Under the pieces are notes generated by a model, which worked only from the letters and a program-made list of their open reading frames with translations, was not told the origin of the DNA and searched no databases. DNA of 64,000 nt from a virus, in the IMG/VR virus record IMGVR_UViG_3300037247_000655, positions 1-64,000 of that record. One strand, 5' to 3'. Made by a program: the position numbers and the translations under genes. This document shows positions 1 to 64,000 of this stretch, piece after piece. The first letter of the stretch is position 1. The number at the start of each line of letters is the position of its first letter.

Positions 1-548
1 TGCGTCCTAGTCGACGTTCCGACCTCGATAATTAAATCCAAGATAGAAGTGGACTATTAAAAAGACTTGCTATAAGGAATGCCTATCGGTATGACATTGC
101 GCCCGTGGTGGCTACTAACCTGATCGACCGACTTTACCGTTACAAGAATCTTCGACTTCCGTGTGACGACTTTCGCTCTCACCTTTGCTGTCTGGCGACT
201 AGGCCTTCAACCAACATTAGTGGCTATTATCGTGCAGACTTTCCGATTCTAGAACTTAGGACGGAATCCTACCACGAACGGATACCCCTTTATCGGGCTT
301 CAGACTGACGGTTTGGCTACTAGACCCCAAGCGTTAGACGATGAGACCATTGACCTACTACGTCAACCCTGACGGTTTACCGCTGACTAGACGGACCCCA
401 CTCTTACCTCCGTGTTGACATTCCACATCAGGACGTTATCGGTCGCCCCATATAATGTCCAGCGTCACTGGACGACTAGAATGTCCAAAGATCCACGCTC
501 GGAGCGACTTAGCTTATGCACCCCGAGCGCGGTACTGCAGACACTCGA
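1..548. other. No recognisable gene
   Basis: I see no convincing coding region. Stop codons, especially TAG inside frequent CTAG tetramers, break every frame, and short ATG frames lack ribosome binding sites. A perfect hairpin lies at 457-473 (GTCCAG, 5-nt loop, CTGGAC). Motif-like copies of TTATCGGAC start near 436. Base composition is visibly richer in G and C than the phage body to the right. It could be the edge of the genome or a non-coding end region. Confidence 0.4.
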
Positions 549-887
549 CTACTTGCCCATATCGTTGAACGCCTTACGAGTAGCACCAACTGTGTTCCTA
601 CGACCGAGAATACTCTCGCCGATTACAGCGGCACTGTCTGAACCGAAACCAGCGTCAACAGGGGGCGTAAACCCTCCGCCATCCTCAATCTGACTTTCCA
701 AGACTTTCCACGCATGACTGAGCGCTGCGATAGCATCGTCCAGACTATCGAAACCAGAAGCAGCATCGACGATACGCTTCGCGTCGTGATAGACGGCCGC
801 GTTAGCCTTGAGCGAAGTCAGATCAAATCCAGCTTCAACGCTCTTTTCGGTAGACGTTCCGACTACTGTGCTATTGGACTGACCCAT
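549..887 (-). CDS. Hypothetical protein, 112 aa
   Basis: The start is supported by a strong ribosome binding site, AACAGGAGATAACT, directly before ATGGGTCAG. The product is small, acidic and Ala/Ser/Gly-rich, predicted mostly helical in the middle, with no signal peptide, membrane span or motif I recognise. It is the last gene of the leftward cluster. A sigma70-like promoter at 1106-1134 lies about 210 nt upstream and could drive it. The start codon sits in a copy of the regional 9-bp motif (CTATGGGTC). Rightward frames over the same bases are shadows. Confidence 0.65.
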   Translation of the reverse strand: MGQSNSTVVGTSTEKSVEAGFDLTSLKANAAVYHDAKRIVDAASGFDSLDDAIAALSHAWKVLESQIEDGGGFTPPVDAGFGSDSAAVIGESILGRRNTVGATRKAFNDMGK

Positions 888-1100
888 AGTTATCTCCTGT
901 TTTTTGGGTCCGCCCCATAACCGAGACTACACCGCCCAATTATAGGACGGACAAGTAGAAACGTTACCGGAACTTCAAATTATACTATACGACCGGATTG
1001 CCCGGAAGTTATCAGACCTGTGCCGGATTCGACACAGATCGGTGTGCCACAAACACACGCCGATGCCAATTTGTTATCGGTGTATGTTGTTTTCGTCTAC
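888..1100 (-). promoter_or_regulatory. Long 5' leader of the 549-887 gene
   Basis: Leftward leader between the promoter at 1106-1134 and the start at 887. It holds motif copies at 912, 940, 964, 1009 and 1074, and a second possible -10 (TATAAT, plus positions about 981-986, read leftward). No gene with a ribosome binding site is seen. Confidence 0.35.
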
Positions 1101-1105
1101 ACTAT

Positions 1106-1134
1106 ATCTTAGGCTTAGTTATAGCAATCGTCAA
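1106..1134 (-). promoter_or_regulatory. Sigma70-like promoter, leftward
   Basis: Leftward TTGACG (plus 1129-1134), 17-bp spacer, TAAGAT (plus 1106-1111). The sequence just after the -10, ATATAGTGTAG, is the same as downstream of the promoter at 3034-3062, which supports both. Confidence 0.6.
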
Positions 1135-1556
1135 GTAGCGCCCGCAAATAGATTTTCCGCGTTTTTGGGCTCCAATCCACGATATTATAGACCAATTACC
1201 GATAATATGCAATTCGCAAAACGTCCGCTTTCTGAGATCACATATCGGTCCAAAGCCTATAATAACCCGCCGTATTCGCGCCAAAGCGTGTTTTTATCAG
1301 CAAGACCTATAATACATATTATGCGCGTCTTAATATGGGGTCCTATAACGCGAAAAAACCTCAAATCGGCGATATTATCGCTATTATGGTATAAAAAAAC
1401 ACGTCCGCAAACGTAAAAGGCTGGTTTCAGGCTTAGAATGGCGATATTATGGGTGAAAAGACACAGGATAAGCTAGTTACCGGCATCGTCCCATATTCCT
1501 CACTGCCCAAAGTCCTATAACATATATGAGTTGTCAAGGAATCGTGTACAACTGGA
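1135..1556. other. Non-coding stretch with inverted motif pairs
   Basis: No credible gene. The stretch contains about fifteen copies of the TTATNGGAC motif or its complement, several as closely spaced inverted pairs, for example 1185-1205, 1242-1262, 1294-1312 and 1557-1570. Such pairs could bind a dimer or form hairpins. Confidence 0.45.
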
Positions 1557-2060
1557 TTATGGTCTGATAATGTTCAGATTTGCCATGGGTCCGAAAACCT
1601 CGATCGCCATTTCATTATAGGCCCTAGCCGCCTCTATCTCAGTCCGATAAGTCTTTCGAGTTGCCTTACCGTGATACTTTATTTGTGCCACCCAAGGGTG
1701 TGATAATCCAGGCTGCTGATAGAAAGAAACGCCCTTATATTGGGACCATTTGGCATCGCTTCTTTTGCGCATATTGCCGTTATTATCGGAAGCTGTTACA
1801 ATGCGCAGATTGGACCGATAATTGTTTAGTCCGTTTTTGTCGATATGGTCCGTATAACATTTGTTGCCGCGCCAAAGTCCCATAACCAGCCGGTGCATGT
1901 AGATTGTTTCTCGGACCTCACGTGGTCCGATACCTACTGTTACAACATAGTGTGTCAAATTGCGCCTAGTCTTGATAAGATGCCAATTATAGCGTCTTAT
2001 AAGCTCAGCATCATCGTTGTCGAAGAAGACCGATAATCCTTTGATTTTCATTTGTCCCAT
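1557..2060 (-). CDS. HNH homing endonuclease with AP2 DNA-binding domain
   Basis: Free-standing homing endonuclease of the HNH plus AP2 type common in phages; it would nick or cut DNA at a recognition site to spread its own gene. The HNH core spans about residues 50-100: a YMHRLVMG helix start, the TDHIDKNGLNN turn with the metal-binding His, and the NLRIVTASDNNGN closing motif. An AP2-like domain follows at about residues 107-165 (YKGVSF, WVAQIKYHGK, EAARAYNE). The start ATGGGACAA coincides with a motif copy (TTATGGGAC). A second ATG four codons later is possible. Confidence 0.9.
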   Translation of the reverse strand: MGQMKIKGLSVFFDNDDAELIRRYNWHLIKTRRNLTHYVVTVGIGPREVRETIYMHRLVMGLWRGNKCYTDHIDKNGLNNYRSNLRIVTASDNNGNMRKRSDAKWSQYKGVSFYQQPGLSHPWVAQIKYHGKATRKTYRTEIEAARAYNEMAIEVFGPMANLNIIRP

Positions 2061-2221
2061 AATGTATTATACGCCCGAACATTGTTGTTGTTCCGATAAT
2101 ATAAGAATTTTCTTATAAATATAGGACCAAGAGCTGCGAATACCCTTAGTCCCATATTGTTAGTCTTGGCTATTTGTTGTCCGATAATGCCCGTTTCATT
2201 CTCCGTTTGTTGTCGGTCCAT
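2048..2221 (-). CDS. Hypothetical protein, 57 aa
   Basis: The frame starts at an ATG (MDRQQ) and ends inside the first codons of the HNH gene (13-nt overlap). The middle is hydrophobic (GLRVFAALGPIF), so a short membrane or amphipathic segment is possible. The ribosome binding site is weak, and the frame overlaps the small basic frame at 2170-2307 in another register, so at most one may be real. Function unknown. Confidence 0.35.
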   Translation of the reverse strand: MDRQQTENETGIIGQQIAKTNNMGLRVFAALGPIFIRKFLYYRNNNNVRAYNTLWDK

Positions 2222-2307
2222 ATCTTTGCGCGAGCTACCGATAACTTCAAGTTTCTGTCTCTCTTGACTTTTCGCCAATTTTTATCGGACCTGCGCTCGT
2301 AATACAT
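2170..2307 (-). CDS. Small basic protein, 45 aa
   Basis: Starts MYYERRSDKNW and is very rich in Lys and Arg, which fits a nucleic-acid-binding peptide. It follows the 2319-2498 gene closely on the same strand. The ribosome binding site is poor (GAAGTGT), and it overlaps 2048-2221 in another frame. Function unknown. Confidence 0.35.
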   Translation of the reverse strand: MYYERRSDKNWRKVKRDRNLKLSVARAKIWTDNKRRMKRALSDNK

Positions 2308-2318
2308 ACACTTCGGTT

Positions 2319-2498
2319 TCACGTTATCGGCTCCTCCGTTTTCCGGACGTTCCCATCTTCGTCCGTATAATCTGCAATGTCCGATACAAATACGGTGGTG
2401 CGCGGAAATTTTATTACAGGATATTCGCCACAATATCCGATAAGTATCCCTTCAAACGGCCACTTATTCAGTGTCACTTTACTACCAACAGGTATCAT
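2319..2498 (-). CDS. Hypothetical protein, 59 aa, SH3/KOW-like
   Basis: I chose the start at 2498 (MIPVGSKVTLNKW) because AAAAGGAGCGATAAT precedes it; the longer frame to 2540 has no such site. The pattern VGSKVTLN, then short beta-like strands ending in a YTDEDGNVR turn, resembles a small SH3-like barrel. It sits between two unknown genes of the leftward cluster. Confidence 0.6.
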   Translation of the reverse strand: MIPVGSKVTLNKWPFEGILIGYCGEYPVIKFPRTTVFVSDIADYTDEDGNVRKTEEPIT

Positions 2499-2520
2499 AT
2501 TATCGCTCCTTTTCCGATAA

Positions 2521-2976
2521 CTACTGTCCGGCTGCGCCACACAATTCCTGAAGAGTTATAGGACACGCGCTCGTATTCGAGTCAGTTGCGTTTCTGTCCG
2601 GTAATCCTACTGTGTCCGCCTCATCCTTATCGGACAATAGCATAGTGCCGATGAAACCGAAGTTCCGCGCCAACCGGGATTTCAGTTGTGCTTTGGCAGA
2701 TACCTTGGAGCGCCCGAAAGCACACATTCCATATAACTTGCTGTGAAACGGACCAACGATTTCCGCCCGATAACCCCAAGGTGTCTTCATGTACCAAAAC
2801 CGGACAGCTCGCCGCTTATCTGCGCCGCATTCGTTTTTTTCGGACGACATTGCCGGTGGATTTATCGGATCGTAATCTGTGTCGAACTTGTGGCTCAATT
2901 TGTTATGGGTCTCTATGTTGGTCCGATCAGATAGTCGTTGCCTGTTTCCGATAACATTGGATACTCTAGTTCCCAT
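2521..2976 (-). CDS. Hypothetical protein, 151 aa
   Basis: The start at 2976 is set by GAGGGGAATAATT just before ATGGGAACT; the start codon again lies in a motif copy. The centre (VRFWYMKTPWGYRAEIVGPFHSKLYG) looks like a compact beta-rich domain. The promoter at 3034-3062 lies about 60 bp upstream, so this is probably the first gene of its transcript. No family recognised. Confidence 0.65.
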   Translation of the reverse strand: MGTRVSNVIGNRQRLSDRTNIETHNKLSHKFDTDYDPINPPAMSSEKNECGADKRRAVRFWYMKTPWGYRAEIVGPFHSKLYGMCAFGRSKVSAKAQLKSRLARNFGFIGTMLLSDKDEADTVGLPDRNATDSNTSACPITLQELCGAAGQ

Positions 2977-3033
2977 AATTATTCCCCTCATCATTATTGG
3001 CGTCCGATAGTTTATCGGTTCGGCCTACACTAT

Positions 3034-3062
3034 ATCATAGCATATCTGCGCCGGGAAGTCTA
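3034..3062 (-). promoter_or_regulatory. Sigma70-like promoter, leftward
   Basis: Leftward TAGACT (plus 3057-3062), 17-bp spacer, TATGAT (plus 3034-3039), followed by ATATAGTGTAG as at the 1106-1134 promoter. It is flanked by motif copies at 3002, 3012 and 3061, so it may be under motif-dependent control. Confidence 0.6.
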
Positions 3063-3199
3063 GCCGATAACCTGTAAATCCAAAAAACCTTTTGTGTCCT
3101 ATAAAAACGCACACAAGCCAAACTGGCTAGCTCAGGTCCGGTAACGTGCAGTACTCGTCCGATAATGATTATGTCGGCGCAAATAGAAGGTCCGATAAT

Positions 3200-3265
3200 C
3201 TATGCAAGAGCTATCGTTACAAGTACGGCCAATAACAGTGTCCGAATCCAGAACATCGTTCTCAT
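3200..3265 (-). CDS. Tiny membrane peptide, 21 aa
   Basis: Begins MRTMFWIRTL and continues as one hydrophobic helix (LLLAVLVTIALA) to the stop. A GGAGA ribosome binding site lies inside the end of the upstream gene, whose stop is two bases before this start, so the two are probably translationally coupled. The role is unknown; single-span peptides are common among phage early and lysis genes. Confidence 0.5.
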   Translation of the reverse strand: MRTMFWIRTLLLAVLVTIALA

Positions 3266-3266
3266 A

Positions 3267-3503
3267 TCATCGGTCTCCGAGGCATAGGTCCAATAAATAT
3301 GTGTGTTGCTCGCACATCCGATAATCAGGCCATCTCTCCGGAGCGTGGAATTCTTTATCGGTCTGCTCAGTGTATTCGATAGTGGCACACTCTTGGTCTG
3401 ATAACCAACGTACTATACTCGACACAAACATGTCCGGTATCACAACAAACGAGGGATGCCCAGTCATTCTAGTCCGATAACGTATTAGTGTCATGTGTCC
3501 CAT
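3267..3503 (-). CDS. Hypothetical protein, 78 aa
   Basis: Start at 3503 (MGHMTLIRY) preceded by GGAGTATAACATT; the ATG lies in a TTATGGGAC motif copy. The product is mixed-charge, with no membrane span or motif recognised. It overlaps the upstream peptide gene by its ribosome binding site region and abuts the downstream one. Confidence 0.6.
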   Translation of the reverse strand: MGHMTLIRYRTRMTGHPSFVVIPDMFVSSIVRWLSDQECATIEYTEQTDKEFHAPERWPDYRMCEQHTYLLDLCLGDR

Positions 3504-3507
3504 AATG

Positions 3508-3594
3508 TTATACTCCAATGTCGTCCCATATTGACCAGATACTTATCGAACCTACAACCACCACCAAACAACATCCGATAATAGCAGCTATCAT
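3508..3594 (-). CDS. Tiny membrane peptide, 28 aa
   Basis: Starts MIAAIIGCCLVVVVGSISIW, a clear membrane helix with a Cys pair that could be a lipobox-like site (IIGC). AGGGGGAACAAT gives a good ribosome binding site, and the ATG overlaps the TGA of the upstream gene (ATGA). Function unknown. Confidence 0.55.
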   Translation of the reverse strand: MIAAIIGCCLVVVVGSISIWSIWDDIGV

Positions 3595-3716
3595 ATTGTT
3601 CCCCCTTTTTCAAGCGTGTCTTTATTCTTGTCGTATTGTGCAATCGTTTTTCGTGTTTTCTTATCGGCTTTCCACCGTCTGATAAGCTCAGCAAAGAAAC
3701 GTCTGATAATATTCAC
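3591..3716 (-). CDS. Small basic protein, 41 aa, GTG start
   Basis: Begins GTG AAT ATT ATC after a GGGGGGG-ACAACT ribosome binding site. The peptide runs MNIIRRFFAELIRRWK and then KADKKTRKT, an amphipathic basic helix followed by a charged tail. Its stop overlaps the next start as ATGA, the arrangement of the whole cluster. It uses a non-ATG start and would be missed by simple gene finders. Confidence 0.5.
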   Translation of the reverse strand: MNIIRRFFAELIRRWKADKKTRKTIAQYDKNKDTLEKGGTI

Positions 3717-3749
3717 AGTTGTCCCCCCCGTGTCAGAACCGAACATTGT

Positions 3750-3866
3750 CTAAGAACCGAACACGATGCCAAGAATATTCTGAAGGTCCGAAAACAAGTT
3801 GCTCAGATTCGCTATCACAATCGTTCCAATCGTTCCTGCGAGGCCGAGTATTGTGGTAATATTCAT
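3750..3866 (-). CDS. Tiny membrane peptide, 38 aa
   Basis: Starts MNITTILGLAGTIGTIVIAN, one hydrophobic helix with GxxxG-like spacing and a polar tail. GATAGGGGACACGACG is the ribosome binding site. It is the first gene after the leftward promoter at 3909-3937. Its 3' end carries a direct repeat of AGAACCGAACA. Function unknown. Confidence 0.55.
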   Translation of the reverse strand: MNITTILGLAGTIGTIVIANLSNLFSDLQNILGIVFGS

Positions 3867-3908
3867 CGTCGTGTCCCCTATCATAAAGTGTATCGTTCAA
3901 CCTAATGG

Positions 3909-3937
3909 AGTATAGGATACAATCCGATCGATTGCAA
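3909..3937 (-). promoter_or_regulatory. Leftward sigma70-like promoter of the small-gene cluster
   Basis: Leftward TTGCAA (plus 3932-3937), 17-bp spacer, TATACT (plus 3909-3914), about 43 bp upstream of the first small gene. Motif copy 3960-3968 lies just upstream. Confidence 0.6.
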
Positions 3938-3959
3938 GTATGGAAAAGATATTTCTTTC

Positions 3960-4221
3960 GTCCGATAACATCATGCGTGCGATGGTCTATAGGGTGCGAG
4001 GTATCGTCCTATAAGTACACAGGCAGAACAAGATGTATGGTCCGATAAAGTTTGTAGATGGCGTCCGATAAGCTCTTGCACGTCGTGCAAGGTTATGTCC
4101 GATAAGCATGTGTTGATAGCATAGTCCGATAAGGTTCGTCAAGCATAGTAGTCCGATAACAAGCTCAGGGGGGGGTAGCCCGATATATAGAATGTCCGAT
4201 AACGGGATAGGGGTCCGATAA
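3960..4221 (+). repeat. Ten direct motif copies in the divergent control region
   Basis: GTCCGATAA or a one- to two-base variant at 3960, 4006, 4040, 4063, 4097, 4124, 4151, 4178, 4194 and 4213, all in one orientation, spaced 16-46 bp apart with three consecutive 27-bp steps. No gene lies here. The block sits between divergent promoters, as iterons or operators would. Confidence 0.75.
4075..4091. promoter_or_regulatory. Perfect 17-bp dyad, likely operator
   Basis: CTTGCAC-GTC-GTGCAAG, 7-bp arms around a 3-bp centre, lying between motif copies. This is a typical shape for a helix-turn-helix repressor dimer site. Confidence 0.45.
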
Positions 4222-4413
4222 CGCGAGGGGGATCGCTCATAGTAGAACCCAAAATCATCCTACCCTACAACTTTTATCACACCATATTTATCGTAGCCCG
4301 CCATTCTCTTCACCACCCTCCTTCTTCCCCGCTAGGGGCCACCCCTTCTTTACACCCTCAAACCAATCGCTTTATCAGACGTGCATTTATCTGAAAAAAA
4401 ATCGGAGGGACGT
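4222..4413. other. Gene-free stretch left of the rightward promoter
   Basis: No gene seen. It contains a C-rich and T-rich segment and a GGGG-CCA-CCCC palindrome near 4334-4345 that may form a hairpin. It separates the motif array from the first rightward promoter. Confidence 0.35.
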
Positions 4414-4442
4414 GCAATAGGGAATGCAGTTAGACGTATAAT
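4414..4442 (+). promoter_or_regulatory. Rightward promoter, GCAATA-N17-TATAAT
   Basis: GCAATA at 4414-4419, TATAAT at 4437-4442. This is the same class as six others in the window. The transcript starts with a possible hairpin (AGCAA 4447-4451, TTGCT 4462-4466). Confidence 0.7.
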
Positions 4443-4527
4443 AGATAGCAACCAGATGGGATTGCTCTCGTGAGTAAAACGCCGTGCCCTACTCTTTTGT
4501 GTCTTGCAACTTGAGGTATCATGAAAC

Positions 4528-4773
4528 ATGTCGGGACAACAGTCATATGCCCTCATATATGTTAATGGAGACTCTGTCGGTTGCTTCGAAGGGGAAGAGT
4601 TGGCATACATTGATTTTATAAATTTTACGACAGACTCACCATGTACACAACATGAGCTTTTCAGTATCACGTATAGAAAAGGACCAGGTAGTAATCCAGA
4701 AGGAATCTTGGCACCAAAGAAAACAGTAATCGTAACTGACGGTATGATTTTTGATGTTATTGTCACTAGTTAG
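4528..4773 (+). CDS. Hypothetical protein, 81 aa
   Basis: First gene of the rightward block. TTGAGG lies 11 nt before ATG TCG GGA. The product is beta-strand-like and ends VIVTDGMIFDVIVTS. No family recognised. Leftward frames here are shadows. Confidence 0.65.
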   Translation: MSGQQSYALIYVNGDSVGCFEGEELAYIDFINFTTDSPCTQHELFSITYRKGPGSNPEGILAPKKTVIVTDGMIFDVIVTS

Positions 4774-4782
4774 GAGATAGAA

Positions 4783-4995
4783 ATGATTCGTATTTTGAGC
4801 AAAAATGATCAGGTTCTTATTGCTGGTATCGGCGCGTCCGGCGTTACTATAGATCCAGATGGAGTGCTATTAAATCTAGACATAGATGATTTTGATATAA
4901 TTGACATCGATCTTGATGATGGGAAAGTGGTACAAATCCGATCATTATCCACTGTAACATACGACCTTGAGATCAGTAGATTGATTAAAACATAG
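4783..4995 (+). CDS. Hypothetical acidic protein, 70 aa
   Basis: AGGAGATAGAA precedes the ATG. The sequence is hydrophobic then strongly acidic (LDIDDFDIIDIDLDDGK), suggesting a DNA-mimic-like or calcium-like acidic surface, which is inference only. No family recognised. Confidence 0.65.
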   Translation: MIRILSKNDQVLIAGIGASGVTIDPDGVLLNLDIDDFDIIDIDLDDGKVVQIRSLSTVTYDLEISRLIKT

Positions 4996-5063
4996 AATTT
5001 GGCAAGAATAACCATGCGATTACTTTGGTGAGCTTCGTATGGTCTTTTATATTGGAGAAAGTT

Positions 5064-5348
5064 ATGAGAGCTAGAATTGGTGATTTGGCGATTGCAAGAT
5101 TTGATCCTACAAAGGACGATATCAGAGCTGGTAAAAAATGGAACGAAAAGGTATGTTTAGTTATAGAGGCTTTTACTTATGGACGAAACGATACTAGATC
5201 ACATAGATTCATCTACTGGGACGGTAGTATATATCAAAAAGATCTACCACCGCATCGTCTTGTTCGTGTTCGCCTGAATCGTGATTACGACTGGACAGGG
5301 AACTTCCAAGACATTACAATAGACAAAGTGGTTGAGGTCAAAAGATAG
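5064..5348 (+). CDS. Hypothetical protein, 94 aa
   Basis: Start at 5064 (MRARIGDLAIARF), with TTGGAGAAAGTT upstream, is preferred over the longer frame at 5025. The start MRARIGDLAIA and later beta-strand pattern suggest a small SH3- or TypeII-toxin-like barrel (as in PemK-like folds), but no motif proves this. Confidence 0.6.
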   Translation: MRARIGDLAIARFDPTKDDIRAGKKWNEKVCLVIEAFTYGRNDTRSHRFIYWDGSIYQKDLPPHRLVRVRLNRDYDWTGNFQDITIDKVVEVKR

Positions 5349-5380
5349 CAACATAATGCTGCTCTCATGAGTTTCGCACA

Positions 5381-5845
5381 ATGAAATCGCTTAAAAGAAA
5401 AGCTATCCCAGATTACCCAGACTATTTCGCTGACAGAGAGGGACTTATCTGGAGGAAACTTTATGGTTCGTGGCGTGTTATTAATCCTGTCACACACCAT
5501 GATGGTTATCAATACACTTATGTTGGTATACAGAAGCGTGTGTTGACACAACGTTTGGTCTGCGCGGCTTTTAAGGGTATGTGCCCAGAAGATATGCAAA
5601 TATGTATTCGTCGGGCCAAGAATCAACAGCCTCGTAGACTGAGATCACAGAGATATTTGAAATGGGGAAAATACACCGATAAGAGAAAAAGAAAGAATTA
5701 TACTAGGCTATCAGAAAGCGATCAAAAACAAATACTGAGATTGTATAAAGAAGGAAAGACTCAAATTGATATAGCTCGTCGATTTGGAGTGACACAGCCC
5801 GCAATTTCGTATCTAATCAAAAGAAAAACGAGGAGTGTAGTATAA
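5381..5845 (+). CDS. Homing-endonuclease-derived protein with C-terminal HTH
   Basis: Residues 8-65 (DYPDYFADREGLIWRKL ... VLTQRLVCAAFKG) match the NUMOD4/HNH-type N-terminal module, but the metal-binding His/Asn residues of an active HNH are not visible, so the nuclease may be lost. Residues about 110-150 form a helix-turn-helix of the resolvase/sigma region 4 kind (KEGKTQIDIARRFGVTQPAISYLIKR). It may now act as a DNA-binding regulator. A copy of the 4443-4476 leader lies just upstream (5344-5372). Confidence 0.7.
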   Translation: MKSLKRKAIPDYPDYFADREGLIWRKLYGSWRVINPVTHHDGYQYTYVGIQKRVLTQRLVCAAFKGMCPEDMQICIRRAKNQQPRRLRSQRYLKWGKYTDKRKRKNYTRLSESDQKQILRLYKEGKTQIDIARRFGVTQPAISYLIKRKTRSVV

Positions 5846-6105
5846 TGGAAATCATAGTTTGTCTTAAGTTAGAAGTTGATGGGGACCAAGTGAAGGCAGT
5901 CAATGGCACCAATGACACCGAAGACCAAATTAAATCAAAGATTCGGGCTTGGGTTGCAGACAGAGTAGGATACGATTCTGTAGCAATCGCGGGTATCTCA
6001 TTATATAGTAGTTGTCTATTAGCAGAAATAGAAGGAACAGATACTCTGCGAATAGTACCGTCTCATCCAGTAGTGAAATTACCACCTGACACGAAGATAC
6101 AATAA
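5845..6105 (+). CDS. Hypothetical protein, 86 aa
   Basis: Start overlaps the previous stop (TAATG), implying coupled translation. It opens like a ferredoxin-like strand-helix unit (MEIIVCLKLEVDGDQV). Family not recognised. Confidence 0.6.
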   Translation: MEIIVCLKLEVDGDQVKAVNGTNDTEDQIKSKIRAWVADRVGYDSVAIAGISLYSSCLLAEIEGTDTLRIVPSHPVVKLPPDTKIQ

Positions 6106-6169
6106 TGTATTATGTACGTTTCAGACACATCCCCCTTTTTGTGTCTTGCAACAAGGAGAAAGAAAACAA

Positions 6170-6409
6170 ATGTCATCTAAAAAGAAGAAGCAACCAGTTG
6201 ATTCTACATCGACACAACGTTTTGTTGAAACATCTAGAGAAATCCATTTAGCTCAACTGTATGACAACGATAATCATATGTTGGAACCTAGTGAATATTT
6301 AGTAATTGGCCTAGTGAATACGACGATATTAGAAATAGGTGCAATCATATGTAAAAATGATATAGAGTGTCTTATGTATTATGATGGGTGTATGGTCTTC
6401 ATAGATTAG
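6170..6409 (+). CDS. Hypothetical protein, 79 aa
   Basis: Start at 6170 (MSSKKKKQ), 13 nt after AAGGAG. The N-terminus is Lys-rich and the rest is neutral with beta-like strands. A 16-nt repeat, TTTTGTGTCTTGCAAC, lies just upstream at 6137-6152. No family recognised. Confidence 0.6.
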   Translation: MSSKKKKQPVDSTSTQRFVETSREIHLAQLYDNDNHMLEPSEYLVIGLVNTTILEIGAIICKNDIECLMYYDGCMVFID

Positions 6410-6421
6410 GGATAAAAATAA

Positions 6422-6706
6422 ATGAAACAACCTGCACTCGACAGAATAGCACAAGTTGGTGATACGATTCGTATAACTACTAGAACGTTATCATTATGTG
6501 GAGAAAAACTTATTGTAACTTATTCATCACAACGGGGAGTCATGGCTCAACATCCTGAAGGAAGTTACAACCCATGGAGTTTTCTTCATAGTCATTATGA
6601 AGTGGTTGAAAGTGGAGATAAGGGTTCTTGTGAACTTTGCCATGATTGTAATGGTACAGGAAAAATTCAATTATTCACTTCTACTATTAAATGTAGTTGT
6701 ACGTAG
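6422..6706 (+). CDS. SH3-like plus zinc half-domain protein, family A copy 1
   Basis: Residues about 10-60 hold a GDTIRITTR-type beta barrel start. The C-terminus has CHDCNGTGKIQLF followed by CSC, a CxxCxGxG motif as in half of a DnaJ zinc finger. Three related copies or remnants follow within 2.4 kb (7544, 7887, 8792). The role is unknown; zinc binding follows from the Cys pattern. Confidence 0.75.
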   Translation: MKQPALDRIAQVGDTIRITTRTLSLCGEKLIVTYSSQRGVMAQHPEGSYNPWSFLHSHYEVVESGDKGSCELCHDCNGTGKIQLFTSTIKCSCT

Positions 6707-6737
6707 TAATGGTGTCCAAGATTAAAGAAGGATAAAA

Positions 6738-6851
6738 ATGACTTATCTGATTGGTGTGATATGGGCGTTACTCTGCATATTCTTTATTTTTGTATTAATA
6801 CTACCTATTCAAGTATGGATACGACTATGGAAATCTATATGGACGAAATAA
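6738..6851 (+). CDS. Tiny membrane protein, 37 aa
   Basis: GAAGGATAAAA precedes ATG ACT TAT. The product is a single long hydrophobic helix (about residues 3-25) followed by a basic Trp-rich tail, a typical inner-membrane N-out or N-in peptide. The downstream ATG at 6852 follows its stop directly. Confidence 0.65.
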   Translation: MTYLIGVIWALLCIFFIFVLILPIQVWIRLWKSIWTK

Positions 6852-6894
6852 ATGAACAAACATAAGTGGAATTGGCAGAGGACGTACCATCCAA

Positions 6895-7149
6895 GTGAGA
6901 GAGGGTGTCTGTTCTAGAGCCAAGAAGGGACTCTTGAGTTTAACAGTCTCACCAGATATAGCCGTAGGGGTGAAGCCTAACCTATGGGTGGCTCAGGCGT
7001 GTCTTCCCTATTGGGCGCGTGTAGCAGATCGCAGAATCCCTGGTAGACAAACGGCTGAGGTTTTGGCTAAAGATCTTCTAATTGGGGCATATATCGCTAT
7101 CGTACAAGAGATGAAACTTCACGGTATTGAGTTGCCAGACACAGAATAG
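6895..7149 (+). CDS. Family B protein, copy 1, start uncertain
   Basis: The C-terminal half (AEVLAKDLLIGAYIAIVQEMK) aligns with the 8326-8625 protein (AARLVEEMLMDYYTSITREMK), so the two are paralogues. The only in-frame start is GTG at 6895 without a good ribosome binding site. An ATG at 6852, right after the previous gene, opens another frame (MNKHKWNWQRTY) that stops at 6905. A frameshift between the two frames is plausible. Function unknown. Confidence 0.55.
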   Translation: MREGVCSRAKKGLLSLTVSPDIAVGVKPNLWVAQACLPYWARVADRRIPGRQTAEVLAKDLLIGAYIAIVQEMKLHGIELPDTE

Positions 7150-7161
7150 GAGTAATTGACA

Positions 7162-7530
7162 ATGAGAGGACCGTATACTTTTGAAGAGAAAGATCCAGAT
7201 GATGAATATAAATATGCCGTAGGTGACTGGATCAAGAGCGATGATAGCATTTGTGCGTTTTGGAAAATTAGCAAACAACTAAAATTGGACGGCTTACTTG
7301 CCTATGATGTGATGTTTATGTCAGGAGATTTATCAAAGAGAGGACTAAGACACATTGGCGATTTTTCAGCAGTATGGGAACACGATGTACGTCCATTGAC
7401 TGACCAGAGAGATATTCTTTTGTGTCGTGCATCAGACCTCAAGCTCCAAGAATATGAACTATTAAAACGAGCCAAACAACTTGGAAGTGATTGTGACGCT
7501 TTGATGAGATCCAGGGAATTAATAAAATAA
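7162..7530 (+). CDS. Hypothetical protein, 122 aa
   Basis: ATAGGAG lies upstream of ATG at 7162. It opens with a beta-rich part (YKYAVGDWIKSDDS) and ends with a helix rich in Leu, Lys and Glu (about residues 85-120), likely coiled coil. Unknown function. Confidence 0.65.
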   Translation: MRGPYTFEEKDPDDEYKYAVGDWIKSDDSICAFWKISKQLKLDGLLAYDVMFMSGDLSKRGLRHIGDFSAVWEHDVRPLTDQRDILLCRASDLKLQEYELLKRAKQLGSDCDALMRSRELIK

Positions 7531-7543
7531 GGAGAAGCAACAA

Positions 7544-7700
7544 ATGGGTAATAAATTGACTCTTTATTATTCTGTAGAAAATTGTATTGAAAAGAGATCC
7601 ATCCACACATTCGGCGTCTTGCTCCAAGTGTAATGGCACTGGTAAGATAATGCTATTAACATCTACGGTAGATTGTGAATGCAATGAAACTGTCTGAAAT
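7544..7700 (+). pseudogene. Remnant of a family A zinc half-domain gene
   Basis: An ATG at 7544 after AAGGAGAAGCAACAA opens a frame that stops after 29 codons. In another frame the DNA from about 7599 encodes SCSKCNGTGKIMLLTSTVDC and then a final CEC, nearly the C-terminus of the family A proteins. The barrel domain is missing. This is best read as a decayed or partially deleted duplicate. Confidence 0.6.
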
Positions 7701-7890
7701 AGAACTAGGAATGATAGTCTGGGTTCCCAAGATATACTCAGACGGATACGAGTCTATGATTGTGATTGATAAGCCACAGGTACTAGTTAATAACCGTTTG
7801 TTGACATACGTGAAGTTGGGAGTGGATGAAGGCAGGGGCAAGTATTATACCTCCAGGTGGGCTCGTATCTTGAGGAAGGAAAAGCCATGA
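7684..7890 (+). CDS. Hypothetical protein, 68 aa
   Basis: ATG at 7684 (MKLSEIELGMIVWVPKIY) lies inside the zinc half-domain remnant; a GTG at 7675 is also possible. It has a barrel-like beta pattern (MIVWVPK ... MIVIDKPQ) and ends with ATGA overlap onto the next gene. Function unknown. Confidence 0.6.
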   Translation: MKLSEIELGMIVWVPKIYSDGYESMIVIDKPQVLVNNRLLTYVKLGVDEGRGKYYTSRWARILRKEKP

Positions 7891-8339
7891 AGGCGCAGCC
7901 GGGTGATAAGATTATTGTGACACAACGAGATTGTCGTTGTCACGGTGCGATCGGTTTTGTCCACTCCTCTGATGAGATATTTAACCGAATTTGGGTCAAT
8001 AAAACAGGTGGTTGGGGGCAATTTTGGCTAAACAATGGATCCTATAAGATCCTTGAAGATACAGATGTCCCTGAAGTTGGCGATTCTATTATTATTACAA
8101 CTAGGGCTTGGGGAAAAGATCGTTACAAAACATTTGAGATATCAGCTATAGATGGGTGTTATACAAAAATAGCCGATAGCTTAGAGTGGTGGGCCAATCC
8201 TTATTTATATAAGGATGAATATAAAATATTGAAAAGAAACCCAAAGACTTCTAAACAAACTTGCTTAGATTGCAACGGAACAGGACAGATACAGTTATTC
8301 TCTTCTACGGTTAGGTGTGAATGTAATGAAAAAGATTAA
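7887..8339 (+). CDS. Double SH3-like plus zinc half-domain protein, family A copy 2
   Basis: GGAAGGAAAAGCC precedes the ATG at 7887. Two related barrel segments occur, one starting PGDKIIVTQR (residue about 5) and one starting VGDSIIITTR (about 67), so the N-terminal unit is internally duplicated. The C-terminus holds CLDCNGTGQIQLF and CEC. It overlaps both neighbours, indicating an operon. Role unknown. Confidence 0.75.
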   Translation: MKAQPGDKIIVTQRDCRCHGAIGFVHSSDEIFNRIWVNKTGGWGQFWLNNGSYKILEDTDVPEVGDSIIITTRAWGKDRYKTFEISAIDGCYTKIADSLEWWANPYLYKDEYKILKRNPKTSKQTCLDCNGTGQIQLFSSTVRCECNEKD

Positions 8340-8625
8340 TTGGAAACCAATAGTGATGAAATGGAGAACCAAAGCCACTTATAATCTTGAGGCAAGGATG
8401 GGCAATGTTAATTTGTTATGTTCGCATTATAAGACTCTTACTGGTAAACATGAGTGGAGGGCTATGGTATCCATTAACTACATTTCTTCATCCACAAAAA
8501 AAGGACCATTTAGACGCTCCTTAGCAAAAGCAACAGATGATGCGGCTCGGCTTGTTGAGGAAATGTTAATGGATTACTACACAAGTATCACACGAGAAAT
8601 GAAATGTTGCGGAGTTGGTATGTGA
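8326..8625 (+). CDS. Family B protein, copy 2
   Basis: Start ATG at 8326 overlaps the end of the preceding gene. It is a mixed alpha/beta protein of 99 aa whose C-terminal helix matches 6895-7149. The order family A then family B is repeated in both places. Unknown function. Confidence 0.65.
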   Translation: MKKINWKPIVMKWRTKATYNLEARMGNVNLLCSHYKTLTGKHEWRAMVSINYISSSTKKGPFRRSLAKATDDAARLVEEMLMDYYTSITREMKCCGVGM

Positions 8626-8807
8626 TGGCTGATACCCCAAGAGAATTTTATGACGAGCTGATTGATAAAATAGGCGGCTTGCTCTTTGGTACTCCACAGG
8701 CTCACATGGCTTATCCATACAGGATACTTGTCGACGCGTGGCTTAAGAAGAATGGGCTTGGGCCAGACGACATAGAGAGGTGGATGGCTAAGTGTCAGCA
8801 AAAGTAG
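8625..8807 (+). CDS. Hypothetical protein, 60 aa
   Basis: Starts MADTPREFYDEL, one base overlapping the previous stop (TGATG), with GGAG 10 nt upstream. Helical, with no motif recognised. Confidence 0.6.
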   Translation: MADTPREFYDELIDKIGGLLFGTPQAHMAYPYRILVDAWLKKNGLGPDDIERWMAKCQQK

Positions 8808-9076
8808 GAGATACAATCGTTGTTATTAATTCCCGTCTGGGAGATTGGTTCAATAAGGAATTCATAGTACATGCTTTAATAAAAACTATGCCTGAGTGGA
8901 TTTATATTAGAGGGGACAATTTTTCTGGATTATCAGCACTGTGTCCATCTGACTACAAGATGATAAAACATTCTTTGGCCACTTCCCGTTCCTCTTTGTC
9001 GTCTTGCTCCTACTGCAAAGGTACAGGAAAAATTAAATTACTAACTTCTACTGTAGATTGTGAGTGTGTTTTATGA
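8792..9076 (+). CDS. SH3-like plus zinc half-domain protein, family A copy 3
   Basis: GTG start at 8792 (MSAKVGDTIVVINSR) inside the end of the preceding gene. The barrel is followed by CSYCKGTGKIKLL and CEC at the C-terminus. Overlaps the next gene as ATGA. Confidence 0.75.
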   Translation: MSAKVGDTIVVINSRLGDWFNKEFIVHALIKTMPEWIYIRGDNFSGLSALCPSDYKMIKHSLATSRSSLSSCSYCKGTGKIKLLTSTVDCECVL

Positions 9077-9462
9077 TTGATCATGAATTGAACATTAAGA
9101 TGGCCGAGCTATGTGGTTTCGTGGTATATCCAGAAGAAGATAGGTTACCAACCCCTGGGCATATCATGTATGTGTACGTTGCCAATGGGTGCCTGTATCT
9201 TGAAGAGCAGGGTGACTCTGTGTGGTGGAATCCAGTTGACGATTGGAATCAGGTATTCCGGTATGTGTTGCCAGCTATGGCTAAATATGGTCTAGATATT
9301 TCTATAGATTACCCGAGGAATCCAAATGGTTTTCATGATGTGATAGTATGCCCAGATCCTACAGGACCCGGCAATTCCACTGCAGCAAGCTTTGAAGATC
9401 AAGAAAATCCGTTACCACGTGTTGTCTGTGAAACTATTTTTAATGCTATTGAGAAGCTTTGA
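9073..9462 (+). CDS. Phage ABA-sandwich-like protein
   Basis: Layout resembles the phage ABA sandwich (DUF2591-like) family: an N-terminal helix (NIKMAELCGF), a central DWNQVFRYVLPAMAKYGLDISI unit, and a terminal RVVCETIFNAIEKL helix. That family is common in phage accessory regions; its function is not established. ATG at 9073 preferred over GTG at 9064. Confidence 0.5.
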   Translation: MIDHELNIKMAELCGFVVYPEEDRLPTPGHIMYVYVANGCLYLEEQGDSVWWNPVDDWNQVFRYVLPAMAKYGLDISIDYPRNPNGFHDVIVCPDPTGPGNSTAASFEDQENPLPRVVCETIFNAIEKL

Positions 9463-9471
9463 GGGGGTATC

Positions 9472-9774
9472 ATGACAAAAAAGACACAAGATTCATTGGC
9501 GTATTTATTTGCAATGATTTGTATGATTGGTGTTTGTTGTTTCATAATCATTGAGATTGTGAATTTGAAGGATAATTCATGTGTTGCTGTTACTCCAAAA
9601 CAATTAATCAGTGGCGTTATAGATCCTTGTGCCAGTCTATTCGGCAGTAGACAAACCATATATTCGTTGCAGTACGTAGGAAAGAGGAAAGAGACGGGCG
9701 CATATTGTGAAGTAAATGTAAGTGTTACAGAGCGCAAATATGAGAGTGCTATGTATGGATATAAAAATGAATAA
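9472..9774 (+). CDS. Small membrane-anchored protein, 100 aa
   Basis: GAGGGGGTATC precedes the ATG. One membrane helix at about residues 9-30 (YLFAMICMIGVCCFIIIEIV) follows a short basic N-terminus; the remaining 70 residues would lie on the far side of the membrane. Function unknown. Confidence 0.7.
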   Translation: MTKKTQDSLAYLFAMICMIGVCCFIIIEIVNLKDNSCVAVTPKQLISGVIDPCASLFGSRQTIYSLQYVGKRKETGAYCEVNVSVTERKYESAMYGYKNE

Positions 9775-9868
9775 TACACCTCTTTGGTTAGACGTGTTTG
9801 CGTTGATTGCTGTGATCATCATTATAGTACTAGCTATTGTATTAGCTTGTGGAGGATGCTTATGTTAG
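9767..9868 (+). CDS. Tiny membrane peptide, 33 aa
   Basis: Starts MNNTPLWLDV inside the end of the previous gene and is one hydrophobic helix ending ACGGCLC. The Cys cluster could be lipid-modified (inference). Short, but its position and overlap fit the operon. Confidence 0.5.
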   Translation: MNNTPLWLDVFALIAVIIIIVLAIVLACGGCLC

Positions 9869-9907
9869 TTATCATTGGCCGGAATGTCCTGTCGCAAGGG
9901 GAGCTTA

Positions 9908-10165
9908 ATGAAATATGCTGAATTTGTAATGCCTATGGCAAGTGATCTGCTTCATTTATCCAATAGAGGATTAGAAGCTCAGGTCGCGAAGCAAATCCCA
10001 AAGATCGTACGGAGGATGCGGAAAGCGGCTATTAAAAGAGAGACGTGTATAGTAGTAGCATGTGCTTCTATGATAGAAGTAGATTATCTTGCAGATATCT
10101 TTAGGGATTATGGATATAGGGTTATAACCGATTGTTTTGAATTAGACATTTACTGGAATGAATGA
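9908..10165 (+). CDS. Hypothetical protein, family C copy 1
   Basis: Start at 9908 (MKYAEFVMPMAS), with AAGGGGAGCTTA before it. The second half (TCIVVACASMIEVDYLADIFRDYGY) aligns with the next gene, so they are tandem paralogues. Alternating strands and helices suggest a small alpha/beta fold. Function unknown. Confidence 0.65.
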   Translation: MKYAEFVMPMASDLLHLSNRGLEAQVAKQIPKIVRRMRKAAIKRETCIVVACASMIEVDYLADIFRDYGYRVITDCFELDIYWNE

Positions 10166-10176
10166 GAGAGTTTGAT

Positions 10177-10503
10177 ATGAAATATAATATTCCAGGTGCA
10201 TCAGAAATGTTTTGTGCATCTAACACTTCTGCAGTTACTATTGCTGAGGATAGGGTGTCGACAATTGTCGCCAACATCAAAAAAATAGCGTCCACTGGAA
10301 AGACTTGGTTGGTTGTTAATTGTCGTTCTAAGATTGAGAGAGAACGTCTCTCTGAGATTCTTACAGATTTTGGATATATTGTTCATGCTTCACTAGAGCC
10401 ATTCGGTGAGATTGCCTTGGTTATTGATTGGTCATCAGTATCAGAGCGGTCAAGTGGGTGTCTAGGATTGTGGGCAAAATTCAAAAAATACTTTACTGGC
10501 TAG
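10177..10503 (+). CDS. Hypothetical protein, family C copy 2
   Basis: MKYNIPGASEMF start at 10177; an ATG at 10162 overlapping the previous stop is the alternative. It shares the TWLVVNCRSKIERERLSEIL and FGY pattern with its neighbour, and has an extra basic aromatic tail (WAKFKKYFTG). Followed directly by a terminator, so it ends the first rightward transcript. Confidence 0.65.
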   Translation: MKYNIPGASEMFCASNTSAVTIAEDRVSTIVANIKKIASTGKTWLVVNCRSKIERERLSEILTDFGYIVHASLEPFGEIALVIDWSSVSERSSGCLGLWAKFKKYFTG

Positions 10504-10524
10504 TATGTCAGGTGTCGGGTAGGG

Positions 10525-10556
10525 TTATTTTCGGTCTCGAAAATAATCTTTTTTAT
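10525..10556 (+). terminator. Rho-independent terminator
   Basis: TTATTTTCG stem (10525-10533), GTCT loop, CGAAAATAA (10538-10546), then TCTTTTTTATTT. Confidence 0.8.
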
Positions 10557-10558
10557 TT

Positions 10559-10587
10559 GCAACAGAGGGCGTCTTTAGGCGTATAAT
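10559..10587 (+). promoter_or_regulatory. Promoter, GCAACA-N17-TATAAT
   Basis: GCAACA 10559-10564 overlapping the end of the terminator T-run, TATAAT 10582-10587. The transcript begins with a hairpin (ACAACG 10588-10593 with CGTTGT 10611-10616). Confidence 0.8.
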
Positions 10588-10625
10588 ACAACGGCGGTGA
10601 AGAGGTACTTCGTTGTTGGTCTTGT

Positions 10626-10841
10626 ATGAGAACTTTAATGGAATCCCACCTACATTTAAATCATTGGACCACTAACTGTTTCAAGCAGGTTGTTACGACT
10701 AAGCAGTATCAAGAGATTTTAGATAAGCATGGACCATGGGTCTTTAGGAGTGGTCAAAGGGCTAATATTAAGGGGAAGAAAATTGGGCTTGGGCGATATG
10801 AGGTTTGGCTGGACTTCCCAGGGAGTATGCATGATGGATAA
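10626..10841 (+). CDS. Hypothetical protein, 71 aa
   Basis: First gene after the 10559 promoter. The only nearby purine-rich site (GAAGAGG) is about 20 nt from the ATG, but the leader hairpin could bring it closer. Basic, with no motif recognised. Confidence 0.5.
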   Translation: MRTLMESHLHLNHWTTNCFKQVVTTKQYQEILDKHGPWVFRSGQRANIKGKKIGLGRYEVWLDFPGSMHDG

Positions 10842-11121
10842 ATGTATTTGTTTCGGTTGTGGTAAAGAGTTGCAAATTGAGCCCGTGGACAACCCCGCTA
10901 CTATACATCCTGTCTATGGTGGCTTGGTTTTTCGTTCTTTGGGTAACTATGGGTCAACTGTTTTTGATCCGATAAGTCCTAGATTTGGTGGCTATAAAGG
11001 TGATTCATTGCTACAGATTGTAATCTGTGACGATTGTGTGACCAAGGAGGGGAAAGGTGTCATGCATGTTTACAATATAGATGATACAGGATCTGCCGAT
11101 ATCCAGACGTTTCGAAGTTAA
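10831..11121 (+). CDS. Zinc-binding protein, 96 aa
   Basis: GGGAG lies before the ATG pair at 10831/10834. Cys pairs CFGC near the start and CDDC near residue 70 would form one treble-clef-like zinc site. Function unknown; many small phage treble-clef proteins bind nucleic acid. Confidence 0.6.
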   Translation: MMDKCICFGCGKELQIEPVDNPATIHPVYGGLVFRSLGNYGSTVFDPISPRFGGYKGDSLLQIVICDDCVTKEGKGVMHVYNIDDTGSADIQTFRS

Positions 11122-11142
11122 ATCTGATTGAGGTACTGTGCG

Positions 11143-11490
11143 ATGAGTGATATTACATATTCATGGTGTGAGCGGTGTCGGAATAATTTTCCGCTAAGGA
11201 CTTCTAAATATGATGCTTTGGAGTTGTCTGGTGAAACATTTTATTGTGACGTTGGGCATCCGTTATTCATTACCCGGAAGAGTGTGGTATCTCGCATGAG
11301 GGGTGCTGGGCGTAGTTCTGACCGGAAGTCTCGCACGATTGATAGGTTGATGAAGAGTCTCGAATCTCAAAGGGGTGTAGCCACTCGCTGTCGTAATCGT
11401 TTAGTGCGTGGGTGTTGTCCCTATTGCGGAATCTTGATGGATAATATTTGTCGCCATGTTAAGTTATACCATAATTTTAAGTCAAAGTGA
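11143..11490 (+). CDS. Zinc-finger protein, 115 aa
   Basis: ATG at 11143 with GAGG upstream. An N-terminal CERC with a later CDVGH pair, then a very basic middle (RKSRTIDRLMKSLESQRG) and a C-terminal CPYC ... HVKLYH that looks like a C2H2-type finger. DNA or RNA binding is likely by family resemblance only. Confidence 0.6.
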   Translation: MSDITYSWCERCRNNFPLRTSKYDALELSGETFYCDVGHPLFITRKSVVSRMRGAGRSSDRKSRTIDRLMKSLESQRGVATRCRNRLVRGCCPYCGILMDNICRHVKLYHNFKSK

Positions 11491-11672
11491 TGATGGCATT
11501 CGAGACATGTCCAAACTGTAATGCGTGGCATACTGATTATATGAAACCTATGGTTTTGTGTGGGCGAGACAAAGAAATGCAGTGTGACGTTTGTGGCCAT
11601 AGTTTTAAGCTACCTGATTGTGATGCTGTGATAGAACTGGCGAGACAACAGAGGGATAAGAAGTATGAATGA
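11490..11672 (+). CDS. Zinc-ribbon protein, 60 aa
   Basis: CPNC near residue 8 and CDVCGH near residue 33 form a zinc ribbon. The start is uncertain among GTG 11487 and ATG 11490/11493, with no clear ribosome binding site, so coupling to the upstream gene is likely. Confidence 0.55.
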   Translation: MMAFETCPNCNAWHTDYMKPMVLCGRDKEMQCDVCGHSFKLPDCDAVIELARQQRDKKYE

Positions 11673-12321
11673 AATTAATATTGTTTCTTTAGACTTAGAG
11701 ACCAGCGGACTAGATGTAGGCTTCCATGTGCCGCTGTCAATCGGTGCTGTTAAACTAGATTTGTTATCCAACGGTTATAATTCAGAAAATTCTTTCTATG
11801 TACAATTAGAATGGGATTCAGCACAAATAGATCCTAAGGCTCTAAAAGTTAACAAATTGGACATAGTTAATCCACCAGGTAAAACAGGTATGTTACACTG
11901 CAATAGTCTTCCCTCGGCTGAGGGTATAGAAGCTTTTAAGACTTGGTTGAACAACACTCCCCGGCCTTATGATGAAAAGATTGTGGCTTTGGGAAAAAAT
12001 GTTGGTTCATTTGACTTGCCAATGTTGAGATCAGTGTGGAATCATGGATGGAATCGTGACTGGCCTTTTCATTACAGGTCTATTGATATTAATACCCTTT
12101 TGTTCACTGTGTGTGAAATTACTGGCTCGTCTTTTGTTGATATATCAAGGGCAGTCTCGGAACGCGCATGGGGTTTGCAGAGACGACTATTCGAGGATGT
12201 TCAAATAACTCACATGCCTCCTCATCACGCCCTTGCAGATGCGTGGTGGAATGTTTTCGCTAGACGGGAATGTATGGTATACTTTGGTCATAAGCTACAG
12301 GAAATTAAGGGGAGTAAATAA
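11665..12321 (+). CDS. DEDDh 3'-5' exonuclease (DnaQ/RNase T-like)
   Basis: Removes nucleotides from 3' ends; in phages such proteins proofread or degrade nucleic acid. Motif ExoI is SLDLETSG (residues about 8-15), ExoII is GKNVGSFDLPML (about 110-121), and ExoIII is HHALADAWWNV (about 187-197), giving Asp, Glu, Asp, His and Asp ligands. The length of 218 aa fits a stand-alone exonuclease. A second, divergent exonuclease lies at 12862. Confidence 0.85.
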   Translation: MNEINIVSLDLETSGLDVGFHVPLSIGAVKLDLLSNGYNSENSFYVQLEWDSAQIDPKALKVNKLDIVNPPGKTGMLHCNSLPSAEGIEAFKTWLNNTPRPYDEKIVALGKNVGSFDLPMLRSVWNHGWNRDWPFHYRSIDINTLLFTVCEITGSSFVDISRAVSERAWGLQRRLFEDVQITHMPPHHALADAWWNVFARRECMVYFGHKLQEIKGSK

Positions 12322-12551
12322 TGGCATCTAGAGGCCCTGTATATAAAGAGGAGAATGCGGTCATTGGCAAGGAATTCCTCGATGAATTGAATGAAGCGGT
12401 TGACGACTTAGCACAAAAAATGAAGGCTAGTTTGCCAATTAAGAATGGTACTTGTAACATCGGTTTCGGTGTCAGCAAGGCGCATCGTAGTTTAGCTGCG
12501 GACAGGGTTATATCTATTGCTAGGGCAATAAAAAGTCTTAAGGGTTGGTAA
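12321..12551 (+). CDS. Hypothetical protein, 76 aa
   Basis: Start overlaps the exonuclease stop by one base. Charged and helical, with a basic second half. Function unknown. Confidence 0.6.
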   Translation: MASRGPVYKEENAVIGKEFLDELNEAVDDLAQKMKASLPIKNGTCNIGFGVSKAHRSLAADRVISIARAIKSLKGW

Positions 12552-12552
12552 T

Positions 12553-12861
12553 ATGAGAGTTCCTCCGAATCATCCTTTAGCAGAACTGTTAGGCAAGTTG
12601 CTTTTCGGTATTGAGAATGTTCCTGTAAAAGAGCAGACTCGGATGGTTCGCCGTGCTAGTAGGGAGGCTACAAAATGGCACGAGAATGAGGTGTCTAGAA
12701 TGAGGTGGTGGATAAAGGACTTCGAGATAGATGCTGTATTGACCGATATGAATTGTCCTGAATGCAATAACCGTCTTGGAGAATTTACCAGACCATATCA
12801 TCCTGGTTGTCACAAGAGTGACTGTGATCTTGGCAATATGCTCTCTGACAAGAAGACATAA
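12553..12861 (+). CDS. Zinc-binding protein, 102 aa
   Basis: Helical N-terminal 60 residues (EQTRMVRRASREATKWHENE) followed by CPECNNRLGE and H-C-C residues, a zinc-ribbon-like C-terminus. It lies between two exonuclease genes with 1-2 bp gaps. Function unknown. Confidence 0.6.
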   Translation: MRVPPNHPLAELLGKLLFGIENVPVKEQTRMVRRASREATKWHENEVSRMRWWIKDFEIDAVLTDMNCPECNNRLGEFTRPYHPGCHKSDCDLGNMLSDKKT

Positions 12862-13416
12862 ATGTCTATTAAGGCACATAAAATCATTGTTGTTGATCTT
12901 GAATTGACATGTTGGGGTGATCCATCTCGTTATGAAGATATGGAGATAATAGAGATTGGTTTGTGTGTACTTGATTGTAAGACGTGGGAAATAGGCAGGA
13001 GATCTTCCATACTGGTCAGACCCAGTCTTTTAGATATTAGTGATTATTGTCGCGAACTCACTGGTTTAACCAAGGATAGATTAAAAGAGAACGGTGTACC
13101 ATTGCACGAAGCTATTAATAGTATCGCTAAGCAGTATTCCACAAAGAAGCTAGGATGGGCTGCATGGGGCAATGGTGACAGGAAGCGTATGGTTCAGGAA
13201 TGTGCTGATAAAAATATACCATATCCATTTACAGATGAATATCTAAATATTTCCCATTTATATGCCATGTCTATTGGTAAAACTACTAGAGTAGGTTTAC
13301 GAAAGGCGATCGGGCGGGCAGGTTTGGAATTTGAGGGTCGTCCACATAGTGCTGCCGATGATGCTTTTAACGCTGCAAGAATACTGCGTTGTATATTGGA
13401 TAACAAAGGGCGTTGA
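12862..13416 (+). CDS. DEDDh 3'-5' exonuclease, ERI1/KapD-like
   Basis: ExoI VDLELTCWG (about residues 11-19), ExoII WAAWGNGDRKRM (about 95-106), and ExoIII PHSAADDAFNAARI (about 160-173) carry the expected acidic residues and His. The ExoI form ELTCW is typical of the ERI1/KapD branch, which acts mainly on RNA 3' ends; the substrate here is not shown. Start immediately follows the upstream stop. Confidence 0.85.
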   Translation: MSIKAHKIIVVDLELTCWGDPSRYEDMEIIEIGLCVLDCKTWEIGRRSSILVRPSLLDISDYCRELTGLTKDRLKENGVPLHEAINSIAKQYSTKKLGWAAWGNGDRKRMVQECADKNIPYPFTDEYLNISHLYAMSIGKTTRVGLRKAIGRAGLEFEGRPHSAADDAFNAARILRCILDNKGR

Positions 13417-13417
13417 T

Positions 13418-13681
13418 ATGAAGAAGAGTGGGTGGAACAAAGCCTCGTCATACTACACGTATGTTTTTATGGGTAGTGTCTTATTGAGCTGTGGTCGTAT
13501 TCGGCTCCGTTCTGGCAGATTTGTTTGGCGCAGTAGATCTACTTTTGAAGGTAATTGTAAAATTGGTCCTGAGAGATCATCCCTTGAATTGGCCAAATAT
13601 GATGCTGAGAGATTAGGTGCTGAATTATTAATTGATTGCCAAAGTGCACTGGATAGAGAAAAAGGAAATTTCGGACTCTAA
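13418..13681 (+). CDS. Hypothetical protein, 87 aa
   Basis: ATG at 13418 (MKKSGWNKAS) directly after the exonuclease. Small beta-rich start then helix. No family recognised. Confidence 0.6.
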   Translation: MKKSGWNKASSYYTYVFMGSVLLSCGRIRLRSGRFVWRSRSTFEGNCKIGPERSSLELAKYDAERLGAELLIDCQSALDREKGNFGL

Positions 13682-13714
13682 AATGTTTCTGTTCGATGCT
13701 ATAGGCGGTTATTA

Positions 13715-13921
13715 ATGGCTGTTAGTTGGGATAAAGAAAATTGCAAACATTGTTCTTGTGTCAATTGGATATATCACGGGGATACTTCTGATTTAACAGT
13801 CCCTGATACTCTGGGTTATGTATGTTGTAGGTGTTTCGGTGTAAATTCATTTTGTGATGGTCTTGACATAGAAGACGACGACCCATCTCTATATGAATTG
13901 GGTTATGAAAATCCTTTTTGA
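13715..13921 (+). CDS. Zinc-binding protein, 68 aa
   Basis: CKHCSC near the N-terminus and CCRCFG near residue 38 give a four-Cys zinc site; the C-terminus is acidic. Weak ribosome binding site. Function unknown. Confidence 0.55.
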   Translation: MAVSWDKENCKHCSCVNWIYHGDTSDLTVPDTLGYVCCRCFGVNSFCDGLDIEDDDPSLYELGYENPF

Positions 13922-13941
13922 TTGGAAAGTGAGAGTGTGGT

Positions 13942-14148
13942 ATGAAGATTGGTAATAGGGTTCGAATAGTTAGGTGTGCACATTGTCCTGCTGTTGTGGG
14001 TAAGGAAGCTACGATAACAGATTTTAGAGTAGAGATGTGTGATACGTATGCTTGTTTACGGTTTGGTCGCGGTAGACCAATGAAGGATCGCCCTAAGTCT
14101 ATAAAGATGGATGACCTGTCCTTAGTCGTGAGAGAAATTGAAGCCTAA
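13942..14148 (+). CDS. KOW/SH3-like small protein
   Basis: MKIGNRVRIVRCAHCPAVVG followed by KEATITDF is a KOW-like opening (a basic strand, then G and short strands). GAGAGTGTGGT lies upstream. Possibly nucleic-acid binding. Confidence 0.6.
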   Translation: MKIGNRVRIVRCAHCPAVVGKEATITDFRVEMCDTYACLRFGRGRPMKDRPKSIKMDDLSLVVREIEA

Positions 14149-14203
14149 TCGGTTTGACTCAAGCAGGATGGTAGATAAGTAATATTGAAAAAAGGATAGA
14201 TTC

Positions 14204-15412
14204 GTGAAAATAGTTGCATTGCAAGCTGAAAATATTAAACATTTGAAGGTTGTTAATATACGACCGGACGGTTCATTGGTTGTTGTTGGCGGGGACAATG
14301 AGGCAGGAAAGAGCAGTCTACTAGATTCTATCGAATACGCTCTGGGTGGAGCCGGATCTATTCCTCCCAAACCAATTAGAGATGGAAAACAGAAAGCTCG
14401 TGTAGTGGTCGATCTAGGAGATATAGAAGTTACACGTACTTTCACTGAGAAGGGTACTAATCTAACAGTAAAGAATAAGGACGGCAAATCATTTGCATCT
14501 CCCCAGACAATGCTCGATCAGCTAGTAGGTGAGCTAACGTTCGATCCTCTGGAATTTGCCAATATGGATGCTAAGAGACAACGATCTGTTTTGAAGAAGC
14601 TTGTTGGGTTAGATTTCGACCAGCTAGATGCTGATTACAAAAAGATTTTCGACGAGAGAACAGTAGTTAATCGTCGAGGTAAAGATCTAAAGTCTACACT
14701 GGATGGCATGGAAAGACATGATGGTGTGCCCGACATAGAAGTGTCCATAAAGGAACTGGGAGATAAATATGCTTTTGCTTTGGATCAAAATCAAAAGGTA
14801 GATGTTCTACAAAGTGAGATTACTGGTTCTCTGGAGGAGATAGATGGTCTGCAAAAAAGAATAGACATGTTGTTGAAAGATGTTAAGCAAAAACAGAAAG
14901 CTCTAGACAGCACGGCAGTTGTCGATGTCGCATCTCTTCAAAAGCAAATGTCTGACTTAGACGACACTAATGTCAAGGTTCGTGCTAATAAGAAGTTTGC
15001 ACAGACAGAACTAGAACTCGTAGCCCTTAGAGAAAAATCTCTATCGTTGTGTGAGGAAATGTCTGACATCGCAGGTACTAAAGAAAAGACATTGGCTAAG
15101 GCACAGTTTCCAATAGAAGGGTTGGATATTGACGGCGAGGGTGTTACTTTTGATGATCTGCCATTTTCTCAGTGTTCTTCTGGTCAAAAGATAAAAATAT
15201 CAGTAGCAATTGGTTTAGCCATGAATCCTAAGCTTCGTGTTCTGTTGATCCGAGAAGGGTCTCTGCTTGATGCGAAGAACTTGGAGATGGTTGCGAAGAT
15301 GGCAAAAGAGGCTGATGCACAGATCTGGATTGAAAGGGTGAGTAAGGGTAGTGAGTGTTCTGTTATCATAGAAGACGGGTCTGTTCTATCAAAGGAGGCA
15401 GCCAGTGTCTGA
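14204..15412 (+). CDS. SMC/RecF-like AAA ATPase
   Basis: ABC-type ATPase of the SMC, RecF and SbcC group, expected to work in DNA repair or recombination. Walker A is GGDNEAGKSS (residues about 29-38). A coiled-coil middle spans about 130-300. The signature motif is SQCSSGQKIKIS (about 322-333), and the Walker B region reads LRVLLIREGSLLD. The usual Asp-Glu pair is replaced by REGS, a form known in phage members. At 402 aa it lacks the long coiled coil of SbcC. Next to two exonucleases, a role in end processing is plausible. Confidence 0.8.
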   Translation: MKIVALQAENIKHLKVVNIRPDGSLVVVGGDNEAGKSSLLDSIEYALGGAGSIPPKPIRDGKQKARVVVDLGDIEVTRTFTEKGTNLTVKNKDGKSFASPQTMLDQLVGELTFDPLEFANMDAKRQRSVLKKLVGLDFDQLDADYKKIFDERTVVNRRGKDLKSTLDGMERHDGVPDIEVSIKELGDKYAFALDQNQKVDVLQSEITGSLEEIDGLQKRIDMLLKDVKQKQKALDSTAVVDVASLQKQMSDLDDTNVKVRANKKFAQTELELVALREKSLSLCEEMSDIAGTKEKTLAKAQFPIEGLDIDGEGVTFDDLPFSQCSSGQKIKISVAIGLAMNPKLRVLLIREGSLLDAKNLEMVAKMAKEADAQIWIERVSKGSECSVIIEDGSVLSKEAASV

Positions 15413-15788
15413 AACAGAAGACTTGGGCCTCAACCCGAATGGATCGCATTTATTTCGTAAACCGAATGGCGTAGGTGGGTATGTTTATATTTCCGACGAG
15501 ATAGGTGGTGGCGTGGTGGTCTGGGATACCGCACTGGTATCTGAAGCTACTCTCTTAGCTGCTCTTGTGTCCGAACATCACAGGTTCTATATAGAATGCC
15601 AAGACAAAAGACGTTCACGACCACCTATGGCTAATATAGATAATGTTGCGGTGATCAATAGCTTAGCTATACTGGATCGCAGTATAGATGACATTCGTGG
15701 AGGTAATACGCAATCGGCGAAATTGGCTATCCAGGAGCTTGCAGATAGTCTCAGCTTACAACTACCGAGGAAAAACGACAATGCATGA
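15405..15788 (+). CDS. Hypothetical protein, 127 aa, GTG start
   Basis: GTG at 15405 lies 7 nt after AAAGGAGG inside the end of the ATPase gene; this decides the start. The N-terminal part is beta-rich with many Gly; the C-terminal 50 residues form helices. Function unknown, but coupled to the ATPase. Confidence 0.7.
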   Translation: MSETEDLGLNPNGSHLFRKPNGVGGYVYISDEIGGGVVVWDTALVSEATLLAALVSEHHRFYIECQDKRRSRPPMANIDNVAVINSLAILDRSIDDIRGGNTQSAKLAIQELADSLSLQLPRKNDNA

Positions 15789-16014
15789 AGACAAAGACAA
15801 TAAGGTTAATCTTGACATTTGTCATAGGATCGAGCGAATGTGCCGTTACTCTTCGTTAGAAGGTGATGAGGTTTCTGATCAATCGATAAAGGATAGGCAT
15901 ATCGTCGCTGACCTATATGTTTTTTATATCAAGGAGGGTAGAGACACGGAGGAAGCAGAGAGATTCGCCAGAGCGAATGCTGTTAGGGTAATACTATTGG
16001 ATGTGATGCCATGA
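15781..16014 (+). CDS. Hypothetical helical protein, 77 aa
   Basis: ATG at 15781 (MHEDKDNKVNLDIC) overlaps the upstream stop and is preceded by GAGG. Helical and charged. Overlaps the next start (ATGA). Confidence 0.6.
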   Translation: MHEDKDNKVNLDICHRIERMCRYSSLEGDEVSDQSIKDRHIVADLYVFYIKEGRDTEEAERFARANAVRVILLDVMP

Positions 16015-16812
16015 GACCTGCTTGGTTAATTCAAACAAATATAGAAGGTATAGACACTGGACCGATGATATCAGAGGTTCGTGCTCAGGGCGTGGAGGTA
16101 CGTGAATTCTGCCATAAACTCGGGATGTCGTTAGGTCTCAGTATTATGGATCATAAGTTGTCTACGATATGTTACGGAGACATTGATTTCGTGCGACGAG
16201 TACTTCTCAAATCACCATTCATTCCCGGTGCATGGTGTAATATCGTCAACATGAAATGCAGCACCTATTATGCTCATCTGGGAGAACACTTACTCAACGA
16301 ACAATACATTATGTTGCCGTGTGGAGACTTACCACGAAGATGGACAGAGGTGGTTGATATACTAGGTGGAGGACCTTTGTTCGTTCGACCAGATAGCGGC
16401 ATGAAACCATTTACAGGATATGTTGTTGACACAGACAGGGGGCACGAAATCGAATCGCTAATACGAGCGATTGGACCTGAAACCCTGGTCGTCGTTGCAC
16501 CAAAGAAGACGCTTAAAAATGAGTGGCGATTTGTTGTTTGTGAACGCAAAGTCGTGGCAGGATGTAGATATCTCCCAGATGAATCTCAGTTTTTCACCCC
16601 CACCTCCTTGTCGTCTGGCAAAAATTGTGGCTACTAATGAATGGCAACCAGATATCTGTTATACAGTAGATATAGCAGAAGAAACTAATGGTAAGATTTC
16701 TTTATTGGAAATCAACAGCTTTAGTTGCGCAGGATTTTATGATTGCGATATATCATCTATTGTCTCATCTGCAAGTAAAGCTGCTATCAACGAATGGAAA
16801 GAATATTTTTGA
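16011..16812 (+). pseudogene. ATP-grasp (DUF4343-like) protein split by a +1 frameshift
   Basis: Frame one (16011-16637) holds the N-terminal part and nucleotide-binding strands (PLFVRPDSGMKPFTG, EWRFVVCERKVVAG). The other frame continues with KIVATNEW, then DIAEETNGKISLLEINSFSCAGFYDC, a classic ATP-grasp metal site (E-x-N). Removing one A from the AAAAA run at 16620-16624 joins both frames seamlessly as SSGKIVATNEW, giving about 267 aa. Either the gene is broken, the base is a sequencing error, or slippage is used. ATP-grasp enzymes form carboxylate-amine bonds; the substrate is unknown. Confidence 0.75.
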
Positions 16813-16825
16813 TTAGGAGAGAATA

Positions 16826-17275
16826 ATGTTTGGAGCAAAGAAAAGTATATATGACTTCTACGTAGGAGGTCCCATGAGGCACTATCCAAAGTTAAACAAG
16901 CCTATGTTCGATTTAGTGTCACATTTACTAAGAGAACAAGAATTTACTGTTTGGAGTCCAGCAGAACACGAGAGTTATTTGAAACTATCGTTTGCACAGT
17001 GTATAACTGTTGATTTGAATATGGTTATCAATAAGTGTAGAAAAATTGCTTTGTTACCTGGATGGAGAAAGTCTTTAGGCGCTAATATGGAAGCGTTCTC
17101 TGCTTTTGCATGTGGGAAAGATGCTTTTGAGGTCATACTGAATGATGAAAAAACTTCTATAGAATTAAATCCGCTAGATCTCAGTTCGTATCGTTTGCCA
17201 TATCAGGACGGGGAAATACACAAGTTCGACCCACATTCATGTCCTGTTGATGCGGATAAACCATCTCAACAATAG
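16826..17275 (+). CDS. DUF4406, nucleoside 2-deoxyribosyltransferase-like
   Basis: The pattern YVGGPMRHYPKLNKPMFD, then WSPAEHE, then DLNMVINKCRKIALLPGW and SLGANMEAFSAFACGK fits DUF4406 proteins related to nucleoside 2-deoxyribosyltransferases, which exchange bases on deoxyribose. The conserved GPM, PAE and LPGW ... GA..E elements are all present. GGAGAGAATA precedes the ATG. It ends the rightward block, converging on the leftward operon. Confidence 0.8.
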   Translation: MFGAKKSIYDFYVGGPMRHYPKLNKPMFDLVSHLLREQEFTVWSPAEHESYLKLSFAQCITVDLNMVINKCRKIALLPGWRKSLGANMEAFSAFACGKDAFEVILNDEKTSIELNPLDLSSYRLPYQDGEIHKFDPHSCPVDADKPSQQ

Positions 17276-17368
17276 GTGCTATACATATGTGGTAGAATCT
17301 TCGCGTATCTCCATAGATAAAACACAATACTATTATAGTAACGACGCAGCATGCGATGGTTTTTTGTT
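17276..17368. other. Convergent gap
   Basis: Ninety-three bases between the ends of opposing operons. No strong hairpin with T-run is seen on either strand. Confidence 0.4.
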
Positions 17369-17650
17369 TCAATCCATTCTCCCATCAGAATCGTCAGACT
17401 TGTCCTCTAATATACGTCTAAGGTCATCTCGTTCTCTTCTCGTAGCTTCTAGATCGAACAGAATGTATTTCAGACATATTCTTAGATCTGTCAATGAGTC
17501 ATTAACTTTATCTACACTGTTTTTCATGTCTATATGTTTTTGTTCCATTGCTTTTCCAACTGGTTCTAGAGCTTTACGCTGATCTTCTGGCAATTTGGCT
17601 ATTTCACGAATAAGATCCCTAATTTTAGAATGTACGTCTTCTTCTTTCAT
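17369..17650 (-). CDS. Coiled-coil protein, 93 aa
   Basis: Start at 17650 (MKEEDVHSKIRDL) with AAAGG 8 nt upstream, overlapping the previous stop as ATGA. Nearly all helix with charged heptads, especially residues 30-80. Likely oligomeric. Function unknown. Confidence 0.6.
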   Translation of the reverse strand: MKEEDVHSKIRDLIREIAKLPEDQRKALEPVGKAMEQKHIDMKNSVDKVNDSLTDLRICLKYILFDLEATRRERDDLRRILEDKSDDSDGRMD

Positions 17651-18318
17651 CTCAAACATCCTTTCTGTTTCTGGGGGATAGGAGGCATAGGAGGTGGTGG
17701 TCCTACCTTTAGGCCAGTAGACGACCAGATTACTTTTAAATGACTCGCATTGACTATATCATCAGCGACTACTGTGTATCGTCCGAATCTCTTTTTCCCT
17801 ATTATGCTGAAGATACTCTTACACCACGGTGCTCTGTTGTAGCAATGGCTAATTAATTCAGTACAACTGAATCGCAACGAATCATTGAACTCAAATGCAA
17901 AATCATATTCGCTACCAATTGTTTTTGGAGCCAATTTCAGAGCCCTGTCCCTATCCTTATCTGGCGCTCGTAACACTACAACATGATCTGTCCGCATAAA
18001 ATCTATCAAATCGTCGACCACTACTCCGTCGCTTATTGCGTGGACGACCTGATGGTTTTTGTTATCAAGTTTGCCTATATATATTCCAGCGTGGTTCCAC
18101 CAACCTGGGATTAGCCACTTGTCTACATACCCCTCAAATCTTCGCACAAGCACATCCCCCGGTCGTATTAATTGTTCTACTTCTCTGTAGTGTTTCCCTT
18201 TTAATCTGAATGTCTGAGCGTTGATTGTCAACCACATAGGGTGTAGAAATCCATGCCACCGGATATCGCCAATAAATGTAAACAATGCTTTCTGTATTCT
18301 GTATCGAAACTTACTCAT
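17647..18318 (-). CDS. YiiX/YebB-like NlpC/P60 cysteine hydrolase
   Basis: Permuted papain-like fold: RPGDVLVRR (about residue 51), HAGIYIG (about 76) with the catalytic His, a VVHAISDG strand, and FSCTELISHCY (about 150) with the catalytic Cys. Members cleave amide bonds in peptides, peptidoglycan or lipids. The C-terminus is Pro-rich (PPPPMPPIP). No signal peptide is visible. Gene order suggests co-expression with the coiled-coil protein. Confidence 0.75.
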   Translation of the reverse strand: MSKFRYRIQKALFTFIGDIRWHGFLHPMWLTINAQTFRLKGKHYREVEQLIRPGDVLVRRFEGYVDKWLIPGWWNHAGIYIGKLDNKNHQVVHAISDGVVVDDLIDFMRTDHVVVLRAPDKDRDRALKLAPKTIGSEYDFAFEFNDSLRFSCTELISHCYNRAPWCKSIFSIIGKKRFGRYTVVADDIVNASHLKVIWSSTGLKVGPPPPMPPIPQKQKGCLR

Positions 18319-18346
18319 CAGGATAACCCTTTCTTATTTTGTCTAG

Positions 18347-18772
18347 CTACTCTATTATACACCTATATTCAGTAGCCAATTCCTCCCATTTATCATAAGA
18401 TAAATCTGCTATAATGTGACACTTTTTACATAGATATAGTAAAAAGAAAGGTCTAGAATAATCCGGATGGTGTCCCTCCACGTATTCATCAGAGTCACAC
18501 ACCTCGCATAGCTCAGGGGGAGAGAATTTACCAGACTTGACAGCTTGTCTGACTAGATACCTGGCGTGATGTTTCTCTGGGAACTTTTCCTTGTCCCTGC
18601 GGGTATTAATAGCGTTTTTAGTGATAGGTTCTTGTTTGCGATCTTCGTTGGTTAACTTGGAGGCACAAGATTTAGTGCAGGCATGTTTCTTTCCCAGTTT
18701 TTTTGTTTGATTAATTCTTTTCTGTGGCTTAAGGAATGATTTGCCGCACCATGAACATTCGACGAAAGCCAT
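18347..18772 (-). CDS. HNH-type zinc-binding endonuclease
   Basis: N-terminal zinc finger (CSWCGKSF, CTKSC) followed by a basic linker and an HNH-like core, CEVCDSDEYVEGHHPDY, closing with LCKKCH. The two CxxC pairs and His pair are all visible. Probably a homing endonuclease. It lies in the leftward operon between unrelated genes. Confidence 0.8.
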   Translation of the reverse strand: MAFVECSWCGKSFLKPQKRINQTKKLGKKHACTKSCASKLTNEDRKQEPITKNAINTRRDKEKFPEKHHARYLVRQAVKSGKFSPPELCEVCDSDEYVEGHHPDYSRPFFLLYLCKKCHIIADLSYDKWEELATEYRCIIE

Positions 18773-18792
18773 TTTACTCTATCCTCCAGCAA

Positions 18793-19149
18793 TTATTGGA
18801 TCTGCATTTTTTGCATGACATCTTCTACTTTGCCGATACACTGATGGTGGTCGGATTCGAATACCTCAATGAAATCCTCCGGGTCCAGCGGTGCTGGTGC
18901 TTCGTATTCATAATTAATGAAACCTGCTTCTGGTAAAATCATGGTTATGTGCTGTTTGATAATTTCTATCTGTTTACCAGGTAGGGCAATCGCCAATATT
19001 GGCATTTCAGGCTCTGGTTTCTCGTTTTTCTTTGCGTATCTACACGATGCAATATACACCCTCTCTACGGCTGCGAAACAGATCATTCGTTTCCAGCGAA
19101 GAAGCAAGAAGGCAATAAGTTGCTTGCGACTAGATGGATTTATTAACAT
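18793..19149 (-). CDS. Hypothetical protein, 118 aa
   Basis: A hydrophobic basic N-terminal part (QLIAFLLLRWKRMICFAAVERVYIASC) and an acidic C-terminal half. No motif recognised. It follows the next upstream gene by 2 bp. Confidence 0.55.
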   Translation of the reverse strand: MLINPSSRKQLIAFLLLRWKRMICFAAVERVYIASCRYAKKNEKPEPEMPILAIALPGKQIEIIKQHITMILPEAGFINYEYEAPAPLDPEDFIEVFESDHHQCIGKVEDVMQKMQIQ

Positions 19150-19151
19150 GT

Positions 19152-19412
19152 CTACGTCCTTACCTCAGTCTTGATTTCGTCTGCGCAGTCTTCTGCTAGA
19201 CCATGCAGGTCTTTGGATCGTTGTTCAATCACATCTATATTGAAATTGCGTTGTATTTTTTGACACGGTTCATCATTGGATCGTTCCACTTTAATAACAA
19301 CAAATAATGTCGAACGAAAGTACGTGGTGCTAAATGTCCAGTTAGAAGGGGATTTGGCCCATAATAAGTTCTCAAATATTTGCATTACTTTCGGTTTGGA
19401 GATCTTAGACAC
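19152..19412 (-). CDS. Hypothetical protein, 86 aa
   Basis: Opens MSKISKPKVMQIFENL and has a beta-strand pair in the middle with a charged helical end. Overlaps the Nudix gene by 8 bp. Function unknown. Confidence 0.55.
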   Translation of the reverse strand: MSKISKPKVMQIFENLLWAKSPSNWTFSTTYFRSTLFVVIKVERSNDEPCQKIQRNFNIDVIEQRSKDLHGLAEDCADEIKTEVRT

Positions 19413-19851
19413 CTCTACTACACTCCGTCCATTGTTCTATCCATTCCCGTGGGTTTTGCTTATAATGTTGTGTTAAGTATGATATATATCCTAAATTATC
19501 GCTAACGACAGGGGCTAGACTTTTTTCTATCATATAGATTTCAGATAATGTAAACCAACCCATGCCTATTATCTCTGGATCGCTGGGCCTTAATTCGCAG
19601 GTCCACTGGTCGCAATAAAAAATGTGAATGTGATATTGTGGTGTTTGTGTATTGCATAATAGCCTAAATCTTTGTCCCTTAACCCCAACTTCTTCGTACA
19701 GTTCCCTATAAACAGCATCTATAGTAGTTTCGTTATGATTTATTTTTCCACCAGGGAAGGTCCATTTTCCCCCAAAGCCATCATCTATAGCTCTTTGTGC
19801 AAGCAGGAATCTATCATTTTGATATAATATCACCAGTACGACATCTTGCAT
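19405..19851 (-). CDS. Nudix hydrolase, MutT-like
   Basis: Hydrolyses a nucleoside diphosphate linked to another group, such as 8-oxo-dGTP. The full Nudix box is present at about residues 35-57: GGKINHNE, then seven residues, RELYEEVG. 148 aa is the normal length for MutT. Clustered with MazG, pointing to nucleotide-pool control during infection. Confidence 0.9.
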   Translation of the reverse strand: MQDVVLVILYQNDRFLLAQRAIDDGFGGKWTFPGGKINHNETTIDAVYRELYEEVGVKGQRFRLLCNTQTPQYHIHIFYCDQWTCELRPSDPEIIGMGWFTLSEIYMIEKSLAPVVSDNLGYISYLTQHYKQNPREWIEQWTECSRGV

Positions 19852-19882
19852 TGTGATACCCCCTGCTTATGTTATACACCAA

Positions 19883-20458
19883 TTACCTGTTGTCGCCATC
19901 TCCTTTTAATACACCTCTGGCCTTCCTGCTGAATAGTTTGGCAATATTCTGTACACAAACATCTTCTAAAGTGAAACCACACTTAATAGCCATTTCTTCC
20001 ACACAGGTGACCACGTGTGTTAGGTGGTTAGGAAGGTCACTAAATCTCGTGATTTCTCTAGGATCACATCTATATTTGTAGTGCCATGTCTCCAATAGTG
20101 CGGCAGCATTCGAAGCTTGTCTATTAAGATGCAAGACTAGTCTCGGCAATATGAGACGCCGTATGTTGTGTGTTATGCGTGCAGTTCTCATATCATGTAT
20201 CATACAAAGGTTAAGGTCACAATCGCAACACACATTAGCGCAGTACCACATTACGTCACCTAATTCTTTCTTAATATCTTCTCGTCTTTTAGGTGACATT
20301 TCGTTGTCATCATCTCTGATAAGCTTCTTTACTTTTTCAGAAACTTCTCCACATTCTCCAACCAAACCAAGTGCAGGGTATATCATAGTAGCACTTGGTG
20401 ATTGTAGATATATTGCAACACTGCGAGCGTCTATTTGGTACTTTTTAAGATCAATCAT
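19883..20458 (-). CDS. MazG-like NTP pyrophosphohydrolase
   Basis: GLVGECGEVSEKVKK and ELGDVMWYCANV give the ExxE ... ExxD magnesium-binding set of the all-alpha MazG family. It converts NTPs to NMPs and could lower modified or alarmone nucleotides. 191 aa, with an extra C-terminal helical part that repeats a weaker ETWHYKYRCD ... HVVTCVEEMA unit. Overlaps the ClpP-like gene. Confidence 0.85.
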   Translation of the reverse strand: MIDLKKYQIDARSVAIYLQSPSATMIYPALGLVGECGEVSEKVKKLIRDDDNEMSPKRREDIKKELGDVMWYCANVCCDCDLNLCMIHDMRTARITHNIRRLILPRLVLHLNRQASNAAALLETWHYKYRCDPREITRFSDLPNHLTHVVTCVEEMAIKCGFTLEDVCVQNIAKLFSRKARGVLKGDGDNR

Positions 20459-21159
20459 TCATCTTCTCCTTCTGTGTATTCGTGTTTGCCTGATTTCATA
20501 CCAGATTGCCACTTATCGTTTTGTTTGTTTGTTGCGTGGTACTTATATGGGTCTTGCATGGTTTCGAGAACCCAATCTGCAAGTCCATTATTTACAGCTT
20601 GCTCTGCTGTATATATAGTATCTTTTGAGCACAGTTTTTCTATTTTCTCTAACGTAATCCTAGGTTTAGCAGCTTTCATTCTACTATAATAAATACCATA
20701 CATTAGTTTACGTGTTTTCTCTACGTGCTTAGCCCATGCTTCAACGCTTTTGCATGTACCAGTTAAGTCTTCTGTTCCGTCATGGATCATAAATGTGCAG
20801 TGCGGAGCTACTATACGAGAGTCGCATGCTTGTATTATTATTGATCCCATGGACATGGCGTGTCCCCAACAGATGCCATATACATGAGATCTTGAAGCTT
20901 TAATAGCATCGTACATACTCATGCCATGCAGCCAGTCGCCCCCTAGGTTGTTCATGTGTATAAAGATTGGTTTAGATGAGATGAGATTCAAATGCAACAT
21001 GGCTTTGATAAAAAACTCTGACATCTGACAGTCAGTCCCAGACTCTCCATATCCGCCTTCTGTTTCTGCATCATGTGAACCAACATGGATCATCCGGTTC
21101 GATGGTAAGTAGCTGAATTCAAACCATCTGTCAATATCCTCTTTAGTATACATGCCCAT
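20455..21159 (-). CDS. ClpP-like serine protease
   Basis: ClpP fold: PIFIHMNNLGGDWLHGMSMYDAI strand-turn, catalytic Ser in GHAMSMGS (about residue 103), catalytic His in FMIHDG (about 125), and downstream handle helix. No Clp ATPase is in this window, so it may use the host ClpX/A, act alone, or process a phage protein. Start ATG at 21159 shares its A with the upstream TGA. The C-terminus has an acidic tail (EYTEGEDE). Confidence 0.85.
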   Translation of the reverse strand: MGMYTKEDIDRWFEFSYLPSNRMIHVGSHDAETEGGYGESGTDCQMSEFFIKAMLHLNLISSKPIFIHMNNLGGDWLHGMSMYDAIKASRSHVYGICWGHAMSMGSIIIQACDSRIVAPHCTFMIHDGTEDLTGTCKSVEAWAKHVEKTRKLMYGIYYSRMKAAKPRITLEKIEKLCSKDTIYTAEQAVNNGLADWVLETMQDPYKYHATNKQNDKWQSGMKSGKHEYTEGEDE

Positions 21160-21473
21160 CAAACTACCTTACTAACATTAATAGGTAAATCGCAATAATT
21201 ACATTTTTCTATGTTTTGTATTAGACCAACACAATGCGGGCATAGGGTCTTTATGGGGCTATTGAGCACATAGAAAACTACTATACCACCAATACATTCG
21301 TCACATACGCATATGCCACCCATGACCTGTCGCATGTTTACAGTTGTTTTTATTTCGCCACAAATATCACACAACAAGTGTTTGTTTGACGATTCTGTTG
21401 AGTTTCTCGATAACAACGAGAAAGTGTCCGAAATACAGGTCGATAAAATCTTTGCGAGTCCATTCATATCCAT
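21159..21473 (-). CDS. Zinc-binding protein, 104 aa
   Basis: Four Cys pairs (CDICG, CDEC, CPHC, CNYC) give two zinc sites. The only ATG starts lie 107 bp inside the upstream gene, an unusually long overlap, so a downstream TTG start is possible. Function unknown. Confidence 0.6.
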   Translation of the reverse strand: MDMNGLAKILSTCISDTFSLLSRNSTESSNKHLLCDICGEIKTTVNMRQVMGGICVCDECIGGIVVFYVLNSPIKTLCPHCVGLIQNIEKCNYCDLPINVSKVV

Positions 21474-21720
21474 CCATTATCTCCGGCTGGCTGCTAATTA
21501 CATCTGCCCATTGCGGCAACTCTTTACATAAGGAGTCCTGAAGTGTCAGTTGTTTTGCGTGATATTCTGAATCAAAAATTACCGGTCTCCCAGTAGTGCG
21601 ACGTATCCGCCCATCGATGCCACCTGGATTAGATTCGGCTTTTTCCTTAGATGTCTTTTTCCCATAGACCAACAAGTCTATCCATTGTTTAAGCAACTCT
21701 TTTACAGCTTTGTTATTCAT
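21367..21720 (-). CDS. Hypothetical protein, 117 aa
   Basis: Helical, with a GRIRRTTGRPVIFDSEYHA basic stretch. Its start overlaps the methyltransferase stop by 8 bp. No family recognised. Confidence 0.6.
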   Translation of the reverse strand: MNNKAVKELLKQWIDLLVYGKKTSKEKAESNPGGIDGRIRRTTGRPVIFDSEYHAKQLTLQDSLCKELPQWADVISSQPEIMDGYEWTRKDFIDLYFGHFLVVIEKLNRIVKQTLVV

Positions 21721-22426
21721 AATTTACCCCAAGAATTTCTGCCGTTTTTGCAATACATGGTTCACTTATTTCTATGCCCACACAATCTAAGCCAAGTCTC
21801 TGACACACTATTTCCACAGTCCCAGAACCCGCGAACGGATCAAGTACACGTCCATTTGGTTTACAGTGTCCAGAAACTATTCTATTGACGAGATCCTCTG
21901 GTAACTGGGTTGGACAATGTTTTCTTTTTTCTTTAAATGTGCCACAAATACGCGAGAATTCCCAAACATTTTCCGGCATCTTCCCATTCTTAGACGCCCT
22001 CTTGTCCTTATACTTTGTCTGTCTGGCGCTAGGCACTTTTATTTGATCCGGTCGGACATAGTCGGAGTTCAACCAGTATAACGGCCTATAGCACAATGCA
22101 TATTTACCCTTACTTGTCTGATCTTGACCGAATGTATAGTGCCACTGTAATCTTTGTATTAAAGGTAAACCTATCGATTTGATAGCGTTTTCTACTGTAC
22201 GGGTCCATTTTTCGTTAAAAGTTATGAAAATAGGACCATTTGTTATTTCGGCCATCTTAGTTAGCCATATCCAGATATTGTTCTCATAATCGTATGGATG
22301 CTGTTTATCTACAAATCCATCATATTTTAGACCTATATTGTCTGGAGGATCCGAGACTATGAGATCAACAGGTCCTATTGTGGAATTAGGAATATCACTA
22401 AAATCTCCATGTATCAGTCTAATCAT
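21713..22426 (-). CDS. N6-adenine/N4-cytosine DNA methyltransferase
   Basis: Transfers a methyl group from S-adenosylmethionine to DNA. Motif IV is SDPPD near residue 26 and motif I is LDPFAGSGTVEIVCQRLG near the C-terminus, the IV-before-I order of beta-class enzymes. Start 22426 (MIRLIHGDFSDIP) is fixed by GTGGAG and because the -10 box at 22458-22463 excludes longer forms. No restriction partner is visible, so protection from host restriction or regulation is likely. Confidence 0.9.
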   Translation of the reverse strand: MIRLIHGDFSDIPNSTIGPVDLIVSDPPDNIGLKYDGFVDKQHPYDYENNIWIWLTKMAEITNGPIFITFNEKWTRTVENAIKSIGLPLIQRLQWHYTFGQDQTSKGKYALCYRPLYWLNSDYVRPDQIKVPSARQTKYKDKRASKNGKMPENVWEFSRICGTFKEKRKHCPTQLPEDLVNRIVSGHCKPNGRVLDPFAGSGTVEIVCQRLGLDCVGIEISEPCIAKTAEILGVNYE

Positions 22427-22457
22427 CCGGTTAACTCCACATGTATCTTCATACCTC

Positions 22458-22486
22458 ATTATACGTGTGAACTGGCTACTTGTTCG
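22458..22486 (-). promoter_or_regulatory. Leftward promoter, CGAACA-N17-TATAAT
   Basis: Leftward CGAACA (plus 22481-22486), 17-bp spacer, TATAAT (plus 22458-22463). Same class as the rightward GCAACA promoters. Drives the methyltransferase-to-YiiX operon. Confidence 0.75.
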
Positions 22487-22572
22487 ATAAAAAAAAGAAA
22501 AAAAATGGAACACTTTTTCATAATGGCCCTCTCTATATATATGGAGGGGTGTTGTTATAGGACGTTGTTGTG

Positions 22573-22578
22573 TATAAT
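22573..22578 (+). promoter_or_regulatory. GTGTATAAT-type promoter
   Basis: TTGTGTATAAT without an obvious -35, divergent from the leftward promoter, at the left end of the structural block. Confidence 0.5.
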
Positions 22579-22595
22579 TTTCTTGGGTGATAAAA

Positions 22596-22775
22596 GTGTG
22601 TGATAAAAAAGGCAAAGCGAAAGTGCGTTTGATTACTTGCGGGACAGATAAAGCTGAGGCTAAAGCTGTTGTTGATCTCGACGTACCAGATCCAGAACCA
22701 GTTGTGGGTAAAAAGATTATTCAAGAAGCAATAGGAGATTTAGAAGAGGATGACAGTAAGCAAAACGATTCTTGA
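22596..22775 (+). CDS. Small acidic protein, 59 aa, GTG start
   Basis: GTG at 22596 follows GGGTGAT by 8 nt; GTG at 22587 is the alternative but lies too close to the -10. The C-terminus is acidic (GDLEEDDSKQNDS). Its end overlaps the sigma-like gene. Unknown. Confidence 0.5.
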   Translation: MCDKKGKAKVRLITCGTDKAEAKAVVDLDVPDPEPVVGKKIIQEAIGDLEEDDSKQNDS

Positions 22776-23295
22776 TGCAGCTACGCCCATAATAGAGGGA
22801 CTAGCTAGATCTCGCAGTGTTAACGGTGCGTTTGCGTATTACGAAAGCGGAGATGTTTCTCAGGAGGTTTGGTACTTGTGCCTTGAAGCATTGCAGCGGT
22901 ATGATCCGAAAATAGGTCCTATTGAGAACTATCTGGTGAGACATGTGAGTAATCGTATCAAAAATTTGAGAAGAGATAAGTATTTTCGTCCTGGTTCAGA
23001 TCTTCCAAGTTCTGGATTAGCTCTCACAAGGATGAACTTAGTTAATGCTCTTCCTTTGGACAATGGGGATATAGCTGAAAACGGCACACTTTTAGGCTCG
23101 GAACAAGGCAACATTAATCCATTGGACGGTTTAATCAGGGATGAGACCTTGGCGTATATCAGGGTCAGGTTGCCAGATAATCTCATTGAACCATTCGATG
23201 ATATCATTTGCAATAACAAGGTACGGAGTCCTCTGGTTGCTGAAGTCCGATATAAGGTTGCTGAGATTTTGGTAGAAAGAGATGATTGTGCCTGA
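22750..23295 (+). CDS. Putative sigma-factor-like protein
   Basis: Residues about 30-80 (GDVSQEVWYLCLEALQRYDP, then GPIENYLVRHVSNRIKNLRRDKYF) resemble sigma70 region 2 of the small phage sigma-like family; no clear region 4 is seen. If so it would redirect host RNA polymerase to late promoters, perhaps the GTGTATAAT class. It could instead be another DNA-binding helical protein. Located at the head of the structural block, where such a factor is expected. Confidence 0.55.
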   Translation: MTVSKTILDAATPIIEGLARSRSVNGAFAYYESGDVSQEVWYLCLEALQRYDPKIGPIENYLVRHVSNRIKNLRRDKYFRPGSDLPSSGLALTRMNLVNALPLDNGDIAENGTLLGSEQGNINPLDGLIRDETLAYIRVRLPDNLIEPFDDIICNNKVRSPLVAEVRYKVAEILVERDDCA

Positions 23296-24199
23296 ACCAA
23301 AGAACAAAAGATTGTCTGCTAATCCAAAAGCACTAAAAATACTAGCGAACAGTATTGCTAGGGGCTTAAGTGATCCAGAAATTCAACAACTATTGGCTGA
23401 TGAATGTGGGTATAAATGGGCGGTGGATACAATTGGACGCAGACGTCGTGCTATGGGTGTGATTAAGAAGCCTGGGCATCCTGTTGATGTTAATGTTATC
23501 GATTCTCCGATGCTCACTTTGCCTCCATATGGACTTTCTGACGTTGAAAAGGCAACTTGGTTTCGAGACAAATTTAAGAGGACGCACCTGTATCAGACTG
23601 TTAAGCAGCAATTTGATACATCCGAGGTCTATGTTTATCTAGAAGAATTTGGTCTTTTGTGTTGTCAGTTCGAAGACATAGTTGTTAGTGAATTCATGCA
23701 GATTGACGACTTTCTGAAACACAGGATTCTTGTTAATAGACAACTGATCCTTACACGTTCTCTGCAGAAACAAATCACTATATTACAAGAATGGTTTATT
23801 GAGCATCCAAAGAAAGATGATGAAGGCAAGGAGACTATCAAGTTCCGTATAGTACAACAGGGAATTTTAGATAAGAAATATCAGTATCTAAAAGTTTTTG
23901 ATGATAGATACGACGCCCTTGTGAAAGAGAGACAAAAAATACATAGTAGCTTAGCTGCTACTAGGAAAGATAGACTTGATGAATTGAAGGGCGGAAAGGA
24001 AACATTTCTTGAGTTGGTAAGCAAGCTACAGCATTCGCAAGACGAAAGAGATAGGCATGGTCGTTTTGCGGAGTTAACAAAGATAGCAGCAGATGACATA
24101 AAAATTGAATTTCGTAAACCAAACGAGTTTCCAGATGGTAGCGTTGATCCGATAATCATGGACAGTAAAACCTCTTTTGATGAGATTGAAGATGAATAA
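23282..24199 (+). CDS. Probable terminase small subunit
   Basis: N-terminal helix-turn-helix (residues about 20-60: IARGLSDPEIQQLLADECG ... DTIGRRRRAMGV) followed by a long helical region with coiled-coil character (about 160-265). A DNA-binding HTH plus an oligomerising helical part, a few genes upstream of the large terminase, fits a small terminase that recognises packaging sites. No specific family signature is visible, so this is inference from context. Confidence 0.5.
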   Translation: MIVPEPKNKRLSANPKALKILANSIARGLSDPEIQQLLADECGYKWAVDTIGRRRRAMGVIKKPGHPVDVNVIDSPMLTLPPYGLSDVEKATWFRDKFKRTHLYQTVKQQFDTSEVYVYLEEFGLLCCQFEDIVVSEFMQIDDFLKHRILVNRQLILTRSLQKQITILQEWFIEHPKKDDEGKETIKFRIVQQGILDKKYQYLKVFDDRYDALVKERQKIHSSLAATRKDRLDELKGGKETFLELVSKLQHSQDERDRHGRFAELTKIAADDIKIEFRKPNEFPDGSVDPIIMDSKTSFDEIEDE

Positions 24200-25301
24200 G
24201 TGCGCTCTGTGTATTCCACGTCCGGGTGTTAGTTCCCAAATGATACAGGAGGGGTACGTAGATGCCCTGCGACACCTTGGCTGGAAGGTGTACGTTGGAG
24301 ATCCAAAGACCAAATTGTGTTGTAAGCAATGGATAGAGGCTCATGAAATAAGACTTATAATGACGCATTCTAGATTTGGTGTCAGACAATTGCCCATTAA
24401 TACAATTAACGACAATGGCGTTGAAGTAATTGTAGACGCTCTGCCGCTGAACGAAGGCAATAAAACTATTGATGGTCCATATGACTATGCTCACGACGAC
24501 GAGCCAACCCTGATTAGAGAAATCAATAAAGCTACTGTGCATACTAAGCTGGGAAAGCATCTATGGAAAGAGTATATGAATGGATGGATAGACAAAGGCG
24601 TTGATCTTCTACACTTACCAGTTGCAGGGAATATAGTTAAAGCTATGCCTCCATCGTGCTCGCTCATGACAGACGTTGCAATGGTTGCTAATTTTACAAA
24701 TAGACAAGGTGTGATGAATCACTTAATAGAACCTCTATTCAACAGACTATCTTTGTTGGGATATTCGTACCAAGCGTTTGGTGATGACGCGTGGCAACTT
24801 GCTGGTTTAAACTATAATGGTCCGCTGTTGGGAGATACCAATAAACTGGCTCATGTGTACGGTACTGCAAAAGTATGTCCGAACGTTCACACAGAAAGAC
24901 AGATAAGTCTTCAGTCGCATATTAACGAAAGATCCTTTATGATCCCCCTTTGTGGCGGTACTCAGGTTTCTGACAATCCCATGACGACCAAGTATTTAGG
25001 GACAGACTGCGTCGTTGCAACGAGTATTACCGATTTTATCCAGAAGGTTATCTGGTTGGCGGGAAGTAGCGAGAACAGGAATGAAATGGTCCGTAATTTA
25101 TCAGAACACGTAGCTAATAATCACACATATTTTAATAGATTGTCGCACCTGTTTGATATTATGGGTTTACATGGACTATCTGACGAAGTGGATATCAAGG
25201 GACAAGCATTCGCGGTGAAACACGGTTGGGAATTAAACGCTAGATTGAGTGCAGCAGAAAGAGGTGTAAGTTATGAAACAAAAACCTTCGGTAGTGCGTA
25301 A
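24192..25301 (+). CDS. Glycosyltransferase, CgeB/family-1-like
   Basis: GT-B-like layout with a C-terminal donor site: KVCPNVHTERQISLQSHINE, then MIPLCGGTQVSDNP and DFIQKVIWLAG, matching the glycosyltransferase 1_2 / CgeB group. It would move a sugar to an acceptor such as a virion protein, DNA base or surface glycan. Immediate neighbour of a GDP-mannose dehydratase, suggesting a GDP-sugar donor. Start MNKCALC overlaps the upstream stop. Confidence 0.7.
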   Translation: MNKCALCIPRPGVSSQMIQEGYVDALRHLGWKVYVGDPKTKLCCKQWIEAHEIRLIMTHSRFGVRQLPINTINDNGVEVIVDALPLNEGNKTIDGPYDYAHDDEPTLIREINKATVHTKLGKHLWKEYMNGWIDKGVDLLHLPVAGNIVKAMPPSCSLMTDVAMVANFTNRQGVMNHLIEPLFNRLSLLGYSYQAFGDDAWQLAGLNYNGPLLGDTNKLAHVYGTAKVCPNVHTERQISLQSHINERSFMIPLCGGTQVSDNPMTTKYLGTDCVVATSITDFIQKVIWLAGSSENRNEMVRNLSEHVANNHTYFNRLSHLFDIMGLHGLSDEVDIKGQAFAVKHGWELNARLSAAERGVSYETKTFGSA

Positions 25302-25545
25302 TATCGCTAAAAGGATAAGCGGCGTAACAATGCCAATTGGCCGTAAACGTATGAGGTGGCTACGTAACTGGCCATGCTTATGTGGTAGTGAAAACAAATA
25401 TAAGAACTGTTGCATGAAAGACATAGAGAGTCTAACATCTTCGGATGGAAATGTGACTACTAAATCGCTACCGAAAGAAATTCAAGAAACAGTAGATGCG
25501 CTCCGTAAGGCTGCTGAAAAGAAAGGTTCTTGTAAAAATGGCTAA
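25273..25545 (+). CDS. SEC-C motif protein, 90 aa
   Basis: NWPCLCGSENKYKNCCMKD at about residues 32-50 is a textbook SEC-C zinc motif (CxCx8CC). Such motifs bind zinc and occur in SecA and many small proteins. The remaining sequence is basic then helical. Overlaps both neighbours. Confidence 0.75.
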   Translation: MKQKPSVVRNIAKRISGVTMPIGRKRMRWLRNWPCLCGSENKYKNCCMKDIESLTSSDGNVTTKSLPKEIQETVDALRKAAEKKGSCKNG

Positions 25546-26551
25546 GAAAGCTTTGATCACTGGCGTGACTGGACAGGATGGTAGTTATCTGTCTGATTTT
25601 CTACTAGAAAAAGATTATGAGGTGTACGGGTTGATAAGGAGGTCATCTGTCAGGAGTACCGAACGCATTGCGCATTTGCTGTGTAACCCTAACTTTACGT
25701 TAATAGATGGGGACATAACTGATTCCGCGTGTATGCACAGATTGGTTTCCGGAATAAAACCAGATGAAGTTTATAACTTAGCCGCGATGAGCCATGTTGG
25801 GGTTTCGTTTGATCAGCCGATCACAACATGTGATATTGATGCAGTTGGTCCTCTTAATATATTGGAGGCTATCAGACAAACATCTCCGTCGACTAAGTTC
25901 TATCAAGCCAGCACCTCAGAACTATTCGGAGACACAGATATTGCTCCGCAGTCAGAGAACACACCTATGATGCCAAATTCACCATATGCAGTAGCTAAGC
26001 TGTATGCACATCATATGGTAGCCCTTTATCGTCGTGCATACGGTATCTTTGCATGTGCGGGTATATTGTTTAACCACGAAAGTGAGAGAAGGGGAGAGGA
26101 TTTCGTAACACGTAAAATAACTAGGTATGTTGCAAGTCTTCTGAGATGGATGGATTTAAACGATGGTTTCCCGCGTAAAGATGTAGATGTTCCCCCTTTG
26201 GCCCTGGGCAACATTGAAGCTAAAAGAGATTGGTCACATGCGGCGGATATGGTAAGAGGCATGTGGTTGATGATGCAGCATGAAAAGCCAGATGATTATG
26301 TTTTAGGGTCTGGAGAAACTCGCACAGTTAAGGATTTTCTCAATGCAGCATTTGGTTCGATCGGATTGGATTACAGTGAGTATGTTATAATAGATCCAAA
26401 GTTCTATAGACCAGTTGATGTCAATTTGCTTCATGCAGACTCTAGTAAAGCTTTGGCAACACTAGGATGGGAACCAGTTATTAGTTTTGGAGAGTTGGTT
26501 GATCGCATGATACAAAGTGATTACGGATCGGTTATCGAATGCCCCGTTTGA
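25538..26551 (+). CDS. gmd: GDP-mannose 4,6-dehydratase-like SDR enzyme
   Basis: Converts GDP-mannose to GDP-4-keto-6-deoxymannose, the precursor of fucose and rhamnose-type sugars. Rossmann motif GVTGQDGSYL at residues 8-17, STSEL active-site strand, and YAVAK (YxxxK) with NHESERRGEDFVTRK, all typical of GMD. 337 aa is full length. Start ATG 25538 follows AAAGG. With the adjacent glycosyltransferase it suggests sugar decoration of a virion component or DNA. Confidence 0.9.
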   Translation: MAKKALITGVTGQDGSYLSDFLLEKDYEVYGLIRRSSVRSTERIAHLLCNPNFTLIDGDITDSACMHRLVSGIKPDEVYNLAAMSHVGVSFDQPITTCDIDAVGPLNILEAIRQTSPSTKFYQASTSELFGDTDIAPQSENTPMMPNSPYAVAKLYAHHMVALYRRAYGIFACAGILFNHESERRGEDFVTRKITRYVASLLRWMDLNDGFPRKDVDVPPLALGNIEAKRDWSHAADMVRGMWLMMQHEKPDDYVLGSGETRTVKDFLNAAFGSIGLDYSEYVIIDPKFYRPVDVNLLHADSSKALATLGWEPVISFGELVDRMIQSDYGSVIECPV

Positions 26552-27054
26552 TTCTTCCTGAATACACCGTAATCCGAGACACTCGTGAAAAAGATAATCA
26601 TGGGTGGACATTCGGTGCTCATATGCCAGAGCGTCGTCCTCCTCGATGTAAGGGGACAATGGTAGATACGCTACACACTGGTGACTATACCATGGTTGGA
26701 TACACCGATATCTTGGCAATAGAAAGGAAGGCTGACTTTGCTGAGCTTTGGGGAAATTATAATAGTAAGCAACGTCCGGCGTTCGAGGCTGAGATGGAAC
26801 GTATGTCCGACATAAAACACTCATACATTATCATAGAGTCATTGCTTACGCCAGATATTATGGAGTTATCTCCACCTCAATTCGCAAAGGGTGTTCCTGG
26901 GAAAGCTTTGATCAGGTGGTTAATGTATCTGTCTGTTAAATTTGGTGTTAAGATTATACCAGCGGGTGCATGTGGAAGGAAGATTGCTCAGTTGATTTGC
27001 GAAGAGGTCGTTCGTGTTGAAAAGGATCGCTGGGTTTATCAGGACCCTAAATAA
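26539..27054 (+). CDS. ERCC4/XPF-type nuclease
   Basis: Structure-specific endonuclease domain: VIRDTREK at about residues 11-18, LHTGDYTM at about 45-52, and AIERKADFAEL at about 60-70, which is the GD...ERK signature. Stand-alone phage ERCC4 proteins usually sit near recombination or packaging genes, as here just before the terminase; resolving branched DNA before packaging is plausible. Confidence 0.85.
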   Translation: MPRLILPEYTVIRDTREKDNHGWTFGAHMPERRPPRCKGTMVDTLHTGDYTMVGYTDILAIERKADFAELWGNYNSKQRPAFEAEMERMSDIKHSYIIIESLLTPDIMELSPPQFAKGVPGKALIRWLMYLSVKFGVKIIPAGACGRKIAQLICEEVVRVEKDRWVYQDPK

Positions 27055-27068
27055 AGGTGACGATATAG

Positions 27069-30000
27069 ATGTCAAAAGTAACTCTTAATGAATTACTGCA
27101 TGGTGATCAAGGAAAGTACGGATACTTATTCCCTTACAGGGATCGGGTTCCAGACATAAAGAAACATCTTCTAGATGATTTCAAACAATCCAAATATCCA
27201 CTAGACCAAACACTTATCAGTAAAATGATGGACATAGATTACATCGGGTGGACAGCAAACGTTATACTGGGTATTGATTTGTTTCCTATACAAATTGCCA
27301 TGCTCCAAATGCTATGGAACACTCCATTTCCAATGCTCGTAGCCTGTCGGGGAGGATCAAAATCATGGATGCTTGCTGTTTATGCCATTCTTAGGGGTCT
27401 TCTTGATCCGGGTTCAAAGATTATTATTATTGGTGCAGGTTTGCGACAAGCTAGATTGGTTTTCAATTATATAGACACAATATGGGCCAATTCACCAATA
27501 CTTAGGGGGATTGTCGGTGGAGGAAAAAACGCTGGCCCAAGGCAGAATGTGGATCTTTGTTATTTTAAGATTGGGGATAGTATTATCTATGCACTTCCCA
27601 CCGGGGACGGCACGAAAATTAGGGGCTTCCGAGCTTCTGTGATCATCGCGGACGAATTTGCATGTCTAGATAGAGACACGTTGGTAGAGACAAATAATGG
27701 ATTAGAAAGAATATCGGATATATCTGATCATAAAACTAGTGTCATTAATAGATATGGAGATTTCGAACGAATAGATTCCTTTATTAAAACTCCTAAGACC
27801 GACGTACATGAAATTTCTACAAAATATGGATATGGATTCAAGTGTTCTAGTATACATAAAGTAATGACCACCAATGGGTGGAAATTGGGAAAAGATTTAA
27901 CTAATAATGATTTTCTAGTTATTAAAAATCAGTATGTTTTTCCGGAGTGTTCCGCTGATGATTCTATGACTGAAGATATTGCATGGCTGATGGGTTTACT
28001 GATCTCTGATGGGGATGTCACTCGCAAGCACGGTGTCAGCATCAAGACTATCGATCAGGACCTCGTAGAGCAGGTCATAACTAAGTTTGCGGGGTTAAGT
28101 CCGAAAGTTTATACCAGAGAAGCATATGTCGATAAAAGAGGATGGAAATGCCAAAAGTCATATGAGATACATATCCACAACACCCTTTTTAGGGAAAAAT
28201 TATATTCATTAGGAATAGATTATGTGGGTGTGGCAGATAAAGTGATACCATCTATTGTTTTAAAATCTCCGAAAAAGATAGTTATATCCTTCTTGAGTGG
28301 TTTGTTCGAAGGAGATGGTTCTTGTTTTTTATGGAAGGATCGCAACACGACAAAACTCGGTGTTGCTTATTATACTATTTCGGACGCATTGGCACAGGAC
28401 CTTCAAACCCTCTTGCTGAAACTAGACATTATATCTTCCAGGCAGACAAGGAGAAGTAAATTAAGTGATAGAAAACAGTGGATGTTAAGATGTAATGGAC
28501 GCCATGCTCTTAATCTTGCTGAATTATTGAACGTGCCAAAATGGGACGATATTATACCAAGAGCACAAACATATTTTCACTCAGACGATTACGGTATTAC
28601 TTTTGACAATGGAAGGGGTAAATGGAGGGCGAATGTCGAGTATGGTGGAAAATTACATTACTTAGGTAGATATTTTGACAAAAATGATGCACTTGAGTCT
28701 GTTAAGAACTTCCAAGCTACGCATGACCCATGTGTTCGTGTAAAACTAGTAACCAAATTGCCACATCAAGATCATTTATACGACTTCTACTTGCCAATGA
28801 CACATAGTTTCCATGGCAACGGTTTTATACAACATAATTCTGTGCCCGAAGATGTTTTTGACATAGTTGTCCGTGGTTTTGCGGCTACCGCTAAATCTCC
28901 CATGGAAGAAGCTAAGAAAATTGCATTTGACAAAAAATTGAGTCAAATGGATATTCCTTCCGACATAAAGCAAAAATTGATGGTAGATGATGGCAAGATG
29001 CATGGTAACCAAATAGTATATTCTGGTACTGCATATTATGCTTTTAATCATTTCGCTAAGAAGCATGAAATGTGGCAGGAAATAATTCGCAGCAAAGGTG
29101 ATCCAGATAAAATATCTCAAATATTCGGGGGAGACAGTCTTGTCCCAGATGATTTCAATTATAAGGATTATTGTATTATAAGAATTCCACACACTCATTT
29201 ACCAGACGGACTATTAGATAAAAGACAATTGGCTCACGCCAAAGCAACTCTTCCTCGTAATATATATCTTATGGAATATGGCGCAGTATTCGTTAAGGAT
29301 TCTGATGGGTTTTTCCCCCGTAGTTTAATAGAGGGGTGCAGTGTTGGTCCCAACAAACCTTTAGACACACCAGATGGTGCTGTTACATTCTCTCCCGCAA
29401 TGAGGGGGATTAAGGGTCCCAAGTATGTAATAGGCATAGATCCAGCTGCAGAACGAGATAATCTTGCAGTTGTCATAATTGAAGTATGGGCTAATCATTA
29501 TCGCGTTGTATATTGTTGGGCTGTGAATAAGAAGGAATTCATCAAACGGAAAAAACGTGGATTGATTACAGACGATGACTACTACGCATACTGCTGCTCT
29601 AGGATCAGAGAGATAGTGCGTCTATTCAATCCTATTCGTGTTGAGATGGATAGTCAGGGTGGCGGGTATGCCATTGCAGAAATGCTTAGAAACCATAAAT
29701 TACTAGATACTGATAAGGGCGATTTCCCTATCTATGAGGTGATTGATTTTGAGGATCCCAAGTCTACAGATGGTGAGACGGACGGACGCCACATCTTACA
29801 CCTTATTAAACAGAGTTCTGAATTCAATCAAGATGCTAATATAGCCCTCCATAAAAGCTTTGAAACTCGTACTCTGCTATTCCCAGCTTTTGATAGTGTT
29901 AAAATGTACGCGGCCATCGAAGCAGAAAAGGCTTCTGGTGTAATTTTCGATACATATGAAGAGAATGTCTATAATATCGAAGAATTGAAAAACGAACTTT

Positions 30001-30338
30001 GTACTATACAAATGAGCGAGACAGCTACGGGTAGAGAAAGATTTGATACACCGCAGGTAGTTAGTCCTGGCGCAGTAGAAGGCAGGGCAAGGAAGGGTCG
30101 GTTACGCAAAGATAGGTACACGGCTGTTCTATTGGCGCACAAATATGTTTATGATACAGATATCGCTCCAGACGACAATATCGATTATAACGACGTTGCT
30201 GGCAATATCGTGAAAAGAACCAAAACAGGCAAGGATGAGCCTATGTACCGGGGTGCTGGGGTGGGTAGAATGAGGAATGCAGAGGCTGCGCGTAAAGGGA
30301 CTATTTACAAAGCCATTAAGAGGGGTAAAGCTGTCTAG
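27069..30338 (+). CDS. terL: Terminase large subunit with in-frame intein
   Basis: ATP-driven packaging motor and nuclease. The N-terminal ATPase has Walker A-like CRGGSKSW (about residue 94) and Walker B SVIIADEFA (about 190-198). The C-terminal RNase H-like nuclease carries GIDPAAERDNLAVVII and RVEMDSQGGGYAIAEML with the acidic metal ligands. Residues 199-590 are an intein (separate entry); removing it leaves about 697 aa, normal for a terminase. Extein junction is DEFA-SVPEDVF, just after Walker B. Confidence 0.95.
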   Translation: MSKVTLNELLHGDQGKYGYLFPYRDRVPDIKKHLLDDFKQSKYPLDQTLISKMMDIDYIGWTANVILGIDLFPIQIAMLQMLWNTPFPMLVACRGGSKSWMLAVYAILRGLLDPGSKIIIIGAGLRQARLVFNYIDTIWANSPILRGIVGGGKNAGPRQNVDLCYFKIGDSIIYALPTGDGTKIRGFRASVIIADEFACLDRDTLVETNNGLERISDISDHKTSVINRYGDFERIDSFIKTPKTDVHEISTKYGYGFKCSSIHKVMTTNGWKLGKDLTNNDFLVIKNQYVFPECSADDSMTEDIAWLMGLLISDGDVTRKHGVSIKTIDQDLVEQVITKFAGLSPKVYTREAYVDKRGWKCQKSYEIHIHNTLFREKLYSLGIDYVGVADKVIPSIVLKSPKKIVISFLSGLFEGDGSCFLWKDRNTTKLGVAYYTISDALAQDLQTLLLKLDIISSRQTRRSKLSDRKQWMLRCNGRHALNLAELLNVPKWDDIIPRAQTYFHSDDYGITFDNGRGKWRANVEYGGKLHYLGRYFDKNDALESVKNFQATHDPCVRVKLVTKLPHQDHLYDFYLPMTHSFHGNGFIQHNSVPEDVFDIVVRGFAATAKSPMEEAKKIAFDKKLSQMDIPSDIKQKLMVDDGKMHGNQIVYSGTAYYAFNHFAKKHEMWQEIIRSKGDPDKISQIFGGDSLVPDDFNYKDYCIIRIPHTHLPDGLLDKRQLAHAKATLPRNIYLMEYGAVFVKDSDGFFPRSLIEGCSVGPNKPLDTPDGAVTFSPAMRGIKGPKYVIGIDPAAERDNLAVVIIEVWANHYRVVYCWAVNKKEFIKRKKRGLITDDDYYAYCCSRIREIVRLFNPIRVEMDSQGGGYAIAEMLRNHKLLDTDKGDFPIYEVIDFEDPKSTDGETDGRHILHLIKQSSEFNQDANIALHKSFETRTLLFPAFDSVKMYAAIEAEKASGVIFDTYEENVYNIEELKNELCTIQMSETATGRERFDTPQVVSPGAVEGRARKGRLRKDRYTAVLLAHKYVYDTDIAPDDNIDYNDVAGNIVKRTKTGKDEPMYRGAGVGRMRNAEAARKGTIYKAIKRGKAV
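27663..28838 (+). mobile_element. Intein in terminase, LAGLIDADG plus AP2-like domain
   Basis: Begins with Cys1 (CLDRDTLVETNNGLERI, block A) and ends HGNGFIQHN before Ser+1, the normal His-Asn/Ser splice residues. 392 aa. Block B-like KCSSIHKVMTTNGW; LAGLIDADG motifs at IAWLMGLLISDGDV and VISFLSGLFEGDGS. Between the endonuclease and the C-terminal splicing blocks lies an AP2-like segment (YGITFDNGRGKWRANV, LGRYFDKNDALE). This is an unusual third domain that may help target DNA. Confidence 0.9.
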
Positions 30339-30348
30339 TATTGTTGGT

Positions 30349-30354
30349 GTATAA
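30349..30354 (+). promoter_or_regulatory. GTGTATAAT-type promoter before portal
   Basis: TTGGTGTATAAT, no clear -35, 54 bp upstream of the portal start. Confidence 0.55.
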
Positions 30355-30407
30355 TCAATTGGACCTCGTTTGTATTACGTTGCTATTGATTTTAGAAAGG
30401 GGATAAT

Positions 30408-32510
30408 ATGCCTGGGAAGAAACCTAAAGAGTCTCCAACTGGTGGTGTTTTTTACACCAAGGGTTCAAAACCTCTTTCTAATCACGCTGTTGCAGATGTT
30501 TGTCACGTAACACATGGTAATAATAAAACGCTTGCGTCAGATCTAAATCTCAGGGCTGGCTTCAATCGTCACAATATGGATGCCGATCGTCCTGCAGACA
30601 GGATTCCAACCGATCACGCAGAAATAATTCAGGCATGTCAGTCTGTTTATCGAAGAGTGGGCATGGTCAGGAATATTATAGACTTAATGACAGATTTCGC
30701 GGCTGAAGGATTACAGTTACAGCATACAACAAAAACTCAGGAAAGATTTTATCGCGAATGGGCTAAGAGAGTCAATTTACAGGGTAGAGCGCATGACTTC
30801 ATGAAGCTGTTGATGCGAGACGCAAATGTGATAGTTCGTCGCAAAAATGCACAAATCACTAGACCCGCTATTAAGGAGATGACCAGAGGTGGTGTTAGTG
30901 GTCTAGAATTATTAGATGAAACCAAGGTTGCCGAAAAACCAGAGAAGATTAGTACGACCAAAAAGACCACTAAGAAGAATGAGATTCCATGGAGGTATGT
31001 TTTTCTTTCACCTGTTGTGATTGAAAAAATCAGTGGCGAAGTTGGTAAATTTTTTGGTTCTGATGCAATCGGGTTTAAAATTCCGAATTCACTGGCGACA
31101 GCAATTAACGCTCCCAAGACAAAGGCAGAAAAAAAGTATATTTCTCAGCTACCGCCAGAGGTTGTCAGGGCAGCTCGTAAGAGTTCGCGATTAGTTGAAC
31201 TAGACATGGATAAGATATACATAGACTATTACAAGAAAGATGATTGGGAGGATTGGGGAACACCATTTCTATACGGCGTATTAGAAGACATCATGTTTAA
31301 GGAGAAGATGCGATTAGCTGACATGGCTACGCTTGATGGTGTAATTAATGTTGTTCGTATATGGAAACTTGGGAAATCAGAACAACAAATTCTTCCTGCA
31401 CCAGCGATGGTTGATAGACTAATTGGTATTCTTCAGAGCAATGTTGGTGGCGGGGTCATGGATCTGGTTTGGGACGACATGATAGACCTACAGGTTGAGT
31501 ATCCACCAACAGACAAAATTCTTGGACCAGACAAGTATATTAGTGTAAATAGCGATATTGTGAGGGGATTAGGTATCCCAGATTCATTAGTAGGAGGGTC
31601 TGATCTGGGAACGAGGAATGCTCAATCTGCTTTTGTACAACTCAAAACACTAGTAGAACGTCTTGAATACGTGAGAAGCAGGGCTATTGTATGGATGGAG
31701 GGGGAATTGCGACTAGTGGCTGATGCCATGGGTTTCAAGAAAATTCCTGCTATCAGCTTTGGTATAATGTCTTTGCGAGACGAAGCAGCAGAGAAGCAAT
31801 TGATAATCCAGTTATTGGATCGTGGTATTATTTCATCCGAGAAGGTTACAGAAGTATTCGGAGTCAATTATATGATAGAAGTTGAGCGTTTGAAATCAGA
31901 ACAGGCAACAAGAGAAGAAAATCCTGGTGTACTGGAAAAATCGAATCCGTATAACCGTCCATTTTCTGTTATGGATAGACAACAAGAACATGCTATTGAA
32001 CTTGAGTTGGTTAAACAACAAAAAGACACGGGTGGTGGAGACGATAATGATGGTGGAGATAATCCAAGTGGTGATCAACCGAAAGATGAGGGAGTCAATT
32101 CTCCTGGCCGACCACCTTCAACAAAGGACACTAAGCCCAGAGATGAAAGAACACCTACTACACAATCTTCTATACTATATCTAACCGCAGAGGGGTTTTT
32201 AGACAAACTGGACGCGATACTAGACCCAGTTTATTTAGAACAAATAGGTGTCAAGAATGTACGGTCTCTAACCAAATCGCAGAAAACCGCACTTGACAGG
32301 ACCAAACGCGGCATCTTATCTGTCTTGCAACCCAACGACGTTGTTACAAAGGAATTGATTTCTGCTAGACTTGCTGTATCTAGCGATAATGACAGGGCCA
32401 TGGAAAATCGTTTTTGCGAATTGCTTGCACTTCAGACCACACACAGCGAAAAGACACCGACAGTAAAAGAGCGTCGTATGATAACGGCTTTTGCATGGGC
32501 CACTGGATAA
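30408..32510 (+). CDS. Portal protein
   Basis: 700 aa, directly after the large terminase and before the protease, with the portal-type opening SVYRRVGMVRNIIDLMTDFAAEGLQL (about residues 80-105) and a central stem-wing pattern (KEKMRLADMATLDGVINVVRIW). Forms the dodecameric ring at the capsid vertex. A low-complexity acidic/Pro linker (about 540-585, GGGDDNDGGDNPSGDQ) joins a C-terminal helical domain. GAAAGGGGATAAT precedes the ATG. Confidence 0.85.
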   Translation: MPGKKPKESPTGGVFYTKGSKPLSNHAVADVCHVTHGNNKTLASDLNLRAGFNRHNMDADRPADRIPTDHAEIIQACQSVYRRVGMVRNIIDLMTDFAAEGLQLQHTTKTQERFYREWAKRVNLQGRAHDFMKLLMRDANVIVRRKNAQITRPAIKEMTRGGVSGLELLDETKVAEKPEKISTTKKTTKKNEIPWRYVFLSPVVIEKISGEVGKFFGSDAIGFKIPNSLATAINAPKTKAEKKYISQLPPEVVRAARKSSRLVELDMDKIYIDYYKKDDWEDWGTPFLYGVLEDIMFKEKMRLADMATLDGVINVVRIWKLGKSEQQILPAPAMVDRLIGILQSNVGGGVMDLVWDDMIDLQVEYPPTDKILGPDKYISVNSDIVRGLGIPDSLVGGSDLGTRNAQSAFVQLKTLVERLEYVRSRAIVWMEGELRLVADAMGFKKIPAISFGIMSLRDEAAEKQLIIQLLDRGIISSEKVTEVFGVNYMIEVERLKSEQATREENPGVLEKSNPYNRPFSVMDRQQEHAIELELVKQQKDTGGGDDNDGGDNPSGDQPKDEGVNSPGRPPSTKDTKPRDERTPTTQSSILYLTAEGFLDKLDAILDPVYLEQIGVKNVRSLTKSQKTALDRTKRGILSVLQPNDVVTKELISARLAVSSDNDRAMENRFCELLALQTTHSEKTPTVKERRMITAFAWATG

Positions 32511-32563
32511 TTTGTATATTAACGGTTCGTTAATAAGAGTTTGGTTTATTTTAGGAGGTAGTT

Positions 32564-32893
32564 ATGTCTATTGTTAATGTTTCGCTTGACACCAAAAGTA
32601 GAGTTGTTGTTCTTACTATCGATGGGATACAAGTACCACAAGATGGGTGTAGTATAGACAGATGGATAAATATGGATGGTGAAGAGCATATATCTTTTAG
32701 TTATACAAGAGAAAGTGTAAATGGTTCTGGGCTAACAGAAAGACACCAGTTCAGTCTTCCTACTCCCGAAGAATTAGCTGTAGTAACTATTGCTAATGTT
32801 GACAAGGATGGACTAGTATCAAAGATTGTGTATAATGACGAAAAGGCTAAGGCGGATATTATTGATTTTCTTAAGAAAAAGCGTAATCCATAG
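32564..32893 (+). CDS. Hypothetical protein, 109 aa
   Basis: TTAGGAGGTAGTT precedes the ATG. Beta-rich (SRVVVLTIDGIQVPQDG) with a short helical end. Between portal and protease; possibly a minor head protein. No family recognised. Confidence 0.65.
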   Translation: MSIVNVSLDTKSRVVVLTIDGIQVPQDGCSIDRWINMDGEEHISFSYTRESVNGSGLTERHQFSLPTPEELAVVTIANVDKDGLVSKIVYNDEKAKADIIDFLKKKRNP

Positions 32894-32956
32894 TAATATG
32901 TCCATGAATGGTCTTTTTGTTAGTATGTTCACGCATACTTTATTCTTATATTTGTG

Positions 32957-32962
32957 TATAAT
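32957..32962 (+). promoter_or_regulatory. GTGTATAAT-type promoter before protease
   Basis: TTGTGTATAAT; predicted start near 32969 leaves a very short leader before the GGAGG at 32973-32977. Confidence 0.55.
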
Positions 32963-32982
32963 GCATACGAATGGAGGCTTTC

Positions 32983-34434
32983 TTGCGTATTTATCAATCT
33001 GAAAAAGAAGATGGCGTAGACGCCCAGATGTCGGCTGATAAAAGTTCTGTTGCATTTGTTACAGCACCAGTTAATATAGGAGATATCAAGAAGTACTTCG
33101 ACGGCATGTCTATGGAGGATATAATTAAAGCTACGTCTACCATTCAGACTGTGGAAGAATTATTGGGTCAAGTACAACCAGATTTAGCTCTAGTGGTTGC
33201 TATTTTAGTTAGTACAGGTTGGAACGACAATGATGATATCTTTACTCCAGCGGAAGTTTGGAAGGCCAGGTCAACTCCTCTACACAAACCCATGAATGAT
33301 AATCATCAGGCCGAAAAGATTTTGGGCCATATTGTTCAAACCAGGGTTTTGGATAAATCTGGTGAAGAAATTGTTGTTGCAGAGGGCGGGTCTCCACCGG
33401 ATGAGTTTGATATAGAAGTAGCTGGTGTACTTTACAGAGCATTCGATGTGTTATCGGATAGAATAGAAGAAATCATAACCAAAGCTCAAAATGGTGAGAT
33501 GTTTGTGTCTATGGAGGCTTGGTTTCCAGATTTTGGCTATGGATTAACTAATACATCTACGGGGAAAACCAATCTCATTGACCGGACAGAATCCACTGCT
33601 TTTCTAACTAAGCACCTGAGGATCTACGGAGGCAGTGGTGAATATCAGGGATACAAGGTCGGTAGGGTTCTAAAAGATATAATTTTTGGTGCGCAAGGGT
33701 TTACTGAAAATCCTGCAAATCCTGAATCTGTAATTAAGGTTGCGGCAAGTCGGGGAGCCGCTTCTAAAGTGTTTGTTACTGCTGAATTGAATGGGTTATT
33801 GGAAGGGGGTGTAGAAGACATGGATAAGGATCAACTAAAAGAACTACAGGTGCAGCTAGATGAGGCCAAGGCCAGTCTGGAGAGCAAGACGCAAGAGGTT
33901 AGTGAACTACAAAAAGCCGCAGATGACTTTAAAGCTAAGGATTATGATGGTCAAATTACTACTCTTAATACGAAGTTAGAAGAGATGACTGTAGATGCAG
34001 ACAAAGCAACTGAAACAATGAAGGTTATCTCAGGTCAGAAGAATGAACTTCAGAAGCAGTTGGATGAGGTGACGAATCGTGCCGATAAGAGCGAAGCGGA
34101 ACTAGAGGTGATTCGTAAGAATGAAGTAGCTCGTGACCGTTTTGCGCAGTTGTCTGAAGTCAAACAGATTGATGACAAGGATGCAACTCTAGCGGAACTT
34201 TGTTCTATGAGTGACGAGACGTTCGCATTGGTTCTGAAGTTTGCTGGTGATACAGACAAGTCTGATAATAAAGAATCAGAAAAGACTGAAGCTGCTTTGG
34301 ATGACGTTAAGACAGACGATAGTGCTGATTTTATTGCTGATGCAAGTTCTGCCGAGACGGCGAAAGAGAGTTGGAGAACGTTGGCGAATGTGCTGACTGG
34401 ACACGAAACAAAGAAAGATGAAGGGGGTGAATAG
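32983..34434 (+). CDS. Prohead protease fused to scaffold
   Basis: GGAGG at 32973-32977 is 5 nt before TTG at 32983, so I prefer TTG (MRIYQSEKEDG) to the ATG at 32971, which overlaps the expected transcription start. The N-terminal 260 residues hold the protease signature STPLHKPMNDNHQAEKILGHI with the His. Residues about 275-400 are coiled coil (ELQVQLDEAKASLESKTQEV), the scaffold. Protease-scaffold fusions are usual upstream of HK97-type capsid genes. Confidence 0.85.
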   Translation: MRIYQSEKEDGVDAQMSADKSSVAFVTAPVNIGDIKKYFDGMSMEDIIKATSTIQTVEELLGQVQPDLALVVAILVSTGWNDNDDIFTPAEVWKARSTPLHKPMNDNHQAEKILGHIVQTRVLDKSGEEIVVAEGGSPPDEFDIEVAGVLYRAFDVLSDRIEEIITKAQNGEMFVSMEAWFPDFGYGLTNTSTGKTNLIDRTESTAFLTKHLRIYGGSGEYQGYKVGRVLKDIIFGAQGFTENPANPESVIKVAASRGAASKVFVTAELNGLLEGGVEDMDKDQLKELQVQLDEAKASLESKTQEVSELQKAADDFKAKDYDGQITTLNTKLEEMTVDADKATETMKVISGQKNELQKQLDEVTNRADKSEAELEVIRKNEVARDRFAQLSEVKQIDDKDATLAELCSMSDETFALVLKFAGDTDKSDNKESEKTEAALDDVKTDDSADFIADASSAETAKESWRTLANVLTGHETKKDEGGE

Positions 34435-34436
34435 GG

Positions 34437-34916
34437 ATGGCTTTAAAACCAGATCGTGAAATTAATGAAGTTACTGACATTACTAACTTTTGGACTACTA
34501 TTGCTGCTGAAAAGGGTGGTTGTGCTAGTAATGTGACCCAGGGCTCTGGCGCCTCTATGGGTACCAACATAGTTGATGAAGCTAATGTGGTAGGTTATGT
34601 GGCCAATCCTTCGGGAGCAATAGCAAAGGGTATTTTGCTGCAGCCAGTAAACGCACCGATGAGTGCTACCAGAGACTTCCTGAATTTTGAAAGTGGTGAA
34701 ATTCGTCCTGGTGATAAGTGTACTTTGGTGAAAAAGGGGTTTGTGGTTACAGATATGATCGTTGGTAGTACACCGACTGCTGGTGCTACGGCGTATTTGG
34801 CTGCAAGTGGTAAGTTGAGTATGGCAAACTACGGTAGTGCGTCTCCAGCAATTGGTCGTTTCGAGACAACTGTAGATGGTAATGGGTTTGCTAGAGTTTC
34901 TATTGATATTACATAA
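34437..34916 (+). CDS. Head decoration protein-like
   Basis: 159 aa between scaffold and capsid genes. The stretch EIRPGDKCTLVKKGFVVTDMI ... TAGATAYLAASGKLS ... IGRFETTVDGNGFARVSIDI matches the trimer-forming decoration proteins found at this position in many phages. Expected on the outer capsid surface. Confidence 0.75.
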   Translation: MALKPDREINEVTDITNFWTTIAAEKGGCASNVTQGSGASMGTNIVDEANVVGYVANPSGAIAKGILLQPVNAPMSATRDFLNFESGEIRPGDKCTLVKKGFVVTDMIVGSTPTAGATAYLAASGKLSMANYGSASPAIGRFETTVDGNGFARVSIDIT

Positions 34917-34934
34917 GGGGGGTGAAAAAGTACT

Positions 34935-35951
34935 ATGCGTAAAATAACCAAACCAACACCTGAACAGATTGAGCTTTTAAGGCGAACTGGTTCTTCAAAT
35001 AAGGCAGAAGCCCTAGAAGCGATGCATTCTTTGGCTCAGGCTCTACAAATTCCTTTGAGATCAGCATTGATCGATGGCGATATTCTAGGTGGGATCTTCG
35101 CACCCGAGGTGCTAGACCCGAGTGCAACGGCTGAGTATCCGCTTGATTTTTATCAGACCGCACAAGAAAACGACTACGTTGCATATACGCTTCCAAGCGA
35201 AGGTGCATTGCCACAGCGCAATGTCTCCGGTGATGCGGTTACCGTTCAGACCTACGACGTAGGTAATGCCATAGACTGGCCGCTTAAGTATTCTTTTTCT
35301 GCACGTTGGAATATTGTCGCTCGTGCTATGGAGGTACTTGAGGCAGGATTTGTCAAGAAGATGAATACTGATGGTTGGCGTGTAATCATAGCTGCTGGTG
35401 CTGGTCGAACAGACTATGCAGGTGGGGCTCCATTGGTGTATGACAGTGCGGCTACTGTTGGTCAGTTTACGAAGCGTTTGATTTCTCTGATGAAAACTAC
35501 GATGACTCGTCTGGCAGGTGGAAACAGCGCTACTGCTAATCGTGGTAGGCTTACCGACTTGTATATGAGTCCAGAAGCGCTTGAAGACATTCGTGAATGG
35601 GATCACGACGAGGTTGATGATGATACTCGTAACAGAATCTTTAATGCTACTGACGAAGTTCTGTCTAGTATCTATGGGGTCAATTTGCATGTACTGGACG
35701 AACTTGGTGTAGGCCAGGAGTTCCAGACGTTCTTTGAGACACTTGGTGTTAGTATGGGTACTGACGATGAGGAAATAGTCGTGGGTCTTGACTTATCTCA
35801 TGGAGATTCGTTCGTTATGCCAATCAGGCGTGAGTTGGTAATCTTTGAAGACGACGCCCTGCACAGGAAACAGCGCGCCGGATTTTATGGATGGCAAGAG
35901 CACGGTTTTGCGTCATTAGATGGTAGAAGGTGCCTCGTCGGATCTTTTTAG
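34935..35951 (+). CDS. Major capsid protein (HK97-type)
   Basis: 338 aa with the expected pattern: N-arm (RSALIDGDILGGIFAPEVL), E-loop region (TLPSEGALPQRNVSGDAVTV), spine helix (NIVARAMEVLEAGFVKKMNTDGW), and P-domain end (MGTDDEEIVVGLDLSHGDSFVMPIRREL). GGGGGTGAAAAAGTACT lies upstream. A strong terminator follows at once, as expected for a highly expressed gene. Confidence 0.85.
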   Translation: MRKITKPTPEQIELLRRTGSSNKAEALEAMHSLAQALQIPLRSALIDGDILGGIFAPEVLDPSATAEYPLDFYQTAQENDYVAYTLPSEGALPQRNVSGDAVTVQTYDVGNAIDWPLKYSFSARWNIVARAMEVLEAGFVKKMNTDGWRVIIAAGAGRTDYAGGAPLVYDSAATVGQFTKRLISLMKTTMTRLAGGNSATANRGRLTDLYMSPEALEDIREWDHDEVDDDTRNRIFNATDEVLSSIYGVNLHVLDELGVGQEFQTFFETLGVSMGTDDEEIVVGLDLSHGDSFVMPIRRELVIFEDDALHRKQRAGFYGWQEHGFASLDGRRCLVGSF

Positions 35952-35969
35952 GATGGTTCTAATAAGAAA

Positions 35970-36003
35970 ACAGGGCTGACGATTAGTCAGCTCTGTTTTT
36001 TTG
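35970..36003 (+). terminator. Strong terminator after capsid gene
   Basis: ACAGGGCTGAC stem, GATTA loop, GTCAGCTCTGT, then eight T. Ends the capsid transcript. Confidence 0.9.
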
Positions 36004-36028
36004 GGACTATATAAATTATTTTTTCCAT

Positions 36029-36057
36029 GCAACAGAACACACTTTGTAACGTATAAT
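36029..36057 (+). promoter_or_regulatory. Promoter, GCAACA-N17-TATAAT
   Basis: GCAACA 36029-36034, TATAAT 36052-36057, right after the capsid terminator. The leader is very short before GGGGAAGGAG. Confidence 0.85.
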
Positions 36058-36076
36058 AATGGGGAAGGAGACTGTT

Positions 36077-37327
36077 ATGTTAAAAAAGCAAATTGATATT
36101 GAGAAAGCAATTAGACTTTATCGGGACGAGGGTAAACATACTCCAGAAGTATCAAAAGCTGTTGGATGTTCTGTTCAGACATTAATCACTCGATTAAGAG
36201 ATGCTGGTGTGACGATTAGGACGGCTGGAGAGTCTCATCAAAAAATTGATTTTGAGACAATACGACACGAATACGAAGATTTGAAGATGTCAACGTCAAA
36301 GATAGCTTCAAAGCATGGAATGAGTCAAGTTTCTATGTGGGGAAGACTGGTGAATGGGGGTGTTCAGATGCGTGATAGAAAAGAAGAGGCAAGAAAAGCT
36401 TGTATTACGATTCCTGTGTCGGATCATCTATCCATTTGCGAACGTTATAAAACCAACAAGCACGAAAGCTGTGCTGATATAGCCGAGGATTATGGAGTTC
36501 ACAGAACTACTATAGCTGCTGTTCTCAAGAAAAACAATATAACCCCTGAACATTCGGGTGCTCGCATTAAATCATACAAAGGTGGTATCACTAAGCTCCA
36601 CACAAGAATACGCAATTGTGAAAAGGCCGAATTTTTGCGGCGTGCCTGTATGGAAAGAGATGACTATAAATGTCGTATCTCAGGAGAAGTCGGCAAGTTA
36701 GAAGTCCATCATTATCCCAAAGTTTTTTCTAAGATGTTTAATGAATTCCTTGCTTTACATACGGATTTGAATCCCATCGAGGATTGTGATGAACTCTTAC
36801 TATTATCTCAGGATTACGAATCATTTTGGGAAATAGATAATGGCATGACAGTTACGGAAGAAATGCATAAAAGATTGCATATGCACAATGGAATCAAAGA
36901 TGAAGAGTTGATATCCTTGCATGATAAAGGGTGGTCATGTCAGCGTATTTCCAAGTATTTCGGCAAATCAGCGTCATTCGTTCGCGCCAGATTCTTGGCT
37001 ATTGGACAAGCTAGGAAAAGTCCAGGATTTTATAACAAGATGCGATCAGAAATAAGTGAAGAAACCCAAGCGGGAGTTTTAGAAGCTTATGTTCGTGGTG
37101 ATGTTGTCAGGCAGATATGCAACAGATATGACATTGCAAGTAGTACATTATACAAAATTCTGCGAGATAATCAGATCATTCCAGGTAATCGTAAAAAGTC
37201 TACAGAAAGTAAAGCTAGACAAGAAAGCACCAGAGTTCACCAGCTACGAGATTCTGGGGTTACTGTCCAAGAATTAGCGAGGATGTATGAAGTGAGTGAC
37301 ACAACAATTCGCAACATTCTATTGTAA
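36077..37327 (+). CDS. HNH homing endonuclease flanked by HTH modules
   Basis: 416 aa. Residues 1-170 carry three HTH units (TPEVSKAVGCSVQTLITRL, TSKIASKHGMSQVSMWGRL, CADIAEDYGVHRTTIAAVL). The HNH core is at about 195-270 (RDDYKCRISGEVGKLEVHHYP ... EEMHKRLHMHNG), then more HTH units to the end. It has its own promoter and terminator pair, so it looks like an autonomous mobile gene inserted after the capsid gene. Start set by AAGGAG before ATG 36077. Confidence 0.85.
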   Translation: MLKKQIDIEKAIRLYRDEGKHTPEVSKAVGCSVQTLITRLRDAGVTIRTAGESHQKIDFETIRHEYEDLKMSTSKIASKHGMSQVSMWGRLVNGGVQMRDRKEEARKACITIPVSDHLSICERYKTNKHESCADIAEDYGVHRTTIAAVLKKNNITPEHSGARIKSYKGGITKLHTRIRNCEKAEFLRRACMERDDYKCRISGEVGKLEVHHYPKVFSKMFNEFLALHTDLNPIEDCDELLLLSQDYESFWEIDNGMTVTEEMHKRLHMHNGIKDEELISLHDKGWSCQRISKYFGKSASFVRARFLAIGQARKSPGFYNKMRSEISEETQAGVLEAYVRGDVVRQICNRYDIASSTLYKILRDNQIIPGNRKKSTESKARQESTRVHQLRDSGVTVQELARMYEVSDTTIRNILL

Positions 37328-37370
37328 TACTTAATACTTTCTGTATATAATTAGTTGAGTTCACATCTAA

Positions 37371-37410
37371 GGAGTCGGAAGCTGCGTATGCGGTTTCCAG
37401 CTCCTTTTTC
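37371..37410 (+). terminator. Terminator after HNH gene
   Basis: AAGGAG ... CTCCTT stem with an inner GGAAGC/GGTTTCC part, then TTTTTCTTTT. Confidence 0.7.
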
Positions 37411-37425
37411 TTTTAATTCTTGGTG

Positions 37426-37431
37426 TATAAT
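37426..37431 (+). promoter_or_regulatory. GTGTATAAT-type promoter
   Basis: TTGGTGTATAAT just past the terminator; restarts the structural transcript. Confidence 0.55.
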
Positions 37432-37467
37432 TTAGTGAAAGGTCTTTTTTCTGGAGGTTCTACGTCC

Positions 37468-37845
37468 ATGACTGATGCCCAGGTAGCAGAATTATATTCT
37501 AGTGGAAATAGCTGTGCAGAGGTTGCCAGACTAGACAAGTGTAGTGAGACGTGCATGTATAATCGCTTAATATCCTTGGGTGTGGTTCTGAGGAGCAGAT
37601 CGGAAGCTAACAAGATTTTCCCTGATACTATTTTTATGATTCTGTACAACATGGGCCTGTCTACTTCTCAAGTCGGAAGAGTTTTGGGTATCAATTCATC
37701 GACGGTAACCAAAAGATTACACTCCCTTCATTATCCTTTGCGGTCTCGCACACTAGCTCAAAAGATAAGATACACAGAAAAAGAATTCAAGAAGTATTTT
37801 ATGGTTCCACAACTGTTGGATAGATTAGTAGAATGGGTGAATTAG
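37468..37845 (+). CDS. HTH DNA-binding protein, 125 aa
   Basis: GGAGG lies 10 nt before the ATG at 37468. Two HTH units (NSCAEVARLDKCSETCMYNRL and SQVGRVLGINSSTVTKRL) resemble those of the adjacent homing endonuclease; it may be a derivative without the nuclease core. Possible regulator. Confidence 0.65.
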   Translation: MTDAQVAELYSSGNSCAEVARLDKCSETCMYNRLISLGVVLRSRSEANKIFPDTIFMILYNMGLSTSQVGRVLGINSSTVTKRLHSLHYPLRSRTLAQKIRYTEKEFKKYFMVPQLLDRLVEWVN

Positions 37846-37876
37846 TAATTTTTATATTGTTTAAGGAGGATGGGGT

Positions 37877-38218
37877 ATGTCTTTAATAGGCCAATCTATA
37901 GTGGAATTTGATTTCTTTCCAGATTCGCCACCGTCTATTGTGGGAGAACTAGTTACTGGACAGTCTGTCAATATAGAATTATGGGAAAATGACAATGCAG
38001 TGTCTATAGGCTCCAGTGGTTGTGGAGAAATTGGTTCGACTGGCAGGTATAGCTGGTCTACCGGTGGTATCACGACTCTTACAGCTAGCCGTCAACAATT
38101 CCATTGGCGAATGTCTGATGGGTCAAATACTGACGAAGGCGACTTTGTGCTTATATCTCACGAAAATCGTGATGGTGGCATGCCATCATTAAACGACAAG
38201 CCTTCCTACATAGTCTAA
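37877..38218 (+). CDS. Virion protein made of one C-terminal adhesin module
   Basis: 113 aa. The pattern VNIELWENDN, SSGCGEIGSTGRYSWST and HWRMSDG ... EGDFVLI is the same module found at the C-termini of the 38275 and 40645 proteins (VWD, SGCY.IGNTGRWGWST, PER). Likely an accessory fibre or adaptor subunit. AAGGAGGATGGGGT precedes the ATG. Confidence 0.6.
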   Translation: MSLIGQSIVEFDFFPDSPPSIVGELVTGQSVNIELWENDNAVSIGSSGCGEIGSTGRYSWSTGGITTLTASRQQFHWRMSDGSNTDEGDFVLISHENRDGGMPSLNDKPSYIV

Positions 38219-38233
38219 CCTACATTGATGTTT

Positions 38234-38258
38234 GTTGCAAATAAACATTGTTTGCAAC
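38234..38258 (+). other. Hairpin between fibre genes
   Basis: GTTGCAAA, 9-nt loop, TTTGCAAC. No T-run follows; possibly an mRNA processing or stability element. Confidence 0.3.
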
Positions 38259-38274
38259 ATAAGGAGTACACAAA

Positions 38275-40023
38275 ATGGCAACCGATATTATATTTGGTGA
38301 ACAAGCTACGTTTCGGGGGAGTGATTCCCGTTACGGTAAAGTTGTTGCTCTGAATGATGAAACGGTTGTCGTGGCGTATAATGATGTAGCTGATTCCAAT
38401 CACGGAACAGCTAAGGTGGGGTCAGTCTCTGGTAGCGATGTAGTATTTGGTGCGGAAACTGAATTCATGTCTAGTGGTACTGGTGGTGTCACAACACTCG
38501 ATATAAAGAAGATTGATGATGATAGATTTCTTTTAGCATATAGAGACGGTCCAAGTGATAACAATGGAGTGGCTGTAGTAGGGACAGTCAGTGGTACTAC
38601 AATAACTTTTGGTGATGCGTCTGGATTTATGACTACATTAGGTGGTTCGGTAATAGATATAACTTTGTCTATGTTCTCTGAGACAAAATTTGTAGTCGGA
38701 TATGCTGATTCCGGTCAGGGTACACAGGGGTTTGCAAGGATAGGTACTATAAGTGGTACTACGGTTACGTTTGGTGATGAAACGAGGTTCTTACTGGGTC
38801 ATGCAGATTGGATTGATGTAGCAACTATAAATGAATCTGGATTTGTGGTTTCGTATCAAGATGGAAGAACTAATCCAAAAACAGCTCAGTCAAAAATCGG
38901 AACAGTTGATGGAACAGCCATAACTTTCGGTGCCGAATCAGAATTCGACAATGATGGTGATTTTGCTTATATTTCTATAGCTAAGCTTGACCCAGATAGG
39001 GTCGTGATTACGTACAGAGGCAAGAGTGCAACCTATCTAGGAAGAGCTATAGTTGGTACCATTTCGGGCACAACTATTACGTACGGAGATCAGTTCACAT
39101 ACAACAATGGTGCCTCTTTTTACACCTCTGTCACGACGGTGTCTGCTACTAGATTTATTGTTGGTTGCTGGGACAACAGCGATGGTGCTCATGGGACTGT
39201 TACAGTTGGGACAGTGACAGGAACAGATATAGAATTTGGTACCGAAAATACGTTTGTAATTGGCGCAGCTAGTTACGTCTCGGTTGATCTCATAAATCAA
39301 AATAAATTTATTGTTGGATATAGAGATGACAGTGATTCAAACAGAGGAAAAGCCAATATAGGATTATTATACGCACAAACTATCGATGAGTTTGATCTAT
39401 TCATAGAGGGACTAGGGGGTATATTAAAAACTGGCGAGCTAGATCTGTTCACAAAAGGATGTGCATCAATAACTGGTGAGATAGATCTATTTGTAGGAGG
39501 GTACGAGTTAACCACTGGCGAGATAGGGCTATTCATACCGGCACCGCCACCTGATCTTTACGCAAGTAAATATATGTTTGTCGGTGGTTATCAAAATATC
39601 TGGGCATCCGGAGCACTATTTATAGAAGGGTTCGGTTTAACAACTGGAGAGATGGATCTATTCATAGCAGTGGGTGCCACACAGGCGGCCGGGATACCCT
39701 TAAGAATTGTTCACCGTTTGGTAAAAACTGGAGATTATGATCCGCAGTTAATTGGTATATTCGACGACATACCAGTTAATGTAACAATAGAGGTGTGGGA
39801 CATCGTAGGTGGAAGTAACACATCGATGATCCTTACTGACAACAATTGTTACGCAATAGGAAATACTGATAAATGGGGATGGTCTACAGCTCACTTGCGT
39901 CATACTGGACAAAAAAAGAAATACCAATACTATTTTAGGATGACTTCGAATGAATTGGAAGAGGTGTATGGTGAATTTTTTATAACCGTACCAGAACGCG
40001 GACGTTTTTCGTACCCAGATTAG
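38275..40023 (+). CDS. Fibre/adhesin protein with beta-propeller-like repeats
   Basis: 582 aa. The first 370 residues contain seven or so repeats of the form GTVSGTTITFGDE..F ... kfvvgYrD, typical of bladed beta-propeller or beta-repeat receptor-binding domains. Then three short GE(I/L)DLF(V/T)xG repeats, the same unit as in the 42425 protein. The C-terminal about 100 residues are the shared module (VTIEVWDIVGG, NCYAIGNTDKWGWST, VPERGRF). Likely binds the host surface. Confidence 0.7.
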   Translation: MATDIIFGEQATFRGSDSRYGKVVALNDETVVVAYNDVADSNHGTAKVGSVSGSDVVFGAETEFMSSGTGGVTTLDIKKIDDDRFLLAYRDGPSDNNGVAVVGTVSGTTITFGDASGFMTTLGGSVIDITLSMFSETKFVVGYADSGQGTQGFARIGTISGTTVTFGDETRFLLGHADWIDVATINESGFVVSYQDGRTNPKTAQSKIGTVDGTAITFGAESEFDNDGDFAYISIAKLDPDRVVITYRGKSATYLGRAIVGTISGTTITYGDQFTYNNGASFYTSVTTVSATRFIVGCWDNSDGAHGTVTVGTVTGTDIEFGTENTFVIGAASYVSVDLINQNKFIVGYRDDSDSNRGKANIGLLYAQTIDEFDLFIEGLGGILKTGELDLFTKGCASITGEIDLFVGGYELTTGEIGLFIPAPPPDLYASKYMFVGGYQNIWASGALFIEGFGLTTGEMDLFIAVGATQAAGIPLRIVHRLVKTGDYDPQLIGIFDDIPVNVTIEVWDIVGGSNTSMILTDNNCYAIGNTDKWGWSTAHLRHTGQKKKYQYYFRMTSNELEEVYGEFFITVPERGRFSYPD

Positions 40024-40032
40024 GAGGACAAC

Positions 40033-40578
40033 ATGACTTGGGATACTGACCTAGTTTTGATGACGAGAGTCCTGATAAGCGACATCAATACTCCACAGAC
40101 ATACACGGATACATATTTGGAGCGAGTTCTCGTCACAGCAGGCATACTTGTTGATGCAGAAATGGTGTTCGTATATACTTATGTGTATGATATCAACGCA
40201 ATTACCATAGTACCAGATCCAGTCGTTAGCGAAGATTCGGATTTTATGGCCCTGGTGCCATTAAAAGCAGCGTGTATTCTTACACAAGCAGAATTCAATA
40301 AGGCTCTGGGCCAAGGTATAAAGGTGCGAGACGGAGACAGTGCTATAGATACAAGTGTGAGTTTTAGAGGGTACCGGGATATTCTGGAATTAGGTCCTTG
40401 CGCGGCATATGAGAAGCTTAAATGGACTATGTTGGCGTCTGGAAGTAATAGTGGAGGCGGTGTTGGCAAGGCAGTTCTTGGACCACATAGTAAGCCGGGG
40501 AGCATCGCTCTTAGTACCATCTCGTGGTATTACGATCAGTACGCAACGAATGCAACAGGTAGAAGAGATCGTTCTTAG
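40033..40578 (+). CDS. Head-tail connector-like protein
   Basis: 181 aa. Opens MTWDTDLVLMTRVLISDINTPQTYTDTYLERVLVTAGI, the style of head-tail adaptor (gp6/gp15-like) proteins, then helices and a Gly-rich end. Family assignment rests on size, position and this opening only. Confidence 0.5.
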   Translation: MTWDTDLVLMTRVLISDINTPQTYTDTYLERVLVTAGILVDAEMVFVYTYVYDINAITIVPDPVVSEDSDFMALVPLKAACILTQAEFNKALGQGIKVRDGDSAIDTSVSFRGYRDILELGPCAAYEKLKWTMLASGSNSGGGVGKAVLGPHSKPGSIALSTISWYYDQYATNATGRRDRS

Positions 40579-40644
40579 TATTATATCAATAAACTACATA
40601 CAGTTGTGTTGAGATTGTGTCAGTTACATGGAATGGAAGAATGA

Positions 40645-41835
40645 ATGTCCATATTAAGATCTGATAATGTAATCTATTATCATCCATGCGATTCTGTTGT
40701 TGATTACAACAGTGTGGCATGGACTAATCCAAACTTGTGGGTTCCTACTGGTACATTTACAAGTGGGCTCATAGATAATTCTTATCACAATGGAGACATG
40801 GGGGTTGGCGGTGTTTACACCAACAGTAATGGAGCTAGTAGGATAACCGTTTGTTTTTGGACCTATGATCAACTTTCGCCAGCCAGGATAAATGTTGGTT
40901 TTGTTAATCATGCACCAGAGCAATATCAAATCATACAACTAGATGCTGTCACAGACAGGGTGGTACTGTTCGCCGGAGGTAATACTGCAGATGTGGTCTG
41001 GAGTGGTGTCGTCACGCAGGGTTCAGGTTGGCATTTTCATGTTCTCGACATGGAGCGTGCTTGTGGTTCTTGGATCCTGAGGCATTCAAGGGATGGTTCC
41101 GACTGGACATCAGAACCAGCTGAGGTAGGTCCTGATCTTCATGGTATTCATAGTGATTCTCACATAGCTGGTGGGGACGTAACTACTACCAATGCTGTTG
41201 ACGAAGTTGTTTTGTGGAGGAACGCAAGGCTGTTTACTTCAGGAGAGTTATCAAATTTATATGAGCTATTCAATACACATGGAACCACTATGGACCAATA
41301 CACTAATGTTTTCGGTATAACAGGTTTTACTGAACCACTACCAGACACATATTCTGCCGTGTCATTATATATTACTGGTCCTTCAGGGGTTAACTGTGGA
41401 ATCCCACTTTATATGCGATGCCCCGAAGCAGCCAGTGGTTCTTTTGATATTTCTATAAGAGGTATAATTCCTGCTACTCCATCGTCCGATCAGACAGGTA
41501 AACCGTTCGACTGGCTTATAAGAACATCAGATTACTATCCACAGATAGTCGGTACCCTACTTGCTTCGTCTGGCGTCAACATACAAGTATGGGATACTAC
41601 TGATGGCAACAATGTGTTGGTGGACGTAAGCAGTAGCGGTTGCTATGACATAGGGAATACTGGACGCTGGGGATGGTCTACCTCTGGTTTGCCACTGGCG
41701 CAGGGGCATGCCAGGCAATACTTCTATATGATGACGTCTGACGCGGGTGAGAAGTTCGATGGACAGTTTGTTATGGATATTCCAGAAAGAGCGAAGTGGA
41801 TACATCCAGACAATCAAAATGATTACATATTATAG
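40645..41835 (+). CDS. Fibre protein, LamG-like domain plus shared C-terminal module
   Basis: 396 aa. Residues 5-215 resemble a concanavalin/LamG jelly roll (VIYYHPCDSVVDYNS, ITVCFWTYDQLS, VDEVVLWRNARLFTSGELSNLYELF). Two SLYI.G-type repeats follow (about 235-270), then the module VNIQVWDTTDG ... SSGCYDIGNTGRWGWSTSGL ... DIPERAKW. Probably a carbohydrate-binding tip protein. Confidence 0.7.
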   Translation: MSILRSDNVIYYHPCDSVVDYNSVAWTNPNLWVPTGTFTSGLIDNSYHNGDMGVGGVYTNSNGASRITVCFWTYDQLSPARINVGFVNHAPEQYQIIQLDAVTDRVVLFAGGNTADVVWSGVVTQGSGWHFHVLDMERACGSWILRHSRDGSDWTSEPAEVGPDLHGIHSDSHIAGGDVTTTNAVDEVVLWRNARLFTSGELSNLYELFNTHGTTMDQYTNVFGITGFTEPLPDTYSAVSLYITGPSGVNCGIPLYMRCPEAASGSFDISIRGIIPATPSSDQTGKPFDWLIRTSDYYPQIVGTLLASSGVNIQVWDTTDGNNVLVDVSSSGCYDIGNTGRWGWSTSGLPLAQGHARQYFYMMTSDAGEKFDGQFVMDIPERAKWIHPDNQNDYIL

Positions 41836-41874
41836 TTGTTAATGTATTTTTGTTCGACAGAAGGAGTTAATTTT

Positions 41875-42129
41875 ATGCCTTTGACACATGGAAAAATTTT
41901 CGCTATAAACCAATTCGTGGATGGGTACGCTGATGAAGTGGATCCTCACATACACCACAAAGGACTTAATGATTACATTAATACTCTGGTGGATGCCAGA
42001 GAGGATGTGCTAGCCTTAATTCGTATCAACGAAGATATAGCTGATGGGAATGTTGATATGATACTAGTAAAGGCCAAGCTAAGAATTAGGAATGCAGTCA
42101 CACAATTGTTGGAGTTGATACCAGAATGA
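41875..42129 (+). CDS. Hypothetical virion-cluster protein, 84 aa
   Basis: GAAGGAG upstream of ATG 41875 (MPLTHGKIFAINQF). Helical. Overlaps the next gene. Unknown. Confidence 0.6.
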   Translation: MPLTHGKIFAINQFVDGYADEVDPHIHHKGLNDYINTLVDAREDVLALIRINEDIADGNVDMILVKAKLRIRNAVTQLLELIPE

Positions 42130-42398
42130 AGATAACTATAGAACCAGAACAAGGTGACACGAACGATGTGGTTGTGTTAAAAGGTGTATATCAATTTTCT
42201 TTGTACGGATGCCTAAAGAGCGAGTGTATACTGAAAGATATTTTTAGGATGAGTGTCGTTGACGATCCAAACGAATTATTGGGGCTGTTACGGATGACGG
42301 AGTTAGACATAACAGACTTTAAGATAAATAAGAATAATTCACAGGATAAAGGTTGCAATAAAGCGAACGATCCAGCACACCTTAAAAATACTTCTTAG
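42126..42398 (+). CDS. Hypothetical protein, 90 aa
   Basis: Start overlaps the previous stop (ATGA). Beta-rich then basic tail. Unknown. Confidence 0.6.
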   Translation: MKITIEPEQGDTNDVVVLKGVYQFSLYGCLKSECILKDIFRMSVVDDPNELLGLLRMTELDITDFKINKNNSQDKGCNKANDPAHLKNTS

Positions 42399-42424
42399 TG
42401 GTAAAGTAATAAAAGAGGTGTGTC

Positions 42425-45400
42425 ATGTCCTTAATACCAAATGATGGTAGATTACTGTGGGCAGGCACAGACGCAACCATTCCTTCTGGTTGGTTGCGAG
42501 ATACATCTTTTGACGGCAAACAACTTCAAGGAGGCGGTTCTGGCTTTACCAGTCCAGGTAATGGGGGAGGTGCGTCTCATGATCATGTTATGCCAGCGCA
42601 TACTCATGGTGGAAGTTCCCATAGTCATTCAGTTACTAGTAGCACCTATACACAAGTAGGATTTGCAACGGTTAATGGTTCGGTTCTTCCAACTATATGG
42701 AGTCCAGCTGCAAAGCAGGCTCATTTTCACAGCAGACAATCGTCCGTTACTGCTACACTCGCTTATCTAGATAGTGCTGCCATAACATTGTCAACCGAGA
42801 GTCACGGCGCTCCTTCTGTTCAACCAGTTTTAATTAAGCCTACTGGAGCGACGAGTCCACAATACATCCCCAGTGGAACAAATCTATTTACAGACGAACC
42901 CACCCCTCAAGTTGGATTTGCGGTTGATATCGCATTCAGTGGCTATTTCGTTTCTATAATGACTGGGGGGAATGACGCATCTACAACTGGTATTTATAGC
43001 GATACTCATCAACACACGACAAGTGGTCACAGTCATGCATTCCCCACACACACACACGGTTCCATAACGGGTACTGCTGCAAACCCTAGGCAAGAAATTA
43101 CTGCAAGTTCACCCTCACCTCCAAAATCATATATAACCCGTAGTCATCATAGGTGGCTTCTGAACAGTGCTAATGCCGGTATAGCATCCATTGAATCTCC
43201 TGGTTCAGATGCAGTTGCAAATGATCCTTTGTATACTAGATTATTGGCAATACGAAATACAGATGGCGACATAGAGCCGCCCAGTGGCGTTGTGATTATG
43301 TTTGTTGGGGATGTTGGTGACATTCCTGATGGCTGGACATTAATGGATGGTACTCTCGGTAGTTTGGTTAGTTGTATAGACAGACAAGTAAAATGTACTA
43401 GCGATTCCAGTGAGATAGGTGACACGGGGGGATCTAACGAGCATACACACGTCATGGCACACGTGCACAGTATGGTTACTAGTCATAATCACGCGATAGC
43501 CGTATCTTATATAGGCACAACTTTGTATGCAGATGCTGGTTTTACTCCCATATTGAATAATGCTATACATGCACACTCCTGGACTGTGACCAGTACTACT
43601 CCTCCGGATTCCGACAATAATAATGCCGTGACCGACGCTAGTGATATAAGGGTAGACTACAGAACTATATTATACATCAAGAAAGTACCCCTATCCACAG
43701 AAGCTGTAGAGTACTTTGACGATACGCTATTGTACATAAAAGGCCATATGCCCTATTCTGGAGATGTGTCGCTATTCGTAGGAGGAGATACCACTAGTTC
43801 TGGTAATGTTGAGTTATACATAGGAGGTCGCAAGACACAAGAAGCATCTGGTAGTTTGTTCATATCTTCTTTTGATGAGACAACGGGAAACACACCCCTA
43901 TTTGCAACTGGATACGCAGAGTCGTCAAGTAATGTTGATCTATTTGTCCATGGATTATCTGATGCATCAGGACAAATATCCCTGTATATTTCAGGGCCAG
44001 AAACGGTATCTGGAAATGTTAACTTATACACAGAGTCATTTGATACCACGGTTGATAATTGTAGTTTATTCATGTATGGAGGACACGATCTCTGGTTGTT
44101 CACGCTTGGTGGGACATGGGCAGACTCTGGTGTGCACTTATACTTATCTGGCAGTGGTGCTGTTGGTTCTATAAACCATACTGTTGATACATATCTACAA
44201 GGTAAAGATGGCACTAATTCATCAATAGGTTTATATTTGTCTGGAAAAGATGAAATTAACTTATCTGTAAATTTGTATGAGTATGGATTTGCTAATGAAT
44301 CAAACAATTGCAGCTTATTTATATATGGAGGATATGATCTCTGGCTATTCATAGAAGGGATATCTAGTGTCGCAAATTCCCTAAATGACACAATCGATTT
44401 GTATATCTCAGGTAGAGATGAAACTAATGCATCGGTAGATTTGTATGTATCAGGTCGTGATGCAACGAATTCATCTGTAGACTTATATCTGTATGGTAAA
44501 GATACAGATGATTCATCTATAGATTTATACATCTCTGGTAGAAATGAAACTAATGCCTCAACAGATTTGTACATATTAGGTAATGATGCAACCAGTTTAT
44601 CCATAGACTTATATTTATTGGGACACAATGATGTCAATTCATCAGAAGATTTTTATCTTTCAGGCCAAGACAGCGTTAATACATCTGTGGATTTATTCGT
44701 CAGCGGATCTATCACTGGTTCGTCATGGACCCAGTATTCAGGTAGTACGGCACTGTATCTAGGCGGGCATGGCTCTATATCTGGTGAACGCTCTCTATTC
44801 GTAGATGGGTACGTTGCTTTCTATAATGATATTTCATTGTCTATCAATGGTTATCTCGACGCCAGTGGTAACATAGATTTATTCATCTTGAGTCACGAAG
44901 ATAGTACCTATGAAACTGATTTATACGTACGCGGCAACAACAATAGCAGTGGTTCTGTAGATTTATTCACCAATGGGTCAGTTGCTGAGTCAGGACAAGT
45001 ATCGTTATTCATAAACGGATCCGCAAACATTACCAGTTCTGTCGACGTTTATCTGCAGGGATATGCGTTGTTTTCTGGTGACGTACCACTTTATATAAAC
45101 GGACACATCAACGCAAGCAGTGATGTTGACTTATTCATACCTAGTATAGATACAGTAGTCGGAAATATAGCTTTATTTATAGGTGGATATGGAACCAATC
45201 TTAGCAATATATCACTATATATAATTGGACATATGTTTTCGTCTGGCAACACTCCATGCGTCATAGGAGGACTAGACTCATCTTCTTACGATCAGACATT
45301 GTTCATAGAAGGATCCCTTGCGGTATCTGGTGGTATTAGCCTATACATTGGTGGCAGTGTATCAACCGATAGAAGCGTATCGCTATACGTAGCGGGATCT

Positions 45401-45994
45401 GGGATCTCTTTCGAAACAAATACCATGTCTCTCTTAATAAATGGATTAATATCTAGAGAGTCGGTTACGTGTCCAACCTTAGACCCAACGGCATCAGTTC
45501 AAATATCAGACAGAATAATTAATATTTACAAAAACAGCATAGATGCCCTAATAAACCAGTTAGGGAAAAATACGACATTAATTTTCCAGCCACAGATTGT
45601 GTCGTGTCCTAATTGCTCATACGATGCTCAAGGGAAGATATCTACTGGGGTGTATAATATAGGTGGACCGAGACCTTTTGCGAGGGGGAGACAATGTCCG
45701 TATTGTAAAGGGGCCGGAACATTAAAGACAGAATCTGAACAATGTATAAAGTGTCTTGTTAAATGGAGTCCCAGGGACCTTGAAAATTATGGAATTTCGA
45801 TAGAAAATACGGATAATGTAGTTAGGCTTAAAACATACATAACCCATATGGATGACCTTATGAGGGCTGACAACGCTATTGTATTGCGGGATTCTATCGG
45901 GATTGCCAAACTTAAGACACGTAGAATTATACCACCAGTCCCTGTTGGATTACGTTATGATAGATATTGTATTAGTTTTTGGGAATTAATTTAG
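42425..45994 (+). CDS. Large fibre with tail-collar domains and 14-residue repeats
   Basis: 1189 aa. Two tail-collar-like domains rich in His and Gly at about 1-150 and 280-400 (HDHVMPAHTHGGSSHSHSV; HTHVMAHVHSMVTSHNH), as in metal-binding fibre tips. Residues about 430-1010 are about forty repeats of the form xxSVDLYISGxDxT. The last 180 residues are a zinc-bearing domain (CPNC, CPYCKGAG, CIKC) shared with the 47423 protein. A trimeric beta-structured fibre is the likely architecture. Confidence 0.8.
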   Translation: MSLIPNDGRLLWAGTDATIPSGWLRDTSFDGKQLQGGGSGFTSPGNGGGASHDHVMPAHTHGGSSHSHSVTSSTYTQVGFATVNGSVLPTIWSPAAKQAHFHSRQSSVTATLAYLDSAAITLSTESHGAPSVQPVLIKPTGATSPQYIPSGTNLFTDEPTPQVGFAVDIAFSGYFVSIMTGGNDASTTGIYSDTHQHTTSGHSHAFPTHTHGSITGTAANPRQEITASSPSPPKSYITRSHHRWLLNSANAGIASIESPGSDAVANDPLYTRLLAIRNTDGDIEPPSGVVIMFVGDVGDIPDGWTLMDGTLGSLVSCIDRQVKCTSDSSEIGDTGGSNEHTHVMAHVHSMVTSHNHAIAVSYIGTTLYADAGFTPILNNAIHAHSWTVTSTTPPDSDNNNAVTDASDIRVDYRTILYIKKVPLSTEAVEYFDDTLLYIKGHMPYSGDVSLFVGGDTTSSGNVELYIGGRKTQEASGSLFISSFDETTGNTPLFATGYAESSSNVDLFVHGLSDASGQISLYISGPETVSGNVNLYTESFDTTVDNCSLFMYGGHDLWLFTLGGTWADSGVHLYLSGSGAVGSINHTVDTYLQGKDGTNSSIGLYLSGKDEINLSVNLYEYGFANESNNCSLFIYGGYDLWLFIEGISSVANSLNDTIDLYISGRDETNASVDLYVSGRDATNSSVDLYLYGKDTDDSSIDLYISGRNETNASTDLYILGNDATSLSIDLYLLGHNDVNSSEDFYLSGQDSVNTSVDLFVSGSITGSSWTQYSGSTALYLGGHGSISGERSLFVDGYVAFYNDISLSINGYLDASGNIDLFILSHEDSTYETDLYVRGNNNSSGSVDLFTNGSVAESGQVSLFINGSANITSSVDVYLQGYALFSGDVPLYINGHINASSDVDLFIPSIDTVVGNIALFIGGYGTNLSNISLYIIGHMFSSGNTPCVIGGLDSSSYDQTLFIEGSLAVSGGISLYIGGSVSTDRSVSLYVAGSGISFETNTMSLLINGLISRESVTCPTLDPTASVQISDRIINIYKNSIDALINQLGKNTTLIFQPQIVSCPNCSYDAQGKISTGVYNIGGPRPFARGRQCPYCKGAGTLKTESEQCIKCLVKWSPRDLENYGISIENTDNVVRLKTYITHMDDLMRADNAIVLRDSIGIAKLKTRRIIPPVPVGLRYDRYCISFWELI
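43725..45450 (+). repeat. Coding repeat block, 14 codons per unit
   Basis: About forty imperfect units. In 44391-44700 seven units run exactly 14 residues each (e.g. DATNSSVDLYLYGK). Elsewhere unit length is 12-18. DNA units differ enough to suggest old duplications with selection on the hydrophobic and Gly positions. Confidence 0.75.
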
Positions 45995-46011
45995 TTTTGA
46001 CGAGGTGAACG

Positions 46012-46500
46012 ATGGCGTCTAAAGTTTACGTAGCACGTGAGGTTACAATAGTGTGGACCGACACTACCGGGGATTTGGGTTTAACTCTAAATAATCTTGC
46101 TGCAGGGGTTGCCAGAATAGGGGCTCAAAAGGACTGGGGAGCAGGTTCAACTGCAGAATGGTATGAGTGGAGACTTACTATTCAATTTGCCACAGCTCCA
46201 GTAATAGGTGAAACCGTTGACGTCTACTTGTCGACATCTGATGGAACAGAAGAGGATGGACAAGAAGGTATAATAGATGCTGTCCTTGGTGGAACTGATT
46301 CGTTAAAAAATATGCATTTTATTGGTAGTTTGGTAGTAACAAGTACTGATGCGGATCATAGTATGACAGTAAGCGGTATGTGTCGCATAAATACCAGATA
46401 TGTTTCAGTAGTAATACATAATAATACCGCAGACAACCTGAAAGCCTCCAATAATATAAGTAAATTAACCCTCACACCATCGCCTCCAGAGGTACAGTAA
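46012..46500 (+). CDS. Virion-cluster protein, 162 aa
   Basis: GACGAGGTGAACG precedes the ATG. Beta-sandwich-like (VYVAREVTIVWTDTTGDLGLTL, TVDVYLSTSDGTEED, MTVSGMCRINTRYVSVVIHN). Its stop overlaps the next start (TAATG). No family recognised; likely virion component. Confidence 0.6.
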   Translation: MASKVYVAREVTIVWTDTTGDLGLTLNNLAAGVARIGAQKDWGAGSTAEWYEWRLTIQFATAPVIGETVDVYLSTSDGTEEDGQEGIIDAVLGGTDSLKNMHFIGSLVVTSTDADHSMTVSGMCRINTRYVSVVIHNNTADNLKASNNISKLTLTPSPPEVQ

Positions 46501-47423
46501 TGAATAGAATCGTCCCAGGATATTCGCAGGGCTTTGCCAGATCGTCAAGTGAATCTCAATCACCAGAATTATGGGATGGTTTGGTTGGAGCATGGGTTCC
46601 TGGCTTAGGAGTAACCGGAGATACACTGTTCGACTGGAGCGGTAAGCGACGTCACGGGATTTTTGGCGGAACTAAGGGCGGTGAGTATTTTACCTGGGGA
46701 ATGAATCAAGGGGGTTATTCGCTACTTGGACCTGCACCTGTAGGGAATGGGGCTCTTGCTAACATCGCAATTGGTGATTGGGTTATCCCAACTGGACGCA
46801 TATCAATAGTGGCTCGTGTGTCTAAGATCACAGGTGCGAGCCCCACTGATAGACGAATTATTTCTCGTGCAAGTAGCACTACCAGTGATGATCATGACTG
46901 GATGATTGGCAGTGTCGGATCCCAAGCAACTCAGTTCCGATCTCGTTTTTTTATAGATGGGACAACGCACACAGATATATCAGATGGTATCGTATTCGAT
47001 AATGATCATAATCGATTTTTAGCAGCGACATATGATGGGGCCAATGTACACCACTATCACTACAGGCAAGGTGCGTCCTCCGATTCCACTCCTGTCGTTC
47101 ACAAACAATGGGCAACAACAGGGGATTTGATTGACACAGACAGAGGGCCTCAAACTGTAGAGATAGGCAGAAACCCCGGAGGCACGCCCTATGGTAACTG
47201 GGAAGGTTTAATTTACTTTGTTTATGTTTACGATCGTGCCTTATCTCCAGGTGAAATAGACTCGCTATTCAGTGATAATTATGCACCTTTCAGAATGCGT
47301 AGACAACTTGTCGCTCGTGGCATAGGAAGTACAGGTATAAATGCAGCTATGGATACAGTTGTGGTGGGACATAAACTCTTTGCTACTAGTTGGCACCCCA
47401 ACACATGGAAAGGGAGACCATAA
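46500..47423 (+). CDS. LamG/concanavalin-like virion protein
   Basis: 307 aa. LWDGLVGAWVPGLGVTGDTLFDWSGKRRHG at about residue 24 and NWEGLIYFVYVYDRALSPGEIDSLF at about 235 are the usual edges of a laminin-G-like jelly roll; the centre has GRISIVARV and RFLAATYDGANV strands. Likely surface carbohydrate binding. Its stop overlaps the start of the intein-bearing gene. Confidence 0.75.
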   Translation: MNRIVPGYSQGFARSSSESQSPELWDGLVGAWVPGLGVTGDTLFDWSGKRRHGIFGGTKGGEYFTWGMNQGGYSLLGPAPVGNGALANIAIGDWVIPTGRISIVARVSKITGASPTDRRIISRASSTTSDDHDWMIGSVGSQATQFRSRFFIDGTTHTDISDGIVFDNDHNRFLAATYDGANVHHYHYRQGASSDSTPVVHKQWATTGDLIDTDRGPQTVEIGRNPGGTPYGNWEGLIYFVYVYDRALSPGEIDSLFSDNYAPFRMRRQLVARGIGSTGINAAMDTVVVGHKLFATSWHPNTWKGRP

Positions 47424-49108
47424 TGACCCCTCTTGCTAGTTCGTGTAACTTATTTACCAATGGATACGAACCTAGACCAACTCTGTCGTGTCCAACACTA
47501 GACCCATCAGCATCTATACAGATAACAGATACGTTGATAGGTGTTTATCAGTCCAGAATAGATGCAGTAATAAATCAGTTGGGCAAAAGTGTGTTACTTG
47601 ATTTTGATCCGAACAGGGAGGACTGCCCAAATTGTTGGACTTCTGGGGCAATGATTTCTACACCAAACGGACCGCAACAAATACAGGATATTAAACCCGG
47701 AGACTATGTTTTTTCTCCTAGTGGTAATATCCGTAAGGTTAATGGTGTATTTACCTCACAGTATAGTGGGAGATTATTCAATATTAAATGTTATGGGATA
47801 AGTGCTCCGGAATACATGACAGCAGATCACAAATTGCCCGTTGTTCGAAAAATGAGATCCTTATATACGCAACATCAATGGGTTGATCACGACTATATCC
47901 TAGCCAATCCATGTGTCGAGTTAGTTAAGACAAAAGATATAGAGATAGGTGACGCTTTAATTATGCCAAATGTTCCGCATAATGACAATGATCTAAAAAC
48001 AATTTATATAGATGGATTTGGAGATATTGATTGTACTGATGATCTTTTGAATTTTCTTGGTTGGTGGTTGGCGGAAGGATGTATCCATAAATCTGAATAT
48101 CCACGAGAAATAAATTTTTGCCTATGTGCTTCAAAAGAAAATGAAATAGCAGATTATTTAATAAATATTGGGAGAAAAATATTTGATTTAAAGGGCACAA
48201 AAACATTCAGAACCAATGCTGATAATCTATTGGTGAATTTCTATTCCACTAAATTAACAAAATTTTTGATGAAATTTGGGTTATGTGCGTGGAATAAATC
48301 TATTCCAAATAATTTGTTTACAAAACTATCTCAAAGACAACTTCGTATTTTATTCGATGCATATAGAAATGGTGATGGGAATATTTATACAAATTCAGAA
48401 TTTTCAATTTATAATCGTTATTCAATAATTACTACTAGTAAAATTTTAGCATTTCAAATATTTGAATGTTTAACACGAGATAATTTGATACCATCTATCT
48501 GTTATAAAAAAGGCAGAACTACTATGGATGGAGTCAAACATAGAGAATTTTGGGTAGTAGTTTGGTTACCAGATAGGAAACAACAAAAAAGTTGTGTCAG
48601 GGAAAGTAATATTGGACAACTCTCAATGGTAAGAAATATAGAACAAATAGAGTCTACCATCATTGTATATAATATTGATGTAGATGTAGACCACCAATAC
48701 GTAGTTAACGGCATAGCTTCTCAAAATTGTAACTTTGACATGATTAGAGGAAGATCACGCAACGTATATACACCTGGTGGGCCAAGACCTTTTACACTAG
48801 GTCGTCAGTGCCCCTATTGTAAGGGTAACGGATTTCTAGAAACCCCAGTTCAGAAGTGTATCAGGTGTTTAATACGCTGGAATCCAAAGGATGCTATCGA
48901 TTACGGCATCTCTATTAGTCGCGGAACAAATGTAGTACGATTTAAGACATATCTATACAACTATCCTGATTTGGTACGAGCTAAATTTGCTATATCTAAT
49001 TACGCTAGCCAAGATATAGCTAAATTAAAAGTTCGAAGAATAAAGGATCCAATCATAACAGGATTGAGAGATGACAGGTATTGTATTAGTTTTTGGGAAA
49101 CCATATAG
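47423..49108 (+). CDS. Virion zinc-domain protein with in-frame intein
   Basis: Extein is about 196 aa: a single fibre repeat (NLFTNGYEP), then LSCPTLDPSASIQITD ... AVINQLGK, CPN-(intein)-CNFD, CPYCKGNG and CIRC, ending GLRDDRYCISFWETI. It is a clear paralogue of the C-terminal domain of the 42425 protein, which has no intein. The four Cys pairs suggest zinc. Start 47423 preceded by GGGAGACCATA. Confidence 0.8.
   Translation: MTPLASSCNLFTNGYEPRPTLSCPTLDPSASIQITDTLIGVYQSRIDAVINQLGKSVLLDFDPNREDCPNCWTSGAMISTPNGPQQIQDIKPGDYVFSPSGNIRKVNGVFTSQYSGRLFNIKCYGISAPEYMTADHKLPVVRKMRSLYTQHQWVDHDYILANPCVELVKTKDIEIGDALIMPNVPHNDNDLKTIYIDGFGDIDCTDDLLNFLGWWLAEGCIHKSEYPREINFCLCASKENEIADYLINIGRKIFDLKGTKTFRTNADNLLVNFYSTKLTKFLMKFGLCAWNKSIPNNLFTKLSQRQLRILFDAYRNGDGNIYTNSEFSIYNRYSIITTSKILAFQIFECLTRDNLIPSICYKKGRTTMDGVKHREFWVVVWLPDRKQQKSCVRESNIGQLSMVRNIEQIESTIIVYNIDVDVDHQYVVNGIASQNCNFDMIRGRSRNVYTPGGPRPFTLGRQCPYCKGNGFLETPVQKCIRCLIRWNPKDAIDYGISISRGTNVVRFKTYLYNYPDLVRAKFAISNYASQDIAKLKVRRIKDPIITGLRDDRYCISFWETI
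47633..48727 (+). mobile_element. Intein in virion zinc-domain protein
   Basis: 365 aa from Cys1 (CWTSGAMISTPNGPQQI) to VVNGIASQN before Cys+1. The penultimate residue is Gln, not His, a known but less common variant. Block B-like YMTADHKLPVV; LAGLIDADG motifs at LLNFLGWWLAEGC and LRILFDAYRNGDGN. Inserted between two Cys of a zinc site, so the unspliced protein could not form it. Base use is more AT-rich than its host gene. Confidence 0.88.
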
Positions 49109-49807
49109 ATGTCAAAAATAAAATTTACAATAGAGACTACGAAACAAACCCTCTCCCAATTAGCAAAGGGCGTAAGGAGAGAAGGTTCTAGATTATGGGG
49201 ACGTGCTGCTATAGTGAATGGCCCTGCAGTCAGTTTGGGGATAGGAACAATGCTTGTCAAAAAATTTGAGAGCACTGCTGTGGCAAAATCTTTGCGTGGA
49301 CAAGGTTCCGAAGATCTACCAGCTCATTTCGGATTGAGTGACGGTATGGCTAGTGCCTTGGTCGACGGCATGGGTGAATTGATTAGATCATCTGTGCAAA
49401 TTATTAGTAAAAGAGACGGTCATTCAGTTTATCTTAGGATACGGGCTGTATCAACTGACTGGAACGAATATCTTTCTTTGCCTGGTGCTCAGTATATATC
49501 CAGTCCATCAAATATCACGATTCCAGTAGCAAAATGGCTGCTGATTGATCCAAGTATAGATATAGGACAAGCGGCATACGATATAGTATTTAAGGGAGAG
49601 GACTCAAAAGTAGACGCCCAGATAGAGAAAGTATCTCGCAGTGGACGAGCAATCATGGTGTCTTTGGAGAAACTCGGTGGCAGTGGTGGCTATGTTTTAC
49701 CCAGCATAGTCTCTGGTCAGGCTGGTCAGAACTTTATCGAATACACCTTGGGGCAAAAAGGGGTAGCGATAGAGGCTGCTAATATACTAATGAAAAAGGT
49801 GGGATAA
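49109..49807 (+). CDS. Virion-cluster protein, 232 aa
   Basis: Follows the intein gene with no gap. Mixed alpha/beta (IQIISKRDGHSVYLRIRAVSTDWNEYLSLPG). Possible tail-completion or neck protein by position only. No motif recognised. Confidence 0.6.
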   Translation: MSKIKFTIETTKQTLSQLAKGVRREGSRLWGRAAIVNGPAVSLGIGTMLVKKFESTAVAKSLRGQGSEDLPAHFGLSDGMASALVDGMGELIRSSVQIISKRDGHSVYLRIRAVSTDWNEYLSLPGAQYISSPSNITIPVAKWLLIDPSIDIGQAAYDIVFKGEDSKVDAQIEKVSRSGRAIMVSLEKLGGSGGYVLPSIVSGQAGQNFIEYTLGQKGVAIEAANILMKKVG

Positions 49808-50593
49808 ATGGATATTAAAGATTTCCTTATTGAGGTGAGACAGGGTAATATTCCTGGGTACTCGATAGAGCACAAATTTGGTCGCAACGACAATATCCAA
49901 AACGGTATTTGGGGGTTAGTATCTCCAATCGGTGGTTCTGGAGTATTTAGAACATCCGCAATTCAAATGAGAGTCAAATCAGGAGGCAGTGTTGATGACA
50001 CCGTAGATGGCGATGGCGCTCGCGGGATTACTGTTATTGGTATTGATTCATCACTGACAGAGATATCTGAAACAATCGTCACATCTGGCGCAGGTGTTAG
50101 TTTGCCTACTACTGCTAGATTCTGGAGAGTATATCGTTCCTATGTAGCTGATGGTGCAGTTGGTACATATGGTGGAAGCAATGTAGGTAATATTATCATA
50201 GAAGACTCTGGGGGTGCGGATAATATAATACAGATATCAGAAGACGAAGGACAATCACAGCATGGTGCATATTCCATTCCTGCTGGAAGAACTGGATATC
50301 TTTTAACCGTACACCTAACAACAGATGCTTCAAAAGCTGCTGATTTTAGGTTATTTACTCGCGAAGACTTTACTAATGTGTTATCGTCGATGTCTCCAAA
50401 GAGACTAAGACTTTACTGGGATGGTATACTAGGACACGTCGATGCATATATTCCTCACTCTCCAGGTATATCACTACCTGCCTTAACTGATGTTTGGATA
50501 GAAGCGGAAGGTGGAGGAGCGAACACTGAAGTATCGGTGGATTTCGAAATTTTATTAGTAGACAATCCTGTGTCACATATCAAACGTATCTAG
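49808..50593 (+). CDS. Virion-cluster protein, 261 aa
   Basis: Starts one base after the previous stop. Beta-rich with many Gly and Ser (IWGLVSPIGGSGVF, EDSGGADNIIQISEDEGQSQHGAYSIPAGRTGYLL). Looks like an adhesin or baseplate wedge-type beta protein. Unknown. Confidence 0.6.
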   Translation: MDIKDFLIEVRQGNIPGYSIEHKFGRNDNIQNGIWGLVSPIGGSGVFRTSAIQMRVKSGGSVDDTVDGDGARGITVIGIDSSLTEISETIVTSGAGVSLPTTARFWRVYRSYVADGAVGTYGGSNVGNIIIEDSGGADNIIQISEDEGQSQHGAYSIPAGRTGYLLTVHLTTDASKAADFRLFTREDFTNVLSSMSPKRLRLYWDGILGHVDAYIPHSPGISLPALTDVWIEAEGGGANTEVSVDFEILLVDNPVSHIKRI

Positions 50594-50613
50594 TCTTTGT
50601 TGGGAGAAACAAT

Positions 50614-51549
50614 ATGTGTGCATTAAACTTCAAAGGAACAAATATTGGTGGATTCGGAGGATACGAATTAACTGATCAATTACAGTATAACGTTAAATGG
50701 TTTTTGGATTGGAATTTTTTGAACAATGGTGCTTATGGAATTTACGAGTATGATTCGGCAAGCTGGTATGATGACGACGAATCTAAATTACATCTTGTCC
50801 CGGATGAGAGATATGTTGAAGGTAGTGTGTGGGAGGGCGCGGGACGAGAATGGTCGTGGGAAAGTGGAGTTTCATTAGGTAGTGGTGCCATAGATCCTTT
50901 CCGTGTCTCAGGGGTCTACATAGAGGGGGATTTCTATCCAATTAGTTCTGTAGGTATTAATCGCCATCACGTTGATTATCTCAATGGTAGAATTATATTC
51001 GACGAACCCAAAGATGCTAGCGATGATATCCGGGCTGAATACACTAGACGATCAGTCCATGTCGGGTTTGCTGATGATTCTGAATTTAGACGACTCATGT
51101 TGAATGCAGTGGAGGAGTTCTTGACAGACTCTTTGCCGTCTGGCACAACCTCTAGGGAACACCAGATTTGGCTACCGAGTATTTTCATTGAGGCAGTGAA
51201 TGGTGAACAGAGGGGTTTGCAGCTCGGTGGAGGTCAGATAAAAACGAGGTATATAACTTTTCATATATTCGCAGATAATCCACAAGATCGCAACTTGTTA
51301 AAAGATTGGCTTGATTATCAGAGTAGAACAACATTTTGGATGGCAGATCTCAATAGTCTTACATTTCCATTCGACGAGTATGGAGATATTATTCCTGGGG
51401 TAACCAATTGGGTAGACATGACTATTGATCATCCATGGAAGAAACTACGGGTTATAGACAGTAATTCAGCCACAATAAATTCATTAAATTCACAACTGTT
51501 TAGGGCTCGGGTGACATGGGAAATCGAGATAGATTTTGGTTCAATTTGA
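50614..51549 (+). CDS. Virion-cluster protein, 311 aa
   Basis: GGGAGAAACAAT precedes the ATG. Trp- and Asp-rich beta protein (WFLDWNFLNNGAYGIYEYDSASWYDDDE), ending in a strand-rich RARVTWEIEIDFGSI. Likely structural; no family recognised. Confidence 0.6.
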   Translation: MCALNFKGTNIGGFGGYELTDQLQYNVKWFLDWNFLNNGAYGIYEYDSASWYDDDESKLHLVPDERYVEGSVWEGAGREWSWESGVSLGSGAIDPFRVSGVYIEGDFYPISSVGINRHHVDYLNGRIIFDEPKDASDDIRAEYTRRSVHVGFADDSEFRRLMLNAVEEFLTDSLPSGTTSREHQIWLPSIFIEAVNGEQRGLQLGGGQIKTRYITFHIFADNPQDRNLLKDWLDYQSRTTFWMADLNSLTFPFDEYGDIIPGVTNWVDMTIDHPWKKLRVIDSNSATINSLNSQLFRARVTWEIEIDFGSI

Positions 51550-51559
51550 ATTTCTGGTG

Positions 51560-51565
51560 TATAAC
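51560..51565 (+). promoter_or_regulatory. GTGTATAAC-type promoter
   Basis: CTGGTGTATAAC, no -35, about 55 bp before the 51620 gene. Confidence 0.45.
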
Positions 51566-51619
51566 ACAATAGTTGGACAGTTGTTTGGATAGTTCTAATT
51601 GAAGGGAGAATGACAAGAA

Positions 51620-52732
51620 GTGTCTCAGAATAGAATTTTTTACGCGATTCAATCATTGGGTTTCGCCCCGCATAATACGCTGTGTCCACTGGACGCAGGT
51701 GCATTGCATGAGGGTTCTGGAACACATCCGTCTGGATTCATAACTGCACACGGTGTACAAAGTGTTGGACTCAATACTACGTTCAATCTTGAGCAAGTAT
51801 TTGAACTTGGTCAGCTGGAGCTTTACGAGAATATCGAAGGTATCCCCGACATTGAGTTGACTGTACAGAAGGTGTTGGACGGATATCCATTGCTATACCA
51901 CTTGTCTACGCCAAATGCGTCGTCTGCAACCTTGGTTGGTCGCTCAAATGAACGATGTTTTGCTGCCCTAAATATATACCCAGATACTTTCGATAACGCT
52001 TCTGGTGTACCACTTCAATCCGTAGGAATGTCTGGAATGTATGTTTCGGCCCTATCTTACACAATGAACGTAGAAGGCAGTTCCACGGAAGACGCCACTT
52101 TTGTAGGTAACAACAAAGAATGGGTTGCTTCGGGCCTTACGCACTTTGCCCCATCTGTCTTTGATGGTTCTGATGCTCCCCTATCACTTGCTGCGTCTGG
52201 TGGTGTGGCACAACGTGAAAATATTCTGATGGGCTCTGGGTGCTCTATGGACAATGCTGGTGTTATTACTGGAGTTAGTGGCAGTCTCTGGCCGACAGAG
52301 ATCGGTGGTATAGATGCGAATGGATGGAACCTTGTATCTGGGGATTCTTATCTTGCTCACCTTCAGACAGCTACGGTTGCAACAGACCTTGGTCGAGAGG
52401 AATTATTCGAACTGGGCCGTAGAGGTCCCTATCATAGATTCGTATCGTTTCCAACTGAAGTTACCTGCTCAATTGATACAACTTCGTCTGAGGGCGATCT
52501 AATTGACGCTCTTGCTGATCCTGTAGGTGGATCTAATCTCAGCAATCAGAAGATTTTCATCTGGGTTGAAGAGGGGACGCGAATCAATCTTGGGGCGAAG
52601 AATAAGTTGGCATCTGTTACTTATGGAGGCGGAGATGCTGGTGGCGGAAATGTTAATGTAAGTTACAACTATTCGAATTTCAACAGCTTACGCGTCACTC
52701 ATACAGCAGATCCAGCAGGACTTGCAACGTAG
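51620..52732 (+). CDS. Probable major tail protein
   Basis: 370 aa with its own promoter and a strong terminator, as expected for an abundant virion protein. GTG start, with GAAGGGAG upstream. VGLNTTFNLEQVFELGQLELYENIEGIPDIELTVQKVLDGYPLLYHL and a later GREELFELGRRGPYHRFVSFPTEVTCSIDT look like two related strand-rich units of a tube-forming protein. Assignment is by context and pattern. Confidence 0.5.
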   Translation: MSQNRIFYAIQSLGFAPHNTLCPLDAGALHEGSGTHPSGFITAHGVQSVGLNTTFNLEQVFELGQLELYENIEGIPDIELTVQKVLDGYPLLYHLSTPNASSATLVGRSNERCFAALNIYPDTFDNASGVPLQSVGMSGMYVSALSYTMNVEGSSTEDATFVGNNKEWVASGLTHFAPSVFDGSDAPLSLAASGGVAQRENILMGSGCSMDNAGVITGVSGSLWPTEIGGIDANGWNLVSGDSYLAHLQTATVATDLGREELFELGRRGPYHRFVSFPTEVTCSIDTTSSEGDLIDALADPVGGSNLSNQKIFIWVEEGTRINLGAKNKLASVTYGGGDAGGGNVNVSYNYSNFNSLRVTHTADPAGLAT

Positions 52733-52760
52733 AATACATGGTTTAATTTGTTATCAGTTA

Positions 52761-52796
52761 ATCGGGGTGGTTTTCGGACCATCCCGATTTTTTTAT
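52761..52796 (+). terminator. Strong terminator
   Basis: ATCGGGGTGGT stem, TTTCGG loop, ACCATCCCGAT, then TTTTTT. Confidence 0.9.
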
Positions 52797-52803
52797 TTTA
52801 TAC

Positions 52804-52832
52804 GCAACAAATGTGTTACCCATACGTATAAT
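52804..52832 (+). promoter_or_regulatory. Promoter, GCAACA-N17-TATAAT
   Basis: GCAACA 52804-52809, TATAAT 52827-52832, immediately after the terminator; AGGAGAAAAAT follows. Confidence 0.85.
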
Positions 52833-52848
52833 AGTATAGGAGAAAAAT

Positions 52849-53625
52849 ATGGCAACTGACCCCAAAACATTAGCGTATCGCAAAGAACACAATTTGTGCC
52901 CAAGAGACGGCAGGGCAAATAAACCTGGACGCAAGATGTGTGATTATTGTCTGCAGAAATCTGCAGAAAAGACTGAGCGACACAGACAAAAGAAGAAGGC
53001 TGAGAGCCTTTGTTTATCTTGTGGCAAAATAGTGGATAATGTTAAGTTTTGTGATACATGTAAGAAGAATGTAGCTATTACGTTGCACAAATCGCACATT
53101 AAAAGATATGGTTTGCGAAAAGAAACAGGTCGATGCATTCATTGTTGTGCGGATACTGCTCCTGGCAAGGCTGCTTGTCAACCATGTTTGGATAAGAGGG
53201 GATCTCTTCAAAACGCTAAGCACGACAAAAATAGACTGAATGGTAGATGCTCGCAATGTGGCGGTGATCGTGGTGACTCAAAGGGTAAAAGGTGTCAAAT
53301 ATGTATCGAAAAACGCAATAACTGGTATCAAGGATCACCTACTCAGGCCAAAGATAAAGTTAGGAGAGATGAAAACCGTGAAGCTGTTATCAAACATTAT
53401 GGTGGTAGGTGTGTTTGTTGTAACGAAGATGAGCCGTGCTTTTTGGCTATAGACCACATAGACGGTGACGGCAATACTCATCGTAAACAGATAAAAAAGT
53501 ATGGGTCCGGATTTTTCAAATGGTTGGTTGACAATGATTTCCCGACAGGATTTCAGGTCCTGTGCCACAATTGCAACGTGGGCAAACATCTTAACGGTGG
53601 TATATGTCCACACCAAGTCCCATAA
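52849..53625 (+). CDS. Zinc-ribbon HNH endonuclease
   Basis: 258 aa. Four N-terminal CxxC pairs in tandem (CPRD, CDYC; CLSCG, CDTC; CIHCC, CQPC; CSQCGG, CQIC) suggest three or four zinc fingers. The HNH core is GGRCVCCNEDEPCFLAIDHIDGDGN (about residues 180-205) and VLCHNCNVGKHLNGG. Autonomous cassette with its own promoter, probably a homing endonuclease. Confidence 0.88.
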   Translation: MATDPKTLAYRKEHNLCPRDGRANKPGRKMCDYCLQKSAEKTERHRQKKKAESLCLSCGKIVDNVKFCDTCKKNVAITLHKSHIKRYGLRKETGRCIHCCADTAPGKAACQPCLDKRGSLQNAKHDKNRLNGRCSQCGGDRGDSKGKRCQICIEKRNNWYQGSPTQAKDKVRRDENREAVIKHYGGRCVCCNEDEPCFLAIDHIDGDGNTHRKQIKKYGSGFFKWLVDNDFPTGFQVLCHNCNVGKHLNGGICPHQVP

Positions 53626-53644
53626 CCACAATTTTATTTTTAAT

Positions 53645-53672
53645 GGAACAGCCCCTTTGTCCAACGTATAAT
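53645..53672 (+). promoter_or_regulatory. Promoter, GGAACA-N16-TATAAT
   Basis: GGAACA 53645-53650, TATAAT 53667-53672. One base shorter spacer than its sisters. Confidence 0.7.
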
Positions 53673-53690
53673 GTGTATGGAGGAATTTAG

Positions 53691-54128
53691 ATGTATTTTC
53701 ACGTAACCGTTGCTGTAATGCCAGGTGTTCCAGATCCTATACACATAACTCTTGACATTGGCGATAAGACGGCTTTGATGGATCTCTCAAAGACAGATGC
53801 GCGTGAACTTATGCATTTCTTGGCTGAACCATGCGGCATTACACAAAATGGCAACACAATACTTTGGTTCAAGGCTGGTTATGGTCGGGAGTGTAGGTTT
53901 CTATGGAGTGGCTGTATGTTCGTTCTCATGAAGGTGTGCACACCCCCTGGTATCGACCAAAAATATGTAGTAGATCTTGTTCTAGAAAGAGACGCAGCTA
54001 CATGTTTATCAAAGGGAATATCCAATGCACTTAATGCTGACACCAAAACTGATTTGATCAATCCTACGGATTTACTAGCCGGTGCGGATAAGAGGCTGGA
54101 CGACAACTTGCGTTCAGTTTTTACATAG
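53691..54128 (+). CDS. Hypothetical protein, 145 aa
   Basis: GGAGGAATTTAG precedes the ATG. Beta-rich opening (VTVAVMPGVPDPIHITLDIGDKTALMD) and a helical end. First gene after the 53645 promoter. Unknown. Confidence 0.65.
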   Translation: MYFHVTVAVMPGVPDPIHITLDIGDKTALMDLSKTDARELMHFLAEPCGITQNGNTILWFKAGYGRECRFLWSGCMFVLMKVCTPPGIDQKYVVDLVLERDAATCLSKGISNALNADTKTDLINPTDLLAGADKRLDDNLRSVFT

Positions 54129-54138
54129 GACGAGAAAA

Positions 54139-54351
54139 ATGGTTGAACAACATGCTTGTCCTACGTGCGAGAAAGATGGGTTTGTACGATGTGAGTGGGC
54201 TAAGACCTATGACGTACAGAGTGGCTATATAAGGTGCAATAACAAAGCAGAGTATTACATGAAAACAACGATGAAGGATTTTGGGATACAAACAACTACT
54301 TATTTGTGTACTACCCATTACAAGATGACAAAGGATGATACAAATAGATGA
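54139..54351 (+). CDS. Zinc-binding protein, 70 aa
   Basis: ATG at 54139 (MVEQHACPTCEKDG). CPTC plus later single Cys and a CTTHYK end give a probable zinc site. Overlaps the next frame. Unknown. Confidence 0.6.
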   Translation: MVEQHACPTCEKDGFVRCEWAKTYDVQSGYIRCNNKAEYYMKTTMKDFGIQTTTYLCTTHYKMTKDDTNR

Positions 54352-54715
54352 AGGAATTAGAAAAGTGATCTATTTCGTAGTTGCTCAAAAAGAACAAGAT
54401 GGAGAATGGAAGTTGTTCGGTCCAGATGAACGTATAGAAAAGGCTGATGAGAAGATCGCCGAATTAGAGAATGACCCCGCGTATTCTCAAGTTGAGCTGG
54501 CTAGGGTGTTGACAGACGAAGATGGGCCAGATTGGCTGCGTGATCCTCCGTCAGTACCATGGAATGTAATATATCCTGATCATTGGCCTTCACACTATAA
54601 CGGTAATTCAGAACCATGTGGCATGATAGAGGGGCCATGTGGTTGTGGGGCCTGGCATTCCATGGATGAAAATTGGGTTAAAGAAATGATTGACCAGTAT
54701 GGTTTGCCTGAGTAA
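54335..54715 (+). CDS. Hypothetical protein, 126 aa
   Basis: ATG at 54335; GTG at 54365 has the better ribosome binding site (GAAGGAATTAG), giving 116 aa beginning MIYFVVAQKE. Residues 60-80 are helical and charged; the end has CGMIEGPCGCGAWHS, a Cys/Gly-rich loop possibly metal-binding. Unknown. Confidence 0.6.
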   Translation: MIQIDEGIRKVIYFVVAQKEQDGEWKLFGPDERIEKADEKIAELENDPAYSQVELARVLTDEDGPDWLRDPPSVPWNVIYPDHWPSHYNGNSEPCGMIEGPCGCGAWHSMDENWVKEMIDQYGLPE

Positions 54716-54721
54716 ATTACG

Positions 54722-55363
54722 ATGCCAAAATTAGTCGATTTAATTGGGCAAAGATTTGGAAGATTGCTGGTAATAGAACCTCATTATAGTAGCAAATACA
54801 AAAGAGTTCTATGGCTATGTCAGTGTGAATGTGGGAAAGAAAAAATTGTTTTGGGTTATAATCTCAAAAGTGGCAATACACAAAGTTGCGGGTGTTTAGG
54901 TAAAGAAGGAAATCATGCAATACACGGTCACCATAGAAGAGGGAAAGCAACCAGAGAGTACAAATCATGGGCTTCCATGAAAGAACGATGCACTAATCCC
55001 AACCACAAATATTGGAAGAATTATGGTGGTCGTGGAATTACGGTTTGTAAGAAATGGATGGAATTCTCTAATTTCCTTATGGATATGGGAGAAAGACCTT
55101 CAGGATGTACGCTCGAACGGATAAAAAACGAAAAGGGATATTTTAAAAAGAATTGCTATTGGGCAACACGAAATCAACAACAGAGAAACACACGAAGGAA
55201 TCTCTATGTTTCATACGCAGGGGAACGATGGCTTTTTATAGAATTGTGTGAAAAATTTAATATGCCTCGTCAACTTGTGTATGGTAGATATTATGGGCTC
55301 TATTGGACTCTGGAAGAAGCCCTAATAACCACCGTTGGGGAAAAGAGAAAAAGAAATGATTGA
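54722..55363 (+). CDS. HNH-like phage endonuclease with zinc finger
   Basis: 213 aa. The family pattern is complete: IGQRFGRLLVIE, LCQCECG, SCGCLGKEG, YKSWASMKERCTNP, YKNYGGRGITVCKKWMEF and NFLMDMGERPSGCTLERI. It belongs to a large group of phage-borne HNH-like genes usually treated as homing endonucleases. It ends inside the start of the DNA ligase gene. Confidence 0.75.
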   Translation: MPKLVDLIGQRFGRLLVIEPHYSSKYKRVLWLCQCECGKEKIVLGYNLKSGNTQSCGCLGKEGNHAIHGHHRRGKATREYKSWASMKERCTNPNHKYWKNYGGRGITVCKKWMEFSNFLMDMGERPSGCTLERIKNEKGYFKKNCYWATRNQQQRNTRRNLYVSYAGERWLFIELCEKFNMPRQLVYGRYYGLYWTLEEALITTVGEKRKRND

Positions 55364-57248
55364 TATCAAACGATTGGAAAAAGCGTCAGAAGCCTATTAT
55401 TCTGGTAATCCACTAATGACCGATGCAGAATTCGATATGGCCATTGCCGAATTACAGGAAAGTGATCCTGATAGTTATTTTCTTAAACGTATCGGAGCGC
55501 CCGTTCCTGGTGTGTCGAAAGCTAAGCATGCCATACAGATGGGGAGTCTGAATAACATACATGACGAAAAAGAATTTCGAACTTGGGTGCCTAGCGATGG
55601 ACCCTATATTTGTTTGTCTCATAAACTTGATGGTTCATCTTTGGAATTAGTTTACAAGGATGGTCACTTTATACAGGCAATAACACGTGGGGATGGTGAA
55701 GTCGGGGAAGACGTTACCAGAAATGTCCTAGCCTCGAAGAATGTCCCATTGTCTATCAATCCACTGATTGTATCTGTTCGATGCGAATGTTTGATACTTA
55801 AGGACGATTGGGAAAACCATTTCGAGGGAGACGCTAATCCTCGCAATTCTGCTGCAGGTACACTCCGTCGCCACGATGGTCGCAATGCTGAATATCTTAG
55901 GTTCTATGCTTTTGATGCAATAATAGATGAGGCAAAAAAAACCCCAGGGAATTCGCTCTTTACTGTGTCTGATATGGATACATTAGATATGCTGTCTCTA
56001 TGGTTCCTAACTCCATCTCGTAAATGGTCCAATGATCCATCGACTATGATAAGTTGGTATAAAAAAGAAGAAGAACGTAGAGACTGTCTATCGTATGAGA
56101 TTGATGGTATAGTGGCTAAAATTGATGATCGCCAGGCGTCTTTTAAAATGGGCATCGTAAATGGTCACCCTAAAGGACAAGTAGCTATAAAATTCAAACC
56201 CCGTGGTGGTGAGACCGTATTGAGAAGTGTAACGTGGCAAGTTGGTCATACGGGGGTTTTGTCTCCGGTAGGTATAGTTGATCCAGTTGGTGTTGGAGGG
56301 ACTACCATACGACGTGTTACATTATGCAATATGGATGAGATAGATCGTCTTGGTATAGCTATTGGGGATACTATAGAGATCATCAGAGCTTGTGATGTTA
56401 TCCCAAAGTTATCTAAAATGATAAAAAAAGGTTCTAATAGAAAACTTATTCATCCTCCCCTTTCTTGTCCTGCATGCTGCCTGGCAACAACAAGAGATGG
56501 TGCGCATATTCGATGTAGAAATCATGAATGTACCCTCAAATCTTATCATCGCGTAATGAATTGGGTTAAAAAACGCAACATCCTCAACGTAGGAATAAAA
56601 CTGATAATAGCAGCAAAAATAAAAACCATTTCTCAATTGTATAAAACTAGTATGGATGAATGGGAAGATGTAAGAATTAGTAATCGTATATTTGGTGAGA
56701 AGAGGGCAAAGAAGGTAATTGATGCTCTAGAAAAATCCAAAATTGTTTCATTGCCAGATTTCTTGGGGTCTCTTGGAATCAAGGGGGTCGGTAGATCTTT
56801 GGCGTCTGGTTTGTGCGAGCATTTTAGTGGTCTTCCAGATAGTCAATTAACACTTAAAGATATTTTTTGGCTTAAAGAGCAGGATGTTGCAGGACACGAG
56901 AAGTTTGGTAAGATCAGAGCATCTGATTTCTGTGATTGGTTACAACAACATAAGGTTGAGATTGAGGTATTAGCTGATATGATGGATATACAGTATGAAA
57001 CGAATGACGAGAAGGGTATTTTTGATGGAGAGGTAATTTGTTTTACTGGTAAGTCGCCAAAACCTCGCCCAGAAATGATCCGTTTAGCGGAAGCTGCTGG
57101 TGCATTAGTGTCTAACTCTGTTAATAGCAATACCACCATATTAGTAGTGGCTGATACGAACAAGAAGTCGTCTAAGTCTATTAGGGCGGGTCAATTTGGA
57201 ATCAGAATTATGTCAACCCAGGATTTCATGATTCAGGTAGATGGTTGA
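55356..57248 (+). CDS. ligA: NAD-dependent DNA ligase
   Basis: Seals nicks using NAD. 630 aa: adenylation motif SHKLDGSSLELVY (lysine about residue 87), RGDGEVGEDVTRN, OB-fold, a four-Cys zinc finger (CPAC ... CRNHEC at about 370-390), HhH region (LGSLGIKGVGRSL), and a C-terminal BRCT domain (EVICFTGKSPKPRPEM). All domains of a bacterial LigA are present. Start 55356 overlaps the upstream HNH stop. Confidence 0.95.
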   Translation: MIDIKRLEKASEAYYSGNPLMTDAEFDMAIAELQESDPDSYFLKRIGAPVPGVSKAKHAIQMGSLNNIHDEKEFRTWVPSDGPYICLSHKLDGSSLELVYKDGHFIQAITRGDGEVGEDVTRNVLASKNVPLSINPLIVSVRCECLILKDDWENHFEGDANPRNSAAGTLRRHDGRNAEYLRFYAFDAIIDEAKKTPGNSLFTVSDMDTLDMLSLWFLTPSRKWSNDPSTMISWYKKEEERRDCLSYEIDGIVAKIDDRQASFKMGIVNGHPKGQVAIKFKPRGGETVLRSVTWQVGHTGVLSPVGIVDPVGVGGTTIRRVTLCNMDEIDRLGIAIGDTIEIIRACDVIPKLSKMIKKGSNRKLIHPPLSCPACCLATTRDGAHIRCRNHECTLKSYHRVMNWVKKRNILNVGIKLIIAAKIKTISQLYKTSMDEWEDVRISNRIFGEKRAKKVIDALEKSKIVSLPDFLGSLGIKGVGRSLASGLCEHFSGLPDSQLTLKDIFWLKEQDVAGHEKFGKIRASDFCDWLQQHKVEIEVLADMMDIQYETNDEKGIFDGEVICFTGKSPKPRPEMIRLAEAAGALVSNSVNSNTTILVVADTNKKSSKSIRAGQFGIRIMSTQDFMIQVDG

Positions 57249-57283
57249 CGAACAAAGAATTGTTGATTTTGTACACCCTGACT

Positions 57284-57299
57284 TTTTGTGTCTTGCCAC
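57284..57299 (+). repeat. Third copy of TTTTGTGTCTTGCAAC-like sequence
   Basis: TTTTGTGTCTTGCCAC; other copies at 4496-4511 and 6137-6152. Confidence 0.5.
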
Positions 57300-57349
57300 C
57301 CCCAGGCCAAAGGCCAGAATTAATATGGTTCAATTATCATATTTAGGTG

Positions 57350-57465
57350 TATAAGATAGATGGACGGAAGCCATGAGCAGGCGTCAAACAAGAGTTACGC
57401 CATCCTTGCGCGTCGTTCGCTACCTTAGTACTCGGGACCTGAAACACGGTCCCGCTTTTTTATTT
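57350..57465 (+). ncRNA. Candidate small RNA or leader
   Basis: TAGGTGTATAAG promoter-like box at 57350-57355 followed by about 100 nt with GATGG...CCATC and GGCGT...ACGCC pairings, ending at a strong terminator (CGGGACC 57433-57439, GGTCCCG 57448-57454, CTTTTTTATTT). A 22-codon frame without a ribosome binding site also lies inside. Best read as a small structured transcript. Confidence 0.45.
57433..57462 (+). terminator. Strong terminator
   Basis: CGGGACC stem, TGAAACAC loop, GGTCCCG, then CTTTTTTATTT. Confidence 0.9.
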
Positions 57466-57470
57466 CTTGT

Positions 57471-57499
57471 GGAACACGGGGTGCGGTTGAACGTATAAT
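57471..57499 (+). promoter_or_regulatory. Promoter, GGAACA-N17-TATAAT
   Basis: GGAACA 57471-57476, TATAAT 57494-57499. The transcript starts with a perfect hairpin (AACGACA-TAG-TGTCGTT, 57504-57520). Confidence 0.8.
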
Positions 57500-57558
57500 A
57501 GATAACGACATAGTGTCGTTCTCGGGGGTGAGCCCGGCGATCTGTGGGAGAAAAGCCA

Positions 57559-57714
57559 ATGGCAGATAAGATTGAGATGATTTCTATTCCTCAAAAGGAA
57601 TATGATCAGCTAGTAAGTGATCAAAGATGGTTGGCAGCTCTGGAGGCTGCTGGGATTGACAACTGGGATGGGTGCGACATAGCGCGTGAAGCCATGTCCG
57701 AGTATGGTAATTGA
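57559..57714 (+). CDS. Hypothetical protein, 51 aa
   Basis: GTGGGAGAAAAGCCA precedes the ATG. Sequence MADKIEMISIPQKEYDQLV ends acidic. First gene after the 57471 promoter. Looks like the N-terminal part of small phage proteins of the form ISIPKKEYDEL; function unknown. Confidence 0.6.
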   Translation: MADKIEMISIPQKEYDQLVSDQRWLAALEAAGIDNWDGCDIAREAMSEYGN

Positions 57715-57729
57715 AGTAGGAGAAAAAAT

Positions 57730-57834
57730 ATGTGGTATAATAAGCCGAAGCCAAAGCTACGGGGTGTAGCACTAATAGATTCTGTGGCCAATCGTTTCAA
57801 TGATATGGTCGATGAACTGGAAGTTGGTATGTAG
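57730..57834 (+). CDS. Tiny protein, 34 aa
   Basis: AGTAGGAGAAAAAAT gives a good ribosome binding site before ATGTGG. The same DNA contains TATAAT (57735-57740), a possible promoter for the tmRNA. Both readings are open. Confidence 0.4.
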   Translation: MWYNKPKPKLRGVALIDSVANRFNDMVDELEVGM

Positions 57835-57840
57835 ATATAA

Positions 57841-58192
57841 GGGGCTGAAAGGTTTCGACAGGGTAAGTGAAGATTATGTGGCGTGCCGAGGTTGTCAGTG
57901 GGCCTCGTTAAACAACTGATAAAAAAGTCTTAAACGGCGAATCCAAGTTCAAATTGGCTGCGTAGCAGCCCGTCAACCAGAAGACGCCTACTATTCTGCA
58001 AGACGACGACCAGTTGGCTAGTGTTTGTTTGATACCTAACCGAATTAACGCGAAACAATAGTTGGGCATGGAAAAACAAAAGCCTGTCGATTGGCGTTTG
58101 TGGCTTCGAGATTTAAACAATCGAATATGCACGTAGAAGGCATGATTTAATCTATTCCTGGACCCGACTTTCGAAAGTCGGCAGCTCCACCA
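57841..58192 (+). ncRNA. ssrA: tmRNA
   Basis: Rescues stalled ribosomes and adds a degradation tag. GGGGCTG at 57841-57847 pairs with CAGCTCC at 58182-58188, with ACCA encoded. It carries GGTTTCGACAGGG, then GCGTGCCGAGG ... GGCCTCGTTAAA, matching the conserved tmRNA core. The tag frame, aligned to E. coli, starts at resume codon TTA (57930-57932) and reads LNGESKFKLAA then TAG (57963-57965), ending in the LAA signal read by ClpXP. 352 nt is normal length. Confidence 0.93.
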
Positions 58193-58271
58193 GGGCAGTT
58201 AGTTCAATAGGTAGAACGCAACCCAGCAGGACCAAGGGTTGAGGTTGTAGGTTCGAATCCTTCACTGCCCA
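58193..58271 (+). tRNA. tRNA-like gene with an enlarged anticodon loop
   Basis: Begins the base after the tmRNA CCA. Acceptor GGGCAGT/ACTGCCC, D-arm GTTC/GAAC, T-arm GTAGG-TTCGAAT-CCTTC (one mismatch). The anticodon stem is CAACC/GGTTG but the loop between is CAGCAGGACCAAG, 13 nt instead of 7 and lacking U33. Variable loop 5 nt. Anticodon cannot be assigned. It could be a damaged tRNA or a specialised one. Confidence 0.7.
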
Positions 58272-58288
58272 TTGTTTGGAGGTATATT

Positions 58289-58573
58289 GTGTTCAATCTC
58301 ATTGGTTTCCGGACAGATTATGAATATGGTTATGGTGGATATACTGGTGTAACTAATTCTGTCGAAAAAATAGTAGCTACTTTTGACTCAGAAAATGATG
58401 CGAGAGTATATATTAAAAAATCCAAACTGAAAAATGCCACCACATGGACCGAAAGACCATTCAGAAAAAATAGTCTTTTGTGTTATTTTCAGGACGCAGA
58501 GGTTAAAGAGGTGGTCAAAGATGATTCGCCTCCACACAACCCCACGCTTAGAGAGGGAAAGAGGAAGATATGA
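58289..58573 (+). CDS. Hypothetical protein, 94 aa, GTG start
   Basis: GGAGGTATATT precedes GTG at 58289. Tyr/Gly-rich beta start (YEYGYGGYTG), then a charged helix. Ends with ATGA overlap. Unknown. Confidence 0.65.
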   Translation: MFNLIGFRTDYEYGYGGYTGVTNSVEKIVATFDSENDARVYIKKSKLKNATTWTERPFRKNSLLCYFQDAEVKEVVKDDSPPHNPTLREGKRKI

Positions 58574-58926
58574 ACTTAGAACAAGCAAAAGCAAAGTTGG
58601 ACACTATTAGCAAGTCTACAGCGATTCAACACCCTAAGGTCCTGGTTAGTGAACTATGCGTAGTGGTAAAGTTTTTGTTGGACGAAATAGAGAGGGTGAA
58701 GTCGCCTAATATGGTATCACTTTTGAAACAACCTCTTGATCCAAATCAACCAATACATACGCCACCGCCAAGTACTAATAAGCCGGATATTCCATTTATT
58801 CCCCACAAACATCCATGGCCAGATACGCCCAAAAGGACGGTTTGCCCCGATACACCGCCCACACGTCGCGAAGATCCAAGTGTGCCGCCCATACGTAGAA
58901 AGGGAAACGCAGGGGACGCTACGTAA
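58570..58926 (+). CDS. Hypothetical protein with proline-rich tail, 118 aa
   Basis: Helical N-terminal 50 residues, then about 65 residues rich in Pro (QPIHTPPPSTNKPDIPFIP, WPDTPKRTVCPDTPP). Such tails are usually extended linkers. Unknown. Confidence 0.65.
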   Translation: MNLEQAKAKLDTISKSTAIQHPKVLVSELCVVVKFLLDEIERVKSPNMVSLLKQPLDPNQPIHTPPPSTNKPDIPFIPHKHPWPDTPKRTVCPDTPPTRREDPSVPPIRRKGNAGDAT

Positions 58927-58950
58927 ATTAGTGAGACAGGAGGAAGCATT

Positions 58951-59916
58951 ATGATGGAAGTTTCTGAACATACATGTGATGTCGTTGAAATTAAGCTACG
59001 AATCCACTCAAACGCAGATGCGTTGAGCCTGGTTCATGTGGGTGATTTTCAGTGTGCCGTAAGAACTGCTGATTGGAAAGATGGCGATCTTGCTATCTAT
59101 ATTCCACCAGACAGTATTGTGCCAGACACAAAAGAGTTTGAATTCTTGGGCGAACACAAAAGGATTAAAGCTAGGAAATTGCGTGGTGAGTGGTCTGTCG
59201 GATTGTTAATACCTGCACCGTCCGATGCCAAGATTGGTGACGATTACATGGAAAAGTTGGGGATCACGCATTATGAACCACAAATCCATGGACATTTTAG
59301 TACAGGTGGAGACAATGTTACACCCCCAGAGGGATTTTTCCCTAAATATGACGTATTGAACTTCCGTAGATATTCCGAGTTTTTCGAGGAGGGTGAAGAA
59401 GTAATTGTTACCGAAAAATTACACGGAGCTAATGCTCGCTTTGTTTGTATAGACGATCTTATATATTGTGGATCTCGTAACCATTGGAAAAAAGAAGATC
59501 CCAACAATCTATGGTGGAAAGCACTGAAGAACTGCCAAGTGTTAGATGCGTGGCTTAGGCATCATCAGAATCTAATAGTATACGGAGAGGTGTTCGGTCA
59601 AGTCCAGAACTTGAAATATGGAGCTTTGCCTGGAGAGGTTAAGTTTGCAGCTTTCGATATTCTCAGGGGTGATAAGTGGCTAGATTTTGATGAAGCTCAT
59701 GAGGTTGGTGCTCCATTGCCATGGGTTCCACTTGTCTATCGTGGTTCGTTTGACAAAGAGCAAATTCTGACATTAGCCGAAGGAGACTCTAGTTACCCAG
59801 GTGCGCAGCATCATCGCGAAGGTGTCGTAGTTAAACCAATACACGAACGTACGGAAAGAAAAATAGGAAGGCTGCAACTTAAAATAGTTGGAAATAGGTA
59901 TTTGTCAAAATCATGA
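58951..59916 (+). CDS. RNA ligase, Rnl5/DraRnl-like
   Basis: Seals RNA ends with ATP. N-terminal OB-like domain (residues 1-110), then nucleotidyltransferase: motif I EKLHGANARF with the lysine (about 153), CGSRNHWK motif, GEVFGQVQNL, motif IV REGVVVKP, and motif V LQLKIV. This is the layout of the Deinococcus DRB0094 family. Together with phage tRNAs it could repair tRNAs cut by host defence nucleases (inference). GGAGG precedes the ATG pair. Confidence 0.9.
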   Translation: MMEVSEHTCDVVEIKLRIHSNADALSLVHVGDFQCAVRTADWKDGDLAIYIPPDSIVPDTKEFEFLGEHKRIKARKLRGEWSVGLLIPAPSDAKIGDDYMEKLGITHYEPQIHGHFSTGGDNVTPPEGFFPKYDVLNFRRYSEFFEEGEEVIVTEKLHGANARFVCIDDLIYCGSRNHWKKEDPNNLWWKALKNCQVLDAWLRHHQNLIVYGEVFGQVQNLKYGALPGEVKFAAFDILRGDKWLDFDEAHEVGAPLPWVPLVYRGSFDKEQILTLAEGDSSYPGAQHHREGVVVKPIHERTERKIGRLQLKIVGNRYLSKS

Positions 59917-59940
59917 TATCAATAGAAAGGTAGGTACATA

Positions 59941-60219
59941 ATGCCATATATTCCAAGGGAGGACAGGGCCGTTTATGATGATGACATCAATAGTTTGGGT
60001 TCATCATTAGATTGCTTGTCCAATGACCAGTTAGCCGGTCATCTTAACTATATCTTTTTCCGTCTGGCAGGCAGCATGTGTACTGGAGATGATATGTCGT
60101 ATGCAAGAGCTGCCGTTGTTTCATCTGCTCTTAGTGAAGCACAAGCTGAATTCCGTCGTAGGGTTATGGCTCCTTATGAAAATGAAAAAATCAAAGAAAA
60201 TGGGGATATTGAATTTTGA
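59941..60219 (+). CDS. Conserved phage protein, DUF6899-like
   Basis: 92 aa. Opening MPYIPREDRAVYDDDINSL and QLAGHLNYIFFRLAGSM match a widespread small phage family I associate with DUF6899. Helical. Role not known. Confidence 0.65.
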   Translation: MPYIPREDRAVYDDDINSLGSSLDCLSNDQLAGHLNYIFFRLAGSMCTGDDMSYARAAVVSSALSEAQAEFRRRVMAPYENEKIKENGDIEF

Positions 60220-60223
60220 TATT

Positions 60224-60296
<73 letters not shown>

Positions 60297-60300
60297 TTTA

Positions 60301-60452
60301 GGCGACGGTTTTTGTGTTTATTTTGTTGGGGCAGCACACGACAGGTAGTCGGCTGAGGCGGGGTGTCCCTAAAACCGCCAAGTCCAGATATTATGGACCT
60401 ATGGACTAAAGTCACAGACAGGGGGCCGCTGGTCGAATCCAGCCCGTCGCTA
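60301..60452 (+). ncRNA. tRNA-like structured RNA
   Basis: GCGACGG (60302-60308) pairs perfectly with CCGTCGC (60444-60450), and next to the latter lies a T-arm-like GCTGG-TCGAAT-CCAGC (60428-60443). Between them, instead of D and anticodon arms, are several hairpins: CAGC/GCTG with CGAC-AGGTA-GTCG, GGCGG-13 nt-CCGCC, GTCCA-GATATTA-TGGAC, and GACT/AGTC. It follows the initiator tRNA by 4 bases. Function unknown; possibly a tRNA-like module as in bacterial Y RNAs. Confidence 0.55.
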
Positions 60453-60480
60453 TTGTATTGGCAACTAAAAGGAGAAAGAT

Positions 60481-60786
60481 ATGTTAAGGTTAGTGTTTGG
60501 AAAGCAAAATATCGCCATTAAGTTTTATCATAAAAAATTAGAGGCTAAAGAGATACTGGATATGCATGGTGCGCGAGTAGATGGACCTCGTAGATGTACT
60601 ATGGCTAGAATAAGCTTTGATGGAGAAAAGGCAGATGATACATACGGACTATCTGTGTGTAATCCAGTGGATAATTTTAATAGATCTATTGGACGTGAAA
60701 AGTCGCTAGCAGATTGTCTGAGGAGATTCGACAAAAGGCTAAGGAGTAAAGTCTGGCAAGAATATGAAGTGCAATTTGGTTTTTAA
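60481..60786 (+). CDS. Hypothetical protein, 101 aa
   Basis: AAGGAGAAAGAT precedes the ATG. Basic, mixed alpha/beta; opens MLRLVFGKQNIAIKFYHKK. Unknown. Confidence 0.65.
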   Translation: MLRLVFGKQNIAIKFYHKKLEAKEILDMHGARVDGPRRCTMARISFDGEKADDTYGLSVCNPVDNFNRSIGREKSLADCLRRFDKRLRSKVWQEYEVQFGF

Positions 60787-60799
60787 GATGGTTATGTGT

Positions 60800-60844
60800 T
60801 ATAATATGTGCCCGCTAAGCATAGATAGCGATGCGCGGGTTTTG
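60800..60844 (+). promoter_or_regulatory. Promoter-like box followed by a nested hairpin
   Basis: GTGTTATAAT at 60796-60805 just before CCCGC...GCGGG enclosing GCAT...ATGC, then TTTTG. It could be a 5' stabiliser or attenuator for the 60865 gene. Confidence 0.4.
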
Positions 60845-60864
60845 TAAACCTGGGAGGTTAGTGC

Positions 60865-61188
60865 ATGTCTAACAGTGGGCTTTTTCTACACAATACTAGT
60901 TGGCAGTGTCCACAGGGCGTTAACAACGCCAATAAGAAAAGGAAAAATAATGTGACTAGAAAAAATACAAAGCCAACACAACAAAGACAAACCATTGTCG
61001 AATCACCCAATGAGAAGATATTATCTTTTATCAATAGTCCCAATGTTTGGACGCCACAGAGAGAGAACGTTTGGTTAGAAGAGTTGTTTAAAATATCAGC
61101 TGTGGAGATTTATAGAAGGTACCCTCCGATGAAAAAGCCACCTAACGTTCGGAGTAGAGGAAAAAGTTCTGGATGGTTCGATAAGTAG
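60865..61188 (+). CDS. Hypothetical basic protein, 107 aa
   Basis: GGGAGGTTAGTGC precedes the ATG. Lys/Arg/Asn-rich first half (NNANKKRKNNVTRKNTK), then a helical VEIYRRYPPMKKPP end. Probably nucleic-acid-binding or DNA-associated; unknown. Confidence 0.6.
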   Translation: MSNSGLFLHNTSWQCPQGVNNANKKRKNNVTRKNTKPTQQRQTIVESPNEKILSFINSPNVWTPQRENVWLEELFKISAVEIYRRYPPMKKPPNVRSRGKSSGWFDK

Positions 61189-61262
61189 TGTTCGTCTTAG
61201 GTTTTCAGGAAAATAGGGGCTGTGCCCAATATCAAAACTGTAAAAACGTGGAGGTGTGTTGA

Positions 61263-61484
61263 GTGAAATCGTATTGCAATGTTATAGCTGCTTTTTTGAT
61301 TATAATTGGTCTATTGTTGTGTTCTGGATGCAGACTGTTGGAAACCGTAGCTAGCGATGTCGGTGGGTGGGATATGTCGGCTTGTGTGTCTAGTTTTGAC
61401 ACATGTTGGGAACTTTTCACAGACAACACAGACAAGTTCGAAGGAGGATTCGTTGATGCTATCGGTAGTATATCGCCAGAATAG
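61263..61484 (+). CDS. Small lipoprotein, 73 aa, GTG start
   Basis: GGAGGTGTGTTGA precedes GTG 61263. Signal peptide MKSYCNVIAAFLIIIGLLLCSGC with lipobox LCSGC, so it is probably acylated at Cys 23 and held in a membrane. The rest is small and acidic. Could be a superinfection-exclusion or lysis (o-spanin-like) protein; no partner is evident. Confidence 0.65.
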   Translation: MKSYCNVIAAFLIIIGLLLCSGCRLLETVASDVGGWDMSACVSSFDTCWELFTDNTDKFEGGFVDAIGSISPE

Positions 61485-61571
61485 CCTCAGAACCTCCTGT
61501 GGTGCCCTCTACTGCACTTTGTCGTCTTGCATAGGGCTGAAGACCCGTAATGTCTCAGAAAGGATTGTCGT

Positions 61572-61946
61572 ATGATACAACACTTTAGAATCTGTAATTT
61601 GGACAAGAAAGAGTTCATAGACCCCGCTACGTTCAACGAGCATGCTTCGGGAAGTCGTATTTCTGATTGTGGTACTGATTGGCATAATACTTTGAATTTT
61701 TTAACGACTCTATTGCACGATTGGAGACCAAAGGACCAAAAAGCGATTGCTGGTCATTGGGCTGGGGATAGGGTGGTAGTTGCCAATAGCTGGGGATCTC
61801 CAGAATCTGATGCTCCTATCAATCCAGATGTGAATGACGAACACGCTACTGAACCAGAACATTATAACGCTTATGGATGGTCTAAGCTTCCTGGGTGGAC
61901 TGAACTAACCGCTTCTGTATTGTTCGGTGGATTATGTCCGGAGTAG
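61572..61946 (+). CDS. Hypothetical protein, 124 aa
   Basis: AGAAAGGATTGTCGT precedes the ATG. Trp- and His-rich (HDWRPKDQKAIAGHWAGDRVVVANSWG). Function unknown. Followed by a terminator. Confidence 0.65.
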   Translation: MIQHFRICNLDKKEFIDPATFNEHASGSRISDCGTDWHNTLNFLTTLLHDWRPKDQKAIAGHWAGDRVVVANSWGSPESDAPINPDVNDEHATEPEHYNAYGWSKLPGWTELTASVLFGGLCPE

Positions 61947-61969
61947 GTTTACTAAAAACAAAGGCTTGT

Positions 61970-62003
61970 CCACTGAGCCCGTCTGATAAATCAGTGGTTT
62001 TTT
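61970..62003 (+). terminator. Terminator
   Basis: CCACTGA (61970-61976) pairs with TCAGTGG (61991-61997), then TTTTTTA. Confidence 0.75.
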
Positions 62004-62034
62004 AGCTCGCCCACCATGTGTGGAAGGAGTAACG

Positions 62035-62073
62035 GTGTCGTCATTATTGGCGACACTAGATTTTTTATTTTTT
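62035..62073 (+). terminator. Second terminator before promoter
   Basis: GTGTCG (62035-62040), loop, CGACAC (62051-62056), then TTTTTTATTTTTT. Confidence 0.8.
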
Positions 62074-62075
62074 GT

Positions 62076-62104
62076 GCAACAAATACTGTTGTTCGGGGTA
62101 TAAT
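62076..62104 (+). promoter_or_regulatory. Promoter, GCAACA-N17-TATAAT
   Basis: GCAACA 62076-62081, TATAAT 62099-62104. Confidence 0.85.
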
Positions 62105-62252
62105 GATATTGTGATGAACATACATAGACAATATTTGGCCACCGGAGTATTCCACCATCTTAATCCATGCGCATTTGGTAGTGGTGCGGGCTAAGGTCTG
62201 TTTGTTATTTGATAGATCTTTTGGCCCGTGAGAAATACTCACGGGGTTTTTT
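62105..62252 (+). ncRNA. Candidate small RNA between promoter and terminator
   Basis: About 140 nt from the promoter at 62076 to a strong terminator (CCCGTGAG 62225-62232, AAATA, CTCACGGG 62238-62245, then T-run). It starts with an ATATTGT/ACAATAT hairpin (62106-62134) and has a CCACCATC/GGTAGTGG stem in the middle. A 26-codon frame starting at ATG 62114 lacks a ribosome binding site. Most likely an independent structured RNA. Confidence 0.5.
62225..62252 (+). terminator. Terminator of the candidate small RNA
   Basis: CCCGTGAG-AAATA-CTCACGGG, perfect 8-bp stem, then GTTTTTTATT. Confidence 0.9.
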
Positions 62253-62267
62253 ATTGGATATAGGACT

Positions 62268-62555
62268 ATGGCAAAAACTACTGTTGTTAATATTCGTACA
62301 AATAAATATGATGTGTATATCGGCAGGGCGGGATATGGTCATGATGGTTATTTTGGTAATCCTTTCTCGGTAATAAGAGATGGTGGTCGAGAAAACGCTG
62401 TTCGCTTGTATAAGGAATATTTTCTCAATCGTATAAAAATCGATCCAGAATTTGCTCTTAAGGTTCAAGAGTTGAAAGGAAAGAAGCTTGGGTGTTTTTG
62501 TGCTCCTGAGCGATGTCATGGTAATGTGATTATTGAATATTTGGAGAAATTATGA
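62268..62555 (+). CDS. DUF4326 protein
   Basis: 95 aa. VVNIRTNKYDVYIGRAGYG, GNPFSV, LYKEYFLNRI and KKLGCFCAPERCHGNVI are the DUF4326 hallmarks. The Cys/His-rich C-terminus probably binds metal. Common in phages; activity not established. Overlaps the next gene. Confidence 0.85.
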   Translation: MAKTTVVNIRTNKYDVYIGRAGYGHDGYFGNPFSVIRDGGRENAVRLYKEYFLNRIKIDPEFALKVQELKGKKLGCFCAPERCHGNVIIEYLEKL

Positions 62556-62899
62556 AAGTGTTAGTGTGTGGTAGTCGTTATTGGATCGATATAGAAATTA
62601 TACTAAAACGACTAGATAAGCTTCCTTGTGATACAATAATAGTAGAAGGAGGATGCTGTGGAGCTGACCTTCTGGCACGTAACGTAGCATTGGAGATCGG
62701 CTTAGAAGTGATTGAGTTTCCAGCATCTTGGAAAAAACATGGTAAAGCTGCCGGTATAATACGAAATTTTAGAATGCTAGAGACAAAACCGGAATTAATT
62801 ATTGCTTTCCATGATAATATGGCTAAGTCAAAAGGGACAAAACATACAGTATCAGAAGCTCGTAAAGCTGGAATTGAAGTTGAGATAATTAGTCATTGA
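62552..62899 (+). CDS. SLOG/DUF2493 nucleotide-binding protein
   Basis: 115 aa Rossmann-like fold: MKVLVCGSRYW, VEGGCCGADLLA (phosphate loop), FPASWKKHGKAAGIIRN and EARKAGIEV, as in YspA/YpsA-related SLOG proteins thought to sense or cleave nucleotide-derived ligands. Coupled to the DUF4326 gene (ATGA overlap), a pairing suggesting joint nucleotide metabolism or counter-defence. Confidence 0.85.
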   Translation: MKVLVCGSRYWIDIEIILKRLDKLPCDTIIVEGGCCGADLLARNVALEIGLEVIEFPASWKKHGKAAGIIRNFRMLETKPELIIAFHDNMAKSKGTKHTVSEARKAGIEVEIISH

Positions 62900-62900
62900 A

Positions 62901-62976
62901 CGGAATGTAGCTCAGTCTGGTCCAGAGCACTGCGTTTGGGGCGCAGAAGTCGAGAGTTCGAATCTCTCCATTCCGA
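62901..62976 (+). tRNA. tRNA-Pro (UGG)
   Basis: Acceptor CGGAATG/CATTCCG, anticodon stem CTGCG/CGCAG with loop TTTGGGG (TGG at 62937-62939), T-arm GAGAG-TTCGAAT-CTCTC. No CCA encoded. Confidence 0.93.
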
Positions 62977-62980
62977 ATCT

Positions 62981-63053
62981 TGCGGGATAGCTCAATTGGT
63001 AGAGCTGGCGGCTGTTAACCGCTGTGTTGCAGGTTCAAGTCCTGCTCCCGCAG
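62981..63053 (+). tRNA. tRNA-Asn (GUU)
   Basis: Acceptor TGCGGGA/TCCCGCA, anticodon loop CTGTTAA (GTT at 63014-63016), T-arm GCAGG-TTCAAGT-CCTGC, discriminator G. Four bases after tRNA-Pro. Confidence 0.93.
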
Positions 63054-63066
63054 TTGGGGGTGCTGA

Positions 63067-63258
63067 ATGGAAATTATAGTTGTAGTTGGAATGATGCTTT
63101 GTTTTACATTTTTCGGAATGTGTGTAATACTGAAAGTCATTCATCAGCAATATTTGGATAGAAAACCAAGGCATGTGGATGCTGATATTACCATGGGCGA
63201 CAAGGTTGCCAGAATGAGAAAGACGTATGGAGATATGCTAAAAAGGTTGTCTAAGTAG
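63067..63258 (+). CDS. Small membrane protein, 63 aa
   Basis: Membrane helix at residues 2-25 (EIIVVVGMMLCFTFFGMCVILKV), then a basic cytoplasmic tail. GGGGGTGCTGA precedes the ATG. Unknown. Confidence 0.65.
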   Translation: MEIIVVVGMMLCFTFFGMCVILKVIHQQYLDRKPRHVDADITMGDKVARMRKTYGDMLKRLSK

Positions 63259-63291
63259 AAACAACCATAAGTAGTTGTCTTGGAGATTGGT

Positions 63292-63834
63292 ATGTCATTT
63301 GGTCCATTCAGTATTCATCAAGCCACTGAGGAAGTCGTAGCAACAGGTTGTGATGTGTCTGAACTAGACGTGTTGGTTGTCAATGAAGATGATTGGCTTG
63401 AACTGATTAATGCAAGTCCCATGTTTCAAAATGGAAATTCTGGTGATGGTGATATCAGGGTGTATGGTGTTAAAATTGTAACTAGTCGCCATACAGAACG
63501 AGGAACTATTCTAAAGGTATTTCATAACGATAATCAAATGCTATCTAAAGAGTGGACTTACAAGCGCAGCCATATACCATATGTTCCTACAATGCCTGAA
63601 AATGATTATCTACTTGCAGACAAGGTCGTATCAAGTATTGCTGATGCAGCTAATGGTATGAACAAGTTCAGTACTTCAACCAAACAAGCCGCCGATGCGA
63701 TAAAAAAGTTCGAGTCTGCTACAGCTAATGCATTTGGCATAAATAACAATAATGAAACGACAGAACATACTCCTGATATAAAAAAAGAACAGGAACCAAG
63801 ACATAGTGAGATACGAAAAGTGGAGCTAGGCTAA
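63292..63834 (+). CDS. Hypothetical protein, 180 aa
   Basis: TTGGAGATTGGT precedes ATG 63292 (MSFGPFSIHQATEEVV). Beta-rich N-terminal 95 residues, then Ala-rich helix (SIADAANGMNKFSTSTKQAADAI) and a charged tail. Unknown. Confidence 0.65.
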   Translation: MSFGPFSIHQATEEVVATGCDVSELDVLVVNEDDWLELINASPMFQNGNSGDGDIRVYGVKIVTSRHTERGTILKVFHNDNQMLSKEWTYKRSHIPYVPTMPENDYLLADKVVSSIADAANGMNKFSTSTKQAADAIKKFESATANAFGINNNNETTEHTPDIKKEQEPRHSEIRKVELG

Positions 63835-63848
63835 AAGGGAGATACAAT

Positions 63849-64000
63849 ATGTTAGAACGTAGAAATCTTACACAAGAAGTTAATGGTAATCAGGCTAAGC
63901 TTGATGACTGCGATCATCCACACAACTTCGAACCGGTTAGACTTGAGGATGGATCTGCCAGCTTCTATCGGTGTTCAAGGTGCGGTGGTTTAGTTGACGC
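63849..64000 (+). CDS. Hypothetical zinc-site protein, partial at window end
   Basis: GGGAGATACAAT precedes the ATG. Residues 40-45 contain CSRCGG and there is an earlier C-x-H pair, suggesting a zinc ribbon. The frame runs off the window edge. Confidence 0.6.
   Translation, partial: MLERRNLTQEVNGNQAKLDDCDHPHNFEPVRLEDGSASFYRCSRCGGLVD

Follow-up and report, generated by a model that had tools for sequence, protein, structure and literature searches.

A 3.8-kb block near the left end of the window (the whole stretch of 64,000 nucleotides analysed here, from a 165,526-base phage record) is likely an Xer-type recombination locus, in which a 28-bp core resembling the dif sites of bacteria is set in a kilobase-scale field of accessory XerC-type half-sites (Table 1). 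The field had been described in a sequence-only reading as a dense array of about 70 copies that stops at 4221, and our counts agree: 72 half-sites have a matrix score of at least 9 in 436-4221 (18.9/kb), and a single weaker copy stands further out at 4372. At the same threshold there are 37 sites in 4222-64000 (0.62/kb) and 4 in the final 15.4 kb of the record (0.26/kb), and in 100 dinucleotide-shuffled versions of the array the mean is 2.58 sites and the maximum 8. A similar density, which that reading had named as evidence against itself, is thus absent from the remainder of the window, the end of the record and the shuffles; the matrix scan covered the window and the last 15.4 kb, and the middle of the record was compared by word counts. 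The scoring matrix was derived from these same array sites, which gives weight to a count made without it. Of exact GTCCGATAA there are 15 occurrences in the 165,526 bases, all within 1642-4221, and the reversed control word does not occur; when one mismatch is tolerated, the record yields 94 matches in all, versus 36 for the control word.

The letters of the half-site are conserved somewhat differently from what had been proposed, namely that bases 5 and 6 of TTATCGGAC vary and that TTAT and GAC are kept. Base 5 is indeed variable (C 0.70, A 0.14 and G 0.12 in the array matrix), whereas base 6 shows little variation (G 0.89, A 0.10). TTAT is kept, but the outer letters of GAC are looser (0.68 for A, 0.74 for the last C); conservation is highest in TTAT and GG. 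Coding and non-coding DNA are occupied alike, as had been stated, with 41 of the 72 sites inside candidate leftward ORFs that span 2,347 bp in total, in all reading frames. It was also correct that both orientations occur and that the plus-strand form is commoner: GTCCGATAA reads on the + strand at 52 of the 72 sites, and the sign of this bias changes at the core near 1304. The spacing is irregular, as described, but not random, since same-orientation pairs in ten clade loci (the window included) are most frequent at a distance of 24-27 bp, and just 3 pairs are closer than 15 bp; a helical phasing of about 5 modulo 10.5 bp is favoured in three locus sets, weakly and with differing best periods. 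No conservation was found in the flanks of the half-sites in the window's array. The proposal that these are protein-recognition sites, locally concentrated within and between genes, is supported at the level of sequence.

Table 1. Features of the half-site array and its core in the window
Feature	Position	Strand	Remarks
Half-site array, GTCC[GTC]ATAA / TTAT[CAG]GGAC and near variants	436..4221	both (52 on +, 20 on -)	matrix and word counts
Array left arm	436..1303	mixed	mostly opposite to core: 2 same, 5 opposite (score >=9)
112-aa gene beside core	549..887	-	homologs in 12/14 clade loci, window included; no family match
Inverted half-site adjoining XerC-type arm	1294..1302	-	TTATCGGA at this position in several relatives
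dif-like core, 28 bp	1302..1329	+	arm AAGACCTATAA 1302-1312, centre TACATA 1313-1318, arm TTATGCGCGTC 1319-1329
Array right arm	1330..4221	mixed	mostly as the core: at 1304-4221, core's arm counted, 50 same and 15 opposite
HNH endonuclease gene in array	1557..2060	-	phrog_99, E 9e-27; PF13392 just below cut-off
157-aa gene in array	2521..2994	-	homologs in 12/14 clade loci, window included; no family match
Small ORF in array	3267..3518	-	homologs in clade members
Right-hand end of array	3960..4221	+	8 exact GTCCGATAA, all on +, 19-80 bp apart, upstream of leftward genes

The core has a layout of 11+6+11 bp with palindromic inner parts (ATAA...TTAT), a plan seen in the window and in nine relatives (TTAC replaces TTAT in three of these), and it is the sole match to a half-site (score at least 7)-N6-TTA[TC]G within the 64-kb window. 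In the window alone the count of ATAA-N6-TTATG is near chance (1 occurrence vs 1.5 expected), so the weight of the core rests on the relatives. Of 14 clade loci, counting the window, 10 have a core near the 112-aa gene, among them 4/4 of the loci fetched afterwards; the first six cores were known before these four were fetched, and three of the six have TTACG, accepted by a loosened rule. In the other four clade loci (L127, L143, L076 and L185) the core was not found. TTA[TC]GC follows a half-site in 10 cases at gap 6 and in at most 2 at any other gap from 0 to 24, and the arm columns of the core are more conserved than the flanks (0.86 vs 0.60 and 0.53). A search of 10 records with the canonical dif pattern, allowing up to 3 mismatches, gave 4 matches, none of them one of these cores (control 7), because the second arm in the clade (TTATGC or TTACGC) departs from TTATGT. 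In the window the field extends about 0.9 kb on one side of the core and 2.9 kb on the other, with half-sites mostly pointing outward; across the clade loci, the array borders lie near -1.3 and +3 kb relative to the core. Over the ten loci, 52 half-sites upstream have the orientation of the core and 82 the opposite one, against 492 and 118 downstream (P = 1e-20, Fisher's exact test, which overstates independence because the clade loci are related). Individual half-sites are also kept in position between the window and its relatives, at 27/59 (L060), 25/61 (L052), 19/71 (L345), 14/70 (L346) and 11/71 (L151), compared with shifted means of 0.6-1.0 over all five. The array, which the sequence-only reading had suggested looking for in related phages, is thus an arrangement common to the window's relatives, and the architecture, place and conservation of the core, the flip of polarity, the ends of the field and the 24-27 bp pitch can be read directly from these loci.

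The same 165-kb phage, which has terminase and portal genes in addition to the array, bears an Xer gene of its own, which lies near 128.9-129.8 kb in the record; on a closed map, some 36-40 kb separate it from the array. Its tyrosine recombinase domain (PF00589) is found in this phage (G000) and four relatives, and the catalytic R, K, HxxR, H and Y are invariant in 5/5 clade recombinases. The best NCBIfam profiles are XerD (1.7e-62) and XerC (1.4e-61), to which the enzyme is far closer than to integron integrase; the curated cut-offs of both are missed (211.4 of 329.6 bits for XerD, 208.4 of 335.15 bits for XerC), and by its sequence the enzyme is Xer-like with intact catalytic residues, to be called neither XerC nor XerD proper. 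The earlier reading had missed both the core site and the recombinase, the gene for the latter lying outside the window. The Xer clade comprises 23 loci (L264-L286), of which 17 records were scanned for half-site excess; four of the remaining six loci are in the known records G003, G004, G005 and G007, and L267 and L280 were left out. Excess was seen in G028, G002, G036, G037 and G039, and only a short cluster at the contig edge in G032, while no clear excess was found in ten other records (fragments of 7.6-65 kb). G027 (123 kb), with an Xer identical to that of the window, has no excess, and this record may lack that part of the genome. With more distant Xer, 18 records were searched, of 56 loci, and none has a clade-like excess.

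The half-site is identical with the arm bound by XerC at the dif sites of Myxococcus and Anaeromyxobacter, and in Geobacter, Desulfovibrio and Syntrophus the same arm has C or T as base 5 (PMC2731167); the variable base 5 of the array takes the letters G, C and T of those deltaproteobacterial arms. That source also lists other XerC arms for the deltaproteobacteria Bdellovibrio and Desulfotalea, and second arms of TTATGC for Magnetospirillum, Bartonella and Xanthomonas (PMC2731167). In planctomycetes, GTCCGATAA-N6-TTATG, a pattern looser than canonical dif, is present in 94 of 199 genomes and exactly once in 86, compared with 2/199 for the reversed control word. Among 12 such sites fetched, 9 read ACGTCCGATAA and 11 TTATGT, from which the second arm of the clade (TTATGC/TTACGC) differs, and 0-2 half-sites lie within 1 kb. 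The canonical dif pattern gave 3 matches in 43 genomes of many phyla, including 1/7 planctomycete-titled. An earlier survey reports no dif in planctomycetes (0/1; PMC3025954), and the half-site pattern now provides a dif candidate for them. We infer that planctomycetes are probably the hosts of the array phages, and half-site clusters may likewise suggest hosts for other uncultivated phages.

The extra half-sites probably serve to gather Xer recombinase on the phage genome. They would be bound by host XerC, possibly also by the phage Xer, and cooperative occupancy would turn the field into a large nucleoprotein domain, which would bring recombinase to the core and control which cores can pair. 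The reaction might then circularise the incoming genome or resolve genome multimers, as do P1 Cre/lox and plasmid cer/psi, or alternatively insert the phage at the host dif; this last step is the least certain. Clusters of the same half-site are also present in unrelated phages, including YuA-like ones and, by terminase grouping, T7-like ones; their spacings peak at 14-17, 24-26 and 30 bp. At least 120 viral stretches have ACGTCCGATAA-N6-TTATGT, and at 98 distinct viral sites the canonical outer second-arm bases A, A and T, which lie outside the search pattern, occur jointly in 34% vs 2% of 378 control TTATGT. Viral stretches with three copies number 63 for GTCCGATAA, 11 for the reversed word and 7 for a shuffled word, and flank identity is below 0.6 in 55 of the 63. 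Bacterial genomes have 81 three-copy stretches, and the 80 examined are mostly tandem repeats with L185 as the clear exception. The recurrence of these clusters in unrelated phages suggests a single common host factor, likeliest XerC. A tyrosine recombinase was found in 0/15 records of the array-bearing groups outside the clade, and no core was found in their array loci save in L020 and seven YuA-like loci; in the YuA-like loci the half-sites that follow the core are similarly ordered. With no recombinase found and mostly no core, the function in these groups must go beyond recombination.

These clusters bear on an alternative, which for the window we hold to be unlikely, that the half-sites are a decoy soaking up host XerC and blocking chromosome dimer resolution or division, or that they hold host Xer off other phage DNA, recombination being secondary or absent. 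It would suit the T7-like L142, L100 and L123, where clusters occur without a tyrosine recombinase in the records or a core in the loci, and the 72 sites of the window seem far beyond the need of one core. However, a sponge requires neither a core, a polarity flip, fixed borders nor an Xer of its own, and a search for arrays of TTCGCATAA, an XerC arm common in proteobacteria, returned only tandem repeats (5 stretches). Tentatively, the two functions could be combined: unrelated phages, whose hosts are probably planctomycetes and their allies, might each cover part of their DNA with half-sites as an XerC-capturing decoy, to which one clade has added Xer and a core so that the captured XerC serves the phage, a scenario we regard as conceivable though doubtful. 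Much less probable than the decoy is transcription control, with the half-sites as stoperator-like repressor or roadblock sites on an early leftward operon. The array does span small leftward ORFs, right-arm sites are mostly TTATCGGAC on the coding strand, and clusters in L142, L053 and L131 adjoin genes in the same relative orientation; yet polarity tracks the core and reverses to its left, where the 112-aa gene is still leftward, and the same arm is found single, in a dif-like site, in planctomycete chromosomes. Binding by a non-Xer phage protein such as the 157-aa product, the likeness to dif being coincidence or a captured host site, is the least credible reading: this family is conserved in the clade, and a low-confidence model of the protein shows strands forming a small core plus one helix, but no PDB match is significant (best E 0.11, a dsRNA-binding domain) and its homologs are seen only in the clade among 148 sequences compared, while unrelated phages share the half-site at a similar pitch.

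Known Xer sites are single sites of 28-30 bp, sometimes with 200 bp of helper DNA (PMC11724359). The cer site of ColE1 and psi of pSC101 similarly join an Xer site to flanking DNA that has to form a nucleoprotein complex, but there ArgR or ArcA, together with PepA, recognise a 200-bp accessory sequence adjoining the XerC arm (PMC11724359), whereas the phage field is several kb long, lies on both sides and is built of XerC-type arms. With dif/XerCD-FtsK the phage core shares the 28-bp 11+6+11 site and an XerC arm the same as in some hosts, and KOPS orientation inverts at dif as half-site polarity does at the core; KOPS, however, guide FtsK and are not XerC arms (PMC11724359), and the 12 planctomycete dif-like sites examined are without a half-site field. 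CTXphi and other dif-using filamentous phages also have a dif-like site in phage DNA, but these filamentous elements use host XerCD (PMC3025954), unlike a 165-kb phage with its own Xer and array. In P1, also a large phage, Cre/loxP is an own recombinase system that keeps the genome monomeric (PMC2409434). Searches of open-access journal papers on arrays of XerC sites and on phage dif sites listed no match recognised as this arrangement. Cre is not an Xer-type enzyme, and we know of no half-site field at loxP. Integron attI has extra integrase-binding repeats beside its core site, two in number, compared with about 70 extra half-sites here. Mycobacteriophage stoperators, to which the array had been likened, are many asymmetric sites with strand preference dispersed over the genome and, to our knowledge, neither core-centred nor related to dif; the likeness is not supported, since the array is one 3.8-kb block with the letters of the dif XerC arm and a polarity that flips at the core while genes keep their strand. 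A core amid about 70 half-sites with reversed polarity, on a plan kept in ten phages, would represent a new form of tyrosine recombinase control.

Two further parallels offered earlier are not supported either. A parS cluster is not indicated, as the ParB_N domain (PF02195) was found in 0/14 records, 13 with arrays of this kind and one (G026) of tandem type, where the control matched 10/14. An iteron origin requires direct repeats at constant pitch, whereas the pitch of the array varies and one 28-bp core of dif architecture lies within it. A tandem or satellite repeat was rejected for the window, neighbouring copies being without alike flanks. The 112-aa protein has a helical structure model, for which no significant PDB fold match was found. 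Promoter elements were rejected as well, since the half-site flanks have no conserved -35 and both strands are used; CCGATAA resembles the -10 box of flagellar sigma-28, and a sigma-70-like gene lies near the Xer gene of the phage.

The sequence-only reading described a dense, degenerate array of a 9-bp motif at 436-4221, and this is borne out by a matrix scan. Using a half-site matrix trained on the array itself and counting sites at score >=9, we found 72 sites in the array, against a mean of 2.58 and a maximum of 8 in dinucleotide shuffles scanned with the same matrix. The matrix comparison with other DNA that this reading proposed likewise upholds it: the array has 18.9 sites/kb, compared with 0.62/kb (37 sites) in the remaining window, and the last 15.4 kb of the record has 4 sites. 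The record, of an uncultivated virus, is 165,526 bp long and bears a 127-bp direct repeat at both ends (the window start and the record end), so its map closes into a circle. Exact GTCCGATAA occurs 15 times in the record, every copy within 1642-4221, and the reversed control word is absent from it. A repeat was looked for in the flanks of the array copies and none was found, and sites inside ORFs occupy all reading frames; the array is therefore not a satellite, and it does not encode a peptide repeat. At the right end of the array, near 4.3-4.5 kb, the sign of the GC skew reverses.

A text search with the motif led to the dif-site table of PMC2731167, in which the XerC arms of Anaeromyxobacter (ACGTCCGATAA-TATGGA-TTATGGTAACT) and Myxococcus (AGGTCCGATAA-CATGCG-TTATGTAAACT) dif contain exactly GTCCGATAA. 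The same table gives C or T as the fifth base in the arms of Geobacter, Desulfovibrio and Syntrophus, the letters that vary there in the window, and different XerC arms for its other two deltaproteobacteria, Bdellovibrio and Desulfotalea. A half-site (score >=7) followed by 6 bp and TTA[TC]G occurs exactly once in the window, at 1304, within a 28-bp dif-like core. Taken alone this core is not remarkable, because ATAA-N6-TTATG is expected 1.5 times by chance in the window. A core is present, however, in 10 of the 14 loci of the clade of contigs sharing array genes (window counted), one per locus, with the 112-aa gene some hundreds of bp away; it was not found in L127, L143, L076 and L185. Three of the first six cores were accepted after widening TTATG to include TTACG, and all four loci fetched afterwards carry a core with TTATGCTAG. 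Among TTA[TC]GC words 3' of a half-site, a gap of 6 occurs in 10 cases and each other gap from 0 to 24 at most twice, and the mean commonest-base frequency is 0.86 in the core arms versus 0.60 and 0.53 in the flanks. A canonical dif pattern with <=3 mismatches missed the clade cores, because the clade second arm differs from TTATGT, and gave 4 matches elsewhere and 7 control matches.

Features of the window and its record
Feature	Position	Detail
112-aa gene	window 549-887, minus strand	
Dif-like core	window 1302-1329	AAGACCTATAA-TACATA-TTATGCGCGTC
157-aa gene	window 2521-2994, minus strand	
Terminase-like protein, intein-interrupted, LAGLIDADG homing-endonuclease domains	window 27069-30338	PF14890, PF14528
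572-aa protein, weak Hint-domain match	window 47390-49108	PF13403, under cut-off
NAD-dependent DNA ligase	window 55335-57248	PF01653, PF03120, BRCT
thyX, Xer, clpP-like, then sigma-70-like genes (L255)	record about 127.4-130.9 kb	

The array is organised about the core. In the ten core-bearing loci, half-sites in the same and opposite orientation to the core number 52 and 82 upstream, to -1.3 kb, versus 492 and 118 downstream (P = 1e-20, Fisher's exact test, overstated because the loci are related). Half-site density is about 17-29/kb as far as +2.4 kb and near background by about +3 kb, with the left end near -1.3 kb; same-orientation pairs peak at a spacing of 24-27 bp, and just 3 pairs are <15 bp apart. 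The candidate genes in the window's array are leftward to the left and right of the core alike, so the strand bias described in the sequence-only reading goes with the core and not with transcription.

The search for the same array in related phages, which that reading proposed, also succeeded. When IMG/VR was scanned for sets of three exact copies with gaps of 5-35 bp between them, 63 stretches were found, versus 11 and 7 with the reversed and shuffled words; in 55 of these 63, the flanking sequence shows that the copies do not form tandem repeats. One contig set, the clade, has genes of the window's array in common, chiefly the 112-aa and 157-aa genes, neither of whose proteins has a match among 50,697 phage records. 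The portal protein is present in 10 of 13 records searched, the window's record counted, at 51-75% identity in the other nine; its sole match in the phage-record search is Bacillus phage G (23%). In five relatives, 11 to 27 of 59 to 71 aligned window half-sites per relative are kept in place, against 0.6-1.0 in a shifted-alignment control. One clade member lies in CP070695 (G001), the chromosome record of a 'Candidatus Heimdallarchaeota' MAG, where about 65-94 kb (L185) carries the array, array-gene homologs and a portal of 65% identity; this stretch is probably a phage that was assembled or binned together with the MAG.

A PF00589 search detected one enzyme each in the window's record and four relatives (5 of 24 records); the four shorter clade records and the 15 from other groups gave no match. 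These recombinases are 293-297 aa long, keep all catalytic residues and match XerD (1.7e-62) and XerC (1.4e-61) best, under the curated cut-offs of both. The gene order around Xer is similar in relatives, and L254 has two extra ORFs there, HNH-like by eye. Arrays were found in 5 of 17 further Xer-clade records searched (G028, G002, G036, G037 and G039), whereas the 18 records searched whose Xer enzymes are more distant showed no half-site excess like the clade's.

Clusters also occur in other phage groups. Among YuA-like contigs, grouped by genes in common (the L120 terminase shows 54% identity to Sphaerotilus phage SN1 and Pseudomonas phage YuA), short arrays surround a core GTCC[GT]ATAA-N6-TTATGT in L108, L044, L152, L107, L120, L114 and L115; this core was not found in L017, L078, L092 and L147. 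Downstream of the core, the half-sites of L108 and L044 run '-++++++-'; L152, L107 and L120 have nearly this order, and L114 follows it more loosely. Over 48 loci, a gap of 6 before TTATG is commonest (11 loci; next 6), and clusters of T7-like contigs (L016 terminase about 38% to known phages) and other groups lack a core, save L020 with one further core. Spacing peaks outside the clade are 14-17, 24-26 and 30 bp. The simplest account would be one binder common to all groups, likeliest host XerC. We propose that host XerC or the phage Xer may fill the half-sites cooperatively at about 25-bp pitch, forming a domain that would feed recombinase to the core and control core-core pairing, the likeliest product being phage genome circularisation or dimer resolution. 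The main rival is that the half-sites act as an XerC decoy, because coreless clusters occur in other phages.

In the phylum of G069, a genome titled Phycisphaerales (Planctomycetota), GTCCGATAA-N6-TTATG is present in 94 of 199 genomes, as a single copy in 86, and the reversed control word in 2. Twelve fetched sites (L377-L388) have ACGTCCGATAA in 9 and TTATGT in 11, every one with 0-2 other half-sites within 1 kb. Such a single site, mostly ACGTCCGATAA-N6-TTATGT, is a candidate planctomycete dif; in the earlier survey of Kono et al. (PMC3025954), no dif was predicted for its one planctomycete (0 of 1). At least 120 viral stretches carry ACGTCCGATAA-N6-TTATGT, and the second arm's outer positions, which lie outside the search pattern, have the canonical bases in 34% of 98 distinct viral sites among the matches listed versus 2% of controls. 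Extra half-sites within 600 bp number <=3 in 116 viral loci among the matches listed (L389-L504), a set that omits the array-bearing L107, L114 and L120 though the same scan found them, so the array is no routine partner of such a dif-type site. These 116 loci, with a planctomycete-type dif site and no array, are possibly dif-integrated phages or host pieces.
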